Origin: Desulfobacteraceae bacterium
GTDB lineage: Bacteria; Desulfobacterota; Desulfobacteria; Desulfobacterales; Desulfosalsimonadaceae
DNA: 64,000 bases
Direction: 5' to 3'
Assembly (NCBI GenBank): GCA_011389935.1
Contig: JAABTJ010000014.1
Location: 1-64,000, forward strand
The notes beneath the pieces are model-generated. The model had not been told where the DNA came from and searched no databases. It saw only the letters and a list, made by a program, of their open reading frames with translations. This document shows, piece by piece, positions 1 to 64,000 of this stretch. Both the position numbers and the translations under genes were made by a program. How positions within the stretch are numbered: position 1 is the stretch's first letter; every line of letters starts with the position of its first letter.

Positions 1-121
1 CCGTTGCATGGAGACATGCGACCTGAAGGCTCCTTGAAGAAGACGAGGTTGATAGGCCGGGGGTGTACGCACAGCAATGTGTTGAGCTTACCGGTACTAA
101 TAAGCCGTGCGGCTTAGCCAC
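1..121 (+). rRNA. 23S ribosomal RNA, 3' end (partial)
   Basis: The first ~120 bases match the highly conserved 3' terminus of bacterial 23S rRNA, including the helix segment GTGTTGAGCTTACCGGTACT followed by AATAAGCCGTG. The rest of the gene lies before the window. A 5S gene follows after about 46 bases, so this is the distal end of an rRNA operon. The exact 3' processing site is estimated by comparison with the E. coli end. Confidence 0.93.
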
Positions 122-167
122 AATTTTTCATTGGGCTGAACGTTTTGATGAGTTTGCATTACGGTTT

Positions 168-284
168 TTCGGTGGCGATGGCAAAGGGGAGACACCCGTT
201 ACCATCCCGAACACGGCAGTTAAGCCCTTTAGCGCCGATGGTACTGCCGGGGCGACCCGGTGGGAGAGTAGGTCGCCGCCGAAA
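168..284 (+). rRNA. 5S ribosomal RNA
   Basis: The segment has the 5S landmarks: a 5' arm TTCGGTGGCGATGGC, the conserved loop CCCGTTACCATCCCGAACACG, AGTTAAGCCCTTTAGCGCC, and a 3' arm GGTCGCCGCCGAA complementary to the 5' arm. Length is about 117 nt, normal for 5S. It lies between the 23S end and a strong terminator, as the last gene of the rRNA operon. Ends are uncertain by a few bases. Confidence 0.93.
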
Positions 285-293
285 TTAATATAC

Positions 294-335
294 AAAAGCC
301 CCGGCCTCTTTTTATGACGCCGGGGCTTTTTTTTG
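294..335 (+). terminator. Rho-independent terminator of the rRNA operon
   Basis: AAAAGCCCCGGC and GCCGGGGCTTTT form a GC-rich stem around a short loop, followed by an uninterrupted T tract. It sits directly after 5S rRNA. Confidence 0.92.
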
Positions 336-423
336 TTGATAACCCGGGTATGACCCTTTAATAATAGATGCATATGGTACCGTGTGATTCCTTTTAATCC
401 TCAAATTTATTGCGGCGCTTCCA

Positions 424-1932
424 GTGCGTTTAAAAAGCCTCAGAGTAAAAATCGCTATTCATCTCGCCATCCTTTTACTGGTCGCCATCGGCCTGACCAA
501 TTTTGTCCTGCTTCGCATCATTGAAAAAAATATCATGGAAAAGCAGATTGCATTCGGTGAAAACTGGATTGCTTCCGTCCATGAGATACGCGACTCCGGT
601 GAAGACCTGCTGTCTGTTTTGTCCGGCTACGAAAACCATTTTTATCCCGGTATCGTATATGCATTGTATACGGGGGAGGGGGGAGATCTTGCCGGGTTTT
701 CCCGCACGAGTGCCGATCTAATCGATCCTCATGCCAGACGATTGCTTGAACATGCCATAAATACGAAAGAATCCGCATACCTTTTTGCCGGCCGGGAGTG
801 GGGGGTTTTCTGGAAAAGAAGCAAATACCTGATCGTCGCCGTGCCCGTCTCCGGGGGTGCAGGTGCCGCAGCCATTGAACTCGGCCCCGACTATAAAATT
901 CTGCGCAATTCCCAGCAGGTTGCCGTCGGGTATATGTTTTTAAATTTTCTGGTCCTGTTTGCCTTTGGCATGTATCGCTTTTCCAGCCTTGTACTGCGGC
1001 CGATCCACCGTTTTATTCGATTGACGGATAATTACCGGTATTCGGAGCCGTTTGACTTTTTTCCCGAAAAACAACACGATGAATTCAGTCGGCTGTCGTC
1101 TTCCTTGAATCGCATGGTTCACCGGATCGATGATGACAGGCAGGAACTCGAGCAGTCTCTCGAAAAAATTGAAACCGCCAATCGTGATTTAAAAAAAGCG
1201 CAGCAGGAAATTATCCGGGCTGAGAAATTGGCATCCATCGGCAGGCTTTCCGCGGGCATTGCACATGAAATCGGCAACCCGATCAGCATTGTGCTTGGAT
1301 ATCTCGGTTTGCTCAAAACCCGTTCCATATCGCCTGAAGACAGCAAGGGCAAGGATTACATCGCACGGGCCGAGGTCGAAATTAATCGTATCAATGATGT
1401 CATTCGGCAGCTTCTTGACTTTTCCCGCTCTACCCCGTCGGGTTTCACCGATTTTTCGGTCCATGATATTCTGCGTGATACCGGTCGTATGCTATCCCAG
1501 CAGCCATTGATGGAGAATATCCGCTTGTATTTGGATTTTTCAGCATCCAGTGATATCATCCATGCAGACCGGAATCAGTTGCACCAGGTGATTGTCAATC
1601 TGGTAATCAACGCGGCGGATTCCATATCCGCCGTGGCAGACAATCCGGAGCAAGGTGAAATTCGTATTTCTACCGCTGTTTCTGAGGACAGTCGGTGGAT
1701 CCGTATTTCGATTCGGGATAACGGCTGCGGAATCTCACCTGAAAACAAGGACAAAGTTTTTGATCCGTTTTTTACAACCAAGGAAACGGGCAAAGGAACC
1801 GGACTGGGCCTTTATGTCAGTTATATGATCATCGAGCGCTTTGGCGGCGGCATCTCCATTCCAAACAAAAAGGAACGCGGCGCAAATATTGTCATCGAAC
1901 TGCCGCTGACAGGCAAAAAACAATCCGAATAA
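424..1932 (+). CDS. Membrane sensor histidine kinase (HAMP, HisKA, HATPase_c)
   Basis: A 502-residue two-component sensor kinase. A hydrophobic segment at ~11-30 and another at ~166-187 bracket a ~135-residue extracytoplasmic sensor region. They are followed by a HAMP-like linker (~188-240) and a coiled coil. The H box [14 protein letters not shown] carries the phospho-acceptor His281. The ATPase domain shows the N box ([10 protein letters not shown]), DNGCGI and a GKGTGLGL G2 box. The start is GTG with no clear Shine-Dalgarno sequence, so the exact N-terminus is open. The gene lies 78 bp before an NtrC-family regulator in the same orientation and is its likely partner. The signal sensed cannot be read from the sequence. 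Confidence 0.9.
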
Positions 1933-2010
1933 ACGGGGTGCCGGGGAATCGCCGATGAATCGGGCATCCATCGCAACTGTACGGAAATTTTTCTTTATCC
2001 CGTAAACGAA

Positions 2011-3402
2011 ATGCGTGCCATGAATCAAAACAGGATACTGATTGTTGATGACCAGGCCAATATGCGTCACATGATGTCCGTATTGCTTACGGATGCCGGG
2101 TATGTCGTGGATGAGGCGGCGGATGGGGAGGAAGCCCTGCGCAAGGTAAGGAAGCATTCGTACAATTACATTTTTTGCGATATAAAAATGCCGAAGATGG
2201 ATGGTATGACGTTCATGAAATCTGCCGGCGCAGCGCTGGATCAGACCAGCGTCATCATGATGTCCGCATACGGCAGCATCGATATTGCAATTGAAGCCAT
2301 GAAGCTTGGTGCATATGATTATATTTCCAAGCCATTCAAGCCGGATGAAATCCTGCTTACGCTGAAGAAGGCTCATGAGCGGGAGGTGTTAAAAGCAGAA
2401 AACACCGTATTGCGCCAACGCATCGAGGAGATCGAGGGCTCTCACAGTTTTGGTGACATGGTGGCAAAAAGCAAATCCATGCAGGATGTGTTCAAATTGT
2501 CCGCTAAGGTGGCGCAATATGACACCACGGTTCTGGTGACCGGACAGAGCGGAACAGGCAAGGAGCTGATTGCCAAGGCGATCCACTACAGTAGCAAACG
2601 GAATAAAAAGCAAATAGTTCCGGTAAATTGTGCAGGCATACCTCATAATTTACTTGAAAGCGAGTTGTTCGGGTATAAAAAAGGGGCATTTACCGGCGCG
2701 GATCGTGATTACGGTGGATTGTTCGAGGCAGCGGAAGGCGGAACGCTTTTTCTGGACGAAATTGGGGATCTCCCGTCGTCTTTGCAGGTGAAGCTTTTGC
2801 GGGTGCTCCAGGAAGGTGAAATCCGTCCCCTGGGCGCCTCCGAATCCAGGGTCGTGGATGCCCGGATTGTTGCCGCAACGTCCAAAACCCTGGAAGAGGA
2901 AATTAAAAATGGAAATTTCCGGGAGGACCTGTATTACCGGTTGAACGTCATGTCGATTCACCTTCCTCCGCTGGCGGAACACAGTGAAGACATTCCATTG
3001 CTGTGTCAGTTTTTCATGGATCGCTATAACCGCAAATTCGGGAAGGCCGTCCAAACCATTTCCCCCGCCGCAATGTCCATGCTCCTTGAATATCAATGGC
3101 CAGGCAATGTCCGGGAGCTGGAAAACATGATCGAACGTGGCGTGGTTCTCGCAGAAGAGCAGGAGCTGGGACCGGAAAATTTTCCAATCCATTTGCAGTC
3201 CGCCAAAATGAATCGGGGGGAAGGCGGCGAAAATGTTTTTGCAGGTTTTTCCCTGAAAACGGGAAAGGTGCGACTGGAGGAGGCAATGATCCGGAAAGCG
3301 CTTGCAAAAACCGGGGGTAACAGAACCCAGGCGGCAAGGCTGCTTGAAATAAGCCATCCTTCCCTGTTGGGCAAGATAAAGCGCTACGGGATTGACGAAT
3401 AA
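2011..3402 (+). CDS. Sigma-54-dependent response regulator (NtrC family)
   Basis: A 463-residue protein with the full NtrC layout. The receiver domain (~7-118) has phospho-acceptor Asp57 in CDIKMPKMDG and the acidic pair Asp13/Asp14. The AAA+ sigma-54 interaction domain (~150-385) has Walker A GQSGTGKE (~178-185), the sigma-54-contacting GAFTGA loop at 225-230 and Walker B GGTLFLDEIGDL. A Fis-type helix-turn-helix lies at the C-terminus (GGNRTQAARLLEISH, ~432-446). It should activate sigma-54 promoters after phosphorylation, most likely by the adjacent upstream kinase. Two start codons are possible (2011 or 2020); neither has a strong ribosome-binding site. Target genes are not evident here. 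Confidence 0.93.
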   Translation: MRAMNQNRILIVDDQANMRHMMSVLLTDAGYVVDEAADGEEALRKVRKHSYNYIFCDIKMPKMDGMTFMKSAGAALDQTSVIMMSAYGSIDIAIEAMKLGAYDYISKPFKPDEILLTLKKAHEREVLKAENTVLRQRIEEIEGSHSFGDMVAKSKSMQDVFKLSAKVAQYDTTVLVTGQSGTGKELIAKAIHYSSKRNKKQIVPVNCAGIPHNLLESELFGYKKGAFTGADRDYGGLFEAAEGGTLFLDEIGDLPSSLQVKLLRVLQEGEIRPLGASESRVVDARIVAATSKTLEEEIKNGNFREDLYYRLNVMSIHLPPLAEHSEDIPLLCQFFMDRYNRKFGKAVQTISPAAMSMLLEYQWPGNVRELENMIERGVVLAEEQELGPENFPIHLQSAKMNRGEGGENVFAGFSLKTGKVRLEEAMIRKALAKTGGNRTQAARLLEISHPSLLGKIKRYGIDE

Positions 3403-3428
3403 TCGTTAAGGGCCATAAATATCGGCCA

Positions 3429-3470
3429 TAAAAAGGGGGCATGATGTGTCCGTCTCCACATGCCCCCTTG
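3429..3470 (-). terminator. Intrinsic terminator of the ihfA-like gene
   Basis: AAGGGGGCATG pairs with CATGCCCCCTT (11-bp stem). Read on the minus strand the stem is followed by TTTTTA, so it suits the minus-strand IHF-like gene. On the plus strand there is no T run, so it is a poor terminator for the response regulator. Confidence 0.75.
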
Positions 3471-3521
3471 TCCCCGAATTGCTATATCGCTGTATATCAA
3501 ATGGTAAGGCGGTAAATACGC

Positions 3522-3809
3522 CTACTCCTTTCCGCTGTTGATGCGATCTCTTAACTTGCCCGAACATTTGAAAGTTACGACCCTCCTGGCTTCGAGGAGC
3601 AGGTCATCGCCCGTAGCCGGATTTCGCCCCCTTCTGGTTGACTTGTCCTTTACGCAAAATTTTCCGAAACCGGAAACAAGAACGTCTTCGTTTTCTTCAA
3701 GGCTTCTTTTAATGATTTCAAGAAGGGATTCAACGATTTCAACTGATTTTTTTTTGGTAAAACCAAGGTCGTTAACCTGTTCCACGATTTTATTTTTTGT
3801 CAATGCCAT
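3522..3809 (-). CDS. ihfA: Integration host factor subunit alpha (IHF/HU family)
   Basis: A 95-residue DNA-bending protein. MALTKNKIVEQV opens the family fold. The segment GFGKFCVKDKSTRRGRNPAT contains the conserved β-arm with the RNP tip that intercalates DNA, followed by ARRVVTFKCSGKLRDRI. The ARRVV segment and the overall length favour the IHF-alpha branch over HU. The start has a strong AGGAGG site seven bases upstream. It may be co-transcribed with a small ORF upstream and ends at an intrinsic terminator. A second family member (HU) is at 18894. Alpha versus beta assignment rests on motif memory only. Confidence 0.88.
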   Translation of the reverse strand: MALTKNKIVEQVNDLGFTKKKSVEIVESLLEIIKRSLEENEDVLVSGFGKFCVKDKSTRRGRNPATGDDLLLEARRVVTFKCSGKLRDRINSGKE

Positions 3810-3858
3810 TAATGCCTCCTGCTCGGGCGGTTAATTGTCAATCTCGCTTTGAACCGGT

Positions 3859-4044
3859 TCAGCTTTCATCCTGACGGTCCGCGTCGTCGTCCATCTTGCT
3901 ACCTTCGGTTTGTTCGGTGGTTACCGGGAAATGCTCCCTCACTGTTTCGATGATACGATCAATCCGGTTGGAAATCTCATCAATTTCCGTTTTCAGCTGG
4001 ATGTCATCCGGATAATCCGCGTTTTCCAATGTATCTCGTGTCAT
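3859..4044 (-). CDS. Small acidic protein of unknown function upstream of ihfA
   Basis: A possible 61-residue protein, strongly acidic, with a predicted amphipathic helix in the middle (KTEIDEISNRIDRIIETVRE) and a polar Asp/Glu-rich tail. It lies 49 bp upstream of the IHF gene on the same strand and could share its transcript. The ribosome-binding site is weak (GGAAAC before ATG). I do not recognise a family. The case for coding is its position, the heptad-like helix and the absence of an alternative use of the region; it could be spurious. Confidence 0.45.
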   Translation of the reverse strand: MTRDTLENADYPDDIQLKTEIDEISNRIDRIIETVREHFPVTTEQTEGSKMDDDADRQDES

Positions 4045-4417
4045 GTTTCCGCGTATTGTCCATGTTATGCAGGTAACGCCACTGTATGGGTGTCGATCCT
4101 TCGGTTGGGTAATGGATACGTCATTTATTCCAATAGGATTCCCCTAAAAATGCTTAATATTTGTAATAAATAAACAGAAAGGAATAAAATGTCAAGGTGT
4201 TATAATGTTTTTTAATTTTTATGAAAAACGTATCTTTTTTTGTACAAACATGTTCATACAACAGGATTGATTTTTACACGGAAACACATATATTGTTACA
4301 ACTTGTTTTCAAGGGGTTCCCGGCATGGTATATCCGGCGGAAAAAAGGGGGATCACCGGCTGATCCGGGAAGCCTTGCTGAAAAACAAATAAAAAAGACA
4401 ATATCCGGGTGCAAAGT
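4045..4417. other. Intergenic, AT-rich, no gene supported
   Basis: The stretch between the small acidic ORF and the tRNA terminator is AT-rich, particularly 4140-4300. On the minus strand TTGACA (4190-4195) with TATTTA 17 bases downstream (4167-4172) is a possible promoter for the ihfA unit. The plus strand has an isolated TATAAT at 4201 without a matching -35. A 74-codon plus-strand ORF here shows no family features and I do not call it. Confidence 0.4.
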
Positions 4418-4450
4418 GAAAAAGGTTTCAGGAAAAATCGCCTGAAACCT
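4418..4450 (-). terminator. Intrinsic terminator of tRNA-Thr
   Basis: AGGTTTCAGG and CCTGAAACCT form a 10-bp stem; on the minus strand it is followed by TTTTTC. It lies 15 bases beyond the tRNA 3' end. Confidence 0.85.
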
Positions 4451-4464
4451 CTGTTTTCATTTGC

Positions 4465-4540
4465 TGGAGCCGACGAGCGGATTTGAACCGCTGGCCTGCT
4501 GATTACGAATCAGCTGCTCTACCAACTGAGCTACGTCGGC
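4465..4540 (-). tRNA. tRNA-Thr (anticodon CGT)
   Basis: On the minus strand a 76-nt cloverleaf starts GCCGACG (acceptor), has the D-arm AGCTCAGTTGGTAGAGC, an anticodon arm CTGATTCGTAATCAG with anticodon CGT (reads ACG, Thr), a T arm with GGTTCAAATCC and the acceptor return CGTCGGC followed by T and encoded CCA. It is a single-gene transcription unit with its own promoter and terminator. Confidence 0.96.
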
Positions 4541-4556
4541 CGAAAATGTGTCATTT

Positions 4557-4585
4557 CTGATAGCATGGGCATGGTTCACCGTCAA
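4557..4585 (-). promoter_or_regulatory. Sigma-70-type promoter for tRNA-Thr
   Basis: On the minus strand TTGACG (4580-4585) and TATCAG (4557-4562) are separated by exactly 17 bp and lie 17 bp upstream of the mature tRNA 5' end. Hexamers match consensus 5/6 and 4/6. Confidence 0.65.
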
Positions 4586-4695
4586 GCGGTTTTTGCCCGC
4601 ACCGGGTATTAAAAGCGGCGGATGGTTCCGATACATTTCAACGGTCGTTTTTTATCCTTTATGAGACGCCGTTGATGATATAAAGCAAAGGGATT

Positions 4696-7600
4696 ATGAG
4701 ACGTCTTACTGAGAAAACAAATTACCCTGGCAAGGAAAGCCCAATCGACGAAATCATCGATGCCGTGCAGGTGCGGGGCATCCGGGACATGGATATCGAA
4801 GGATCCGGCGGCGCAGAAAGATCCTATGTCATTTCCCGCCTGGCGGAAAAAATCAAACGAATGGTATTTGTGGTCGTGCCGTCAAAACAGGTTGCGGAAA
4901 CCGTGGTGCAGGACCTTGCTTTTTTTGCCGCCCCCTCCACGCCACCCGCATTTCTATTTCCGCCATACAACATCCTTCCCTTCAAGCGGCTTGCCTACCA
5001 CAATGAAACGGCGGCGCACCGGATCCGCATTTTATATGAACTGGCAATTGCCGGCAATACGCCCGCCATTGGTGTTGTCCCCGTTGAAACGCTGCTTCAG
5101 CGGGTCATTCCAAAAGAAGAGCTATGCGGGTATGCGGAGCTTGTCATGGTCAATGAAGAAATGGATCGCGACAGGCTGGTTGGCAAACTTCATTCCGGCG
5201 GCTACGTCCATTCTGCAATCGTCGAGGAGCCTGGAGAATACAGCGTTCGGGGAGGGATTGTCGACGTTTTTTCCCCCATGTATGATGATCCGCTGCGAAT
5301 CGAATTGTTCGGGGATACGGTTGACTCCATCCGCCGTTTTTCCGTTTCCAGCCAGAGAAAGGTCGACCACATGGAAGAGGCGGTTATCCTGCCCGCCAGG
5401 GAGGCCGTTTTTGAAAAACATCGGATAGACCATATCATCGAGCGGGCACGCGCACAGAAAACTTCCGCCGGTATCACCGAAGCAGCGGTCACCGAATTTG
5501 TGGACCGGCTTCAAGGAGAGGGGGTTTTTCCGGGTATTGAAGGGCTCCTCCCCCTGATGTATGATCGGACGGATACGGTATTGGATTATATCCATCCCAA
5601 TGCCCTCATCGTTGAATATGACCCTGCTGCCAATGAAACGGAAGCGGAAAAAAAGGAAGCCCGGGCAGCCAGGAATTATCTTTCTGCCTGCGATGACAAC
5701 CGGATGTGCGTTGCTCCTGAATCCATTTACCAGTCCTGGCACCAGGCACGATCGGCTCTGGATGAAAGACAGAAACTCTCCTTCCGGATGCTCACGCTGC
5801 ATTCGACTGATGATGATGCCGGTTCCGGCGGGAAAGATGCTGCTGTTACACTTTCCGTTGAGGACAACTCCGGTATTGCATCGCAGATACAGGGCTCCGG
5901 CAGAGGGGAGCAGCCGCTCAAGCCTGTCATGGAATGGATCGACACGTATGAAGCAATGGCGTATTCCGTAGCCATTGTCTGTCAGACGCGTTTTCAGGCA
6001 GATCGGCTCAAGGGGCTTTTGGACGCTTACGGGAAAAGTGTAAAGATTTTCCCATCATTTCTCGACATCACGGGAAGATCTCCGAAATCCGCCATTATTA
6101 AAGGGCGGTTGAGCGAGGGTTTTGTCTTCCATAACCAGCGCCTTGCCATTATCACGGAAAAAGAGATTTTTGGGAAAAAAGCAGTCCGCCGAAGCCGCAG
6201 CGAAAAACGCCATGCCGTTCAGACAACATTTCTCGATTTTTCCGATATTAACGCGGATGATCTTATCGTTCATGTATCGCACGGCATCGGACGGTACAAG
6301 GGCCTCGAAAAACTGACCATCGACAATATCACCAACGATTTTATGGTTCTTGAATACCGTGACAAGGACAAATTATATCTCCCTGTCGACCGGATGGACA
6401 TGGTTCAGAAGTATATGGGGGTCGATGATGTCGTTCCGGTCATTGACAAGCTGGGTGGCACATCATGGGCAAAAGTAAAGGCGAAGGCGAAGAAAAGCGT
6501 TGAAAAAATTGCCGGCGAACTGCTCCAGCTTTATGCCCGGAGAAAAGTGGAAAAGGGGCATGCGTTCGGTGGAGACGACAGCGATTACAGGGATTTTGAA
6601 GCGGGCTTCGCTTTTGATGAAACCGAAGATCAGATTAAGGCCATTGAGGATGTCCTGGCGGACATGGAATCGCCGGTTCCCATGGATCGCCTGATATGCG
6701 GCGACGTCGGGTACGGAAAAACCGAGGTTGCGCTTCGTGCCGCTTTTAAGGCGGTCAACGACGGAAAACAGGTAGTCGTGATGGTGCCGACCACCCTGTT
6801 GGCAGAGCAGCACTACCATACCTTTTTCCAGCGATTTGAAAAATATCCCGTAATTATCGACTGCATCAGCCGATTCCGCACCAAAAAAGAGCAAAAAGAA
6901 ATTGTTGACCGCATGCACAACGGCACGGCCGACATTGTCATCGGCACCCATCGCCTTCTCCAGAAAGATATCGGGTGTAAGGACCTGGGCCTGATCATCA
7001 TTGACGAAGAGCAGCGCTTCGGGGTCAAGCACAAGGAAAAACTGAAAAAGATGCGGAGCACGGTGGATGTCCTGTCCATGACGGCAACGCCTATACCGCG
7101 CACGCTTCACATGTCCATGCTGGGCGTACGCGATATCAGCATCATTTCCACGCCGCCGGAACTGCGACAGCCGATCATATCCTATATCAGCGAACTGGAT
7201 CCGGCAGTTATCTCGGAAGCTGTCCTGCGGGAGATCGATCGGGGCGGACAGATCTTTTTTGTTCATAACAATATCAATACCATCTGGAACATGGCGAAGT
7301 TTTTGAAGGAGATGGTGCCGGACGTTCGCCTTGGCGTTGCCCATGGGCGGTTGAGCGAGTCGGAACTCGAAAGTGTGATGCACAAATTTTTACACCGGGA
7401 AATCGACATGCTTGTGACCACCACCATCGTGGAATCGGGCCTTGACATTCCAAACGCAAACACTATTATCGTTAACCGTGCGGACCGGTTCGGCCTGGCG
7501 CAGATATACCAGCTTCGCGGCCGTGTGGGAAGGGCCGGAGAGCAGGCTTATGCCTATCTGATTGTTCCGGGGGAGGCCGCCCTCAGCCGTGATGCGCAAA

Positions 7601-8250
7601 AACGACTCAAGGTGCTCATGGCGCACAGCGATCTCGGCGCAGGCTTTCAGATCGCCCTTCATGATCTTAAAATCCGGGGCGGAGGGGCAGCCTTGGGGAT
7701 TCATCAGTCCGGCCACATCTCTACAGTCGGATATGATATGTTTCTGCAGCTCATGGAAGAATCCGTTGCAAGGCTTAAAGGGGAGGTCATCACGGAGCCT
7801 CTTGAACCGGAAATCAATATTCCCGTTTCCGTTTATATTCCGGAAAACTATATACCGGACCGGGATGGAAGGCTTTCGGCATACCGGCGTCTTGCCAGGA
7901 TGAAGGACCTGAAGGAGGTGGCGGATTTCAGGGAGGAACTCATCGACCGGTTCGGACAGCCGCCGGCGGAAGTGATCCATCTTTTGCTGAAGATCATGCT
8001 GAAGATACTGGCGAAAAAGGCCGGGGTGAAACGGCTTGATTTGACAACGGACAGCCTTTCAATGGCTTTTTCGGAGACGCACCAGAAAAATCCGCATGCG
8101 CTTGCAGATCTGGTTCTCTCCGCACCGGACCGTTTTCGAATGACACCCTCCCAGACCGTGATCGCAACCCTCAATAAATCGGGCATCAACAGCCTGATGA
8201 ACCAAAGCAAAAAAATATTGATGGAAATTGCAACATATGTTAATAATTAG
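4696..8250 (+). CDS. mfd: Transcription-repair coupling factor Mfd
   Basis: A 1184-residue ATP-dependent DNA translocase that removes RNA polymerase stalled at lesions and recruits UvrA. The N-terminal UvrB-homology region is followed by a CarD-like RNA polymerase-interaction domain (VHVSHGIGRYKGLEKL, ~530-545). The RecG-like motor has Walker A GDVGYGKTE (~669-677), DEEQ motif IIDEEQRFG (~768), SMTATPIPRTLHMS and TTTIVESGLDIPNANT, followed by QLRGRVGR. Length is close to E. coli Mfd. The ATG has an AAAGGG site upstream. It begins a plus-strand run of closely spaced genes. uvrB and uvrC lie elsewhere in this window at 54-58 kb. Confidence 0.97.
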   Translation: MRRLTEKTNYPGKESPIDEIIDAVQVRGIRDMDIEGSGGAERSYVISRLAEKIKRMVFVVVPSKQVAETVVQDLAFFAAPSTPPAFLFPPYNILPFKRLAYHNETAAHRIRILYELAIAGNTPAIGVVPVETLLQRVIPKEELCGYAELVMVNEEMDRDRLVGKLHSGGYVHSAIVEEPGEYSVRGGIVDVFSPMYDDPLRIELFGDTVDSIRRFSVSSQRKVDHMEEAVILPAREAVFEKHRIDHIIERARAQKTSAGITEAAVTEFVDRLQGEGVFPGIEGLLPLMYDRTDTVLDYIHPNALIVEYDPAANETEAEKKEARAARNYLSACDDNRMCVAPESIYQSWHQARSALDERQKLSFRMLTLHSTDDDAGSGGKDAAVTLSVEDNSGIASQIQGSGRGEQPLKPVMEWIDTYEAMAYSVAIVCQTRFQADRLKGLLDAYGKSVKIFPSFLDITGRSPKSAIIKGRLSEGFVFHNQRLAIITEKEIFGKKAVRRSRSEKRHAVQTTFLDFSDINADDLIVHVSHGIGRYKGLEKLTIDNITNDFMVLEYRDKDKLYLPVDRMDMVQKYMGVDDVVPVIDKLGGTSWAKVKAKAKKSVEKIAGELLQLYARRKVEKGHAFGGDDSDYRDFEAGFAFDETEDQIKAIEDVLADMESPVPMDRLICGDVGYGKTEVALRAAFKAVNDGKQVVVMVPTTLLAEQHYHTFFQRFEKYPVIIDCISRFRTKKEQKEIVDRMHNGTADIVIGTHRLLQKDIGCKDLGLIIIDEEQRFGVKHKEKLKKMRSTVDVLSMTATPIPRTLHMSMLGVRDISIISTPPELRQPIISYISELDPAVISEAVLREIDRGGQIFFVHNNINTIWNMAKFLKEMVPDVRLGVAHGRLSESELESVMHKFLHREIDMLVTTTIVESGLDIPNANTIIVNRADRFGLAQIYQLRGRVGRAGEQAYAYLIVPGEAALSRDAQKRLKVLMAHSDLGAGFQIALHDLKIRGGGAALGIHQSGHISTVGYDMFLQLMEESVARLKGEVITEPLEPEINIPVSVYIPENYIPDRDGRLSAYRRLARMKDLKEVADFREELIDRFGQPPAEVIHLLLKIMLKILAKKAGVKRLDLTTDSLSMAFSETHQKNPHALADLVLSAPDRFRMTPSQTVIATLNKSGINSLMNQSKKILMEIATYVNN

Positions 8251-8283
8251 AAATTTTTATTTCAAAGCCGGATCGGGGATTCA

Positions 8284-9282
8284 ATGAAAGAGCATATGCG
8301 TTCGTTTGGCATTCTTAAGAAGGGTATCGTTTTGGCTATCCTGGCATCGTTGATGTGCGTTGCCGGACCGGGGGTTTGCCGGGTGCAGTCCGCGGAAGTA
8401 GTCGACCGGATCGTAGCCATCGTCAACGAGGATATTATCCGCCTGTCGGATTTGAACCGTCACCTTGATACGATTAAACAGCAAATCCGTTCCCGTGGGC
8501 TTTCTTCGGCTGATGAGACGGAAATGATCTATGAAGCCCGGAAGGAGCTGATAGAGGATTTGATCGATGAAACCCTGGTCGACCAGGTCATACAAGAGAC
8601 CGGCATCCGGGTCAGCCAGGGGGAAATCGATGCGACCATTGAGCAGATCAAGTCGGCCAACCAGTTGACCCATGAAGATCTCCGGCGGGCATTGCAGGCC
8701 CGCGGTATCAGCATGGAAGCGTATCGGGAGGATATCCGGCAGCAGATTTTGCGAAGCAAGGTAATCGATCAGAAGGTAAAATCGAAAATCGTTATCACAG
8801 ACGAGGATATTCGAGAAGCCTATTCGTCGACGCCGGAAAAATACGGCCTTACGGAAAAATACCGGTTGAAGAATATCTTTATGCTCTACGGGGAAGACAG
8901 GGGCCAGGTGCGCCGGGAAATGGAAACGGTTCTGAGAGCGCTCGAGGACGGCGCGTCTTTCGATGAAATGGCCCGAAAGCATTCCATGGCGCCCAATGCG
9001 GAAGAGGGTGGAAAGCTGGGCGCTTTTGCACTGGGAGACCTGACCGGGCATCTGCAGCCGGTTATTGATGCACTTGAACCCGGCCAGTTTACCGGGATTG
9101 TCCAAACGGAAATGGGCTTTCAGATATTTTTTCTTGAAGACATTGAAGAACCGGAACAGCGGGAGCTGGAAGATGTCAAGAAGCGAATCGAACAGGCCTT
9201 GTACGAGCAGAAAGTGGAAGAAAAATTTGACAAATGGCTTGAATCCTTAAGAGAATCCGCTCATATTCGTGTTATTTTGTGA
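8284..9282 (+). CDS. SurA/PpiC-type periplasmic peptidyl-prolyl isomerase chaperone
   Basis: A 332-residue protein with an N-terminal signal sequence (hydrophobic core ~14-30), then a SurA-type helical chaperone region starting VVDRIVAIVNEDIIRLSDL. A single parvulin domain lies around 185-290 (YRLKNIFMLYG ... FDEMARKHSMAPNAEEGGKLG ... GFQIFFLEDI). The family assists outer-membrane protein folding in the periplasm. E. coli SurA has two parvulin domains; this protein has one, as is common in Desulfobacterota. It follows mfd by 33 bp and probably shares its transcript. Confidence 0.88.
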   Translation: MKEHMRSFGILKKGIVLAILASLMCVAGPGVCRVQSAEVVDRIVAIVNEDIIRLSDLNRHLDTIKQQIRSRGLSSADETEMIYEARKELIEDLIDETLVDQVIQETGIRVSQGEIDATIEQIKSANQLTHEDLRRALQARGISMEAYREDIRQQILRSKVIDQKVKSKIVITDEDIREAYSSTPEKYGLTEKYRLKNIFMLYGEDRGQVRREMETVLRALEDGASFDEMARKHSMAPNAEEGGKLGAFALGDLTGHLQPVIDALEPGQFTGIVQTEMGFQIFFLEDIEEPEQRELEDVKKRIEQALYEQKVEEKFDKWLESLRESAHIRVIL

Positions 9283-9379
9283 TGCCCGGCGCACCGCAAT
9301 ATCGGCCCCTTTACCGGTTTTTTCAATACCCTTCGGCCCGGAGACCGACCCGGAGATAATATTCGGATAGAACGATACC

Positions 9380-10141
9380 ATGGAGACTTTATATATCCTG
9401 TCATTCGGCCGTTATCTCAAGGCCATCCGGGAAAGCAGGAATATGGCATTAAGCACCGTGGCTGACCAGCTTCGTGTCAGCATATGGCACCTGATGCTTA
9501 TTGAGGCCGAAGACCATGAAAAGCTTCCGGATGAAGTATATGTCAAGGGAACCTTAAAGGCGTATGCGGAAACCATCGGGGTTGATCCCGCAGATATTAT
9601 GGAGCGCTACGAAATTAACCGTCAGGCGTGGCGCCGTTCCGTAAAATCCGAGCAGGAGCTTCTGAAGTCCGGAAAACATTCCGTATACCGCATGATGGTC
9701 GCCCTGGGAGCATTGGCCGCAGTGGTCGTTATATCCATTGTTTTGTTTGACCGTTTTCATGCCCCGGGTGGGATCGATCCGAAAGAAGACGCGGACGCAA
9801 AGAGGGAAGAACCCCTTGAATTTGTTTTATTCGAACAGGCGGTTGGGCATTATGACGAAACGGAAAATCCGGTATATACCTTGAATGACCGGTTGCGCCT
9901 GAAGCTTGTCGCGGTTTCGGAAACCCGAATCCGCCTCCGCATCGATGACAGCAAACAGGAACAATTGACGTTAAATCCGAGAGATGAAATGCAGGTGGAA
10001 GCCTCGGAACGATTTGCATTGGTGGTCAGCGACCCGCAAGGGATCAATGTTTATTTCAACGGCAAGAGGATCGATCTCCAAGGTAAGCCGGGAGAATCCG
10101 TCAGCGTTTTACTCCGGAAGAAAATAACGGAAACACCATGA
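9380..10141 (+). CDS. RodZ-like protein: cytoplasmic HTH, one TM helix, DUF4115-like domain
   Basis: A 253-residue bitopic protein. An Xre-like helix-turn-helix of the HTH_25 type occupies ~8-75 (GRYLKAIRESRNMALSTVAD). A single membrane helix lies at ~102-122. A β-rich extracytoplasmic domain follows (~148-245), resembling DUF4115, with VSETRIRLRIDDSKQEQLTL. This is the architecture of RodZ, the cell-shape factor that links MreB to the envelope. No mre genes are near, so a role in shape is inferred from family only. The stop overlaps the recO start (ATGA). Confidence 0.82.
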   Translation: METLYILSFGRYLKAIRESRNMALSTVADQLRVSIWHLMLIEAEDHEKLPDEVYVKGTLKAYAETIGVDPADIMERYEINRQAWRRSVKSEQELLKSGKHSVYRMMVALGALAAVVVISIVLFDRFHAPGGIDPKEDADAKREEPLEFVLFEQAVGHYDETENPVYTLNDRLRLKLVAVSETRIRLRIDDSKQEQLTLNPRDEMQVEASERFALVVSDPQGINVYFNGKRIDLQGKPGESVSVLLRKKITETP

Positions 10142-10902
10142 TATGTTTTTCTTCACCTGCGATACTGCTTAAACGAACCGATTTCGGGGACTACGACCTG
10201 ATCGTATCGTTTTTTTCTTTGAACCGGGGAAGAATTTCCGTCATCGCCAAAAACGCCAAAAAAAGCCGAAAGCGTTTTTCCGGATTGCTGGAACCGTTTA
10301 CAAAACTCGACATCGTGTGCCGCAAAAGCCGGAACAACGGGATGCCGGTTCTCCAGGAAGCGTCGATGAATTCCTCTTATGCGGGTATTCGCGGCGCCTT
10401 GATCGAAACCGCCTATGCGAGTTACTGGACAGAATTGGTCCACGGATGGCTCGAGGAGTTCAAAACCCAGCCGGAAATCTATGCGCTGCTTGATTACAGT
10501 CTGGAAGCACTGGACAAACGCAACGTCTGCCCCCACGCCATGAGCATCATTTTCCAGATGCGGTTTCTGGGCCTGGCCGGATTTGCACCGCACTTGTCAT
10601 CCTGCATCGGATGTGCCCTGCCCATTGATAATATCCGCGCCAACACGGTCGTTTTTGATCTTGCAAAGGGCGGCATTGTATGCAATGGATGTAGCGCTGG
10701 CGAGAGCCGGTTTCAAAAGCCCATTACAAAGGGGACCGCCAAGTTTCTTTCCTGGATTCAGGAATACGATACGGATGCGGCAATGCGGCTGCGGTTCAGC
10801 GGACAGTCGCAAGCGGAAGCGCAGTATATTCTTGAAGCGTTTGTTCCGTACCACCTGGGCCGGGTGCCCAAAAGCCTGGCGTTCCTGAAAAATCTGAGAT
10901 GA
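10138..10902 (+). CDS. recO: DNA repair protein RecO
   Basis: A 254-residue recombination mediator that loads RecA with RecF/RecR. The N-terminal OB-fold contains AILLKRTDFGDYDLIVSFFS and KNAKKSRKRFSGLLEPF. The zinc-binding cysteines are visible as CIGCALP and VCNGC around 155-185. The start overlaps the rodZ-like stop, indicating translational coupling within the mfd operon. Confidence 0.93.
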   Translation: MICFSSPAILLKRTDFGDYDLIVSFFSLNRGRISVIAKNAKKSRKRFSGLLEPFTKLDIVCRKSRNNGMPVLQEASMNSSYAGIRGALIETAYASYWTELVHGWLEEFKTQPEIYALLDYSLEALDKRNVCPHAMSIIFQMRFLGLAGFAPHLSSCIGCALPIDNIRANTVVFDLAKGGIVCNGCSAGESRFQKPITKGTAKFLSWIQEYDTDAAMRLRFSGQSQAEAQYILEAFVPYHLGRVPKSLAFLKNLR

Positions 10903-10903
10903 A

Positions 10904-11971
10904 ATGAACAATCCGATCCGCGACATTTTACAGCAGCAACCGGTTGAAGCCTCGGCACCATGCCGGATCGATCTTGGCGGCACCGTCGATATTTCCGTGT
11001 TTTATTACCCCCTGTCCCATCTTGGGCCAACCACATTCAATATCGCTCTGGATATGCGAACTTCGGCCCGGCTCTCTTTGCATACCCCCGGTCTTGTGAA
11101 AGTATCCTCAGCGGGCTTTTCGTCCGTGGAACACCCTGTTGATACAATGCCCTTTAACCACCCATTGGGTCTCATTTTCGCCATTGCGGCGTTTTTCAAC
11201 ATTGACGGCATTCATATTGAAATCAACTCTTCGTCGCCTCTGAAAAGCGCCCTTGGCGGTTCCTCGGTCGCGGCGGTCGCCGTAATTGCGGCATTCAACC
11301 GTTTGCTTGTTCTGGCGGGAAATCCCGGCATCGAATTCGACAGGATTCCCGTGCTGGCCCATGCTATTGAAGAAAGCGTTGCAGGGGTGCCATGCGGATG
11401 CCAGGACCAGATGGCGGCTGCCTACGGGGGGGTGAACGCTTTTTTCTGGAAAGGGGCGGGAAGCGATAAATGGTTTGAAAGAAAACCCTTGCTTGCGGCC
11501 GAAGACGCCAACTGGTTGAACGAGCGGATGCTCGTATCCTACTGCGGTGTTCAGCACGATTCCAGGGATATAAACAGCCGGTGGATTAAGGGGTTTGTCG
11601 ATGGTACATGCCGCAGTCAATGGGTGGATATTATCGAGTCCACCCGGGGCTTTGTCAACGCATTCGAGGCAAAAGACGTGCCGTCTGCTGTTCAATGGAT
11701 GAACCGGGAAACCCATATTCGAATGGGGATGACCCCGGATGTCGTGGATGGCATTGGCGAAAAACTGGTTGTAACGGCACAAAGAATCGGCTGCGGCGCC
11801 CGTTTTACCGGGGCGGGCGGGGGCGGTTGTATCTGGGCGTTTGGGGATCCCGGTTCCATCTCGACCGTAAAATCCGACTGGAACGCCATTTTGAATACCC
11901 GAAAAGACGCCCGGCTCCTCGATGCTGCCGTGGATATGGCAGGTGTTGCAGAACCTCGGGAAGTTTCATAA
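10904..11971 (+). CDS. GHMP-family sugar kinase (galactokinase-like)
   Basis: A 355-residue small-molecule kinase of the GHMP superfamily. Visible motifs are the substrate strand ASAPCRIDLGGTVDIS near residue 20, the ATP-binding LKSALGGSSVAAVAV loop (~104-118) and the C-terminal glycine-rich FTGAGGGGCIWAF (~303-315). The family phosphorylates sugars, homoserine or mevalonate; substrate cannot be decided, though galactose or heptose phosphate is typical for this branch. The first ATG follows the recO stop with a one-base gap, so it is translationally coupled. Its place between recO and glyQ is functionally unexplained. Confidence 0.82.
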   Translation: MNNPIRDILQQQPVEASAPCRIDLGGTVDISVFYYPLSHLGPTTFNIALDMRTSARLSLHTPGLVKVSSAGFSSVEHPVDTMPFNHPLGLIFAIAAFFNIDGIHIEINSSSPLKSALGGSSVAAVAVIAAFNRLLVLAGNPGIEFDRIPVLAHAIEESVAGVPCGCQDQMAAAYGGVNAFFWKGAGSDKWFERKPLLAAEDANWLNERMLVSYCGVQHDSRDINSRWIKGFVDGTCRSQWVDIIESTRGFVNAFEAKDVPSAVQWMNRETHIRMGMTPDVVDGIGEKLVVTAQRIGCGARFTGAGGGGCIWAFGDPGSISTVKSDWNAILNTRKDARLLDAAVDMAGVAEPREVS

Positions 11972-11995
11972 CAGCAACGACAAGGAAAGATTTCA

Positions 11996-12868
11996 ATGTA
12001 TTTCCAGGATGTAATTCTTCATTTGCAGCGGTTCTGGTCCCGAAAGGGATGTGTACTTGTGCAGCCCTATGACATCGAGGTGGGGGCGGGCACGTTTCAT
12101 CCGGCCACCCTGTTGCGGGCCCTCGGTCCCGAGCCCTGGCATGTTGCCTATGTCCAGCCGTCACGGCGGCCCACCGACGGCCGCTACGGGGACAATCCAT
12201 ACCGTTTGCAGCATTATTACCAATTTCAGGTCATTCTCAAGCCGTCGCCGGATAACGCCCAGGACCTGTTTCTCAAAAGCATCAAGGCGTTGGGCGTTGA
12301 CCCGATGGACCATGATATCCGTTTTGTAGAAGACGACTGGGAATCGCCAACGCTGGGCGCCTCTGGCCTTGGATGGGAAGTGTGGCTGGATGGAATGGAA
12401 ATCAGCCAGTTTACCTATTTTCAGATGGCCGGGTCCATCGAAGTCGATCCCGTCCCCCTTGAATTGACCTATGGCCTTGAGCGGATATGCATGTATCTTC
12501 AGGATGTCGACAATGTTTTCGATATACAATGGAACAAGCATCTTACCTACGGCGACGTCCATCACCGGCAGGAAGTGGAACAGTCCACGTACAACTTTGA
12601 AGCGGCCGATGTGGAGATGCTGCTGGAAAGTTTCAACAAGCTTGAAGCCGAATCCAGGAAAAATGCAGCGGCCGCCCTGGTGATACCTGCATATGAATGC
12701 TGCCTGAAATGCTCCCATCTGTTTAATATGCTCGATGCGCGCGGCGCCATCAGCGTCACCCAGCGAACGGGCTATATTGCCCGGATACGCGATCTTGCAC
12801 GCCTTTGCGCCCAGCGGTATATAGAGCAGCGCCAGGCCATGGGGCATCCGATGCTGAACAAAGCCTGA
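11996..12868 (+). CDS. glyQ: Glycine-tRNA ligase alpha subunit
   Basis: A 290-residue class II synthetase catalytic subunit. The opening [19 protein letters not shown] and the block [17 protein letters not shown] followed by LRALGP are diagnostic for bacterial GlyQ. Further conserved blocks are [16 protein letters not shown] and [20 protein letters not shown]. It charges tRNA-Gly as an alpha2beta2 enzyme with GlyS, encoded 43 bp downstream. Confidence 0.97.
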
Positions 12869-12911
12869 ATATCTGAAAACCAGCGATTGATACGAAGGAT
12901 ACCGATAGAAC

Positions 12912-14996
12912 ATGGAACAATTGTTGATTGAAATTGGCACCGAGGAAATTCCCTCCGGATATATTGAGCCGGCGTTGCACGCTTTCCGATCCATGCTCAT
13001 ACAACGGCTTCAAAAGGAGCGGATCGAATGCGGCGAAGCATTCATTTACGGCACCCCGCGCAGGCTTGCTGTTGTTGTCCACAACGTGGCATCACGGCAG
13101 ACACCTGTGGATACGGAAACAATCGGCCCACCCGAGCGTGTGGCCTATGACGAGGCCGGCCGGCCGACCGTTGCTGCAAAAAAATTCGCCGAAAAAGCGG
13201 GGGTCGGTGTAAACCGCCTGGATATAAAGGAAACCGAAAAAGGGCGATATCTCAGCATCCGTAAAACGGAAAAAGGGCAAAGCACTTCCCAAATCCTGGG
13301 GCAGGTGATGCCGGAATTGATTCTGTCCATTCCGTTTCCCAAGACCATGCGATGGAAAGACCTCCGGACCCCGTTCGCGCGCCCGATTCACTCCATTGCG
13401 GCACTGTACGGCAGCCGTGTCGTATCCTTTACGGTTGGGGACGTGAAAAGCAACCGTAAGACCTTTGGACATCGTTTTCTTTCGCCGGGAAAGATCCGTC
13501 TGGCGCATCCGGACGAATACCTTGCGGCGCTTCAATCCGCTTTTGTGATTGCCGATATCGCACAGCGAAAGGCGCACATGGAGGAGAGGATTTACGAGGT
13601 GGTGGCAGGAACCGGGGGGATGCTTCTGCCGGATGAGGCCCTTTTGGACCTGGTCTGCAATCTTGTTGAATACCCGGAAGTTGTGCTGGGCACCTTTGAC
13701 AGGAAATTTCTCGCGCTGCCCCCTGAAATTCTCGTGACGGCGATGCGATCCCACCAGCGGTATTTTGCCGTTATGGACAGCGATGACAACATGATGCCGC
13801 ATTTTGTCGCGGTCAGCAACAATCGTGCCCGAAACATGGAGGTGGTCGTATCCGGCTATGAGCGCGTGCTTGCGGCGCGCCTGGAAGATGCAACGTTTTT
13901 TTACAACGCCGATCTTGCGATATCCCTTGGAGACATGGTGGAAAAATGTAAAAGTGTTGTTTATCAGGCGCAACTCGGCTCCGTTTACGATAAAACGCAG
14001 CGCGTACGGAAGCTCTGCGGTTTTATCGCAGGGAAAGAAAACTTCAAAAATACGGAAAAGGAAAATCTGGACCTTGCGGCCCTTTACTGCAAGGCCGATC
14101 TTGTCAGTCACGTGGTTAATGAATTTCCGAACCTTCAAGGGATAATAGGGCGCGTTTATGCAAAAAAAGCAGGCCATCCCGACGGCGTTTTTATGGCCAT
14201 CGAAGAACACTATCGCCCGACATATTCCGGCGGAAAGCTGCCTGAAACCAAAGAGGGAGCGGCGCTCGGGATTGCAGACAAGATGGACACCCTCTGCGGA
14301 TGCTTTCTCGTGGGGCTTGTTCCCACCGGCGCTTCGGATCCATATGCCCTGCGCCGCCAGGCCATCGGACTGATCGCAACGATCAGGGAAAACGGTTTGG
14401 GCATTTCATTATCGGAAATGATCCATTACGGCATGCGCCTGTTTGAGGGCTGCGACGAAGGCGCCACGGAAGAGCCTGCTCACAATCTCTATGACTTTCT
14501 TAAAAACCGCATGGCGCATATGCTGGAAGAGGAATCGATCCCAAAGGATATGGCGGCGGCCATCCTGTCGGTCTCTTCGGACAATATCCTGGACGTGTGG
14601 AGCCGTGCCCGTGCTTTTGTCAAAATGAAATCCCAGCCGGGCTTCCAGTCCCTGGCCATTGCGTTCAAGCGCGTTGTCAATATTATCCGCAAAGCCGATC
14701 CGGCGGAAACCGGCTCTGGTGACGTTCGGGAAGACCTCTTTGAAAACGAAGCCGAAGCGTCCCTTTTCAAGGTGTTTGACCAAACGGAAACGCAAGTAGC
14801 GGATTGTCTGAAAAATCAGGATGCCGAAGCGGCCTTCAGCGCCATTGCCGGCATCAAGGCGCCGGTGGACCGGTTTTTTGACGATGTCATGGTCATGACG
14901 GATAATGCAGAATTGCGCCAAAACCGGCTTGCGCTTTTAAAGCGCATTTCCGATCTGTTTGCAAGGCTTGCGGATTTTTCCAGAATATCAACGTAA
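12912..14996 (+). CDS. glyS: Glycine-tRNA ligase beta subunit
   Basis: A 694-residue tRNA-recognition subunit. It opens with LLIEIGTEEIPSGYIEPAL and continues with conserved blocks FPKTMRWKDLRTPFARPIHS, ALPPEILVTAMRSHQRYFAV, RLEDATFFYNADL and GASDPYALRRQAIGLI, all typical of bacterial GlyS. Normal length. It forms the holoenzyme with GlyQ from the preceding gene. Confidence 0.97.
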   Translation: MEQLLIEIGTEEIPSGYIEPALHAFRSMLIQRLQKERIECGEAFIYGTPRRLAVVVHNVASRQTPVDTETIGPPERVAYDEAGRPTVAAKKFAEKAGVGVNRLDIKETEKGRYLSIRKTEKGQSTSQILGQVMPELILSIPFPKTMRWKDLRTPFARPIHSIAALYGSRVVSFTVGDVKSNRKTFGHRFLSPGKIRLAHPDEYLAALQSAFVIADIAQRKAHMEERIYEVVAGTGGMLLPDEALLDLVCNLVEYPEVVLGTFDRKFLALPPEILVTAMRSHQRYFAVMDSDDNMMPHFVAVSNNRARNMEVVVSGYERVLAARLEDATFFYNADLAISLGDMVEKCKSVVYQAQLGSVYDKTQRVRKLCGFIAGKENFKNTEKENLDLAALYCKADLVSHVVNEFPNLQGIIGRVYAKKAGHPDGVFMAIEEHYRPTYSGGKLPETKEGAALGIADKMDTLCGCFLVGLVPTGASDPYALRRQAIGLIATIRENGLGISLSEMIHYGMRLFEGCDEGATEEPAHNLYDFLKNRMAHMLEEESIPKDMAAAILSVSSDNILDVWSRARAFVKMKSQPGFQSLAIAFKRVVNIIRKADPAETGSGDVREDLFENEAEASLFKVFDQTETQVADCLKNQDAEAAFSAIAGIKAPVDRFFDDVMVMTDNAELRQNRLALLKRISDLFARLADFSRIST

Positions 14997-15054
14997 ACTC
15001 GTTTTGTCTTATCTGTTGTCGGTTGACAAAACAACCAAACCCACGGAGGAATAC

Positions 15055-15315
15055 ATGGCGGGATATGACCCGGAAAAAGATAAGGTGATCAAGAAATGGC
15101 ACTGCGAAGAAACAGGCCTCCTGGTTTCCATAAACCGGTATGGCGAGGGGGAGCCCAAGCTGCAGATCGGTCCCCGGATCCTTAAGAAAAAAGACGGTAC
15201 GGATCGGGCGCCGGTCAAGGCGGGTCGTCTGAGCATAGAGGATGTCCTGTGGCTTTACGACAATATTGACGAGATCAAAGACGAGCTTCAGGATCTGGCC
15301 GCGCCCATGGAATAA
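15055..15315 (+). CDS. Small conserved protein resembling the PC4/Sub1 single-stranded-DNA-binding fold
   Basis: An 86-residue protein. I chose ATG 15055 because GGAGG lies six bases upstream; a longer in-frame ORF from 14959 would overlap glyS. The pattern LLVSINRYGEGEPKLQIGPR, then KKDGTDRAPVKAGRLSIEDV and a C-terminal helix (LYDNIDEIKDEL), resembles the PC4/Sub1 β-sheet followed by helix (VSxxRYxGxxxxxIRxxxxxxDGxxxPxxKGxSL). PC4-like proteins bind single-stranded nucleic acid. This is recognition by eye, not a profile hit. It sits between glyS and a nucleoside phosphorylase, five bases before the latter. Confidence 0.72.
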   Translation: MAGYDPEKDKVIKKWHCEETGLLVSINRYGEGEPKLQIGPRILKKKDGTDRAPVKAGRLSIEDVLWLYDNIDEIKDELQDLAAPME

Positions 15316-15320
15316 AACCG

Positions 15321-16100
15321 ATGGAAAGAGACAACGCTGTAATAAAGCCGCTGAACCCAAAGCACTGGCCCTCGTGCGTCAACCGGACGGCCGTGATGGT
15401 CAGCTCGCCGGCGGATCTGAAAGATATCGTCAAGCGCGCCGGTTTGTCGGATACAACCCCCCACGCTTTTATGAACAGCCGGATGTACTGCAATCCTTAT
15501 TTACCGGCCAACGTATGCGTTGCAGGCCCCTTTACGGGCGCGCCATATGCAGTAATGCTGCTTGAAACCCTTGTTGCCTGGGGAATTGAAAAAGTCATTG
15601 TTTTCGGATGGTGCGGTTCCGTCTGTGAAGATGTCCGTGTCGGCGATTTGATTATCCCTCTATCGGCGTTTCCCGGGGACGGTACTTCCCCTCATTATTG
15701 CATCTCTGCGGATACGGCGCCCAATACGCTTCCTTCCGGCGATCTTACGTCAATGGTCATTTCAATGTGCCGCAAAATAAAGCTTTCATGCCACCAGGGC
15801 CCAATATGGACAATGGATGCCGTTTTCAGGGAAACGCCGGAAATCATCGGCCATTACCGGGAAAAGGGGGCCCTTGCCGTGGAAATGGAAACAGCAGCGC
15901 TTTTTGCCGCCGCTGCATACCGTCGCATTGAAATCGCCGCGGTTCTTGCGGTTTCCGATGAAGTGCATTCCTTTTCATGGAAGACGGGGTTCGGCAGCAA
16001 CACTTTTAAACAGGCGCGAAAGAACGCCATTGCGTTGATTCTGGCCGTAACCGGGCAGCTGGACAGCCGGTGTACCGGAAGCAGGACCGGCAAAACCTGA
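15321..16100 (+). CDS. Nucleoside phosphorylase family protein (PNP/UDP)
   Basis: A 259-residue protein with the phosphorylase family-1 core: GPFTGAPYAVMLLETLVAWG, IVFGWCGSVCEDVRVGDLII and near the C-terminus GALAVEMETAALFAAAAYR, the Glu-Met-Glu ribose-binding motif. These enzymes cleave purine nucleosides or uridine, or methylthioadenosine, with phosphate. Substrate is undetermined. The N-terminal ~60 residues are less conserved. It begins five bases after the small PC4-like gene and is likely co-transcribed. Confidence 0.82.
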   Translation: MERDNAVIKPLNPKHWPSCVNRTAVMVSSPADLKDIVKRAGLSDTTPHAFMNSRMYCNPYLPANVCVAGPFTGAPYAVMLLETLVAWGIEKVIVFGWCGSVCEDVRVGDLIIPLSAFPGDGTSPHYCISADTAPNTLPSGDLTSMVISMCRKIKLSCHQGPIWTMDAVFRETPEIIGHYREKGALAVEMETAALFAAAAYRRIEIAAVLAVSDEVHSFSWKTGFGSNTFKQARKNAIALILAVTGQLDSRCTGSRTGKT

Positions 16101-16162
16101 CATCCGCGCCGTATCGTGAGGTTCTGTTGTCTATTACAATGGGCTGTTTCATGTTTTTGTAA

Positions 16163-18223
<2,061 letters not shown>

Positions 18224-18340
18224 GTTGCTGTGAGCGGTTCGCCTTGACGCTGTGGGGTTGCCGGATTATGTTTAAAGAAAAAAATCGACCAGGCCCTATT
18301 GTTTTGGATTGAATGCTTTTTCAAAGGAAGGTGATGCGAA

Positions 18341-18625
18341 ATGCCGGAGAAGAAGGCCCTGCGCGTGAACATCGAAGGTCGTGTACAGGGAGTCAATTTT
18401 CGGATGGCCACGTTTCACGAAGCCGATAGGCTGGGTGTTTATGGTTGGGTCATGAACAAGCCTGACGGCTCGGTGGCGGCATTTTTTGAAGGGAATGCGG
18501 ACAAGGTCGACGAAATGGTCCAATGGTGCTGGAAGGGGCCGCCTGTGGCTTCGGTAACAAATGTTACGGTCTCAAAAGAGGCCGCCACCGGCCGCTATAC
18601 TGATTTCACCGTCCGCTATACGTGA
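18341..18625 (+). CDS. acyP: Acylphosphatase
   Basis: A 94-residue enzyme hydrolysing acyl-phosphates. The phosphate cradle and catalytic arginine are in VQGVNFR (~18-24) and the catalytic asparagine in GWVMNKPDGSV (~41-51), the two signatures of the family. A good site (AAGGAAGG) precedes the ATG by nine bases. An intrinsic terminator follows. Confidence 0.93.
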   Translation: MPEKKALRVNIEGRVQGVNFRMATFHEADRLGVYGWVMNKPDGSVAAFFEGNADKVDEMVQWCWKGPPVASVTNVTVSKEAATGRYTDFTVRYT

Positions 18626-18666
18626 CGCTGTCGTGATACCCCTGCCCGCTTCCGGGGGATGCCACG

Positions 18667-18705
18667 ATAAAAAAGGGGACAGTGAAGAACGGTCCCCTTT
18701 TTTAT
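18667..18705 (+). terminator. Intrinsic terminator after acyP
   Basis: AAAAAAGGGGAC and GTCCCCTTTTTT form a 12-bp stem around AGTGAAGAACG; T-rich 3' arm on the plus strand and, by symmetry, on the minus strand. Confidence 0.85.
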
Positions 18706-18717
18706 GTGCACTAAAAC

Positions 18718-18874
18718 GGATAGCTTCGTAAAAAGTCCAATATCTGCGTTGCGCTTCATCTTGAGAAATTTTACGTACAGCCAACCAAGTACGCTCAATT
18801 CCTCAAGATTCGCGCGCCTTGATCTTGAACTTTTTTCTTTGCCATCGAAAAAACGACTTTTTACGAGCCCATCA
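18718..18874 (+). repeat. MITE-like palindromic repeat, copy 1 (long form)
   Basis: 157-bp copy of a four-member family. It shares GCTTCGTAAAAAGTCCAATA at the left and CGCGCCTTGATCTTGAACTT plus CGACTTTTTACGAG at the right. It is flanked by direct AAAC (18714-18717 and 18875-18878). The arms in its middle differ from the other copies but in a paired way that keeps the stem (ATCTTGAG on the left, CTCAAGAT on the right, where the others have CTTTGAAG and CTTCAAAG). It lies between the acyP terminator and the HU stop codon. Confidence 0.88.
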
Positions 18875-18893
18875 AAACTGAAGTAAAAAACAA

Positions 18894-19166
18894 TCAGATC
18901 GATTCGCGTAATTGTTTGCCCGGTTTGAATTTTACGACATTGCGAGCCTTGATCTTGATGGGGGCGCCTGTCTGCGGATTCCGGCCGGTTCGGGCTTTGC
19001 GCTTTACTTTCTGGAAGGTGCCAAAGCCGACCAACGTTACTTTGCCGTCTTTCTTCTTCAAAGATTTTACCACGCCATCAATGTAGGAGTTGAGAGCGGC
19101 TGTTGCGGCAACCTTTGAAATCCCTGCATCTTTCGCCATTTTTTCTACGAGTTCAGCTTTTGTCAT
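18894..19166 (-). CDS. HU family DNA-binding protein
   Basis: A 90-residue HU protein: MTKAELVEKMAKDAGISK N-terminal helices, VTLVGFGTFQKVKRKARTGR with the β-arm, RNPQTGAPIKIKARNVVKF with the DNA-intercalating Pro, and a C-terminal GKQLRESI. It compacts and bends DNA non-specifically. The site AGGGGAGGGAAAAGTC precedes the ATG. A consensus-like promoter lies 53-81 bp upstream. It converges with acyP; a repeat copy lies just beyond its stop. Confidence 0.95.
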   Translation of the reverse strand: MTKAELVEKMAKDAGISKVAATAALNSYIDGVVKSLKKKDGKVTLVGFGTFQKVKRKARTGRNPQTGAPIKIKARNVVKFKPGKQLRESI

Positions 19167-19218
19167 GACTTTTCCCTCCCCTTTTTTTAGGTTTATTCAA
19201 AAGGCTTGAATTTTTAAT

Positions 19219-19247
19219 AATTTAAATAAGGTTTTAGTTCTTGTCAA
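19219..19247 (-). promoter_or_regulatory. Sigma-70-type promoter for the HU gene
   Basis: On the minus strand TTGACA (19242-19247, perfect) and TAAATT (19219-19224) are separated by 17 bp in an AT-rich stretch upstream of the HU gene. The rest of the gap to 19452 shows no further feature. Confidence 0.6.
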
Positions 19248-19452
19248 TACATAAAACAGCACGAACTCATTTTTTTTTCATTTACGGGTAAAACTAAGCC
19301 AAGCCTGAAGGGAGTTTCCGGGTAGGTCTCCGCTGAAGAACCGATCCACAGGATGCATGATCTATCCGAATGAACGGTTTTTTATAAGAAGCGATGGTCC
19401 GGTGACGAACCAGTGTTTGCGGTCTTTTTCCAGAGCCAAGCGATGACGAAGG

Positions 19453-20664
19453 TTAAAAAATGGCATCAATAAATTTTTCCGGGTCGAACGGTTGAAGGTC
19501 TTCAATTGCTTCCCCCACGCCGATATACTGGAGCGGAAGTTTCATGGTGTTGCAGATGCTGACGACGATCCCCCCTTTTGCGGTACCGTCGAGTTTCGTG
19601 AGGGCAAGGCTGGTCACCCCGATCCCCTCGTGAAAAATTTTGGCCTGGGAAATTGCATTCTGGCCGGTTGTGGCATCAAGAACGAGCAGCACCTCATGGG
19701 GTGCTGCGGTCATTTTTTTGGCGATGCTGCGCTTGATTTTTTTCAGCTGCTCCATAAGGTTGACCTTTGTCTGCAGCCGTCCTGCCGTATCGATGATAAC
19801 AATATCAACCCCCCTTGAGGATCCCGCTTCAACCGAATCAAAGGCAACTGCTGCCGGATCGGCATTGTCACGGTGCCGGACGATATCTGCCCCGGAGCGT
19901 TGGGCCCATATCTCCAGCTGCTCCACGGCCGCCGCCCGAAAAGTGTCCGCTGCGCCGATCAGCACTTTTTTCCCTTCTGCCTGATACCGGTAGGCGAGCT
20001 TTCCGATCGTCGTGGTCTTCCCAACCCCGTTTACGCCTACGACCATGATTACATACGGCTTTATTGACGTTTCTATCTGCCGGGGACGGGTCAGCAGCTT
20101 GCGCATTTCAGATTTCAAAAATTCTTTCAGCTCATCCGGGCTGGTTACGCCGGCCGCATGCCCCTCTAATTTTGATATGAGCGCCATGGTGGTGTTCACC
20201 CCCACGTCGGAGGTGATCAGGGCCTCCTCGATTTCTTCGAGTGTTTCGCGGTCCGCGATGCTGCGTTCAGAAAGAATGTTTTCGATTCGGCCGGCAAGTG
20301 ATCTCCGGGTTTTCTGCAGGCCGCCTTTCAAACGTTCCATGACGCCCATGGGGGGCAGCGCGTCGGCTTCGTCTATGGCTTGACCTGCCTGTCGGGATGC
20401 AATCTCCTTTTCCGGGGAAGCGACCTCCTGCGGCGGTGCTTCATAAGTATCTGCCGGTGCCTGGTGCTCCTTTTCTGGATGCCTTACCAACCGGGATTTC
20501 CGTCTTTTACGGATTCGCACTATCAACAACGTCAAAAGCATCAGGAATATCAACAGAAGAATTCCTCCCGATGCAATTGGATATTCCGACACAATGCCGT
20601 TTACGGTTTTGATAATATCGTCGAACCGTACGGCATTTCGCATATCTGTAAAAAAGTCCGTCAT
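19453..20664 (-). CDS. ftsY: Signal recognition particle receptor FtsY
   Basis: A 403-residue SRP GTPase receptor that docks ribosome-SRP complexes at the inner membrane. It has an unusual N-terminal membrane helix (~32-50, GGILLLIFLMLLTLLIVRI) followed by a basic and then acidic linker. The NG domain shows G1 GVNGVGKTTTIGKLA (~214-228), DTFRAAAVEQL, DTAGRLQ (G3) and TKLDGTAKGG (G4). The anchored form replaces the soluble acidic A-domain of E. coli. The start overlaps the smc stop (ATGA). Confidence 0.96.
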   Translation of the reverse strand: MTDFFTDMRNAVRFDDIIKTVNGIVSEYPIASGGILLLIFLMLLTLLIVRIRKRRKSRLVRHPEKEHQAPADTYEAPPQEVASPEKEIASRQAGQAIDEADALPPMGVMERLKGGLQKTRRSLAGRIENILSERSIADRETLEEIEEALITSDVGVNTTMALISKLEGHAAGVTSPDELKEFLKSEMRKLLTRPRQIETSIKPYVIMVVGVNGVGKTTTIGKLAYRYQAEGKKVLIGAADTFRAAAVEQLEIWAQRSGADIVRHRDNADPAAVAFDSVEAGSSRGVDIVIIDTAGRLQTKVNLMEQLKKIKRSIAKKMTAAPHEVLLVLDATTGQNAISQAKIFHEGIGVTSLALTKLDGTAKGGIVVSICNTMKLPLQYIGVGEAIEDLQPFDPEKFIDAIF

Positions 20665-23600
20665 TGGCTCTCCCTTGCGGTCGCTTTCATCTCGTTATCT
20701 GTTCGCTGGGCGGGTTGCTGATTATTGATTTCAAGGGCCTGTTCAATATTCACAGAAATCATTCGGGAACCACCGCTTTTGGCCACGGTAATGCCGAAAA
20801 GCATGTCCGAAAACGCCATGGTCTGTTTTTTGTGGGATATCATGATGATCTGCGTTTGTTCTCCGATAATCCGAAGAAGTTCATTGAATCGATACACATT
20901 GACGTCATCCAGGGGCGCGTCGATTTCATCGAGAAGACAGAAGGAAGCCGGATTCAGCATAAAAATCGAGAAAATAAAGGCAATGGCGGAAAGGGCCTTT
21001 TCTCCTCCGGAAAGCAGGCTCAGTCGGCTGAGTTTTTTGCCCGGCGGCTGGATCATGAGCTCTACCCCGGTTTCGAGCGGCAGGTCAGGCCGCGTCAGTT
21101 CGAGCCATGCGGCCCCGCCATTGAACAGTTTCGGGAAAAGGGCCATGAATTGAGCGTTAACCGCCTCAAATGTCCTGAGAAAGAGTCTTCGGGTGATGCG
21201 GTTGATTTTTTTGATCACCCTTTCCAGGTCGTTCAATGCATCTTCCAGATCTTTTCGCTGTTCGACCAGAAAGTCGTGTCTGGATTTCTGTTTATCGTAG
21301 GCCTCTATGGCCCCGAGATTGACATCCCCGATGGCCTCCATTTCCGTACGGATTTCAACCCTGTTTTTTTCGGTTTTTTCAATGGAAAAATCCGGTGCGG
21401 CGACCATTTCCCGGTATTGCGGCAAAATTGTTGAAAATGGCTCCGGATAGCGCTCCAGGTATCGATTCACGACGTTTTCCCGGTTGAGCTGCAATCCGGA
21501 CAGCTCCAGCTCAAGGCGGTGTATTTTTTCCCGGGTCTTTTCAAGTTCGGTTTTTGCATCCTCGATGCGGTGGTCCGTATGCTCCTGATTGTCTGTGATC
21601 GACTGGTAATCGTTTTCGTCCGCGGCGAGATCCTGTTTCATCTCTTTGAGGGCGGCCAGCGTTTCAGACAGCGCAGCCTGACAGGCCTCCATTTTTTCCC
21701 TGATTTCCTTTTTCCGGATTTTTCCGGATTCGATATTGTTTTGTATTTCTTCGAATCGCTCCATCCCTTCTGATGAAAGGGTCTTCAAACGGGATACCGT
21801 CCGGCGCGTGTTATCCGATTCCGCTGACAGGCGGGTGGCATCCAGTTTCAAATCGACCAGGCGGTTGTTGAAAGTCCGTATGGTGTTTTTCAGTGCTTCA
21901 ATCCTGCCGGTGATTTCTTCGATCTCCGATCTTTCGGTTTCAATGTCATGGGCGATGTCCTGCAAAACCTGGTCGTGGTGTTCTATTTCCGAATCGATAT
22001 CCGCTTTTTCACCGCTCAGTTTTTCTTTTTCGAGGGTGGAAATTTCCATCTGCCGCCTTGCATGCTTTAATTTTTCCGATGTTTTATAGAGCGCTTTTTC
22101 CGCATCAAGTAGATCGGCTTCATATTTGAATTTTTTTTGGGTAATATCGGAAAGGTTGTTTTCAAGTGTTTTGACCGAGTCTTCCATTTCTTTTTGACGC
22201 TTTTTTTCCACGGCGATGGCATCGTCGATAACATTTATATCCTGCTGGAGCTGTTTGATTTCCTGTCGTTTTTCAAGGATGCCGGCCAACTGATCGCGGC
22301 TACCCCCCACCAGGATACCCTTTCCCGATACTACATCCCCCTGCCGTGTAACGATTTTTCGAAACCCGTTGCCTGTCTGCCAAAGGGAAATCGCCGCATT
22401 GATATCCTCGACAACGGCAACTCCGGCCAGCATCGTTGCAATGATGGATTCAAATCCGGGACGAATATTGACGTGTTCTGAAAGCATTTGCGCAACCGGT
22501 TGGCCGCCGTTGGTTTTGGAATCGGAATCACCGGTGGTCTCCGAGATGTCAATGGGTATAAAACCGCTCCTTCCCGCTTTTTCCCTTTTAAGAAAATCGA
22601 TATAGTCGATGCCGGCATCCTGCCCGTTTACGATAAAATACTGCAATGATTCCCCCATGGCCGCTTCCACTGCATGCTCAAATCCTTCCGCAGGGTCGAC
22701 GACTTCAGCGGCGATGCCCATTATTCGCCCCTGTTCATCAATTTTTCCGCGGTTTTTCATTATTGCCCGCACCCCGTCCTTGTACCACTCAAAATTGGAC
22801 TCCATTTTTTTCAGGACAGTCCACCTGGATTTGTACCGGGTTCGTTCATTCTCCCGTTGGGAAACGGTGCGGATCTTTTCTGAAAGGGCGGCGTTTTTTT
22901 CTTTCAGGGTCCTTTCGCATTCGGATTTCCGGCGGAGCAAAGCATCAAGATGCATCTTTGTTTCCTCAAGATGCCGGCGGGTTTTGTCGGCCGAATCGGA
23001 CAACCGGGAAATTTCCTGTTTCGTATCGACGATTTCTTCATTGATCCGGTCGATTCTGCGTTCAAGGTTTTCTTTGTTTGCCGAGGCATTCTGAAAAATG
23101 TTCTGGTGCCGCGCATGCTGACTCGAAAGCATCATCAGGCGTTCTTTTTTTTCATCCAGAACCCGGCTTTGTTCGGCAAGCTGTTCCTTGTGTTCGGCAA
23201 CGGCCTGGCTTTGTTGTTCAATTTCTTTTTCTGCCAACCCGGTCCGGTTTTGCAGGTCAACGAGCTTGCGCTGCTCCTCCTTGAGCTCCATTTCGGTTTG
23301 TTTGTTTTTTCCCTCAAGTTCTTCAAGGGAGGCTTCAAAGCGTTCGTTGTCCTGCGCAATTCGCGCTTCTTCGCTCTTCAGGTGCCTGTGCTCGTATTCA
23401 AGCTTTTCGGCGGTTCGCTGCTTTTCTTCCTTTGCGGCTTTTTTTTGGGCGATGGCGTCGGATTTTTCTTTGCGGTATGAAGCAATCTCCCGGAGGGCGG
23501 CATGCAGGCGCTCGATTTCTTCGTTCTTGTAGGCGGTCTTTTCGTTCAACTGGTTCAGGAGTTTTTCGGTAGAATCAATCTTTCGGGTGTATTGCTCGTG

Positions 23601-24308
23601 GTAATAAACGGTAACAAGAATATCGTGGGTTTTCAGATTGCTCCGGCAGTTTTTGAAGCGGCGGGCTTTTTCCGCCTCCACAGACAATTCGTCCAGCCGG
23701 GACTCGATTTCTTCAAGAATGTCGTTTAAGCGCAGGAGGTTTTCCCGGGTTGCGCTCACCTTTGAAAGGGCCTCCTGCCGTCGGGTTTTATATCGGACAA
23801 CGCCGGCGGCCTCCTCAATAAAGGCACGTCGTTCCTCCGGAGAGGCATCGGTAATGGCGCCGATATTTCCCTGCTGTATGATGGCGCAGGACCGGGAACC
23901 CATGGAATACCGAAGGAAAATATCGCTGACATCCTTCAGGCGGCAGGGTTGCCGATTGATCAGGTATTGACTTTCACCGGAGCGGTAAAGCCTTCGGGTA
24001 ATCATTATTTCCGTGTAGTGATCGAGAAATTCTGCCCCGGTTCCGTCGTGCCCGGCAATGACCAGGGAAACTTCCGCCATGTTCAGGGGGGGGCGCTTGT
24101 CGGTGCCGGCAAAAATGACGTCACCCATGGATTTCCCCCGGAGCTGTTTGACGCTTTGTTCTCCCATGGCCCATTTAATGGCATCGATAATATTGCTTTT
24201 TCCGCAGCCGTTGGGTCCGACAATGGAAGAGATGCCCGGTGGAAAATCGATTGCGCATTTATCTGCAAAAGATTTGAAACCTGAAATTTCAAGCCTTTTT
24301 AATTGCAT
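20661..24308 (-). CDS. smc: Chromosome partition protein SMC
   Basis: A 1215-residue condensin ATPase. I start at ATG 24308 because family members begin MQLKRLEISGFKSFAD; a 23-codon upstream extension has no family match. Walker A GPNGCGKSNIIDAI lies near residue 32. Two long coiled coils flank a hinge at ~510-650 (AAEVVDPAEGFEHAVEAAMG). The C-terminal head has the signature LSLLSGGEKALSAIA and Walker B FCLLDEIDAPLDD. It organises and segregates the chromosome. It overlaps ftsY by four bases, a coupled pair. No ScpA or ScpB gene is nearby. Confidence 0.97.
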   Translation of the reverse strand: MQLKRLEISGFKSFADKCAIDFPPGISSIVGPNGCGKSNIIDAIKWAMGEQSVKQLRGKSMGDVIFAGTDKRPPLNMAEVSLVIAGHDGTGAEFLDHYTEIMITRRLYRSGESQYLINRQPCRLKDVSDIFLRYSMGSRSCAIIQQGNIGAITDASPEERRAFIEEAAGVVRYKTRRQEALSKVSATRENLLRLNDILEEIESRLDELSVEAEKARRFKNCRSNLKTHDILVTVYYHEQYTRKIDSTEKLLNQLNEKTAYKNEEIERLHAALREIASYRKEKSDAIAQKKAAKEEKQRTAEKLEYEHRHLKSEEARIAQDNERFEASLEELEGKNKQTEMELKEEQRKLVDLQNRTGLAEKEIEQQSQAVAEHKEQLAEQSRVLDEKKERLMMLSSQHARHQNIFQNASANKENLERRIDRINEEIVDTKQEISRLSDSADKTRRHLEETKMHLDALLRRKSECERTLKEKNAALSEKIRTVSQRENERTRYKSRWTVLKKMESNFEWYKDGVRAIMKNRGKIDEQGRIMGIAAEVVDPAEGFEHAVEAAMGESLQYFIVNGQDAGIDYIDFLKREKAGRSGFIPIDISETTGDSDSKTNGGQPVAQMLSEHVNIRPGFESIIATMLAGVAVVEDINAAISLWQTGNGFRKIVTRQGDVVSGKGILVGGSRDQLAGILEKRQEIKQLQQDINVIDDAIAVEKKRQKEMEDSVKTLENNLSDITQKKFKYEADLLDAEKALYKTSEKLKHARRQMEISTLEKEKLSGEKADIDSEIEHHDQVLQDIAHDIETERSEIEEITGRIEALKNTIRTFNNRLVDLKLDATRLSAESDNTRRTVSRLKTLSSEGMERFEEIQNNIESGKIRKKEIREKMEACQAALSETLAALKEMKQDLAADENDYQSITDNQEHTDHRIEDAKTELEKTREKIHRLELELSGLQLNRENVVNRYLERYPEPFSTILPQYREMVAAPDFSIEKTEKNRVEIRTEMEAIGDVNLGAIEAYDKQKSRHDFLVEQRKDLEDALNDLERVIKKINRITRRLFLRTFEAVNAQFMALFPKLFNGGAAWLELTRPDLPLETGVELMIQPPGKKLSRLSLLSGGEKALSAIAFIFSIFMLNPASFCLLDEIDAPLDDVNVYRFNELLRIIGEQTQIIMISHKKQTMAFSDMLFGITVAKSGGSRMISVNIEQALEINNQQPAQRTDNEMKATARESQ

Positions 24309-24475
24309 GAAAAACGCCTTTATATGATGGTGTGGCTCTTTGTCGTCTATTATTGTTCGTAATCCATTGCCGGTCATCCTCCAGGAAACGCTTTTGCCGG
24401 AACACTGCGAGGCGCTGATTGTGCGCGCGCTTCATCTCCCGGTCAGACAGTGCCAACCGGCAACGGCAAAAGGAT

Positions 24476-26140
24476 TTACGTCTTATCCCCGGCCCCCCCT
24501 TTCCAGTAGGGGTTGATCAGGTCTTCGAAAATGGCCATGGCCGCACCCGAACCCTGGCCCGACGCGATTACGATCTGATTGTAGCCGCCGGTTACGTCGC
24601 CTGCCGCGTAAATACCCTTTACGCTGGTCCGGAAGTTCTCCTGCCGGATATACCCGGCAGGCGTCAATTCCACGCCAATCTTCTGGGCAAGCGCCACGGC
24701 GGGTACATACCCGATGGCAACAAACACGCCGTCGACATTGACCCGTTGGCTGGACCGGGTCAGGTTGTTATACACCGTGACTTTTTCAACGGATCGTTCT
24801 CCGTGTATCTCTTTGACCTCGCTGTTGAACAGGATCTCGATGTTGTTCTCATGGAGCTGTTTTGCCAGGTGGTGCTGCGCTTTGAGCTTGTCCTGCCAGT
24901 GAACGACGGTAACATCGACACCGATATTTTTAAGGTGGAGGGCCTCGGTTGCCGCGCTGTCGCCCCCGCCGACAATGATCACCTTTTTGTCCTTGAAAAA
25001 GGGGCCGTCGCAGGTGCTGCAGTAGCTGACGCCCCGCCCTGACAATCTGGACTCCCCGGGGACCTTCAATTGGCGGTACTTCGCTCCGGTGGCCAGGAGA
25101 ATGCCCCTTGCAGTGAATTTTCGCCGGTTCGTGGAAATGGTGAACAGGCCTTCGCCGTCCTTTTGGATATCCACGGCTTCTTCCCCCTGATAAATGCGGA
25201 CATACTCCAGGGCGTGGGTAACCATAACGTCTGCGAGGGCTTTCCCCCCGACATGGGTCATGCCGGGATAGTTTTCCACGACGGGCGTCTGGGTAACCTG
25301 GCCTCCCAGCGCTCCTTTTTCAAGCAAAACCGCGTTCAGCCCGCTCCTTGCTGCATAGATGCCCGCCGTCAACCCCGCGGGCCCGCCGCCGATGATCACC
25401 AGGTCGGTTTCAACAAGAGGTGCGTCATCGTCGGGAATATAAATGTTCTGCTGGGACATTTTCTCCAGGCTCAGGCAGAACAGCTCTTCGGCCTGGGCGC
25501 CCATGGCGATCAATTGATCGTTGGCAAACACCTGGGGTACCGACTGGGCGTCATAGGTATCGGCAATATCCGGAAACGCCTGTACATCAATAATTTCCAG
25601 CGACACAAAGTCTGGCTTCTCCACAGCGGCCTTGCAGGCGTTTACGGCCTGTTGGGGGCAATACGGGCATGTGGGGCTGACAAACAGCCGGACATTTTTT
25701 TTGTCCCCAATGTTGCGAAGAATTTTTTGCGAATCTTCTGACAGCCCGCTTTTTCCGGTGCCCAAAAGGATGATGAGCTCGACGAAAGCCCGGCCTTCCT
25801 CGCCTGCGGGTGCCCCGAGCCATTTTATGTCGTATGTATCCGGTGCAAAAACGAGGGTCGGCGAATGGGTGACGCCGTGTTTTTTCGCCAGCGCATGGGA
25901 AAGGGAATAGGGCGTTACCACGATTTTATCGGTGATCCGCCCGAACCATTGGAGCACCTTTTGGGCAAGGTCATTATATACGTCGTTTTCCCCCTTTTTC
26001 GTAAACAGCAGGACATGAACCTTGTTTTTCAGGTGGGAAAACAACCGGTGAAGCTCCTCCCTTGTTTCTTCAGTGTTTTCGTCACCGTGTCCGTGATCGT
26101 GTTCATGGTCACGGGAATGGTCATGTTTCTGGTCATCCAT
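24476..26140 (-). CDS. AhpF/thioredoxin reductase-like flavoprotein with N-terminal thioredoxin folds and a His-rich tail
   Basis: A 554-residue fusion. Residues 5-20 are a His/Asp-rich tail (HDHSRDHEHDHGHGDE). Two thioredoxin-like folds follow (~30-135 and ~145-225); only the second has a redox motif, SPTCPYCPQ. The rest is a thioredoxin reductase: FAD site IIGGGPAGLTAGIYAARSG (~246), redox CSTCDG (~375) and NAD(P)H site VGGGDSAATEALHL, ending with GIYAAGDVTGG. The layout matches AhpF, which passes electrons to AhpC, but no ahpC is in this window, so the partner is open. A GGAGAG site precedes the ATG. Confidence 0.88.
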   Translation of the reverse strand: MDDQKHDHSRDHEHDHGHGDENTEETREELHRLFSHLKNKVHVLLFTKKGENDVYNDLAQKVLQWFGRITDKIVVTPYSLSHALAKKHGVTHSPTLVFAPDTYDIKWLGAPAGEEGRAFVELIILLGTGKSGLSEDSQKILRNIGDKKNVRLFVSPTCPYCPQQAVNACKAAVEKPDFVSLEIIDVQAFPDIADTYDAQSVPQVFANDQLIAMGAQAEELFCLSLEKMSQQNIYIPDDDAPLVETDLVIIGGGPAGLTAGIYAARSGLNAVLLEKGALGGQVTQTPVVENYPGMTHVGGKALADVMVTHALEYVRIYQGEEAVDIQKDGEGLFTISTNRRKFTARGILLATGAKYRQLKVPGESRLSGRGVSYCSTCDGPFFKDKKVIIVGGGDSAATEALHLKNIGVDVTVVHWQDKLKAQHHLAKQLHENNIEILFNSEVKEIHGERSVEKVTVYNNLTRSSQRVNVDGVFVAIGYVPAVALAQKIGVELTPAGYIRQENFRTSVKGIYAAGDVTGGYNQIVIASGQGSGAAMAIFEDLINPYWKGGAGDKT

Positions 26141-26172
26141 GGAATCTCTCCTTGAAAAATGGGTAATGATCC

Positions 26173-27732
26173 CTACGCAATCAGATATCCCCTGGCAAGC
26201 GCAGTATATTTTTCCACCTGTTCTGCCGCCCAGCTGTCATCCTTTTGGAGCTCTTTTGCCATGATCGCTGCCACCGCCGGGGCCATTTCCATGCTTTCCC
26301 TGGCATCGAGCAGAAGCGCCCGCGTTCGTCTGGACAGGAAATCCTCGACGGTTCTCGCCATTTCTTTTCGAACCGCCCAGACGACTTCGCCGGCAATGGT
26401 TTTCGTGTTGGGGGTGATCGGCGTTTCAAGGGCGGGATCATGGTACAAAAGGTCCTTGATTGCCGGTGCATCGCTGCCGTAGAGAGCCAGATCGCCGAAT
26501 TTTTCTGCATGACGGTGATAGCCGTGGATGTGGATGTTCCGGCTTACACAGGGGCTTTCGGGAAGCTGTGCGATAGTGGCCGCATGATCAATCGTGTCTT
26601 CCGCCATTTTTCGGTACGTGGTCCATTTGCCGCCGGCAACGGTTACCAGTCCGGAACTGGATATGTAGATGGTATGGTCCCGTGATATGGAAGAGGTGTT
26701 TCCGGATTCTTTGTCCTTGACCAGGGGGCGCAGACCGGCAAAAACGCTGAGCACGTCCGAAGGGGTCGGGTCCTTTGTCAGGTACCGGCTTGCATGGGAG
26801 AGCAGAAATTCGAGTTCTTCTTCCATGGCCCGCGGTTCAAGGCTGATGGAATCGACGGGTGTATCGGTCGTCCCCACGATCACCTTGTCATGCCAGGGAG
26901 TGGCAAAAAGTACGCGGCCGTCGGAGGTGTGCGGCACCATGATGGCGCTTTTTCCGGGAAGAAAATCGGCGTCCAGCACCAGGTGAACCCCCTGGCTCGG
27001 GGTAATGAGATTGCCCGATCCGGATTTGTCCATTTCAAGGATGCTGTCGGTGAAAACGCCTGTTGCATTGATGATTCCGGCGGATCGTATCTCGAAGGTC
27101 TCTCCGGATTCGACGTCTTGTGCAAGCACGCCGCTGACGAGCCCCTTTTCCTTGATCAGCCCGCACGCCTTCACGTAATTGATGACCGTTGCCGACTGTT
27201 CCACCGCGGTTTGCGCCATGTTTACAGCCAGCCTCGCATCGTCGAACTGCCCGTCGTAATAGATGACCCCGCCGCGCAGACCGTTCGTTTCCAGTGTTGG
27301 AATGCTTTCCTGGATTTTTTCTTTGGACAGAAACCGGGAACGCCCGAATCCGTGCTTGCCCGCAAGCATATCGTATAATTTCAGCCCGATGCCGTAAAAC
27401 GGCCCCTCCCACCAGTCGTAGCTGGGGACGATAAACGGAAGGTTGTGAACCAGGTGAGGGGCGTTTTGGCGCAGCAGTCCCCGTTCCTTCAAGGCTTCCA
27501 GCACCAGCGAGACATTGCCCTGCTGCAGGTAGCGGATCCCGCCGTGAATCAGTTTTGTGCTGCGGCTCGAGGTGCCCTTGGAAAAATCGTCCTGTTCAAG
27601 CAGCAGGGTTGAATAGCCGCGGGACGCTGCTTCGATGGCGCAGCCAAGGCCTGTGGCGCCGCCGCCGATAATGATGAAGTCCCATGTTCGGGCGGTATCT
27701 TTCATTCTCGACAACATCTCGTTTCGGTTCAT
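26173..27732 (-). CDS. glpD: FAD-dependent glycerol-3-phosphate dehydrogenase
   Basis: A 519-residue flavoprotein. The FAD-binding motif DFIIIGGGATGLGCAIEAAS (~18-37) is followed by SRSTKLIHGGIRYL, the GlpD/GlpA signature, then VGTTDTPVD and VTVAGGKWTTYRKMAEDTID near the C-terminal domain. It oxidises sn-glycerol 3-phosphate to dihydroxyacetone phosphate and passes electrons to quinone at the membrane. GGAGG precedes the ATG. The single-subunit length suggests GlpD; no glpBC follows. Confidence 0.9.
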   Translation of the reverse strand: MNRNEMLSRMKDTARTWDFIIIGGGATGLGCAIEAASRGYSTLLLEQDDFSKGTSSRSTKLIHGGIRYLQQGNVSLVLEALKERGLLRQNAPHLVHNLPFIVPSYDWWEGPFYGIGLKLYDMLAGKHGFGRSRFLSKEKIQESIPTLETNGLRGGVIYYDGQFDDARLAVNMAQTAVEQSATVINYVKACGLIKEKGLVSGVLAQDVESGETFEIRSAGIINATGVFTDSILEMDKSGSGNLITPSQGVHLVLDADFLPGKSAIMVPHTSDGRVLFATPWHDKVIVGTTDTPVDSISLEPRAMEEELEFLLSHASRYLTKDPTPSDVLSVFAGLRPLVKDKESGNTSSISRDHTIYISSSGLVTVAGGKWTTYRKMAEDTIDHAATIAQLPESPCVSRNIHIHGYHRHAEKFGDLALYGSDAPAIKDLLYHDPALETPITPNTKTIAGEVVWAVRKEMARTVEDFLSRRTRALLLDARESMEMAPAVAAIMAKELQKDDSWAAEQVEKYTALARGYLIA

Positions 27733-27810
27733 TCATTCCTCCCTGATCCGGTGGGGTAACCGGTGCCGCCTGTCCGAGAGTGCATCCGTATCCCCCGTTG
27801 ATGGTTATAT

Positions 27811-28809
27811 TCATCCCAATCGTGCTTTCAAGGCGCGTATACGACTATCCGACCCATCCGCTTTTTCCCTGAAAACCAAGCGATCCCTTATTTGTCGGCA
27901 CATGGCATCAAAGGCATCCATAATGACTTCTTTTGTTTTGCATATCAGGGCAATGTCAATTCCCGCATCCATTACCTGTCGCATGATCGTTTCCGTATCA
28001 TAGTGATTGCAGATGGCGCCCATCTCAAGGTCATCGGTGAGGACCACGCCCTTGTATGACATTTTGTTTCGAAGCAGGCTTTCCGCAATTGCAGGCGAGA
28101 GGCTCGCAGGCCATACCGGGTCGATTCCCGTGTAGCGTACATGGGAAAGCATGATTCCGGATACGCCTACGGCAACTGCGTCATGAAAAGGGATGAGGTC
28201 GAATGCTTCCAGGCTGTCCATGGAAGCGTCAAGATCGGGCCTTTGCATGTGAGAATCGAGGGTGGTTCTGCCGATGCCGGGAAAATGCTTTGCAACCGCC
28301 ATGATCCCGCGATCCTGCAGGCCGCGGATAACCGTGCAGCCGATTTTGCCAACCCGGCGGGGATCGCCGCCGAATACCCGTTTGGACATGATGGAGTCAA
28401 ATCCGGGTGGGGCAACGTCCATTACCGGCGCCATATTCATGTTGATACCGGCGGCACAAAGCTCTTTTGCGGTAATGTGCGCAAATGCATCGGCGTCCTG
28501 CCCATCTCTGATGAACGGTGCACCCTTGAATTCCGTGAAATCAGGGCCTTTGAGCCGTGCGACGGTGCCGCCTTCCTGGTCGATGGCAATCAAAAGAGGC
28601 GGCAGATCGCATGATCGCGCATATTCCGCGGCGCTTCTGCAGAGCGTTTTCAGCTGCTGCCGACCGGTAATGTTTCTTGAAAAAAGGATGATCCCCCCCA
28701 CCCCGATCGTATCGATCAGAAAACGGAGATCATGGTTCAGATCGGTGCCGTGAAATCCGGCCATGATCCGCTGGCCGGCAATGCGCTCGATTGTTTTTGC
28801 ATCCTGCAT
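27811..28809 (-). CDS. nagZ: β-N-acetylhexosaminidase (glycoside hydrolase family 3, NagZ-like)
   Basis: A 332-residue GH3 catalytic domain. Key blocks are GVGGIILFSRNI, LIAIDQEGGTVARLKGPDFTEF, the substrate motif KHFPGIGRTTLDSH (consensus KHFPGHGxTxxDSH; the middle His is Ile here) and VVLTDDLEMGAI with the nucleophile Asp. NagZ trims N-acetylglucosamine from muropeptides in cell-wall recycling. There is no signal peptide, consistent with a cytoplasmic enzyme. It follows the metallo-hydrolase gene by 12 bp. Confidence 0.9.
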   Translation of the reverse strand: MQDAKTIERIAGQRIMAGFHGTDLNHDLRFLIDTIGVGGIILFSRNITGRQQLKTLCRSAAEYARSCDLPPLLIAIDQEGGTVARLKGPDFTEFKGAPFIRDGQDADAFAHITAKELCAAGINMNMAPVMDVAPPGFDSIMSKRVFGGDPRRVGKIGCTVIRGLQDRGIMAVAKHFPGIGRTTLDSHMQRPDLDASMDSLEAFDLIPFHDAVAVGVSGIMLSHVRYTGIDPVWPASLSPAIAESLLRNKMSYKGVVLTDDLEMGAICNHYDTETIMRQVMDAGIDIALICKTKEVIMDAFDAMCRQIRDRLVFREKADGSDSRIRALKARLG

Positions 28810-28821
28810 GGCCAGTTACTG

Positions 28822-29451
28822 TCAGGTAAACGGGTTTTCGGCTTTTTCACGGCCTATGGTGGACGAGGGAGAATCTCCGTAATCATGGCCCGGCCACACG
28901 ATCGTTTCATCCGGCAGCCGATAAAGCTTTTCACGGATTGATGAGATAAGCGTTTTAAAGGACCCGCCGGGAAGATCCGTTCTCCCCACTGCACCCACAA
29001 ATAACGTGTCCCCGGTAAACAGGTGGCCGTCCGCGTATATGCAGATGGATCCGGGTGTGTGGCCGGGGGTATGGATGATTCGCAGATCGGTTTTCCCGAC
29101 AGGGACAATATCGCCGTCGGAAAGAATGCATTTTGCTGCAGGAGAGCCTTTTCCGCCCAGTACCCGTGATATGGAGCGATTGAAAAAACCGGAAACCTGG
29201 GAAGCATCTGCTCCGTGAATGCACAGCGTTGCCCCGCTCGCCTTTATAATGTCCGCGTTTGCGGAAACATGGTCCGCATGTCCGTGCGTGTTGATGACAT
29301 GGGTAATACGATAGCCGGCAGCATCTACTTCACCCGTGATTTTTTTTGCATCGAATGCCGGATCGATCACGGCGCAGGTGCCGGTTTCCAAATCGCCAAG
29401 CATGTAGCAGAAATTGGCCATGCGGGGCAGATAGATCTGTTTGACATCCAT
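28822..29451 (-). CDS. Metallo-β-lactamase fold hydrolase (glyoxalase II / persulfide dioxygenase-like)
   Basis: A 209-residue protein with the metal-binding HGHADH motif (THGHADHVSANADI, ~55), a second ligand in HTPGHTPGSICIY, the bridging Asp in LFTGDTLFVGAVGRTDLPGG and the last His in VWPGHDYG. This set is shared by glyoxalase II thiolesterases and ETHE1-type persulfide dioxygenases; the GRTDLPGG block is common to the latter but does not decide it. It is clustered between nagZ and ahbD. Confidence 0.87.
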   Translation of the reverse strand: MDVKQIYLPRMANFCYMLGDLETGTCAVIDPAFDAKKITGEVDAAGYRITHVINTHGHADHVSANADIIKASGATLCIHGADASQVSGFFNRSISRVLGGKGSPAAKCILSDGDIVPVGKTDLRIIHTPGHTPGSICIYADGHLFTGDTLFVGAVGRTDLPGGSFKTLISSIREKLYRLPDETIVWPGHDYGDSPSSTIGREKAENPFT

Positions 29452-29502
29452 AAAACGAACTCCGGTTGTAAGGCGGCAAATAAAGGGAATCCCCTGCCGC
29501 TT

Positions 29503-30627
29503 TTATGACTGCAACGGGTTATAGCTGCAGAGCGGTTCTTCCGCAAGGTAGCTGCCGGTCGCTTCATACGCCCGCGCCCGGCATCCGCCGCAAACCTTTC
29601 GGAACTGGCATATGCCGCATTTGCCTTCCAGGTTGTCAGGATTGCGAAGCTTTCTGAAAATTTCGGAATCACGCCAGATATCCGCGAAAGACGTTTGGGT
29701 AACATCCCCGCAGTCAAGATCAAGAAAACCGCATGGCTGCACGATTCCCCTGTGAGAGATGAAGCAGAAACCGGTTCCCCCGAGACATCCCCGGGTTACC
29801 GCGTCAAGTCCATGTGTCTGAAAAGTGACCGGCCTGCCTTCTTTCCGGGCCCGCTGCCGAAGAATTCTGTAGTAATGCGGTGCACAGGTTGCTTTCAACT
29901 GGAGCGGGGTTTTCTGCTTCTGATCGTAGAACCAGTTGAGGGTATCTTCGTATTCCTGCGCCGAAATCGCCTGATCCACGATGTACTTGCCGCGGCCGGT
30001 GGGAACCAGCAGGAAGATGTGGAGGGCAACAGCGCCAATGCTTTCGGCAAATGCAAGGATTTCCGGGATCTGGTCCCGGTTGAGCTGTGTGATCGTGGTG
30101 TTGATCTGAAACTCAATTCCAGCATGTTTGGCGGCGTTTATGCCGTTTATCGCCCCCTCGTATGCACCGGGGACACCGCGAAAGGCGTCGTGCTGCTCCG
30201 CGCCTGCGCCGTCTATGCTGATGCTGATTCGTTCAATGCCGGACGCCTTCATTTTTTCGGCAACCGGTGGCGTGACAAGCGTTCCGTTGGGCGCCATCAC
30301 CATTCTCAGCCCGAGTTCCGTGCCATAGCGAGCGATGGGGAAGATGTCTTCCCGCAGGAGCGGCTCACCCCCGGTTAAAATCACGATCGGTTTGCCGACT
30401 TCCGCGATCTGATCCAGAAGCGTATATGCGGCGTCCGTCTCAATCTCCCCGGTATACGGCCCACAGGTGGCGGCAGCCCTGCAGTGGACGCACGAAAGAT
30501 TGCAGTTTCTCGTGGTTTCCCATGCAACAAGGCGGAGTTCGTTTGCAGATGAGGAATGATCAGCGGATTTGCCGTGCCCCCCGGGGTGTCCGGCCGGATT
30601 CCCGCTTGATTCTGTGGGGTGTGCCAT
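29503..30627 (-). CDS. ahbD: Haem b synthase AhbD (radical SAM)
   Basis: A 374-residue radical SAM enzyme. After a His/Gly-rich leader (~1-25), LRLVAWETTRNCNLSCVHCR carries the CxxxCxxC [4Fe-4S]-SAM motif, followed by ILTGGEPLLR. The C-terminal SPASM-like region has the auxiliary-cluster cysteines CLGGTGFC, PCGF, CGICQFRKVCGGC and LCSY. In the siroheme-dependent pathway AhbD decarboxylates the two propionates of Fe-coproporphyrin III to give haem b. The identification rests on similarity to remembered AhbD sequences and on the adjoining hemB and ahbC. Confidence 0.9.
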   Translation of the reverse strand: MAHPTESSGNPAGHPGGHGKSADHSSSANELRLVAWETTRNCNLSCVHCRAAATCGPYTGEIETDAAYTLLDQIAEVGKPIVILTGGEPLLREDIFPIARYGTELGLRMVMAPNGTLVTPPVAEKMKASGIERISISIDGAGAEQHDAFRGVPGAYEGAINGINAAKHAGIEFQINTTITQLNRDQIPEILAFAESIGAVALHIFLLVPTGRGKYIVDQAISAQEYEDTLNWFYDQKQKTPLQLKATCAPHYYRILRQRARKEGRPVTFQTHGLDAVTRGCLGGTGFCFISHRGIVQPCGFLDLDCGDVTQTSFADIWRDSEIFRKLRNPDNLEGKCGICQFRKVCGGCRARAYEATGSYLAEEPLCSYNPLQS

Positions 30628-30696
30628 TTATAGCGTTCCCTCTTGGCTCTTATATCAAGGTGAAATTTTATTCATAATGGTTACGCGCGGATACAA

Positions 30697-31677
30697 TCAG
30701 CCTTTGCCGCGGAGCCCCTTTGCGGCATCCATGGCAAAATAGGTCAGTATCATGTCGGCACCGGCGCGTTTGATGGATGTCAGCGTTTCCATCATCACCT
30801 TTTCCCCGTCGATCCACCCCATCTTTTCTGCCGCCTTTACCATGGCGTATTCCCCGCTCACATTATAGGCGGCCACGGGCAGGTCGAATTCCTCCCGGAT
30901 CCTGTAAACGATGTCCAGGTAGGGCAGGGCGGGCTTGACCATGATGATATCCGCCCCTTCCTCCACGTCCAGGGCGGTTTCCCGTATGGCTTCGATTGCA
31001 TTGCCCGGATCCATCTGGTAGGTCCGACGGTCTCCGAATTGGGGCGCGGATTGGGCGGCTTCACGAAAGGGACCGTAATACGCCGAACAATACTTGGCGG
31101 CATAGGACATGATGGGGATGCGGGCATACCCTTCCTCGTCGAGCAGTTCCCGGATAATGCCTATGCGCCCGTCCATCATGTCGGAGGGAGCCACCATGTC
31201 GGCCCCCGCTGTCGCGTGGGAGACGGCGGTTCGCGCCAGCAGATCAAGGGATGCGTCATTGTCAATTTCTCCCTTGTCTACGATGCCGCAATGACCGTGA
31301 TCCGTGTATTGGCAAAGACATACATCCGTTATTACGGCAATGCCGTCCACTTTCTCCTTGATGCTTCGAACAGCCTTCTGCACGATGCCGTCTTTTGCAT
31401 AGGCCTGCGTCCCGAGCGGGTCTTTCTTCTCCGGAACGCCGAACAGCATGATCGCCGGAATGGACAGATCCCGCGCCTCACGCGCGGCCGAAACAACATT
31501 GTCGACGGAAAACCGGTAATGGCCCGGCATGGAAGGGATCGGGTTTTTAACGTTTTTCCCGCCAACCACGAAAAGCGGAAGAATAAGATCATCCGGGGTA
31601 AGCACGGTTTCCCGGATCATCCGGCGAAACATCGTGCTTGCTCTCAGTCGGCGGGGCCTGTAGTCTGGAAACTGCAT
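30697..31677 (-). CDS. hemB: Porphobilinogen synthase (δ-aminolevulinate dehydratase)
   Basis: A 326-residue enzyme condensing two 5-aminolevulinates to porphobilinogen. I start at ATG 31677 ([12 protein letters not shown]), the family start, three bases from the ahbC stop; a longer ORF runs back into ahbC. The zinc-type metal site is [14 protein letters not shown] with its three cysteines. Schiff-base lysines are in [16 protein letters not shown] and [14 protein letters not shown] precedes the ATG. Placement between ahbC and ahbD joins the first common tetrapyrrole step with the last haem steps. Confidence 0.95.
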
Positions 31678-31679
31678 GA

Positions 31680-32891
31680 TTATCGTCCTGTAGTGATTGT
31701 CTGATGGCTTTCCGGTTGAATTTCCTCGTCCGTGAGGTAGCATGCCGGATCCGGCGCCCAAAGATCGCCTGTGAACGCCTCGGCCCGAACCCTGAAATTG
31801 CCGCCGCAGACATCCAGCCACCGGCAGCGGCTGCAGCGACCGGTAACGTGCTTCTTTTTTTCCTTCAGTTTTTTCATCAAGGGATCGCTCATGTCGTACC
31901 ATATTTCAGAAAACGGGCGGTGGCGAATATTTCCGAAGCTGTGGTGACGCCAGAACTGGTCGGCGTGAACATCGCCGTTCCAGCTGATGCATCCGATGCC
32001 GTGGCCGGAGTTGTTTCCTTCATTCATTTCAAGCAATGAAAGGACTTCAGTGGCCCGCCCGGGGTCTTCCCGGAGCAGGCGGAGATAGATGTAGGGACCG
32101 TCTGCATGATTGTCGACCGTCAACACTTCCTTTGGCTTCCCCTTGTCGTGGAGCTCCCTGGTGCGGTCCATAATCAGGTCCATCACTTTCCGGGTTTCCT
32201 CGTGGGACAGATCGTCATTCACCAGGCTGGATCCCCGCCCCGCGTAAACCAGGTGGTAAAAACAAATCCTGGGAATGTCCATCTCTTCCAGCAGGTCGAA
32301 CAGGACAGGAACTTCGTGGGCATTGAAACGATTAATGGTAAATCGAAGCCCTACCTTGATACCGGCGTTTTGGGCATTCCGGATCCCTTCCATGGCCTTG
32401 TCGAATGCGCCGTCAACGCCGCGAAACTTATCATTGATCTTTCTGGAACCGTCTATGCTGATACCCACGTAGGAAAGACCGATTTCCTTCAATTCCCGCG
32501 CTGCTTCGGGTGTGATCAGGGTGCCGTTGGTGGAAATCACCGCTCGCATCCCCTTTTCAACCGCGTAGCCGGCAAGGTCCGGCAAGTCTTTTCTCATCAT
32601 GGGTTCGCCGCCGGAAAAAAGAATTACCGGCGCTCCGATGGCGGCCAGGTCGTCGATCAGCGCCATGCCTTCAGCGGTGGTCAATTCATCGCTGGTTTGC
32701 CGGGCCTTTGCGTGGGCATAACAATGTATGCACTTCAGATTGCACTGCTGGGAGATGTTCCAGACCACAACGGGCCGCTTGTCAACGGAAAACTGCAGCA
32801 GGTGGGAAGGAAGACCGCTGGATTGCCTTCCATATCGCAATGCATCGGAGGGTTCCACCGTTCCGCAGTATAGTTTTGAAATGCCGATCAT
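31680..32891 (-). CDS. ahbC: 12,18-didecarboxysiroheme deacetylase AhbC (radical SAM)
   Basis: A 403-residue radical SAM enzyme. I start at ATG 32891 ([11 protein letters not shown]) with GAGG upstream; the longer ORF has no matching leader. [20 protein letters not shown] holds the SAM cluster motif, then [15 protein letters not shown]-terminal auxiliary cysteines are in [15 protein letters not shown] and [15 protein letters not shown] ... DPACY. AhbC removes the acetate side chains of 12,18-didecarboxysiroheme to give Fe-coproporphyrin III, the substrate of AhbD. The siroheme decarboxylase genes ahbA/ahbB are not in the window. Confidence 0.92.
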
Positions 32892-32947
32892 GTTGTCCTC
32901 ATTATGCAGGTGTATGCCGCTATTTTTACGGACCTCTTTCCCCGAAT

Positions 32948-34774
32948 TTACGATTCCGGCCGGGCATCGAGACATGAGAGCAGGTCGGATAACGCCTGTT
33001 CCCCGGAAATACTTGCTTCATCCGCATCGTGTTTTTTGAGCTCACTTGTAATAAGTTGATTTAAAAACGTCTCCGGGTTTTCAAGGGCATACTGCGAGAG
33101 GAAGAAACGGTTTTTTCCGGTCTTTTCCCGCAGCAGTTTCAACCCGTATTCAAAATCACCGGATAATTTATGATAAATCTGATCGATATTCAATGAATGT
33201 TTTTCCATTTGCGCGGAAATAAAATCAATGGCGTCTTCCTCCAGAACGATGTTGAGTTCGTGGCGGTTATAAAAATTGATCTCTATCCGTTTTATCTGGT
33301 CGTAAAACAACTTGATTTTTTCTGTTGCCGTACCGATCTCCACCACTTCGGTATCGTAATAATCGGCAATCCGGTCGATGCGATACGCAGTCAGGGGCAT
33401 GCCGCATTGTTCTGAGAGTTTTTTCCGGTTTTTCCGGAGGTATTCAATCAGCTTCAGCCGTCCCTGTTCCTGAATGCGCTGAAAGTCCGCTTCCTGTTTT
33501 TCGATGCCTTCCCCGGAAAGCCAGCGGCTCAAGACCGTTTCCGGGTTCCGGATTACCTCCCTCGTTACAGGGAACCGTTTGATATTGGCAGACGGCAGGC
33601 GGGTTTCAAAAGGGATCAGGGCCTGTTCGATGACGCTGACCAGGCCTCTGGCGCCGGTATTTTCCGCAAATGCCCGTTTTGCCATTATTTTCAACGCTTC
33701 ATCGGAAAACCGTATATCGATGCCATAGGTGGCAAAATCCAGCCGCTTGCTGAGAACAATCGGGTTGTTGGGGTTTGCCAGAATCTCGTAGAGATCGGTT
33801 TCGGTCAATTTTTCAAAAACAGATCTTACGGGCAGCCGGCCGATAAACTCCGATTCAAAGCCGAATTCAATGAGGTCTTCCGCCCGGGTCTGCATGAGTA
33901 TTTCGGATTCATTTTCGGCTGTTCCGATATTGGCGCCAAAACCGATGCCCTGATTGGTCGTACGGTGTTTAATAATCTCTGGAAGATGAGAAAACGCACC
34001 GCTAACGATAAAAAGGATGTTTTTTGTGTTCACGGAACGCTTTTCCCGTTTCCCGGTTTTTCTGAACTGTTCAACCTCCTGGATCATGGAGATGGGATCA
34101 TGGGGAACTTTCATTTCGACTTCGGTTTCCTCCATGGGCTTCAATAGGGCTCGCTGAACGCCGGTTCGGGAAACGTCGGCACCATAATGCCCATGGCTCG
34201 TGGCAATCTTGTCAATCTCGTCAATGTAAACGATGCCATACTGGGCCAGATCGATATCATTATCGCTTTCCCGCACCAGATCCCGTACCAAGTCCTCCAC
34301 ATCCCCCCCGACGTAACCGGTTTCGGAGAACTTGGTGGCATCCCCCTTAACAAACGGAACGCCGATTTTCTGGGCGATCAGGCGAATCATGAACGTCTTG
34401 CCAACCCCGGTGGGGCCGATCATGATAATGTTGTTTTTGATCTGACCATGAAATCCGCTTTTTTCGGTTTCATGACTGCCCTGATGACGGATCCGGTTGA
34501 AATGGGTACAGATCTTGGTTGAAAGGATCCGTTTGGCCGTATCCTGCCGGATGATGTATTGATCCAGATAAGCGATCAGGGCTTCCGGCTTCAAGTCGAA
34601 GTGGATGGGCGTGTCATGACCGCCCCCCTTGTTTTCGGTTTCGGAATTCTGGTTTTGCGGCATGACAATGGGAGATACGACTTTGACCTGGTCGCCGTAT
34701 TTCCTGCTCAAAAAATCGGAGATCTCTTTTTCGATTTCTTTTGGATTCGGTATATTCATATTTTTTCTTTCCAT
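32948..34774 (-). CDS. ClpX-like AAA+ unfoldase without zinc finger, with a C-terminal extension
   Basis: A 608-residue AAA+ protein starting at ATG 34774 (AGGTG upstream; 34759 also possible). ClpX hallmarks are Walker A GPTGVGKTFMI, the GYVG pore loop in FSETGYVGGDVEDLV, Walker B IVYIDEIDK and an IGF-type loop in TTNQGIGFGA, which in ClpX docks ClpP. It lacks the ClpX N-terminal zinc-binding domain; residues 1-60 are a short helical leader instead. After the small AAA+ domain (~415) there is a ~180-residue charged helical extension with no family I recognise. It lies 56 bp upstream of ahbC on the same strand. No clpP is in the window. Confidence 0.82.
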   Translation of the reverse strand: MERKNMNIPNPKEIEKEISDFLSRKYGDQVKVVSPIVMPQNQNSETENKGGGHDTPIHFDLKPEALIAYLDQYIIRQDTAKRILSTKICTHFNRIRHQGSHETEKSGFHGQIKNNIIMIGPTGVGKTFMIRLIAQKIGVPFVKGDATKFSETGYVGGDVEDLVRDLVRESDNDIDLAQYGIVYIDEIDKIATSHGHYGADVSRTGVQRALLKPMEETEVEMKVPHDPISMIQEVEQFRKTGKREKRSVNTKNILFIVSGAFSHLPEIIKHRTTNQGIGFGANIGTAENESEILMQTRAEDLIEFGFESEFIGRLPVRSVFEKLTETDLYEILANPNNPIVLSKRLDFATYGIDIRFSDEALKIMAKRAFAENTGARGLVSVIEQALIPFETRLPSANIKRFPVTREVIRNPETVLSRWLSGEGIEKQEADFQRIQEQGRLKLIEYLRKNRKKLSEQCGMPLTAYRIDRIADYYDTEVVEIGTATEKIKLFYDQIKRIEINFYNRHELNIVLEEDAIDFISAQMEKHSLNIDQIYHKLSGDFEYGLKLLREKTGKNRFFLSQYALENPETFLNQLITSELKKHDADEASISGEQALSDLLSCLDARPES

Positions 34775-34886
34775 AACACACCTAAATATAGTCACTTCCC
34801 GTTGGATTTCAATTGGGCCTGCATGCGTATGCAGTTCTATTTTATTTTCCGACAACATAATCATGATTTTTTCCTGATCAATTTAT

Positions 34887-34915
34887 TTGCCGGCCCGGAA
34901 AATCACGTTTATATT
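34887..34915 (+). promoter_or_regulatory. Sigma-70-type promoter for the dodecin gene
   Basis: TTGCCG (34887-34892) and TATATT (34910-34915) are spaced 17 bp and lie ~60 bp upstream of the dodecin start codon. Matches are 4/6 and 5/6. Confidence 0.5.
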
Positions 34916-34977
34916 TAGAAACAGCATTTTAAATGACAGTAAATGGCAACACCAACCCTTATTTAAGGAGGTAGCTC

Positions 34978-35196
34978 ATGACGGAAAGTGTCTACAAATT
35001 TATCGAAATGGTCGGAACGAGTAAAACAGGCTGGGAAGATGCCGTTGTCAACGCCGTGGAGACGGCCTCGAAATCGGTTCGCGACACCCGGGTGGCTGAA
35101 GTCAAGGATCTCGATGTCAAGATCGAAGGGGGGAAGGTGGTATTGTACAGGGCGGTGGTCCGGCTGTCCTTCAAGTACAAGCCGGGCGCGGAGTAA
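34978..35196 (+). CDS. Dodecin family flavin-binding protein
   Basis: A 72-residue protein with the whole dodecin pattern: YKFIEMVGTSKTGWEDAVVN, AVETASKSVRDTRVAEVKDL, and VKIEGGKVVLYRAVVRLSFKY. Dodecins form dodecamers that store flavins or CoA; the Trp in GTSKTGW stacks on the flavin. A strong AAGGAGG site precedes ATG by seven bases. It is monocistronic, with its own promoter and a terminator. Confidence 0.95.
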   Translation: MTESVYKFIEMVGTSKTGWEDAVVNAVETASKSVRDTRVAEVKDLDVKIEGGKVVLYRAVVRLSFKYKPGAE

Positions 35197-35240
35197 TGAC
35201 ATCCGGTGCACGGATGGGAAGAAAAACCAGGCAGAAACGA

Positions 35241-35279
35241 AAAATACCCGGAGCAGAACATGCCCCGGGTATTTTTTTT
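35241..35279 (+). terminator. Bidirectional intrinsic terminator (dodecin / rhodanese operon)
   Basis: AAAATACCCGG and CCGGGTATTTT form an 11-bp stem; T runs exist on both strands. It ends the dodecin gene and, from the other side, the rhodanese operon whose last stop is 35306. Confidence 0.85.
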
Positions 35280-35305
35280 GGCGTTCGTTTCATCTTCGAA
35301 TCAGG

Positions 35306-36340
35306 CTATTGCCCTGATACATACTCATAATTCATGATTTCCTTGTCCGGCAGAAACGTGTTGGGCACTTTGTTGTCGCGCATCCTGTCGTAAATCATGC
35401 TGTTTGCGCCAAACAGTATGGAGCGGGCGTCATACCCGAGTATCCGCAGGTAACCGGCAATGTAGGCACTGGTTTGTCCCGTGAAGCAGTAAATCACATT
35501 GGGTATCTCCGTGGAAAGGGTGAAAAGGTCGTTTTCGCTTTTGAACGGCTGGTCTCCGGGAGGATAGCTTACCGCTCCGGGAATATGCCCCTGCTTTCGA
35601 TAGAGGTCGGGCGTCCAGTAATTGATGACATAATACCCGCCGTTGGCATACCAGTCATGGAAAAGACAGCACTGGCTGATCATCACCGGGCCGAAACCCT
35701 CTTCAAAAAGTTTTTCAAGGCGGGCTTCGAGAATTTCCTCGGGATCGGATTTTCCGGTATTGAGCCGGGGAAGGGGGGCCTGCGGGTTCTTGGGCGGAGA
35801 TTCCGTATGCACGAATTCCGGTATGCGGGCGCTGCTGATGTTTCTCAGCCATGATTCCTCTGCAAACACATGGTGCCAGGAAGCGATTCCATACTTCAGG
35901 GAAACCACGTTGTCATAACCGGCGGCCCTGAGCAGGGAAGCCTGGTAACCGGTGGCCTGGCCGGCGAAGCAAATCAGAACGATGTTTTCATAGGAGGCCG
36001 CGTCGATCTTTTTTATATGGTTGTATACTTCATGGATATCCACATGCACGGAGCCTTTAATATGCCCCCTGGCAAAAGCCTCGGGGGAACGGATGTCGAT
36101 CAGGTACTGCTTGTCCGGCTTGGTGAGCAGGTTTGTTCTCAGGCTCTGGGCGGTTATGACAAAAGATCCGCCTTCGTGAAGATAATCCCGTTCATTTTCA
36201 AAAAATTCCAGCAAAATCTGTGCTTCATTCACCGGTTCCGGCTGTCTTTCCAGGTGTGCGCATCCGGAGATCAGCGTTGCCGCCAGGATCCATGCGATCG
36301 GGATCCATAAGAAGCGGGCTTTTTTTGATTTTGGTCTCAT
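35306..36340 (-). CDS. Tandem rhodanese-domain lipoprotein
   Basis: A 344-residue exported protein. The N-terminus has a hydrophobic signal and lipobox LISGC (Cys ~27). Two rhodanese folds follow: the first (~65-155) with active-site loop CFAGQATG, the second (~205-325) with CFTGQTSA. Both catalytic cysteines are present, so both domains may carry persulfide sulfur. It is the last gene of an operon with a decahaem cytochrome lipoprotein and a radical SAM protein. A role in extracytoplasmic sulfur handling is an inference from context. Confidence 0.87.
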   Translation of the reverse strand: MRPKSKKARFLWIPIAWILAATLISGCAHLERQPEPVNEAQILLEFFENERDYLHEGGSFVITAQSLRTNLLTKPDKQYLIDIRSPEAFARGHIKGSVHVDIHEVYNHIKKIDAASYENIVLICFAGQATGYQASLLRAAGYDNVVSLKYGIASWHHVFAEESWLRNISSARIPEFVHTESPPKNPQAPLPRLNTGKSDPEEILEARLEKLFEEGFGPVMISQCCLFHDWYANGGYYVINYWTPDLYRKQGHIPGAVSYPPGDQPFKSENDLFTLSTEIPNVIYCFTGQTSAYIAGYLRILGYDARSILFGANSMIYDRMRDNKVPNTFLPDKEIMNYEYVSGQ

Positions 36341-36406
36341 GTAAGACTCCTCGTCTCAATATTTTACTGTAGAAAGCATTTCTTCGGTGAAATCACTGAC
36401 CGAGAG

Positions 36407-37759
36407 CTACTCCCAGCCTTCGGGGAGCCGGCCATCGACAACGATCCCCTTGTTTGCGGTTTTTTCCCATTCTCTTTCAAGGTCTTTTTCAAAGAGGTAC
36501 AGCTCCCGGTTGTGATCAACCGGCTCATCCGGACGAACATGACAGTTGTCATAACAGGAGCTTCCTTCATCGACCTGTGTGCGCGACGTCCATTTCTGTA
36601 TGTTGTGCGGCGTAGTATAATTGAAGGTGGTCTTGGCATCAAAGTTTTCCGTTTCTTCAACCCCGTATTCAGACCACGTATCCGGGGCGGCCAGGGTCCG
36701 CCGGAGAAGGGCCAACCGGTAGGGTTTGTGTTCGGGAATGGGGTTTATACCGATTTTATAATCCAGATACGAGGGGATCCTGGCCCCTTCGCCGCCGACA
36801 TGACAACTGCCGCAGTTGTTATAATCCTGGGAATGGCAGATATGGCAGTCAAGTTCCCCCATGTGTGCTTCGTGATAGTTGTTGCTGCTTTCCTGATCCG
36901 GGTGGCAGTCGGTACAGGCCGGGTTCAGCGGGGACTCGTAACGGGTAGTATACACATTCCCGTCTCCGTGGACATTTCTTTGTCCATGGCAATCGCTACA
37001 CGCGAATCCGGCTTGGGTCAGGTGAACGTCCGGATTCGTACCTGCGCCCAGTCCGAAATAGGCATGACCGCCCCTGCTGGAATGGCACGCAACGCAATTG
37101 TCCCGCATGTCCGGGGTCCGCTGAAAGTCATGCCCCTTATATAGTCCGCCGCCGCCGGCCGACGGCCGTGTAACGTGGCAGGAACCGCAATCCCCATGGC
37201 AGGTGGCGCAGTTGTGCTCATACCCCTCGTGAATGCTTTCCGGAACGTCATCGAAGGATTCGTATCCAAGTCGCAGGGCCACACTGTTTTTTTGCCCCCA
37301 CCCCTGTTGATGAAGGCTGTCCTGTACGTCGTCCACAATATCGTAATGACAGTCTCCGCACGCTGCCTGCGGGGTTGAGGAGGGTGATCTGACGAAATTT
37401 CCGGAATGCGCTTCCTGTTTGTCCGCCGTATTGTCCACGCCGCCGTGGCAGGAAGTGCAACCGATCATGCCGTGCGTGGAGTCTTTAAATCGTTCGAACC
37501 CCGGCCCCCCCAGGTAAACCCGGTCATATGGTTCGATAAAAGGGGCTGCGCCGCCGCAGCCTTCCGCAGGAGGATCCGTATCCGGGTCGGCCATTTTCTG
37601 CAGGGTCGAATAGTTGGTATGACATCCCATGCACGAGGCGATTTTGTTCTCGCTCTCGTCCGGCTCCTTGTCCCGTATTTTTTCGGTACAGCCGGAATGC
37701 ATCACCAACAAGGTACACAGACCCACGAGGCAGATCCAGAACAGAAGAACGTTTTTCAT
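36407..37759 (-). CDS. Multihaem c-type cytochrome lipoprotein (10 CXXCH plus one CX3CH)
   Basis: A 450-residue lipoprotein (signal to ~22, lipobox MHSGC). I count ten CXXCH haem motifs in order: CMGCH, CTSCH, CGDCH, CATCH, CGSCH, CVACH, CSDCH, CTDCH, CHICH, CGSCH, then a C-terminal CYDNCH, which has three residues between the cysteines. Haems would be attached in the periplasm. The last ~70 residues have no haem motif. It overlaps the upstream radical SAM gene by four bases (ATGA) and precedes the rhodanese lipoprotein by ~66 bp. I do not recognise a named cytochrome family. Confidence 0.9.
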   Translation of the reverse strand: MKNVLLFWICLVGLCTLLVMHSGCTEKIRDKEPDESENKIASCMGCHTNYSTLQKMADPDTDPPAEGCGGAAPFIEPYDRVYLGGPGFERFKDSTHGMIGCTSCHGGVDNTADKQEAHSGNFVRSPSSTPQAACGDCHYDIVDDVQDSLHQQGWGQKNSVALRLGYESFDDVPESIHEGYEHNCATCHGDCGSCHVTRPSAGGGGLYKGHDFQRTPDMRDNCVACHSSRGGHAYFGLGAGTNPDVHLTQAGFACSDCHGQRNVHGDGNVYTTRYESPLNPACTDCHPDQESSNNYHEAHMGELDCHICHSQDYNNCGSCHVGGEGARIPSYLDYKIGINPIPEHKPYRLALLRRTLAAPDTWSEYGVEETENFDAKTTFNYTTPHNIQKWTSRTQVDEGSSCYDNCHVRPDEPVDHNRELYLFEKDLEREWEKTANKGIVVDGRLPEGWE

Positions 37760-39063
37760 GAAATTTTTCTCCCGTGCAAATTTTGCAATATTTTATGGGG
37801 CCTTTCTTCGGCCCACGTTGCCGCATGCGCAGGCAGCCAACCGGCCAGCTCCGGCCGGAGGTAGAAGCGGGGTTTCAAAAGATCGTCCCCGCCGGATATA
37901 ACACCTTCCGCGAGGGCGGTTCTCGCCAGCGGGGTTTCGGGATATATACGAATACCCACGGTGATTTTCAATGTGTCCAAAGGCAGGGTATCAGCAAAGG
38001 CAAGGGAGTCCTCCACGCTTTTCCGGGTTTCCCCTGGCCCGCCCAAAAGAAGAAAACCTTGCTGTTCGATGCCGAAATCGTTCAAAATGCGGCATGTCTC
38101 TGATACATCGGTCGGCGTGAATTGTTTGTTCATGTGCGCAAGCACGGGGGGGGCTCCGCTTTCAAATCCCATACTCACCGCAGTGCAACCGGCGGCCTTC
38201 ATCTTCCATGCCATTTCAGGATTGATTTTCCTGGGATATAAAATGCAGCGCCATTTTATGGTAAAATCGGCTTCGATCAATGCGCTGCACAATTGTTCCG
38301 CGTAGGATTCGGGTATATTGAAAATATTGTCTACGAAAAAAAACTGCGCGATCCCTTTGTCGACATACAGGGAAATGTTTTCGATAATTGCCCGGCTATC
38401 ATGGAAGCGGAGGGTTGAGCCTTCGATGACCGGGGTGGAGCAATAGCTGCATTTCATGGGGCATCCCCGCCTCGTCTGGTAGGGAAGCCACAGTTGCTCC
38501 TTGTCAATGGTGGCCGGAATGTCCAGATGAACATGCGGTTCCGGCAGCGGAAAAAGGTCGAGATCGGTACTGTAGCGGGGCGGGTTGTTTCTTTTCATTT
38601 TCCGGGAGTAAACGCCGGGTATGCAAAACGGTTTCCTTCCGGCGTTCAGAAATTCAAGCAGCAGAGGAAACATTTCCTCTCCTTCCCCCTGCAGGCCGTA
38701 ATCCGCGTTGGTATATTCCAGTGCGCTTTGGGGAAAAATACTGTAGCCGGCACCGCCAAGGATAACAGGGGCATCCGACATTTTCCGGCAGTCCTCGACA
38801 AGATCCCTTACGGAGTCAAGCAGGAATCGGGGGTTTTCCATTGACTGGTCATCAATATTTCTCACGGAGATGCCGATGGCATGCGGCTTGATTTCCCGGA
38901 ATGCGTTTTCAAAAGACAGCGGGATATCGCTGCTTTCCAGAAGATTCAGCGAAAGCACGGTATGCCCCGCCTTTTGGGTGGCGGCAACAACCGAAGCCAT
39001 TCCCAAAGGAAGTACGGGCATGTTTATTGTTTCCGTGTTTGGTGAAATCATGAGGACGCGCAT
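37756..39063 (-). CDS. B12-binding-domain radical SAM protein
   Basis: A 435-residue protein. Residues 1-145 form a Rossmann-type cobalamin-binding-like domain (LPLGMASVVAATQKAGHTV, PVILGGAGYSIFP). The radical SAM core has YQTRRGCPMKCSYCSTPVIE, then GFESGAPPVLAHMNK and GFLLLGGPGETRKSVEDSL. Members of this family methylate or rearrange unactivated carbons; the substrate here is unknown. I see no DxHxxG motif for base-off cobalamin. It is first in an operon with the cytochrome and rhodanese genes. The ATG lies three to five bases after the likely transcription start, with no Shine-Dalgarno sequence. Confidence 0.87.
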   Translation of the reverse strand: MRVLMISPNTETINMPVLPLGMASVVAATQKAGHTVLSLNLLESSDIPLSFENAFREIKPHAIGISVRNIDDQSMENPRFLLDSVRDLVEDCRKMSDAPVILGGAGYSIFPQSALEYTNADYGLQGEGEEMFPLLLEFLNAGRKPFCIPGVYSRKMKRNNPPRYSTDLDLFPLPEPHVHLDIPATIDKEQLWLPYQTRRGCPMKCSYCSTPVIEGSTLRFHDSRAIIENISLYVDKGIAQFFFVDNIFNIPESYAEQLCSALIEADFTIKWRCILYPRKINPEMAWKMKAAGCTAVSMGFESGAPPVLAHMNKQFTPTDVSETCRILNDFGIEQQGFLLLGGPGETRKSVEDSLAFADTLPLDTLKITVGIRIYPETPLARTALAEGVISGGDDLLKPRFYLRPELAGWLPAHAATWAEERPHKILQNLHGRKIS

Positions 39064-39072
39064 ATATATAGT

Positions 39073-39098
39073 ATTGTATTGATCGTTACCCTTGTCAA
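39073..39098 (-). promoter_or_regulatory. Possible promoter of the radical SAM-cytochrome-rhodanese operon
   Basis: On the minus strand TTGACA (39093-39098, perfect) and TACAAT (39073-39078, 5/6) have an unusually short 14-bp spacing; TACTAT at 19 bp is an alternative. Either would start transcription almost at the ATG at 39063. Confidence 0.4.
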
Positions 39099-39272
39099 GA
39101 ATTCTACAAAGAGCACCCCGATGATCTACGAAAACGGCCTTTCGGCGAGATATGATTTACAATGCCAACCGATTTCTGGTATCAAAAAACGATCCATACG
39201 GGTCGGATTGCAAGGACCCGTCGCCTTTGGGTTGTAACGCGGAACATTCGACATGATTTCAGGGAAGGAACA

Positions 39273-40205
39273 ATGAAGATTGCAATTATTGGTACCGGCG
39301 CCGTTGGCGGATATTACGGCGCACTGCTGGCAAATGCCGGCATGGATGTCCATTTTCTGGTCCACAGCAATTTCGAACATGTCCGAAGGCATGGTCTGAT
39401 AGTGGATTCCGTGAACGGGGATATGGTCCTTCCGAAAGTCAATGCCTACGGAGCGCCGGAGGATATGCCCCGATGCGATATCGGCATCATTGCCCTGAAA
39501 ACGACTTCCAACGAGGCGTTGAAAACGATACTGCCAACCGTCCTGAAACCGGACGCTACGGTTGTCGTTCTGCAGAACGGGCTCGGCGTGGAAAGGCAGG
39601 TGCTCAAGATTCTTCCCGGTGCAACCGCTATCGGGGGGCTGTGCTTTCTTTGTGCCAACAAGATCGGCCCTGGCCATGTGAAGCATCTGGATTACGGGGC
39701 CATCCGCATGGGGCAGTACCGCATAGATGAGAAAGCCGCCGGTATAACCGATCAATTGAGCACTGTCCATGAAATTTTTTCAGCGGCCGGTGTGCCCGTG
39801 AATCTGTCCGGCGACCTCGGGATGGCCAGGTGGGAAAAGCTGGCCTGGAACATTCCCTTTAACGGACTGAGTGTCATACTGAATGCGGACACCAGCATGC
39901 TGATACAAAGTGAGCCCGCACAAGCGCTTCTGCGTACGATTATGCTTGAGGTGATCGTCGGGGCAAGAAACTGCGGTTACGATATCGGCGAAGATTTTGC
40001 GGAAACAATGATTGCGGCCACGAAAAAAATGGTCGCGTATGAACCGAGCATGAAGCTGGATTACGACGGAAAAAGGCCCCTGGAAATCGACGCCATCTAT
40101 CGCAAACCGCTTCAGGCGGCGGCCGAATCGGGATATAGAATGGAAAAAATTCGTATGATCATGCTGCAGTTGGAATATTTGGATCGGCATAACCGGATGC
40201 TGTAA
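39273..40205 (+). CDS. panE: 2-dehydropantoate 2-reductase (ApbA/PanE family)
   Basis: A 310-residue NADPH-dependent reductase. I start at ATG 39273 (MKIAIIGTGAVGGYYGALLA) with AGGGAAGGA upstream; the ORF is open further 5' without family similarity. The nucleotide-binding GTGAVGGYYG, then ALKTTSNEAL, VLQNGLGVERQV and the catalytic-lysine region RWEKLAWNIPFN match the family. It reduces ketopantoate to pantoate for CoA synthesis, although paralogues act on other 2-oxo acids. Its terminator lies beyond an inserted repeat. Confidence 0.9.
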   Translation: MKIAIIGTGAVGGYYGALLANAGMDVHFLVHSNFEHVRRHGLIVDSVNGDMVLPKVNAYGAPEDMPRCDIGIIALKTTSNEALKTILPTVLKPDATVVVLQNGLGVERQVLKILPGATAIGGLCFLCANKIGPGHVKHLDYGAIRMGQYRIDEKAAGITDQLSTVHEIFSAAGVPVNLSGDLGMARWEKLAWNIPFNGLSVILNADTSMLIQSEPAQALLRTIMLEVIVGARNCGYDIGEDFAETMIAATKKMVAYEPSMKLDYDGKRPLEIDAIYRKPLQAAAESGYRMEKIRMIMLQLEYLDRHNRML

Positions 40206-40250
40206 TCCGTATTGTCATCGCACCGACCGACAGAGCAGTAAACCAAATGA

Positions 40251-40404
40251 TGACGGCTTCATAAAAAGTCCAATATCTGCGTTGCGCACAATCTTTGAAG
40301 AATCTCACGTACGGCTAAGTACGCTCAATGCTTCAAAAATTGCACGCGCCTTGATCTTGAACTTTTTACTTTGCCGTCCAAAACCAATTTTTACGAGTTC
40401 ATCA
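40251..40404 (+). repeat. MITE-like palindromic repeat, copy 2 (long form)
   Basis: 154-bp copy. Left end TGACGGCTTCATAAAAAGTC, internal arms CAATCTTTGAAG and CTTCAAAAATTG, right end TTTTTACGAGTTCATCA. Direct AATGA flanks it (40246-40250, 40405-40409). It lies between the panE stop and the panE terminator, so it would be transcribed with panE. Confidence 0.9.
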
Positions 40405-40421
40405 AATGATTGTAGCGCAAT

Positions 40422-40458
40422 AAAAAGTCCCGCCAGGCTTTCTGGCGGGATTTTTTTA
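40422..40458 (+). terminator. Intrinsic terminator after panE and repeat copy 2
   Basis: TCCCGCCAG and CTGGCGGGA form a 9-bp GC-rich stem with loop GCTTT, followed by seven T. The flanking A and T runs make it potentially bidirectional. With repeat copy 2 and the promoter at 40523 it fills the 435-bp gap between panE and the ComEA-like gene. Confidence 0.88.
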
Positions 40459-40522
40459 TTGCGCCAATTATGTATTTTATCTGTTGTGAGTGATATTTTT
40501 TTTCCATTTTATGTAATAATAT

Positions 40523-40552
40523 TTGACATTATGATCAATTTTTTATTATTAA
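40523..40552 (+). promoter_or_regulatory. Sigma-70-type promoter for the ComEA-like gene
   Basis: TTGACA (40523-40528, perfect) and TATTAA (40547-40552) with 18-bp spacing in an AT-rich stretch, ~90 bp upstream of the start codon. Confidence 0.5.
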
Positions 40553-40640
40553 AAAAATTGCAAATGGTACGTATTTATCTATTACCGATACGCGGTTTCA
40601 TGAATAATAAAACAATTTATAATGCTTTTAGGGAGGAAAA

Positions 40641-40925
40641 ATGGTAAAAAACAATAAGCGCATAACGATCATCATGGCCCTTTTCCTTTTGTTCGGATTT
40701 GCCTCTGCGGCATTTGCCCAGGACAGCGGAAAAATCGATATTAACACTGCCAGCGTTGAACAGTTGACGAATATTACCGGTATCGGGCCTGCAATCGCCC
40801 AGCGGATCGTCGACTACCGGGAAAAAAACGGCGGATTCAGCACGGTGGAGGAAATTGTCAACGTCAGGGGGATAGGAGAGAAAACATTTGAGAAAATAAA
40901 GAATGATATAACCGTCGCCAGGTAG
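40641..40925 (+). CDS. Secreted helix-hairpin-helix protein (ComEA-like)
   Basis: A 94-residue protein. A signal peptide (~1-26, ending ASAAFAQ) precedes a compact double helix-hairpin-helix domain: IDINTASVEQLTNITGIGPA, then FSTVEEIVNVRGIGEKTFEK. This is the ComEA DNA-binding module without the long linker or membrane anchor. Such proteins bind DNA in the periplasm during uptake, but stand-alone versions in non-competent bacteria are of unclear role. A strong GGGAGG site precedes the ATG. It is monocistronic, with its own promoter and terminator. Confidence 0.9.
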   Translation: MVKNNKRITIIMALFLLFGFASAAFAQDSGKIDINTASVEQLTNITGIGPAIAQRIVDYREKNGGFSTVEEIVNVRGIGEKTFEKIKNDITVAR

Positions 40926-40975
40926 ATATCGGCGATTTTGAGAGAATTTACAATTGCAGAAACCGCAATATCGGT

Positions 40976-41012
40976 AAAAATCCCGTGATACTGTATATCA
41001 CGGGATTTTTTT
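40976..41012. terminator. Bidirectional intrinsic terminator between the ComEA-like and YfaZ-like genes
   Basis: AAAAATCCCGTGATA and TATCACGGGATTTTT form a 15-bp stem around a five-base loop, with T tails on both strands. Confidence 0.9.
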
Positions 41013-41608
41013 TAAAAAATGAATTTGAAGCCCAGGTATCCGGAGCCATGGGATCTCTCCCACTCCCCGAAATCGACATCCAGGTACCGAACACTTGCCG
41101 TAATGGCGGCGTTTTCTAAAAACATCCAGTCTGCGGAGAGCATGGCTTCAACAAAGCGCTCCGTATCATCAAAACTCATGGGGCGGGGACTGTAGCTGAG
41201 GGTGGTATGAAATATCACGGGCACATAATGGGTAGCAATCACCTCTGAAAGGTCATAGCTCCCTGAAATTGAAAATGCAAGTGCGAGAAGATCCGGATTT
41301 TTGTTCCGGGGGCGCTTGAATTCACCGGCAAATCCTTTAAAACCGATTTTCCCGGTCAGTCCGCGGGAAACCACATTTCCAACCATGGCATGAATCCCGA
41401 ATACCGAGTATTTGTCCTCATAATACAAGCCGTTGGCGCCGATATAAACCGTGCTTGGCTGCGTATAAAACCGGGTTTCGGCATACAGGTCAAGGGCACT
41501 GCGGTTTGCCTGGATCCCGAACAGGAATTCCTCCTGAGACGCGCCCGGCGCCGGAATGATGAAAAGGGCCATAGCAAAAACACATAACTGCAGACAGATT
41601 CGTTTCAT
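41012..41608 (-). CDS. YfaZ-like outer-membrane protein
   Basis: A 198-residue exported protein starting at ATG 41608 (MKRICLQL); the longer ORF runs into the repeat and is rejected. The signal peptide is ~1-24. The mature part is a run of alternating β-strands (LDLYAETRFYTQPSTVYIGA, SVRYLDVDFGEWERSHGSGY) ending in an aromatic residue, LGFKFIF, as outer-membrane barrels do. It resembles the YfaZ family. Function unknown. Repeat copy 3 lies 56 bp upstream of its start codon, where a promoter would be expected. Confidence 0.72.
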   Translation of the reverse strand: MKRICLQLCVFAMALFIIPAPGASQEEFLFGIQANRSALDLYAETRFYTQPSTVYIGANGLYYEDKYSVFGIHAMVGNVVSRGLTGKIGFKGFAGEFKRPRNKNPDLLALAFSISGSYDLSEVIATHYVPVIFHTTLSYSPRPMSFDDTERFVEAMLSADWMFLENAAITASVRYLDVDFGEWERSHGSGYLGFKFIF

Positions 41609-41664
41609 TGGGTGGCTATCTTTCTTCAACCGGTTAGTAGGGCGGAATTTGGATCCGGAAAGAT

Positions 41665-41819
41665 TGACAACTTCGTAAAAAGCCCAATATCTGCGTTGCG
41701 CACAATCTTTGAAGAATCTCACGTACGGCTAAATACTCTCAATTCTTCAAAAATTGCACGCGCCTTGATCTTGAACGTTTTACTTTGCCGTCCAAAATCG
41801 ACTTTTTACGGGCTCAACA
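41665..41819 (+). repeat. MITE-like palindromic repeat, copy 3 (long form)
   Basis: 155-bp copy. Left end TGACAACTTCGTAAAAAG, right end CTTTTTACGGGCTCAACA, internal arms CAATCTTTGAAG and CTTCAAAAATTG. Direct AGAT (41661-41664 and 41820-41823) flanks it exactly. The right AGAT abuts the stop codon of the minus-strand Cys-rich gene, and the left end lies just upstream of the yfaZ-like gene. Confidence 0.9.
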
Positions 41820-41823
41820 AGAT

Positions 41824-42015
41824 TCAAGACTCAAGAAAGGGATGGCGTCCGGTGCAAGACACTCCCTTTGCCAGCGTTACTTGGATTTCCTCCAGAACGC
41901 GGCACTGGTCCATGCACTCCGGAAAATCTTCCCTGCGCGGGCACCCCTTGCAGGGGCTTTTTGCCAAATACCCGATATCAAAATCAAATACATTCCTGAT
42001 AATCATTATTGTCAT
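41824..42015 (-). CDS. Small Cys-rich conserved protein
   Basis: A 63-residue protein with a metal- or disulfide-like cysteine set: SPCKGCPRREDFPECMDQC (four cysteines in a PCxxC..C..C pattern) and a fifth in KGVSC. Start ATG 42015 is preferred because AGAGG lies nine bases upstream. I recall similar anonymous proteins in Desulfobacterota with KSPCxxC followed by a helix (CRVLEEIQ), but no named family. It is on the same strand as the YfaZ-like gene, from which the repeat separates it. Confidence 0.62.
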   Translation of the reverse strand: MTIMIIRNVFDFDIGYLAKSPCKGCPRREDFPECMDQCRVLEEIQVTLAKGVSCTGRHPFLES

Positions 42016-42233
42016 TGTCGCGAACCTCTTTGTTTTCAACCAGCATACCACCCCGTGCCGGCCGGTTCAAGACAAAAAGCTTGCCGGCAGTTTCCCTTCC
42101 GGATGACATGGATAGCGACCGTTCAAAAGTTTCTTGACAGCAATCGGGTTACAATCTATGTGTTCAACAACATCAAACGGCCGGTATCGGTGATGCCCTT
42201 TACCATACCCTGTGTATTATGGAGATATGCATT

Positions 42234-43079
42234 ATGAACGTTGTCCGATCCTTTTCCCGGAGAAGTTTTTTCTGGCTGTTTATCCTGACGATACTGCTGA
42301 TAGCCTTACTTGACGCTGGCATTTATCTGGGCGCCGGGTACATTTTTACGCGCGTCCCCATCGATCAGCTGCAGGCGGCCGCGGCCGATGCACCCGCACT
42401 CAAGGCCGGCATGGATGAAATCCAGCCGGTAATTGAATGGATTCGCGTTTTGTTCTTTCCCGTATCGATCGGGTTGTTTTTTTTCTTTTTCCTGATTTCA
42501 TGGCTCGTTGTCCGTTCGATACTGGTCCGTGCATTCAAAAGGGAAAGGTATGACGAGTTGGGTGCAAATAAAGAGGGTGTTGGGAAAATATCGGAAAAGA
42601 AGAAAAAGAAAAAAGAAGACGGTGGATATGAACCCGGATTGGAACCGGTCTTTGAGGAAAAAGAAGCAGTCGTTTCAAAAAGGGAAATGGAAGACAGGCA
42701 GCGGCGGTATTACCTTCATCTTTTAGCGGTTCTCCAGCGGGAAGGACGTCTTGTCGATTTTCTGACCGAGGATCTCACGCCGTACGACGATGCACAGATC
42801 GGTGCGGCTGTCCGGAGCATCCATGAAAATTGCCAAAAGAGCCTTGAAAAATATCTGGCGCCGAAATTCGTGATGGATAAAAATGAAGGGGAATCGGTTA
42901 CCATCCCCCCGGAATTCGATTCAAACGCCATTAAACTTACCGGAAATGTGACGGGAGAACCCCCATTCAGCGGCATTCTGAGGCACAAGGGATGGCGGGC
43001 CGGGAAACTGGAATTGCCCGAGCTTACCGGCACCGGTGATTCGAAAATAATTGCACCGGCAGAGGTTGAAATTCCCTGA
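42234..43079 (+). CDS. DUF2760 domain membrane protein
   Basis: A 281-residue protein. ATG 42234 has GGAG nine bases upstream; ATG 42219 is an alternative. Two membrane helices occupy the first ~100 residues (SFFWLFILTILLIALLDAGI and a Phe-rich second, VLFFPVSIGLFFFFFLISWL). A Lys/Glu-rich linker contains a KKKKKK run. The C-terminal ~140 residues (YYLHLLAVLQREGRLVDFLT, DDAQIGAAVRSIHENC) match what I recall as DUF2760, a domain typically encoded next to divergent Hsp70 genes, as here. Function unknown. Confidence 0.82.
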   Translation: MNVVRSFSRRSFFWLFILTILLIALLDAGIYLGAGYIFTRVPIDQLQAAAADAPALKAGMDEIQPVIEWIRVLFFPVSIGLFFFFFLISWLVVRSILVRAFKRERYDELGANKEGVGKISEKKKKKKEDGGYEPGLEPVFEEKEAVVSKREMEDRQRRYYLHLLAVLQREGRLVDFLTEDLTPYDDAQIGAAVRSIHENCQKSLEKYLAPKFVMDKNEGESVTIPPEFDSNAIKLTGNVTGEPPFSGILRHKGWRAGKLELPELTGTGDSKIIAPAEVEIP

Positions 43080-43171
43080 AACCGTCGGGATTGCTTTTCC
43101 GGCATCCATGTATCCGATTCCAAAATCATCGATAATACCTGTTGAAACCCGAAACAAAAAAGAGTCTATCC

Positions 43172-44980
43172 GTGCCTGATTCAAAATATATCATCGGGAT
43201 TGATCTGGGAACGACGAACTGTATTGTGGCGTATGCCGATATCGGCCGCCAGCCGGAGGAGAATCTCCCTTTCCGGATATTCGAAATCCCCCAGATTGTC
43301 TCGCCGCACACCGTTGAAAAGCGAAAAAGCCTCCCCTCCTTTTTGTATCTGCCACCGGCGGTTGAAACAAAGGAAGGCGCCCTTGACCTGCCGTGGGAAT
43401 CCGGTCCGTCCATCGTGGTCGGCGAATATGCCCGGTCGCGGGGGGCGGAAGTACCCCAGCGGGTGGTTGCTTCCGCAAAATCCTGGCTTTGCAACACTTC
43501 CGTCGATCGCAACAGTTCGATACTGCCGTGGGAAGCCCCTGAGGATGTTGAAAAAATATCGCCGGTGCAGGCATCTGCCGTTCTTCTGACCTACCTGCGC
43601 AAGGCCTGGAATTACGAAGTCGCAGGCGATGATCCGTCTTTGGCCATGGAACACCAGGATATCTATCTTACCGTACCGGCTTCTTTCGACGCGGTTGCAA
43701 GGGAGTTGACGGTTCAGGCAGCCGCAAGGGCAGGGCTGCCTGACCTGACCCTGCTGGAAGAACCCCAGGCGGCTTTTTACGCATGGATTGAAAAGTCCGG
43801 TGAAAAATGGCGGACATTGGTCGATAAAAACGATCTCGTGCTCATATGCGATGTTGGGGGTGGAACGACCGATTTCAGTCTGATCCGGATTACAGAGGAG
43901 GATGGCAACCTTGTCCTGGATCGAACCGCGGTGGGGGAACATCTGCTGGTGGGGGGGGACAATATGGACCTCACCCTTGCCTATTTTCTCAACAAAAAGC
44001 TGGCCGAGGCCGGCACCCGTATCGACGCCTGGCAAATGCGCGGCCTGGTTCACGGATGCAGAAACGCCAAGGAAACGGTTTTTTCAAAAGAAGAGGGGGA
44101 GGCCCCGGTAACCATCCTGGGGAGGGGCAGCGGGCTTGTCGGCGGAACGATCAAAACTTCTTTGACCGCGGAAGATATGACCGCCATACTCGTAGACGGC
44201 TTTTTTCCGAAGTGCGATCCGGACGCCGCTCCCTTGGCGCCCAAGCAGGCGGGACTTCGGGAAGCCGGCCTTGTTTACGCATCCGACCCGGCAATAACCA
44301 GGCACATGGCGGCTTTTCTGAAACGCGGCACTTCCGATATCACTGATCAAATCAAAGCCCCGACAGCCGTACTTTTCAACGGCGGCGTCATGAAGGCCCG
44401 CATGATCCGGGAACGGATCAAGGCAGTGCTGAATGCATGGTCTGAAAGGCATGACGGCAGCCATCCCGGTATCCGGGAAATCAACACGGAGGATTACGAC
44501 CTGGCGGTTGCCCGGGGCGCTGCATACTATGGATATGCAAGGCGTGGGCACGGCATCCGGATCCGGGGAGGGCTTGGCAAATCCTATTATATCGGTATCG
44601 AGGCCGCCATGCCGGCGGTACCCGGTATGCCGACACCTGTGAAAGCGCTGTGCGTTGCGCCGTTTGGAATGGAGGAGGGTACCCGGGTCTTTCTCGAAGA
44701 CCGTGAATTTGTGCTGGTGGTCGGCGAACCGGTCCGGTTCGATTTTTTCGGTTCAACCATTCGAAAAAACGATCCTGCAGGCGCGGTAGTGGAAGACTGG
44801 CACGATGAAATCGAGGAGATCACGACCCTTGAAACCCTGCTTGACGGGCCCTCCGGTACCCGTATCCGGGTGAATCTGGATATCTCTGTCACTGAAATCG
44901 GCACCCTCGAAATATGGTGCGTTTCGGTGGAGGACGAAAACCGTTGGAAGCTTGAATTCAATGTGCGGGAGCAATCCTGA
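43172..44980 (+). CDS. Hsp70 family ATPase, first of a pair
   Basis: A ~602-residue DnaK-related protein. Start choice is uncertain: GTG 43172 has AGAG eight bases upstream, TTG 43142 has no site. Hsp70 nucleotide-binding motifs are present: phosphate-1 IIGIDLGTTNCIVAYAD, phosphate-2 LICDVGGGTTDFSLI and adenosine LFNGGVMKARMIRERI. The tail (~480-602) is β-rich and short and shows no DnaK lid or EEVD-like end, so it is not a standard chaperone. It is followed two bases later by a second, longer Hsp70 gene, and preceded by DUF2760. Confidence 0.9.
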   Translation: MPDSKYIIGIDLGTTNCIVAYADIGRQPEENLPFRIFEIPQIVSPHTVEKRKSLPSFLYLPPAVETKEGALDLPWESGPSIVVGEYARSRGAEVPQRVVASAKSWLCNTSVDRNSSILPWEAPEDVEKISPVQASAVLLTYLRKAWNYEVAGDDPSLAMEHQDIYLTVPASFDAVARELTVQAAARAGLPDLTLLEEPQAAFYAWIEKSGEKWRTLVDKNDLVLICDVGGGTTDFSLIRITEEDGNLVLDRTAVGEHLLVGGDNMDLTLAYFLNKKLAEAGTRIDAWQMRGLVHGCRNAKETVFSKEEGEAPVTILGRGSGLVGGTIKTSLTAEDMTAILVDGFFPKCDPDAAPLAPKQAGLREAGLVYASDPAITRHMAAFLKRGTSDITDQIKAPTAVLFNGGVMKARMIRERIKAVLNAWSERHDGSHPGIREINTEDYDLAVARGAAYYGYARRGHGIRIRGGLGKSYYIGIEAAMPAVPGMPTPVKALCVAPFGMEEGTRVFLEDREFVLVVGEPVRFDFFGSTIRKNDPAGAVVEDWHDEIEEITTLETLLDGPSGTRIRVNLDISVTEIGTLEIWCVSVEDENRWKLEFNVREQS

Positions 44981-44982
44981 TC

Positions 44983-47760
44983 ATGGATATGCAGGAGAGA
45001 CGATATATTGTCGGAATTGACCTTGGCACCACCAATTCGGCGATATCCTGGATCGATCCGGCTGCAAAAGGGCAGAAGGAACGGGGAATCCGGCTGTTCG
45101 AGATTCCGCAACTGACCGGTGCCGGGGAGATATCTTCACTGCCGGTTCTCCCTTCATTTTATTACATACCCGGAAAATATGATATTCACGAAGACGCCAT
45201 CCGTCTTCCCTGGCATCCGCATGTCTCCCACGCGGTGGGCACCTTTGCAAGGGAGCAGGGCGCAACTGTCCCGGCCAGGCTGGTATCATCTTCCAAAAGC
45301 TGGCTCTGCCACGCAGGTGCGGACCGGCGGGCCAAAATACTCCCCTGGGGGGCCTCCCACGAAGTGGGAAAAGTATCTCCGGTGCAGGCAACCGCTGCGT
45401 ATCTTGACCATATCCGAAGGGCATGGAACAGCAGGGTCAAAGATGAGGTCGGCCTGCTTGAAAACCAGTTTGTCGTCATTACCGTTCCCGCCTCATTTGA
45501 TGAAATCGCCCGTGACCTTACCCTTGAAGCTTCAAAAACAGCCGGATTGTCTGATGTCGTTCTGCTGGAAGAGCCTTTATCCGCCTTTTACAGCTGGCTG
45601 GTAATGCATGAGCATGACTGGCACGACCACATCCAGCCCGGCGAATTGGTGCTGGTATGTGACGTGGGGGGCGGGACGACCGATTTGACCTTGATTTCCC
45701 TGACGGAAACCGGGGGGCAGACCCCCCGGTTCGAACGCATTGCCGTAGGCGATCACCTGATCCTGGGCGGGGACAATATCGATCTGGCACTGGCCCGCCA
45801 TGTGGAGCAGCAGTTCGGGACGAATGCCTCGTTGAGCGCAGACCGCTGGAAAACGCTGTGCCATTTGTGCCGTCAGGCCAAGGAAAATATTTTTAACGGC
45901 AGCGCGGAAATCGAAACCATCACCATGATGGGGGAGGGGCGCCGGTTAATCGGGGGGACCCTGACGGCAACAATCGATCGGCAGATGCTTGACAGGATTG
46001 TTCTGGAAGGATTTTTCCCCCTGGTGGAAAAATCGGATGCACCCGCGCCTTCTTCCAAAAAGGGGATATCTGAATTCGGGCTTCCCTATGCCCAGGAGCC
46101 GGCCATTACCCGTCATATTGGTAATTTTCTGGAAAATCACAGAAAAGACATTGAAACGTTCCTTGGCCCCAGGGAGCCGTTTCCCGACCTTGTCCTGTTC
46201 AACGGCGGGTCTCTCAAGGCGGAAGCGGTTCGCAAGCGCGTATGCGAATCCATCCGGCACTGGTTCGCCAACACGGATGAAAACCGCCCTCGTGTTCTGG
46301 AAACCAAAAGCCTTGACCTTGCCGTGGCGCATGGCGCCGCATACTATGGGCTGGTAAAAACTGGAAAGGGCGTTCGGGTCGGCTCCGGGAGTCCCCGGTC
46401 CTATTACCTGGGCATCGCGCAGGACGCTGCATTGACGGAAAATGAACCAGAAAAAGCGGTCTGTATTGTCGAGCGGGGCCTTGATGAGGGAAGCCGAATT
46501 TCGTTGGAAAACATGATTTTCGACGTGCTTGCCAATCAGCCGGTATCCTTTGATTTGTACTCTTCCAGCTTTCGCTCGGGAGACCGTTTCGGCGATATTG
46601 TTTCGATTGATGACACCTTTACCCCACTCCCCCCCCTGCAGACCGTTATCCAGTTCGGCAAAAAGGGGGCAAAAACAGCCATCGCCGTCACGATTGAGGT
46701 GGAATACACGGAATCAGGTGTGCTGATGCTCTGGTGCAGCGCCGTATCCACAGGCCATAAATGGCAGCTCCGCTTTCAGTTGCGCGACAGCGCCCTGCGC
46801 AGCGGAATACGCGACAGGGAAGTGTTTGACGCGGATCGCCTTTCCGATGTCTTGTCGATCGTGTCGGAAGCCTTTCAAAAGGAAGCGCCAAAGGATGCCC
46901 TTGCAGGCCTGGTGAAATCCATTTCAAAAAGCGCCGGCCGAGGACGCGACGACTGGCCCCTGGGGTTGATTCGAAAAATCGCCGATCTGCTGCTGGAGAG
47001 AGCCGACTCCCGGAAATTCTCGCCGGAACATGAAGTCCGGTGGCTCAATCTGGCAGGATTTTGCCTCCGACCCGGTTTCGGTGACGGGTTTGATGAGCAG
47101 CGGATAAAAACACTCTGGAAGATATACAAGACCGGAGTGGTATTTCGCAAGAACCAGCAGGCCCTGGCGGAATGGTGGATCCTGTGGCGAAGGGTCGCCG
47201 GGGGGCTTACGGCCGGTCAGCAGCGCCAGTTTTCACAGGACCTGCGCCCCCTGTTGCTGCCGAAAAAAGGGAGCAGGGTCCGGACGCCGGTCCAGGAGCG
47301 AATGGAAATGCTCATGGCCATAGCCAATATGGAACGCCTCGCCACAAAGGAAAAAAGTGCATGGGGGAGAGTGCTGATCTCGGAAATCAACCCCAAAAAG
47401 GCCAGGGTGCAGCATTTATGGTGTCTGTCACGAATCGGGGCAAGGGAGCTTCTGTACGGGCCGGTCGACCGCGTGGTAGCCCCCGGCGAAGCGGCAGCAT
47501 GGCTCGAGTGGATGCTGGCACATACCTGGAATCTGACAGGACCGGCCGGTGACGCCATGGTTCAAATGGCCCGAAAAACAGGCGACCGGGCGAGGGATAT
47601 CGACGCTGCACTCGCAAACCGGGTGGCCGCCTGGCTTGAAGAGCACGGGATAGCCGAAAAAGCAAAGCCCATCAAAGAAATCGTGGCGCTGGAAAAGCAG
47701 GAAGAAAACGCCATATTCGGAGAATCGCTTCCGTCTGGCCTCATCCTCCGAGAAGAGTAG
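44983..47760 (+). CDS. Large Hsp70 family protein with a C-terminal helical extension (DUF3731-like)
   Basis: A 925-residue protein. The first ~600 residues parallel the preceding gene: VGIDLGTTNSAISW, LVCDVGGGTTDLTLISLTE and LFNGGSLKAEAVRKRV. A further ~300 residues (from FDADRLSDVLSIVSEAFQKE) are helical, Trp- and Arg-rich, with no relation to the DnaK lid; I associate this tail with DUF3731 from memory. The start codon is two bases after the previous stop, implying coupling. The pair probably arose by duplication. Client and co-chaperones are unknown; no dnaJ or grpE is near. Confidence 0.9.
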   Translation: MDMQERRYIVGIDLGTTNSAISWIDPAAKGQKERGIRLFEIPQLTGAGEISSLPVLPSFYYIPGKYDIHEDAIRLPWHPHVSHAVGTFAREQGATVPARLVSSSKSWLCHAGADRRAKILPWGASHEVGKVSPVQATAAYLDHIRRAWNSRVKDEVGLLENQFVVITVPASFDEIARDLTLEASKTAGLSDVVLLEEPLSAFYSWLVMHEHDWHDHIQPGELVLVCDVGGGTTDLTLISLTETGGQTPRFERIAVGDHLILGGDNIDLALARHVEQQFGTNASLSADRWKTLCHLCRQAKENIFNGSAEIETITMMGEGRRLIGGTLTATIDRQMLDRIVLEGFFPLVEKSDAPAPSSKKGISEFGLPYAQEPAITRHIGNFLENHRKDIETFLGPREPFPDLVLFNGGSLKAEAVRKRVCESIRHWFANTDENRPRVLETKSLDLAVAHGAAYYGLVKTGKGVRVGSGSPRSYYLGIAQDAALTENEPEKAVCIVERGLDEGSRISLENMIFDVLANQPVSFDLYSSSFRSGDRFGDIVSIDDTFTPLPPLQTVIQFGKKGAKTAIAVTIEVEYTESGVLMLWCSAVSTGHKWQLRFQLRDSALRSGIRDREVFDADRLSDVLSIVSEAFQKEAPKDALAGLVKSISKSAGRGRDDWPLGLIRKIADLLLERADSRKFSPEHEVRWLNLAGFCLRPGFGDGFDEQRIKTLWKIYKTGVVFRKNQQALAEWWILWRRVAGGLTAGQQRQFSQDLRPLLLPKKGSRVRTPVQERMEMLMAIANMERLATKEKSAWGRVLISEINPKKARVQHLWCLSRIGARELLYGPVDRVVAPGEAAAWLEWMLAHTWNLTGPAGDAMVQMARKTGDRARDIDAALANRVAAWLEEHGIAEKAKPIKEIVALEKQEENAIFGESLPSGLILREE

Positions 47761-47782
47761 GCCGGCCTTTATTTCCTCCCCG

Positions 47783-49885
47783 TTATTCTTCCAGCAGCAT
47801 ACGCGCGTCCAGCGCCATGGCTCCGGATCCGTCCGCCAGTATACGGACGGGATTGAGGTCGAGTTCCTTGATCTCCGGGAAACGATCCATCAGATGCGTC
47901 ACCCGTTCCACAAGGTCGACAAATCCTTCCACATCCACCGGACCCTTCCCCCTCGTCCCCGAAAGAATGGTAAACGATTTGAGCCGCTCCAGTTTTTCCC
48001 GGATTTCATCCGTATTCGACGGGCACATAACGATTTCCACATCGGCAAATACCTCCACGTAAATACCGCCGAAACCAAACACCACAACCGGACCGAACAC
48101 GGGATCGGATTTCCCGCCCACCAGCATATCGAAACCATCCCGGGCCATTTGCATTACCCGCACGCCGTCGAATTGCGCCTCACTGTTATGCGCGGAAAGG
48201 TTTTGCCGGATTTTTTCAAAGGCTTCTTCCACCGCTGCCGGTCCATTCAGATTGACCATGACCCCGCCCGCTTCGGATTTGTGGATGGCATCGGGAGATA
48301 TCACTTTCAAAACAACGGGATAGCCGATCCGTTCCGCAGCTGCAACAGCCGCCGTGGCGGTTTGTACCGCTTCCGATGCCGCAGTCGGGATGTGAATCGT
48401 TTCCATCAGATCAAGGGACGCTTCACCGATGACACCGGTTTTCCCCTCCAGCCAGGAGGCGGCCGCGGACAGGTCGGCATCGGAAGGGCAACGGGTCGTA
48501 AAGGGGGGCCGGATCGAACGCCTGTAGAAAAATTTCTGGGCTTTTAAGGCATTGACCATTTCCTCGGGATTGTTGAAAAGGGGGAAGGTGATGTTCTGCT
48601 TGATCCGGGAGATGGTGTTGGAATGCCCGTAAAGACATACACACATGGGTTTGCCGGATGACTGGATGGCGCCGATGGTTTCTTTTGACAGGTCCGTGTT
48701 GAACATCCGGGTAAATACGTCCTCCCCCTTTGGCATGTCCGGCCACTGGGTCACATAAACGGCACCGTCCACGTTGTCGTTGTGGAGTACGGAAAAAAAG
48801 ACCTGGGCATACATCGCCGGGTCGTAGATGTCTCCCATATCCAGGGGGTTGGTAAAATTGATCACACCGGCGTTGGAATAATTCTGCAGCTCCCGGTAAA
48901 ACGGTTCTCCCGGATCGGCAAAGCCGAAGCCGGCTTTTTCAAACAGATCCGCGAGGATGACCGTGAATCCGCCAGCCGGGCTCATGATCATCAGCCGGTC
49001 TCCCTTGAAAGGCGGAAGCTTGAAGATCTTGGCCATGGATATGAAATCCGCAAACCGGTGAATCCGGATAACGCCGGCACGCTCGAATGCCGCATCGATG
49101 ACGGCATCGTCATGGCTGACTGCGGCCGTATGGCTCATGGCGGCCTTGTTTCCGGCGGCCGTTGTGCTGGATTTGAATATAATTACCGGCTTGCCGGCTT
49201 TTGACGCGATTTCAATCAGCCGTCTTCCGTCGGTAATGCTTTCAAGGTACATGGCAATGACCTTGGTCTCGGGGTCCCGGGAAAAATAATCCAGAAAATC
49301 GAGTTCATTGAGATCCAGCTTGTTGCCGATGCTGGCGAACTTGGCCATGCCGACGTTTTCATCTTTCATCAGGTTCCAGAGCATCAGCCCCAGTCCGCCG
49401 GACTGGGTGATGATTGACAATCCGCCTTTGGGGGGGCTGTACAACGGAACAAAAGGCAGGCAAAGGCCGTTGTCCGTATTCGCCACCGTCAATCCGTTGG
49501 GGCCAATAAAGCGAACGCCCCATTTTCTTGCTTCTTCAAGGGTCTGGCGGGCAAGCCGTTCCCCTTCTTCGCCTGTTTCGTTGAATCCGCCGGAGGGGAC
49601 CGCCATATAGTGGATACCGAATTTGCCGCACGATTCAATGGTCTCGGGTATAAGCCGTGCAGGAATAAGCGCCACGCAAAGGTCCGGAACAACGGGAAGC
49701 TCCCCGATCGTTTTGTACATTTTGACCCCGTCGACATGCTCATCCGGGCATTTCGGGTTGACGCCGAAAATTCGTCCCATGTATCCCCACCGGATCAGGT
49801 TTTCCAGGATAATGCGCGGGACGTTGCTTGCTTTTTTTGACAGTCCCATTATGACGATCGATTTCGGATAAAACAGTTTTTCCAT
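47783..49885 (-). CDS. ADP-forming acyl-CoA synthetase (acetate-CoA ligase family)
   Basis: A 700-residue NDP-forming acyl-CoA synthetase in the fused alpha-beta form. The CoA-binding Rossmann domain starts MEKLFYPKSIVIMGLSKK, the ligase domain has RFIGPNGLTVANTDNGLC and the region AMSHTAAVSHDD, and a C-terminal ATP-grasp domain (~480-700) has GYPVVLKVISPDAIHKSEAG and VVFGFGGIYVEVFAD. These enzymes interconvert acyl-CoA + ADP + Pi and acid + CoA + ATP. There is no fused acetyltransferase domain, unlike PatZ/Pka. It converges with the Hsp70 operon with only 22 bp between stops. Confidence 0.92.
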   Translation of the reverse strand: MEKLFYPKSIVIMGLSKKASNVPRIILENLIRWGYMGRIFGVNPKCPDEHVDGVKMYKTIGELPVVPDLCVALIPARLIPETIESCGKFGIHYMAVPSGGFNETGEEGERLARQTLEEARKWGVRFIGPNGLTVANTDNGLCLPFVPLYSPPKGGLSIITQSGGLGLMLWNLMKDENVGMAKFASIGNKLDLNELDFLDYFSRDPETKVIAMYLESITDGRRLIEIASKAGKPVIIFKSSTTAAGNKAAMSHTAAVSHDDAVIDAAFERAGVIRIHRFADFISMAKIFKLPPFKGDRLMIMSPAGGFTVILADLFEKAGFGFADPGEPFYRELQNYSNAGVINFTNPLDMGDIYDPAMYAQVFFSVLHNDNVDGAVYVTQWPDMPKGEDVFTRMFNTDLSKETIGAIQSSGKPMCVCLYGHSNTISRIKQNITFPLFNNPEEMVNALKAQKFFYRRSIRPPFTTRCPSDADLSAAASWLEGKTGVIGEASLDLMETIHIPTAASEAVQTATAAVAAAERIGYPVVLKVISPDAIHKSEAGGVMVNLNGPAAVEEAFEKIRQNLSAHNSEAQFDGVRVMQMARDGFDMLVGGKSDPVFGPVVVFGFGGIYVEVFADVEIVMCPSNTDEIREKLERLKSFTILSGTRGKGPVDVEGFVDLVERVTHLMDRFPEIKELDLNPVRILADGSGAMALDARMLLEE

Positions 49886-50128
49886 TCCATGTGCCCCTTA
49901 TGGTGAAAGGATGATCGTATTGGAAGACAATGCGATACGTGAAATGATAGACAAGCGATTCATGTTGTTATAAAAAGAAAAAAAATGCAGCATCCACCGA
50001 AAGGTAACCGGGGTGTATATTGCAGCGGATATCGTATATTTGGTTACACCCGGCGCATATGCCTGTTCCGGTACAATAAGCGTAAACAAGCATATCCTCG
50101 GGTTCAGGTCAAGTACAAAGGGGCGTTC

Positions 50129-50986
50129 ATGCCGTCAAACAGCGCAAACCAGACAAACGGGGACATCATGGCAGACGATTCGGCACGAATTTCGGATGTA
50201 AAAACGTCATTTCGGCCCTTGTCTCCGATGCTCATGGCGCATCGCGGGGCAATGGCTGAAGCCCCGGAAAACACCGCCGCGGCATTTGACAAGGCGCTTT
50301 TCCAGAGAATCGACGGCATCGAATGTGATGTGCAGTTGAGTGCGGACGGTATCCCGGTTGTTTTCCATGACGACGATCTGTTCCGGATAACCGGTGAAAA
50401 AGGGTCCGTTTCCGACTATCCCTTTGAAAAGTTGAAAACCTTCGATTACGGCAAATGGTTTTCGGATTCCTTCTCCGGCGCCTCCCTGATGCGCCTAGAA
50501 GACGTTTTGCGTACCTATGCCCCTCGAACGAATTTGATGATCGAGTTGAAAACCGGCCGGCGGGAAACGGACGATTTCCATCAAAGGAGGCGCCGTCTGG
50601 CGCTGGAGGCTGTCGGGAAAATCATGACGCTGGTCCCCGAAAAACGATGTGGGAATATCTGGGTTCTCTCTTTTGACCCGGATGCATTGGAGATCGCCCA
50701 TGAGGCCGCACCCGGCTTGAAATTCATCCTGAATCTGGAGACCTCAAAGCATTCCCCGGCCGATACCGCAAACAGAAGAAAAATTGCTTATGGATATGGG
50801 CTCCATTTTGACGAACTGGATAAATCGGTTGTGGAAAGGGTTCATAATGCCGGAAAAATAATAATGACCTATCCCTGTAACACCGTTGATCACGTGGCAG
50901 CAGCCCTGGAAGCCGGGGCCGATTTTTTACTGACTGACGACCCTGCATCCGTTGCGCCCTATTTTTTTTTAAACAAGGTAAAATAG
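50129..50986 (+). CDS. Glycerophosphodiester phosphodiesterase
   Basis: A 285-residue TIM-barrel enzyme cleaving glycerophosphodiesters to an alcohol and glycerol 3-phosphate. ATG 50129 is chosen for its AAGGGG site; ORF to 49985 upstream has no similarity. Catalytic and metal residues are in MLMAHRGAMAEAPENTAAAF (His, Arg, Glu) and GIECDVQLSADGIPVVFHDD (Glu, Asp, His). LMIELKTGRRE supplies another metal-site Glu. No signal peptide is visible, so it is likely cytoplasmic. Its product could feed GlpD at 26 kb. Confidence 0.92.
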   Translation: MPSNSANQTNGDIMADDSARISDVKTSFRPLSPMLMAHRGAMAEAPENTAAAFDKALFQRIDGIECDVQLSADGIPVVFHDDDLFRITGEKGSVSDYPFEKLKTFDYGKWFSDSFSGASLMRLEDVLRTYAPRTNLMIELKTGRRETDDFHQRRRRLALEAVGKIMTLVPEKRCGNIWVLSFDPDALEIAHEAAPGLKFILNLETSKHSPADTANRRKIAYGYGLHFDELDKSVVERVHNAGKIIMTYPCNTVDHVAAALEAGADFLLTDDPASVAPYFFLNKVK

Positions 50987-51182
50987 ATGCTATGGATCAA
51001 TGAGAACGCTTCAATGTGTGAGACGCCTTCGGCACCGGAAAGCCGCTGTCTGAATTCGCCCATCGATGCCGGCGCCGGCACCGAGCCGGAGGGCAAACCG
51101 ATGCCGCGCATATAAAAACAGGCGCAATCGGTGGCATTCGCTGATATTACGCGACAATGAAACAAGATGGGAGGAGGTGCAT

Positions 51183-51935
51183 ATGAAGGTTGTCTTCAGC
51201 GATTATTTTTACACGGTATACACCTCGGACCCGGCATCCGAGGCGGGACGCATGGAAAGCATTGTTGACGCGCTGCCGGATCACGTTGAAATGATCGACC
51301 CTGAACCTGCGTCGGAAAACCAGATCCTTCTTGCCCATACCCCGTCCCACGTCAATGATATCAAACGGCAGGGGCTCTATGACATCTCCGCCCTTGCTGC
51401 CGGGGCGGCCATTGTAACCGCCCGTATCGGACTGAACGAACCGGCTTTTGGCGCAATCCGGCCGCCCGGCCATCATGCTTCCGCCGACAGTGCATGGGGG
51501 TTTTGCTTCTTTAACAACATGGCCATCGCCCTCCTTGCGATGCAATCGGAGAAGCATATCGAAACCGCATTGGTTTTGGACATTGACCTTCATTACGGCG
51601 ATGGTACGGATAATATTCTCCATGACCGAAGCTGGGTGCGCACATTTAATATTTCCAAAAATTCCCGTGAATCATATATTCAGGAAATCGATCGGATTCT
51701 TTCAAAAAACCGTGTCGATCTGATCGGGATTTCAGCGGGATTCGACAATCATAAAAACGATTGGGGCGGACTGCTGGCCACGGAGGACTATCTTGCCATC
51801 GGGAAAATGGTCAGACAGGCTGCTTCCGGGAACAACGGCGGATATTTCGCCCTGCTGGAAGGGGGATACAACCACAAGGTGCTCGGGCGCAACGCAGCGG
51901 CGCTTATCAACGGCATGTCAACGACGGTTCCCTGA
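51183..51935 (+). CDS. Histone deacetylase family zinc hydrolase
   Basis: A 250-residue compact class II-type deacetylase. Full catalytic set: the His pair in AIRPPGHHASADSAWGFCFF, zinc ligands in LVLDIDLHYGDGTDN (Asp, His) and GISAGFDNHKNDWGG (Asp), and the transition-state Tyr in LLEGGYN. ATG 51183 has a strong GGAGGTG site. Bacterial members act on acetylated polyamines or lysines, or on acetoin-related substrates; the substrate is unknown. It stands alone between gdpd and ispF. Confidence 0.9.
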   Translation: MKVVFSDYFYTVYTSDPASEAGRMESIVDALPDHVEMIDPEPASENQILLAHTPSHVNDIKRQGLYDISALAAGAAIVTARIGLNEPAFGAIRPPGHHASADSAWGFCFFNNMAIALLAMQSEKHIETALVLDIDLHYGDGTDNILHDRSWVRTFNISKNSRESYIQEIDRILSKNRVDLIGISAGFDNHKNDWGGLLATEDYLAIGKMVRQAASGNNGGYFALLEGGYNHKVLGRNAAALINGMSTTVP

Positions 51936-52044
51936 CATCGGATCATGCGCGGTTACGGGGGATTGCCGTTTACGGCAAATCGCGGTATATGCTAATCAGT
52001 AAGGATCAGATAAAAATATACAAGACATTTTCAAGGAGTTTTTC

Positions 52045-52518
52045 GTGCGCGTCGGTATTGGATATGATATTCACAGGCTGGTAAAAGGAAGAAAGCTCAT
52101 GCTGGGCGGCATTGAGATTCCCTTCGAAAAGGGGCTTGACGGGCATTCGGACGCGGACGTGTTGATCCATGCCATATGCGATGCGCTGCTTGGGGCTGCC
52201 GGCATGGGGGATCTCGGCCTGCATTTTCCGGATTCCGACGCTGCATTCAAGGATGTATACAGTATCCGGCTGCTTGAAAGCGCCTGGAAGATGGTCTCGG
52301 AAAAATTTCCGCGCATCTACAACATCGATGCAACCGTTTTTGCCGAGGCCCCCCGGTTGGGTCCGTTCAGGGAAGCCATGGCTGAAACCATTTCCCGGGC
52401 AATGGGCATATCCCCGGCATCGGTGAACATCAAGGCGACGACTACCGAGGGATTGGGCCTGGTGGGAAGTGGAGATGGGATGGCGGCCATGTGCGTTGTC
52501 ATGATCGGTGCAATCTGA
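52045..52518 (+). CDS. ispF: 2-C-methyl-D-erythritol 2,4-cyclodiphosphate synthase
   Basis: A 157-residue MEP-pathway enzyme making isoprenoid precursors. It starts at GTG 52045 with AAGGAG upstream. Blocks RVGIGYDIHRLVKGRKLMLG (zinc Asp, His), GHSDADVLIHAICDALLGAA and NIKATTTEGLGLVGSGDGM identify it. It is adjacent to cysS, an arrangement common in Desulfobacterota. No ispD is seen next to it. Confidence 0.96.
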   Translation: MRVGIGYDIHRLVKGRKLMLGGIEIPFEKGLDGHSDADVLIHAICDALLGAAGMGDLGLHFPDSDAAFKDVYSIRLLESAWKMVSEKFPRIYNIDATVFAEAPRLGPFREAMAETISRAMGISPASVNIKATTTEGLGLVGSGDGMAAMCVVMIGAI

Positions 52519-52588
52519 TTATGCACTGCCGGCATGGGGCGGTTTACAGAAACCCTGCTTATACATTATGAATACGGATGTTACCATT

Positions 52589-54055
52589 ATGACGATCAGG
52601 ATATACAACTCGTTGAGCCGGCAAAAAGAAATTTTTGAACCGGTGGAAAACAACAAGGTCAGAATGTACGTATGCGGCCCGACCGTATACGATTCCTGCC
52701 ATATCGGCCATGCGCGCTCCGTGGTCGTTTTTGATATGATATACCGCTACCTGAATGCCCGCGGGTATGAGGTGTTTTATGTCAGAAATTTTACCGATGT
52801 CGACGACAAAATTATCGCGCGTGCCAATGAGGCCGGCGTCAGCTGTGATGAGATCTCCGAAAAATATATCAAGGAGTTTCACAAGGACATGGCGAGCCTG
52901 AACATGGTCTCGCCGACCATGGAGCCCCGCGCGACAGCACATATCGACCAGATCGTCAATATCATCGCCATTCTCGTGAAAAAAAAATACGCCTATGTCG
53001 TGGACGGCGACGTCTATTTTTCAGTGGAAAAATATCCAGACTACGGGAAACTGTCCGGAAGGCGCCTGGAGGACATGGTTGCAGGATCCCGGGTGGAAAT
53101 CGATCCCCGCAAACAAAATCCGTATGACTTCGTCCTCTGGAAGGCATCCAAGCCACACGAGCCGCAATGGGACAGTCCATGGGGAAAAGGAAGGCCTGGA
53201 TGGCACATTGAATGCTCTGCCATGAGCGCGGAATACCTGGGGCAGACCTTTGATATCCACGGTGGGGGAAAGGACCTGATATTCCCCCACCATGAAAATG
53301 AAATCGCCCAGTCCGAGGCTGCCTTCGGCGAGACATTCGTCAAGTACTGGGTGCACAATGGCTTCATTAATATTGACCAGGAAAAGATGTCCAAGTCCCT
53401 GGGCAATTTCCTGACCATCCAGGAGATCGTCAAAACCTGGCATCCCGAGGCGCTGCGCCTCTTTTTGCTTTCCAATCACTACCGGTCCCCGCTGGATTAC
53501 ACCGATCAGGCCATGCAGGAGGCGACTGCCGGCATGGACCGCATATACGGACTGATGGGGCGGGTGGCGCAGTACCTGGATCAGCCGCTGATCCGGAGAT
53601 ACGGCAGCGACGGACAATCGGCGCTCGCGGACAAAACCGAGACCGGTCGCCTCTTTCTCGAGGCCATGGACGATGATTTCAACACGGCGCGCGCCATCGG
53701 CATTCTCTTTGATACCGTGCGGAATATCAATCGTTTGATCGATGCGGACGAAGCGGCAAAAACACGCGCCAGCCAGGAACAGATTGTAACCGAGGCAGTC
53801 GATATTTTTAAAATCGGCAAAATACTGGGCATTGCGAACCTGCCTCCCGATGTTTATTTTCAGCAGAAACAGGAAAAAGGCACCGGCCTTCGCAAAATCG
53901 ATCCGTCATGGGTGGAAGAGAAAATCCGGATGAGAAAACAGGCGCGGCAAAATAAGGACTTCGCCGCTGCAGACAGAATCAGGGATGAACTCCTTGCGCT
54001 GGATATCATCCTGGAAGACCGGCCCGGCGGCACCATATGGAAAATGAAACAATAA
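52589..54055 (+). CDS. cysS: Cysteine-tRNA ligase
   Basis: A 488-residue class Ia synthetase. ATG 52589 gives the usual start MTIRIYNSLSRQKEIFEP; 52568 is an in-frame alternative. Signature sequences are YVCGPTVYDSCHIGHARS (HIGH and zinc Cys), WHIECSAMS (zinc Cys), HGGGKDLIFPHHENEIAQSE and QEKMSKSLGNFLT (KMSKS). The C-terminal helical domain has AADRIRDELLALDIILEDRP. Normal length. Confidence 0.96.
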   Translation: MTIRIYNSLSRQKEIFEPVENNKVRMYVCGPTVYDSCHIGHARSVVVFDMIYRYLNARGYEVFYVRNFTDVDDKIIARANEAGVSCDEISEKYIKEFHKDMASLNMVSPTMEPRATAHIDQIVNIIAILVKKKYAYVVDGDVYFSVEKYPDYGKLSGRRLEDMVAGSRVEIDPRKQNPYDFVLWKASKPHEPQWDSPWGKGRPGWHIECSAMSAEYLGQTFDIHGGGKDLIFPHHENEIAQSEAAFGETFVKYWVHNGFINIDQEKMSKSLGNFLTIQEIVKTWHPEALRLFLLSNHYRSPLDYTDQAMQEATAGMDRIYGLMGRVAQYLDQPLIRRYGSDGQSALADKTETGRLFLEAMDDDFNTARAIGILFDTVRNINRLIDADEAAKTRASQEQIVTEAVDIFKIGKILGIANLPPDVYFQQKQEKGTGLRKIDPSWVEEKIRMRKQARQNKDFAAADRIRDELLALDIILEDRPGGTIWKMKQ

Positions 54056-54139
54056 CGGCCCCTCTGCTTTTTTTTCACTCGGCAGCGAACCCGACCGAGG
54101 GAAGCAACTTCTGCAGAAGCTGTTATCGATATAAAGATC

Positions 54140-56176
54140 ATGAATTCAAAAAGCATCCAAGGCGAACATTTTCAGTTGCAATCCACCATGACGCCGACAG
54201 GCGATCAGCCCGTGGCCATATCCGAATTGTGCAGGGGGGTGCGGGAAGGGAAACATGACCAGGTGCTGCTGGGCGTAACCGGATCCGGCAAAACCTTCAC
54301 CATGGCCAATATCATTGAACAGCTTCAAAAACCTGCCCTTGTCATCGCCCCCAACAAGACCCTTGCCGCGCAGCTGTACAACGAGTTTGCCTCTTTTTTT
54401 CCCGACAACGCGGTTGAATATTTTGTCAGCTATTATGACTATTATCAGCCGGAAGCCTATCTCCCCGTGTCGGACACGTATATCCAGAAAGATTCCTCCA
54501 TCAATGAAATGATCGACAAGATGCGCCATTCCGCCACGCGATCGGTGCTTTCCAGAAAAGATGTACTTGTTGTCGCCTCTGTATCCTGCATTTATGGCCT
54601 TGGTGCCCCTGAAGATTACCTGGCCATGCGGATTGATATTAAAAAGGACATGGAATTGAACCGTGATCAGCTTCTGGGGGCATTGGTGGAGATGCAGTAC
54701 CAGAGGAATGACATGGATTTTCATCGGGGCGTGTTCCGGGTACGGGGGGACCGGGTTGAAATATTTCCATCCTACGAAGAGGATATTGCCGTCCGCATCG
54801 AATTTTTTGGCGACGAAGTCGACGCCATTGCGGAAATTGATCCGCTTACCGGGAACATTAAAAAAAAGCACGCCCACCTTACCATATACCCGGCAAGCCA
54901 CTACGTGACCCAGCGCCGGAGCCGCAGGCATATTATTGAATCCATCCAGTCGGAGCTCAAAGAACGCGTCGAAATGTTTCATCATCAGGGCAAACTCATC
55001 GAAGCCCAGAGAATCGAGGAGCGCACCCGGTACGACATGGAGATGATACTGGAACTGGGATACTGCAACGGCATTGAAAATTATTCGCGGCACATCACCG
55101 GCCGCAGTCCTGGCCAACCGCCGCCGACGCTGCTGGATTACTTTCCTGAAGACTTCCTTTTGTTTATCGACGAAAGCCATATCGGTCTGCCCCAGATTCA
55201 CGGAATGTACAACGGGGACTATTCGCGGAAAAAAACGCTGGTGGATTTTGGCTTCCGGCTTCCCTCCGCCCTGGATAACCGCCCGCTGCGGTTTGAGGAA
55301 TTCGAAGCCCGCGTCAATGATGTCATATATGTATCAGCCACGCCCGCGGAAAAAGAGATGGCCAAATCGGACGGGGGGATTGTGGAGCAGATCGTTCGCC
55401 CCACCGGGCTCATCGATCCTGAAATCATTGTGCGCAGCGCAACGAACCAGGTGGATGACCTGCTGGCGGAAATCAAGCGCAGGGTAGCCAAAAATGAGCG
55501 GGTGCTGGTTACCACCCTTACCAAACGGATGGCCGAAGATCTGACCGATTATTACGCAGAGTTGGGCATCCGGGTACGGTATCTTCACTCCGACATCAAA
55601 ACGCTCGAGCGGATCGAAATTATCCGGGAGCTCCGTTCCGGAGAATTCGATGTGCTGGTGGGCATCAATCTTCTTCGGGAGGGGCTCGACCTGCCGGAGG
55701 TTTCCCTTGTGGCGATTCTGGATGCGGACAAGGAGGGATTTCTGCGCTCCAATCGGTCCCTTGTTCAGACCGTGGGCAGGGCGGCACGGAATATTAACGG
55801 GACAGTGCTGATGTATGCGGACAGGATGACATCGGCAATGAAATACGCCATGGACGAGACGCACCGGCGGCGAAAAATACAGACAGCGTACAATGAAAAA
55901 CACCATATCACCCCGGCGGGAATCGAAAAGTCCCTGTTTTCCGCTTTTGAATCCGTTTTTCCGCATTCTGTGGATTCGCAAGCCACGGAGATTGCGGAAA
56001 AATTGACCGAATACGGGGATGTGGGGCAGTTGGACAAAAAGATCCGCGCCCTTGAAAAGCAGATGCACGAGGCAGCCAGGGATCTCGAGTTTGAAAAGGC
56101 CGCATCCCTTCGGGACCAGGTAAACGCATACAAGAAACGAATGGTATTCGACCTTGACTCGTCCATCGAACCCTGA
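54140..56176 (+). CDS. uvrB: Excinuclease ABC subunit B
   Basis: A 678-residue helicase-like subunit of nucleotide excision repair. Walker [14 protein letters not shown], the β-hairpin [20 protein letters not shown]-like [22 protein letters not shown], and [18 protein letters not shown] with QTVGRAARN. The C-terminal UvrC-binding UVR motif is [23 protein letters not shown]. It overlaps uvrC by 23 bases. Confidence 0.97.
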
Positions 56177-58049
56177 ATCAGAAAGTGAAAAAAAGGGTGC
56201 AGAAACCGTCCCGGAAGCCATCTCATCCCGGCTTGCCGGTGTCCCGAAAAGCCCCGGCGTCTACCTGATGAAGAATGCGGGAGGCAAGGTGATATATGTC
56301 GGGAAAGCGGCCAGTCTCAAGAACCGGCTCTCTTCCTATTTTTCCAAAACCGGTAGCATGGATCCCAAAACCAGGGTCCTGGTCAAACAGATCGTTGATT
56401 TTGAAATTGTTCTAACGGCTACGGAGAACGAGGCCCTGATCCTGGAGTCCAACCTGATCAAACGCCACCGGCCGCGCTACAATGTGATCCTGAAGGATGA
56501 CAAACGATATCCATCCTTGCGTCTCGATACAACCCAGAGATATCCCAATCTGACGGTTGTCCGGAAAATCAAAAGGGACGGGGCGCTTTATTTCGGTCCA
56601 TATTCATCTGCAGGCGCTGTCCGGGAAACGATGAAGCTGATCAACCGGAATTTCAAACTCCGGAAATGCAGGCACGTGAATCTTCGGCCCCGGCGGCGGC
56701 CATGCCTCAATTTTCAGATCAATGCCTGCCTTGCCCCCTGCTGTCGAGACGTCGATGCAAACCAGTACCGCGAGGTTGTCAACGAAGTAAAGATGTTCCT
56801 CTCCGGCCGGACGGAGGATTTGATTCGCAACGTAAAAACCGATATGCGCGCGGCATCGGACAGGCAGGATTACGAAACCGCTGCCGTGCTCAGGGACAAA
56901 ATGCACGCCATTCGTCAGACCATTGAAAAACAGGTAGCCGTTACCACCGATTTCGTGGATCGGGACGCGGTGTCCGTGGCGCGTTCCGACGAGACGGCCG
57001 TGATCCTGCTTCTTGCGGTCCGAAACGGACATCTGCAGGGGATGAAAGAGTATTCGGTCCGTGACCCGTTGTCCGGGGACGGTGAGCTCCTGCGTGCCTT
57101 TTTCAGCCAGCACTATGAAACCGCACCGATGGTGCCCAGCGAAATTCTAATCGACACGACCATTGAGGACGCACGCCTGTATTCCGCATGGCTGTCTGAA
57201 ATCAAGGGGCGGAAAGTCGAAATACGCCGTCCTGTAAGGGGGGACAGGGCCAGGCTCTTGGCCATGGCAGCCGATAATGCCGCGGATCGCCTGAAATCGA
57301 TCACCGAGGCTGCCCGGTCCAATGCCCGGATATTGTCCGGCCTTCAACGCAAACTGGGCCTTTCCTGTTTTCCGTCACGCATCGAGTGCATTGACAATTC
57401 CGGCCTGGCGGGAAAAGATCTGGTATCGGGCATTGTTGTGTATGAAGAGGGCGTTGCCAAAAAGTCGGATTACCGGAAATACCGGCTGAAAAACGTGGAT
57501 CTGCAGGATGATTACGCGGCCATGGCAGAAGTGCTGGAACGGAGATTTTCAAAAGCGGGCAAAGACGATGTGCTGCCCGACCTGCTGGTCGTCGACGGCG
57601 GAAAGGGTCAACTAAGCATTGCGGTATCCATTTTGAAGAAACAGGGGTTGGGAAGCCGGGTCCCCGTGATTGCCATTGCCAAGAAAGACGAAACCAGAAA
57701 GGAGCCGGAAGACAAGATATTTATTCCCGGCCGTGCCAATCCCGTCAATTTTTCAAAGCAGTCCGGGCAGCTTTTTTTTCTCATGGGCATTCGGGATGAA
57801 GCGCATCGCTATGCAGTGGCTTTTCACCGGAGCCGGAGAAAGACCCGGGGCATGCAGTCGGCCCTGGATACGGTTCCCGGTATCGGGGCAAAGCGGAAAA
57901 AAGTGCTTCTGAAGCATTTTGAAAGCATCGACGGGATCCGCCGGGCAAGCCTGGCCGAAATCGCAGCCCTGCCCGGGATGAACCGGAAAGCCGCCGCAGA
58001 TCTGCTCTCGGCGCTTGGGGAGGAAGATTTGCGATCCGGCCCCGGATGA
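56154..58049 (+). CDS. uvrC: Excinuclease ABC subunit C
   Basis: A 631-residue nuclease subunit that makes the two incisions. GIY-YIG domain: [20 protein letters not shown] (~36-55). A UVR motif ([17 protein letters not shown]) lies near 240-256, the RNase H-like endonuclease domain has [20 protein letters not shown] and [15 protein letters not shown], and a C-terminal helix-hairpin-helix pair ([34 protein letters not shown]). The only plausible start is TTG 56154 inside uvrB; no ATG or GTG in frame precedes the GIY-YIG domain. Translational coupling to uvrB is likely. Confidence 0.95.
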
Positions 58050-58080
58050 CAAGGGTCGGAAAATCCCCGGGAAACAGAAT

Positions 58081-58209
58081 TGACGGCTTCGTAAAAAGTC
58101 CAATATCTGCGTGGCGTACAATCTTTGAAGAATCTCACGTACGGCTAAGTACGCTCAATCCTTCAAAGATTGCACGCGCCTTGATCTTGAACTTTTTACT
58201 TTGCCGTCA
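58081..58209 (+). repeat. MITE-like palindromic repeat, copy 4 (short form)
   Basis: 129-bp copy, the clearest palindrome: it begins TGACGGCTTCGTAAAAAGTC and ends AACTTTTTACTTTGCCGTCA, with inner arms CAATCTTTGAAG and CTTCAAAGATTG perfectly complementary. Direct GAAT (58077-58080 and 58210-58213) flanks it exactly. It lacks the ~25-bp right extension of copies 1-3. It lies 31 bp after the uvrC stop, where no ordinary terminator is seen. Confidence 0.92.
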
Positions 58210-58288
58210 GAATTTTCTTCTGCCTCCCGGGTCGCGTATAAACATTCACAGGACGGAGGATCAATACCGCTTTTGCAACGAGGCTTTG

Positions 58289-59720
<1,432 letters not shown>

Positions 59721-60626
59721 ATGAACGCAAAGTCCAAAATTGTGAACATGCTAAAGGAAGCCGAACTCTACCGGCAGCAGGGGCTGCTGGAAGAGACATT
59801 GCAGCAATACAGGAAAGTGGAGAAAAATATTCGGTCTTTGAAGAATGTAAAAAACAAGGATTCGCTGTTGAATAAGGTCCACGGTACCATCGAAATGGTG
59901 GAAAAGGAACTGCAGTGCTTCCTTGAAGAGCAGGAACTTCCCGAAGTGTCGGAAGAAGCCCGTAAAGTCATGCGAACCATGTTTTCGCTTGATGACCCGG
60001 AAGTCAAAGGCTCCTCCCTGCTGGGAGAAGCGATCGCCCTAGCCGGATTCGGACAATATCATGCAGCCATCGAGGCCTTTGAAAGACTGCTCGACCTGGA
60101 GCATTTGCGAATGGATGCGGCAAAAAAAATGATTGCGTACGGCCTTGAATACAAGGGGGAAAAGGAGGCCCTGCATATGCTCCAGCGATGGGAGTCGGAC
60201 AACCGTTTTTCCATGGAGGACAGGAATTTTCTTGTCAAGTACATGCAGGAGCAGGCACGGGCCGCAAAAGCAGAAAACCAAACAGGGACTGCCCCCCCAA
60301 GGGAGCCGGAATCGGAGCTCAGGGAAAGTGATGTCTGCGATATCAGCGCGATTCGTCTGAAATTGCCAAAAGAGGCGGGTGAAGACGAGAAAATCAAGCT
60401 GAACGTCAATTTTCAGCACGGAACAAGACTGAATGTGGTGGTCCCCCGGAACAAACCTGACATTGCCCGGGCGCTTCAAACGGGAAAAACGGTCCCGGGC
60501 GTGGTGTTTTCTTCACCCATCGGATCGTATTCCGGCACTGTCTACATACAGCTCAACAGAACCATTGATTTCGGACCGCACAAGGGTGATGCCAGCGTTA
60601 ATTTTAAAATACTAACCTTCTCATAA
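59721..60626 (+). CDS. Protein of unknown function, helical repeat N-terminus and β-rich C-terminus, first gene of the MglA operon
   Basis: A 301-residue soluble protein I do not recognise. Residues 1-80 are highly charged helix/coiled coil (LEETLQQYRKVEKNIRSLKN). Residues ~90-185 look like TPR-type helical pairs (GEAIALAGFGQYHAAIEAFE, ARAALEYK-like spacing). After a Pro/Glu-rich linker (~190-215) comes a ~95-residue β-rich domain (IKLNVNFQHGTRLNVVVPRN, VVFSSPIGSYSGTVYIQLNR). It starts the operon that continues with an MglA GTPase 59 bp later, so it may be an effector or scaffold for that GTPase. No signal peptide or membrane helix. Confidence 0.8.
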   Translation: MNAKSKIVNMLKEAELYRQQGLLEETLQQYRKVEKNIRSLKNVKNKDSLLNKVHGTIEMVEKELQCFLEEQELPEVSEEARKVMRTMFSLDDPEVKGSSLLGEAIALAGFGQYHAAIEAFERLLDLEHLRMDAAKKMIAYGLEYKGEKEALHMLQRWESDNRFSMEDRNFLVKYMQEQARAAKAENQTGTAPPREPESELRESDVCDISAIRLKLPKEAGEDEKIKLNVNFQHGTRLNVVVPRNKPDIARALQTGKTVPGVVFSSPIGSYSGTVYIQLNRTIDFGPHKGDASVNFKILTFS

Positions 60627-60685
60627 GCATTATTCGTGATGCTGCCTTTTGTTTTCAACCCGAAGAGGTTACGGAGCATAATCGA

Positions 60686-61303
60686 ATGGCCAATATAAAC
60701 CTGAAAGACCGGCGAATTGAATGCAAAATCGTGTATTATGGCCCCGGCCGCTGCGGAAAAACCACCAATCTGCAATATATTCATGAAACGTATAAGAAAC
60801 AGGTAACCGGTGAAATGATTTCCATCGACACCCAGGGGGACAGAACGCTGTTTTTTGATTTTCTCCCCTTGGGGCTCGGCAAAATCAGGGGGTGTGACGT
60901 AAAGGTGCAGCTCTATACCGTTCCCGGGCAGGTCAAGTACCGTTCCACGCGGCAATTGGTTCTGCGGGGCGTGGACGGCGTGGTCTTCGTTGCCGACTCA
61001 CTGAAAGTCCGGCGGGAAAAAAACATGCTTTCCTTGAAAGACCTGCATGAAAATCTGAAAAAAATGGGCCTTTGGATTAACAAGATCCCGCTTGTGCTTC
61101 AATACAACAAGCGGGATCTGGAGAGCGAAGGGCTGCCCCTTATGCCGGTGGAACAGATGGAGGCCGAACTGAATCGTCAACTGAAAGTGCCGTCTTTCAA
61201 GGCGAGCGCCGTTAACGGTATGGGCGTGGGGGAAACGGTAAACGCGTGCATGAAGCTGACCCTTCGGGATCTCCAACGAAAATTCAAGTGGGCGCAGGAT
61301 TAG
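60686..61303 (+). CDS. MglA-family small Ras-like GTPase
   Basis: A 205-residue GTPase. G1 VYYGPGRCGKTTNLQYIHE (~18-36), switch region ending in TVPGQVKYRSTRQLVLRGVD (G3, ~79), G4 QYNKRDL and a SAVNGMGV G5 element. MglA proteins set cell polarity and gliding/pili motility in Myxococcus and relatives by switching between poles in GTP and GDP forms. Compared with the usual TVPGQVFYN, Phe-Tyr-Asn is replaced by Lys-Tyr-Arg near switch II. Start has GGAG upstream. The next gene begins five bases after its stop. Confidence 0.93.
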   Translation: MANINLKDRRIECKIVYYGPGRCGKTTNLQYIHETYKKQVTGEMISIDTQGDRTLFFDFLPLGLGKIRGCDVKVQLYTVPGQVKYRSTRQLVLRGVDGVVFVADSLKVRREKNMLSLKDLHENLKKMGLWINKIPLVLQYNKRDLESEGLPLMPVEQMEAELNRQLKVPSFKASAVNGMGVGETVNACMKLTLRDLQRKFKWAQD

Positions 61304-61308
61304 ACGAA

Positions 61309-62499
61309 ATGACATCCAAAGTGGTATTAAAAGGCAGCATTGCATTTATCGAACTTGGCGAACTGTTGCAGCAGCTCGGCACCAGCGGCAGCACGGGAGT
61401 TGTGAAACTGGTTTGCGAACTGCTGGAAGACCCGGGATACATATTCATTAAAGAGGGGAATCCCATCAATGCGGAATGCGCAGACCTCAAAGGAATCGAA
61501 GCCCTGAACAGCTTTTTCGGGTGGACGAGCGCGGAATTTGAATTTATCCAGGAAAATGTAACGTGCGACCCTGTGATTAAAAAAAGCCGTATGGAGATCA
61601 TTCTTGACGGGTTGAGAATGTTTGACGACGGTTTGATTCCTGAAGTCGGCGCCCGTTCGCATGTCGAAGAACGGGGGCAAAAAAGGGGAAAGACGGAAAA
61701 CGATCTCCCCGTGATCAAAGGGCCGGTAATCGACTACGTGTACGTAGTGGATGAAGAAGAATTTCCGGATGGAACCGATGTGGTCGCCCAGGACAGGTTC
61801 GGCAACTGGTTCTGGGTGATTCTGGCCGGAAAAATGGAAGTGATCCGAATATTGCCCGAAGGCGGGGCGCCGATTGTCCAATTGGCGGACGGGGCCTATA
61901 TCGGCAGTATTGTATCGTTTTTACGGGAGGGAAACGTCAGAAGCGCCACAGTCAAGGCGATCGGCAATGTTCAACTGGGTGTTCTCGATTCCGAGCTGAT
62001 TTCAAGAGAATATTCGGCAATGACGGACGACCTGCAGAGCATACTGATCTCGGTAGACAAACGGCTGCGCCAGGTGACCGATGTCTGTGCTATGGCGGTT
62101 TTAGAGCAAAATGTCATGACCGACAGGCTCAAGAAAATGAAGCTGTTGATTTCCACCGATAAAAATGAAAACAAATGTCTGCGTATTACGGCCGGTGAAG
62201 CGCATGTCATCCGTAGCTCCCCTGCAGGGGATATTCACCTGTGCACGCTTTCTCAAGGGGATTTTGTGGGCGCCATACCTTTTTTGAGCACGTCGCATGA
62301 ACCGTATTCCGCAACGGTATATGCTTCAAAAGATTTTAACGCGGAAGCGTTTGACCTTGGAAATGTAAGAAAAGAATACGACAGGCTGTCCCAGACGTTC
62401 AAAAATATGATTGATTACCTCTCGACCAGCATTTCTGTTACGACCGGTCGGGTTCTTGATCTGACAAGAACCAAAAGCGCAAACGCACCCGAATCATAG
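61309..62499 (+). CDS. DUF4388 (PATAN) protein with two cyclic-nucleotide-binding-like domains
   Basis: A 396-residue soluble protein starting at ATG 61309. The N-terminal ~100 residues (LKGSIAFIELGELLQQLGTS, GVVKLVCELLEDPGYIFIKE, GIEALNSFFGWTSAEFEFIQ) match the DUF4388/PATAN pattern often found with MglA GTPases. Two β-roll cNMP-like segments follow (~150-235 and ~285-360), the second with CLRITAGEAHVIRSSPAGDI. Neither shows the full phosphate-binding cassette FGE...R..A, so ligand binding is doubtful. It follows mglA closely and is a candidate effector or regulator. Confidence 0.82.
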   Translation: MTSKVVLKGSIAFIELGELLQQLGTSGSTGVVKLVCELLEDPGYIFIKEGNPINAECADLKGIEALNSFFGWTSAEFEFIQENVTCDPVIKKSRMEIILDGLRMFDDGLIPEVGARSHVEERGQKRGKTENDLPVIKGPVIDYVYVVDEEEFPDGTDVVAQDRFGNWFWVILAGKMEVIRILPEGGAPIVQLADGAYIGSIVSFLREGNVRSATVKAIGNVQLGVLDSELISREYSAMTDDLQSILISVDKRLRQVTDVCAMAVLEQNVMTDRLKKMKLLISTDKNENKCLRITAGEAHVIRSSPAGDIHLCTLSQGDFVGAIPFLSTSHEPYSATVYASKDFNAEAFDLGNVRKEYDRLSQTFKNMIDYLSTSISVTTGRVLDLTRTKSANAPES

Positions 62500-62530
62500 C
62501 ATTCATTCAGGACATCAGGAGGTCGATGCA

Positions 62531-62881
62531 ATGGAAAAAGAGAACCAGCGGGAGGAAAAGCGATACGATGCGATTCATCTTTTGAACTATATCTGCCTGG
62601 ATTCGGAAAACAGGCAACTCGGCCAGGGAATGGCCCGGACACTCAACCTCAGTGAAACCGGGGTGAAAATAGAGACCCATCAATCGATTGAAACCCGTGA
62701 TATCGTCTTTTTGGCCATCGGCATCGGGGAAGATATCTTTGACATCAAAGGGAAGGTGGTGTATTGCAACCGGGGCTCGGAAGGTCTTTTTGAATCGGGT
62801 GTTGAGTTCTACGAGCTCGATTTTGAATCGTTCGGAAAGCTGAAGCGCTTTATTAAGGCGCTCGAGGAAAAGAACGCGTAA
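62531..62881 (+). CDS. PilZ domain protein (c-di-GMP receptor)
   Basis: A 116-residue single-domain PilZ protein. The c-di-GMP-binding motifs are RxxxR in QREEKRYDA (Arg7-Arg11) and [D/N]xSxxG in LNLSETGVKI (~47-52), both complete, so binding is expected. Start ATG has CAGGAGG upstream. It ends a four-gene run with the MglA GTPase, tying that system to second-messenger signalling. Confidence 0.92.
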   Translation: MEKENQREEKRYDAIHLLNYICLDSENRQLGQGMARTLNLSETGVKIETHQSIETRDIVFLAIGIGEDIFDIKGKVVYCNRGSEGLFESGVEFYELDFESFGKLKRFIKALEEKNA

Positions 62882-62978
62882 CTCGTTCGGGTTCTGGCCC
62901 GGTATTGATTGCCGGCAACCCCTTGTCTGGACATGCATTTCCTATTTGAAAAACGATATAAACAGAGAAAGGGCTTGA

Positions 62979-63860
62979 ATGAACATTGTACATGAAACGC
63001 ACTTTCAGGATCTTCCCCTTTTCAAAAGGGGGAAGGTGAGGGACATATACGATCTTGGCGAAAACCTGCTTCTTGTGGCAACAGACAGAATCTCCGCCTA
63101 CGATGTCATCATGAGGCAGGCCGTACCGGAAAAAGGAAAGATGCTGACCCGTATTTCTCTTTTCTGGTTTGACGTAATGTCGTCCATAATACCCAATCAC
63201 ATCGTGGAAAGCAGCGTATCGCGGTACCCGGATGGTTGCCAGCCATATGCCGATCAACTCGAAGGCCGCAGCATGCTGGTGAAGAAAGTGCAACCGCTGC
63301 CGGTGGAATGTATTGTACGGGGATACCTTTCGGGATCCGGCTGGCAAACCTACCGAAAAGACGGAACTGTCTGCGGTATCACGCTTCCCAAAGGACTCCG
63401 GGAATCGGATAAGCTGCCGGAGCCGATTTTTACGCCATCCACCAAGGGAGAGGTGGGCGAGCATGATGAAAACATTTCTTTTGAGGAAACGGTGGGTCTG
63501 ATCGGAAAAGAGCAGGCGGAGCAAATCCGGGATATCAGCCTCGCCATTTATACGAAAGGGGCTGAGATCGCCGATGCAAAAGGGATCATCATTGCCGATA
63601 CCAAGTTTGAATTCGGTCTTGACGATGACGGCAATCTCATATTGATCGATGAAATTCTGACACCCGATTCCTCCCGTTTCTGGCCAAAAGAGGGCTATGC
63701 GCCCGGCGGACCGCAACCCAGCTTTGACAAACAGTATCTCAGGGATTACCTCAATTCCATCGACTGGGACAAAGAGCCTCCGCCGCCCGACCTTCCCGAA
63801 GAGGTTGTTGAAAATACGCGCCTGAAATACAAGGAAGCCGTGGACACCCTGGTGAATTGA
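62979..63860 (+). CDS. purC: Phosphoribosylaminoimidazole-succinocarboxamide synthase
   Basis: A 293-residue SAICAR synthetase of purine biosynthesis. Blocks [71 protein letters not shown] and [13 protein letters not shown] identify it; the C-terminal [13 protein letters not shown] is typical of the ~295-residue form found in Desulfobacterota and yeast-like enzymes. The stop overlaps the next gene's start (ATGA-like, one base shared). Confidence 0.96.
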
Positions 63861-64000
63861 TGGTGGTGAAAACCATCGAAAAATCCGTAGATTTGAATGC
63901 GATTGACATCGATGATGACCGTTACCGTATCTCTGGAGCATCCGGCATTCAATCGATCGTCGAATCCATCCGGAATATCGGGCTCATCAATTTTCCGATA
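63860..64000 (+). CDS. ParB-like nuclease-domain protein, N-terminal part (cut by window end)
   Basis: Only 47 codons are inside the window. LNAIDIDDDRYRISG, then IQSIVESIRNIGLINFPI, has the ParB/Sulfiredoxin-type N-terminal spacing (I-D-DD-Y/F-R-I ... L/IxxSIxxxGLIxxP). The start ATG overlaps the purC stop by one base. The family includes CTPases of chromosome segregation and transcription regulators; the C-terminal part outside the window would decide. Confidence 0.6.
   Translation, partial: MVVKTIEKSVDLNAIDIDDDRYRISGASGIQSIVESIRNIGLINFPI

Follow-up and report, generated by a model that had tools for sequence, protein, structure and literature searches.

The palindromic repeat that occurs four times in the window, the whole stretch of 64,000 nucleotides analysed here, is in all probability a gene-less MITE that moves by cut and paste and is mobilised in trans by the transposase of an IS of about 1.9 kb related to IS1182. 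At the sequence level, mobility is indicated by the copy number, the conservation of the ends, the 6-bp duplications, the empty sites in congeners and two insertions that end at an inner repeat, and the partnership by the ends and the target common to the MITE and the IS. In the proposed mechanism, the transposase would recognise the terminal repeat GAYGRNYTCGTAAAAAGTC at both ends of the element, namely the left end L and the outer right end R2; the element would be excised and then inserted into the AT-rich intergenic hexamer AAWWTT, duplicating it. The inner arm R1 may be similar enough to a terminus for occasional use as the right end, which would yield the 127-bp short form seen in copy 4 of the window.

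Boundaries, target and insertion sites

The repeated unit in fact spans about 153 bp, from GACGGCTTCGTAAAAAGTCC to GAGTTCATC, with a modal length of 152-153 bp; its target-site duplication (TSD) is 6 bp, sometimes 7 bp, with the consensus AAWWTT. When 115 complete copies were aligned on their conserved ends, flank identity reached 71-87% at every position in register 6 and was typically 15-45% in other registers, two register-7 positions standing at 70-76%, partly from the 7-bp cases. The target consensus over these copies was A(91%) A(68%) N N T(70%) T(96%). Among the 93 testable copies of the own genome the hexamer was repeated exactly in 53 and at five or more of its six positions in 69, the expectation being 14.6 when hexamers were exchanged (shuffled) between copies. 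An earlier note on this DNA had recognised flanking direct repeats, which do exist, but had given them 4-5 bp; as the outer A and T of the hexamer are nearly fixed, its terminal T and A were assigned to the element and the duplications came out too short. The element has terminal inverted repeats (L GACGGCTTCGTAAAAAGTC versus R2 GATGAACTCGTAAAAAGTC) and no coding capacity, in the modal or the 127-bp short form, only chance ORFs crossing the copies.

All four related non-coding copies reported for the window were recovered (Table 1). They do share one orientation there, but no meaning attaches to it, since genome-wide 69 copies are forward and 57 reverse. The copy that had been taken as representative, copy 4, is atypical, being the short form; the other three, like nearly every copy outside the window, carry 26 bp more, up to a second right end, TTTTTACGAGTTCATC. 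Copy 1 is flanked by an acylphosphatase-like ORF and an HU-like gene, both named by reading translations rather than by family search, copy 2 lies between a ketopantoate-reductase-like gene and the gene of a small helix-hairpin-helix protein, and copy 4 separates uvrC from a malate/lactate dehydrogenase gene (mdh); copy 3 is intergenic and adjoins a minus-strand ORF. In a crude ORF-based count 89 of 93 copies fell outside ORFs, 26 between convergent, 39 between tandem and 24 between divergent genes, with 4 inside ORFs, so that placement is intergenic in general and not specifically at gene ends, as had been supposed. The flanks are AT-rich (45% GC, versus 52% for the window).

Table 1. Positions of the four MITE copies, their ends and their target duplications in the window
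Feature	Position	Strand	Remark
MITE copy 1, full form (155 bp)	18719..18873	+	diverged subfamily (GATAGC... / GCCATC)
Target duplication of copy 1, left	18713..18718	.	AAAACG (5/6 match to right)
Target duplication of copy 1, right	18874..18879	.	AAAACT
MITE copy 2, full form (152 bp)	40252..40403	+	with outer right end R2
Target duplication of copy 2, left	40245..40251	.	AAATGAT (7 bp)
Target duplication of copy 2, right	40404..40410	.	AAATGAT
Outer right terminal repeat R2 of copy 2	40386..40403	-	GATGAACTCGTAAAAATT, minus strand; cf. L262 IS end GATGAACTCGTAAAAAGTC
MITE copy 3, full form (153 bp)	41666..41818	+	
Target duplication of copy 3, left	41660..41665	.	AAGATT
Target duplication of copy 3, right	41819..41824	.	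AAGATT (exact)
MITE copy 4, short form (127 bp)	58082..58208	+	L to inner arm R1, no outer right end
Target duplication of copy 4, left	58076..58081	.	AGAATT
Target duplication of copy 4, right	58209..58214	.	AGAATT (exact)
Left terminal repeat L of copy 4	58082..58101	+	GACGGCTTCGTAAAAAGTCC; matches IS ends
Inner right arm R1 of copy 4	58190..58208	-	GACGGCAAAGTAAAAAGTT, minus strand; serves as element end

Each of the four sites is empty in at least one congener. G001, G002 and G004 have nothing of the element in their uvrC-mdh gap; the sites at 40251 and 41665 are empty in G001, where synteny is conserved around copies 2 and 3, and neither G001 nor G003 has the element at the site of copy 1 (18718). 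The copy 1 gap of G004 carries an element at a different insertion point, which is read as an independent insertion, and its copy 2 gap shows a weak degenerate match, with another element between the next two genes. As these comparisons are between species, they speak for lineage-specific insertion and not for current activity. A different palindromic repeat, ACAAGCTTATCTCAAAA...TTTTGAGATAGCTTGTAAT, was observed in L382 (contig C101 of G001), in the gap next to the HU-like gene that corresponds to the copy 1 gap of the window.

Nested right ends and the hairpin

From its left end, L (GACGGCTTCGTAAAAAGTCC), the element continues with two conserved blocks, AATATCTGCGTTGCGC and then GCGCCTTGATCTTGAAC, set on either side of a palindromic and variable centre. 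The inner arm R1, which reads TTTTTACTTTGCCGTC or TTTTTACAAAGCCGTC and is complementary to L, comes next; the outer terminal repeat R2 (GACTTTTTACGAGTTCATC) lies 26 bp farther outward. Because R1 is the complement of L, the element is a long palindrome in which L pairs with R1; L and R2 abut the TSD in nearly all copies. The near-palindrome described earlier for copy 4 is genuine, with predicted folds of -53 kcal/mol on the plus and -70.5 kcal/mol on the minus strand against -24 and -28 for shuffled sequences. This copy is without R2, and its L and R1 are immediately flanked by an exact AGAATT duplication. Both ends were scored in 225 copies; an exact duplication was found at R2 in 92 and at R1 in 2, the latter being copy 4 and one insertion in L127. 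A deletion of R2 would have had to stop precisely at the duplicate, which would be coincidental; the simplest reading therefore appears to be two nested right ends, of which the inner R1 is usable. With two usable right ends, how IS1182-like transposases recognise ends would become a question that can be tested directly. Some copies (L326, L306, L160, L168) have an extra block of about 23 bp, GCGGCTTACGCCTTGTAGACATA, in the palindrome loop, which is common to several genomes.

The non-palindromic core CCAATATCTGCG / GCCTTGATCTTGAAC is kept across an order. It may be speculated, although we consider it rather unlikely, that this core and the nested R1 and R2 reflect a control of end choice by the element itself, a transposase or host factor that recognises the hairpin, or a minus-strand RNA; any of these would explain the exceptional success of the element across Desulfobacterales. 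Improbable in our estimation is the proposal that selection acts on the hairpin, the element being retained for a role, at least at present, as a structured RNA (terminator, mRNA-end stabiliser or small RNA) and owing only its origin to mobility. The minus-strand transcript of copy 4 has a z-score of -12.2, the minus strand gives the stabler of the two folds in 97% of 226 copies and forms about three times the number of G-U pairs found on the plus strand, the terminal bases of L and R1 co-vary between subfamilies beyond 1000 permutations, and the arms pair better within copies than between them. However, the strand excess of G-U shrinks to 97:75 (31:19 columns) in 21 diverse representatives and comes partly from a single column with a family-wide fixed state, and on 33 diverse copies, in a gappy alignment, RNAalifold returned no consensus pairs. 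Moreover, no promoter or terminator signal was found around 58082, no Rfam family scored above its gathering threshold, the insertion sites are not common to congeners, and orientation relative to neighbouring co-directional genes is random (20:19, from crude ORF calls). Since the copies have a common ancestry, the fold, G-U and covariation signals are suggestive but non-independent, and an RNA function stays a minority reading that is not established. An Rfam match to a eukaryotic miRNA model was set aside, being far below threshold and reflecting only a long hairpin.

The candidate partner and rival mobilisers

The mobile-element reading was followed to a candidate partner in relatives, an IS of 1.88-1.92 kb with an IS1182-like DDE transposase of 530-620 aa (DUF772 + DDE_Tnp_1_6 + DDE_Tnp_1), the ends GATGGNCTCGTAAAAAGTC (for example GATGGTCTCGTAAAAAGTC / GATGGACTCGTAAAAAGTC in full-length copies) and an AAWWTT duplication. 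A search of 389 genomes from the order gave a homologue of this transposase in 66. The loci were reached through weak matches to the ISNCY_1 model in relatives, where a transposase gene is bracketed by MITE-type ends; above-cut-off ISNCY_1 matches were rejected as partners because their ends differ, and a direct search of the loci for transposons bounded by terminal inverted repeats gave mostly chance pairs of neighbouring MITEs. About half of the IS loci examined are flanked by an exact AAWWTT-type duplication of 6 or 7 bp, the IS ends having been chosen partly by their duplication from at most 4 candidates per side; the 6-bp cases include AATCTT (L260), AATTTT (L264), AAAGAA (L266), AATTAT (L337), AAAGTT (L338), AAGATT (L344), AACCTT (L352) and AAACTT (L357), and the 7-bp cases AAAACTT (L262) and AAGTGTT (L348). 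The right end of the L262 IS, GATGAACTCGTAAAAAGTC, is the common form of the MITE R2. MITE and IS agree in ends, duplication length and target; their likeness is limited to the terminal 19 bp or so, and the MITE body is thus not a recognisable internal-deletion derivative of the IS. The mover would presumably be the IS1182-like transposase itself and not another of the same specificity.

The partner resembles the IS1182 family (NCBIfam NF033551; Pfam DDE_Tnp_1_6 + DUF772) in its domains and in a nearly full-length match to the family model, at 148-163 bits (E about 1e-43 to 1e-47), which is below the curated cut-off of 270 bits and makes it a divergent IS1182 relative rather than a certified member. 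The ISNCY_1 model gave 48-79 bits on the same protein (cut-off 325). The ISDol1 subgroup, whose founder comes from Desulfococcus oleovorans (Desulfobacterales), comprises elements of 1.6-1.9 kb with 6-7 bp duplications. By this description the partner IS presumably resembles the ISDol1 subgroup of ISNCY, which we take as a lead. ISDol1 has been described as an ISNCY subfamily (PMC8147514).

The remark in the earlier note that no transposase in the window could mobilise the copies holds, and extends further: no homologue of the partner was found in the own genome or in five congeners, and no DDE_Tnp_1_6 protein was detected in the own genome, so that MITE and partner were not seen to reside together in this genus. 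The MITE may be an orphan in its genome, or the IS may be missing from a draft assembly that is 94% complete, multi-copy IS being presumably easily lost from such assemblies; the partner would accordingly have been lost from this genus or from its assembled sequence. Among 60 genomes, the MITE is present in 13 of 16 transposase carriers versus 33 of 44 non-carriers, which is no strong association. No close relative of the transposase was found on plasmids, the best match reaching 35% identity. At two places (L258:125-132 in G012, with AAATTT, and L264:3257-3461 in G036, with AATTTT) the IS adjoins a MITE-like element, one hexamer being common to both ends, as if IS and MITE-like elements repeatedly inserted at each other's target hexamers.

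Two other mobilisers were weighed against the IS1182-like one. REP/REPIN-type palindromes spread by a Y1 (RAYT/TnpA-REP) transposase would account for a high copy number, palindromic and intergenic repeats and CGTC in the ends, and the genome does contain two Y1_Tnp genes (RAYT-like, about 345 aa), in L389 (C12, about 2000-3100) and L390 (C33, about 87700-88900). Yet the MITE copies have clear 6-bp duplications, which Y1 transposases are not known to make. In addition, both Y1 genes are bracketed by a different long inverted repeat with GGGGACGCCC or a close form of it, unrelated to the MITE, no MITE copy lies within 1.5 kb of either gene, and the MITE ends match those of a DDE-transposase IS, all of which makes a Y1 origin very improbable. 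Members of the IS1634 family produce 5-6 bp duplications, a length that fits, and relatives carry many IS1634 genes; a MITE of such an element is nonetheless scarcely credible, given that the own genome has no match and that the termini beside the IS1634 genes of relatives are unrelated in sequence.

Spread and relation to known elements

With a 27-base core and up to 3 mismatches allowed, at least 126 copies were counted in the own assembly (2.84 Mb in 58 contigs), the reversed control pattern giving 0. Related copies occur in 46 of the 60 genomes of the group examined, and among named contigs of a public collection the exact 22-base core was found almost only in Desulfobacterales / Desulfobacteraceae MAGs. 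No copy was found in plasmids. Identity to the nearest neighbour among own copies has a median of 97% and a maximum of 99.2% among distinct sequences, which suggests an amplification neither ancient nor very fresh. The exact core also lies on two viral-classed IMG/VR contigs (L387, L388), for which prophage insertion or host contamination is possible.

Chunjie, from Geobacter uraniireducens, is a prokaryotic MITE of 178-235 bp with 38 copies bearing TIR and DR (PMC10969869). The present element is like it in being short, non-coding, intergenic, high in copy number and bounded by terminal repeats and duplications, with a hairpin predicted to be stable, and its assignment as a MITE by the definition given there appears well supported, every feature that sequence can test having been found. 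By description it differs from Chunjie in its own terminal sequence, its AAWWTT 6-bp target, its larger number of copies and its nested second right end. Nearly the same in size, and likewise non-autonomous and of IS1182 type, are the MITEs of Methanosarcina acetivorans partnered by ISMac2, of 160-169 bp and 7-14 copies (PMC3852290), whose record means that this kind of element is already known. Their direct repeats measure 4 or 0 bp, as against 6-7 bp in the present element; those MITEs reside in another host domain, the present genome holds more than 100 copies, and the present partner falls below the NCBIfam IS1182 cut-off. The literature searched yielded no description of the present family, of its 6-bp AAWWTT target, of the partner in Desulfobacterales or of the nested right end.

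The further copies throughout the genome, the empty sites in sister species and the transposase with matching ends in relatives bear out the MITE reading of the earlier note. With its boundaries and target defined and a transposase proposed for it, the dispersed repeat can now be annotated. Donor IS and far more successful non-autonomous passenger would constitute a natural system for comparing the two. The repeat also explains some assembly breaks: several draft contigs start or end inside a MITE copy, in the own genome (C11, C20, C21, C41, C42, C52) and likewise in G019 (C38, C40, C70, C87, C118), so that it seems to limit assembly. A second related palindromic element, GATGGCGTCGTTAAAAGTCCCATCTACTGC..., with similar layout and ends, was observed in the own genome at L013:1662-1800 (C6) and L045:81-217 (C22), and probably represents a sister MITE family.
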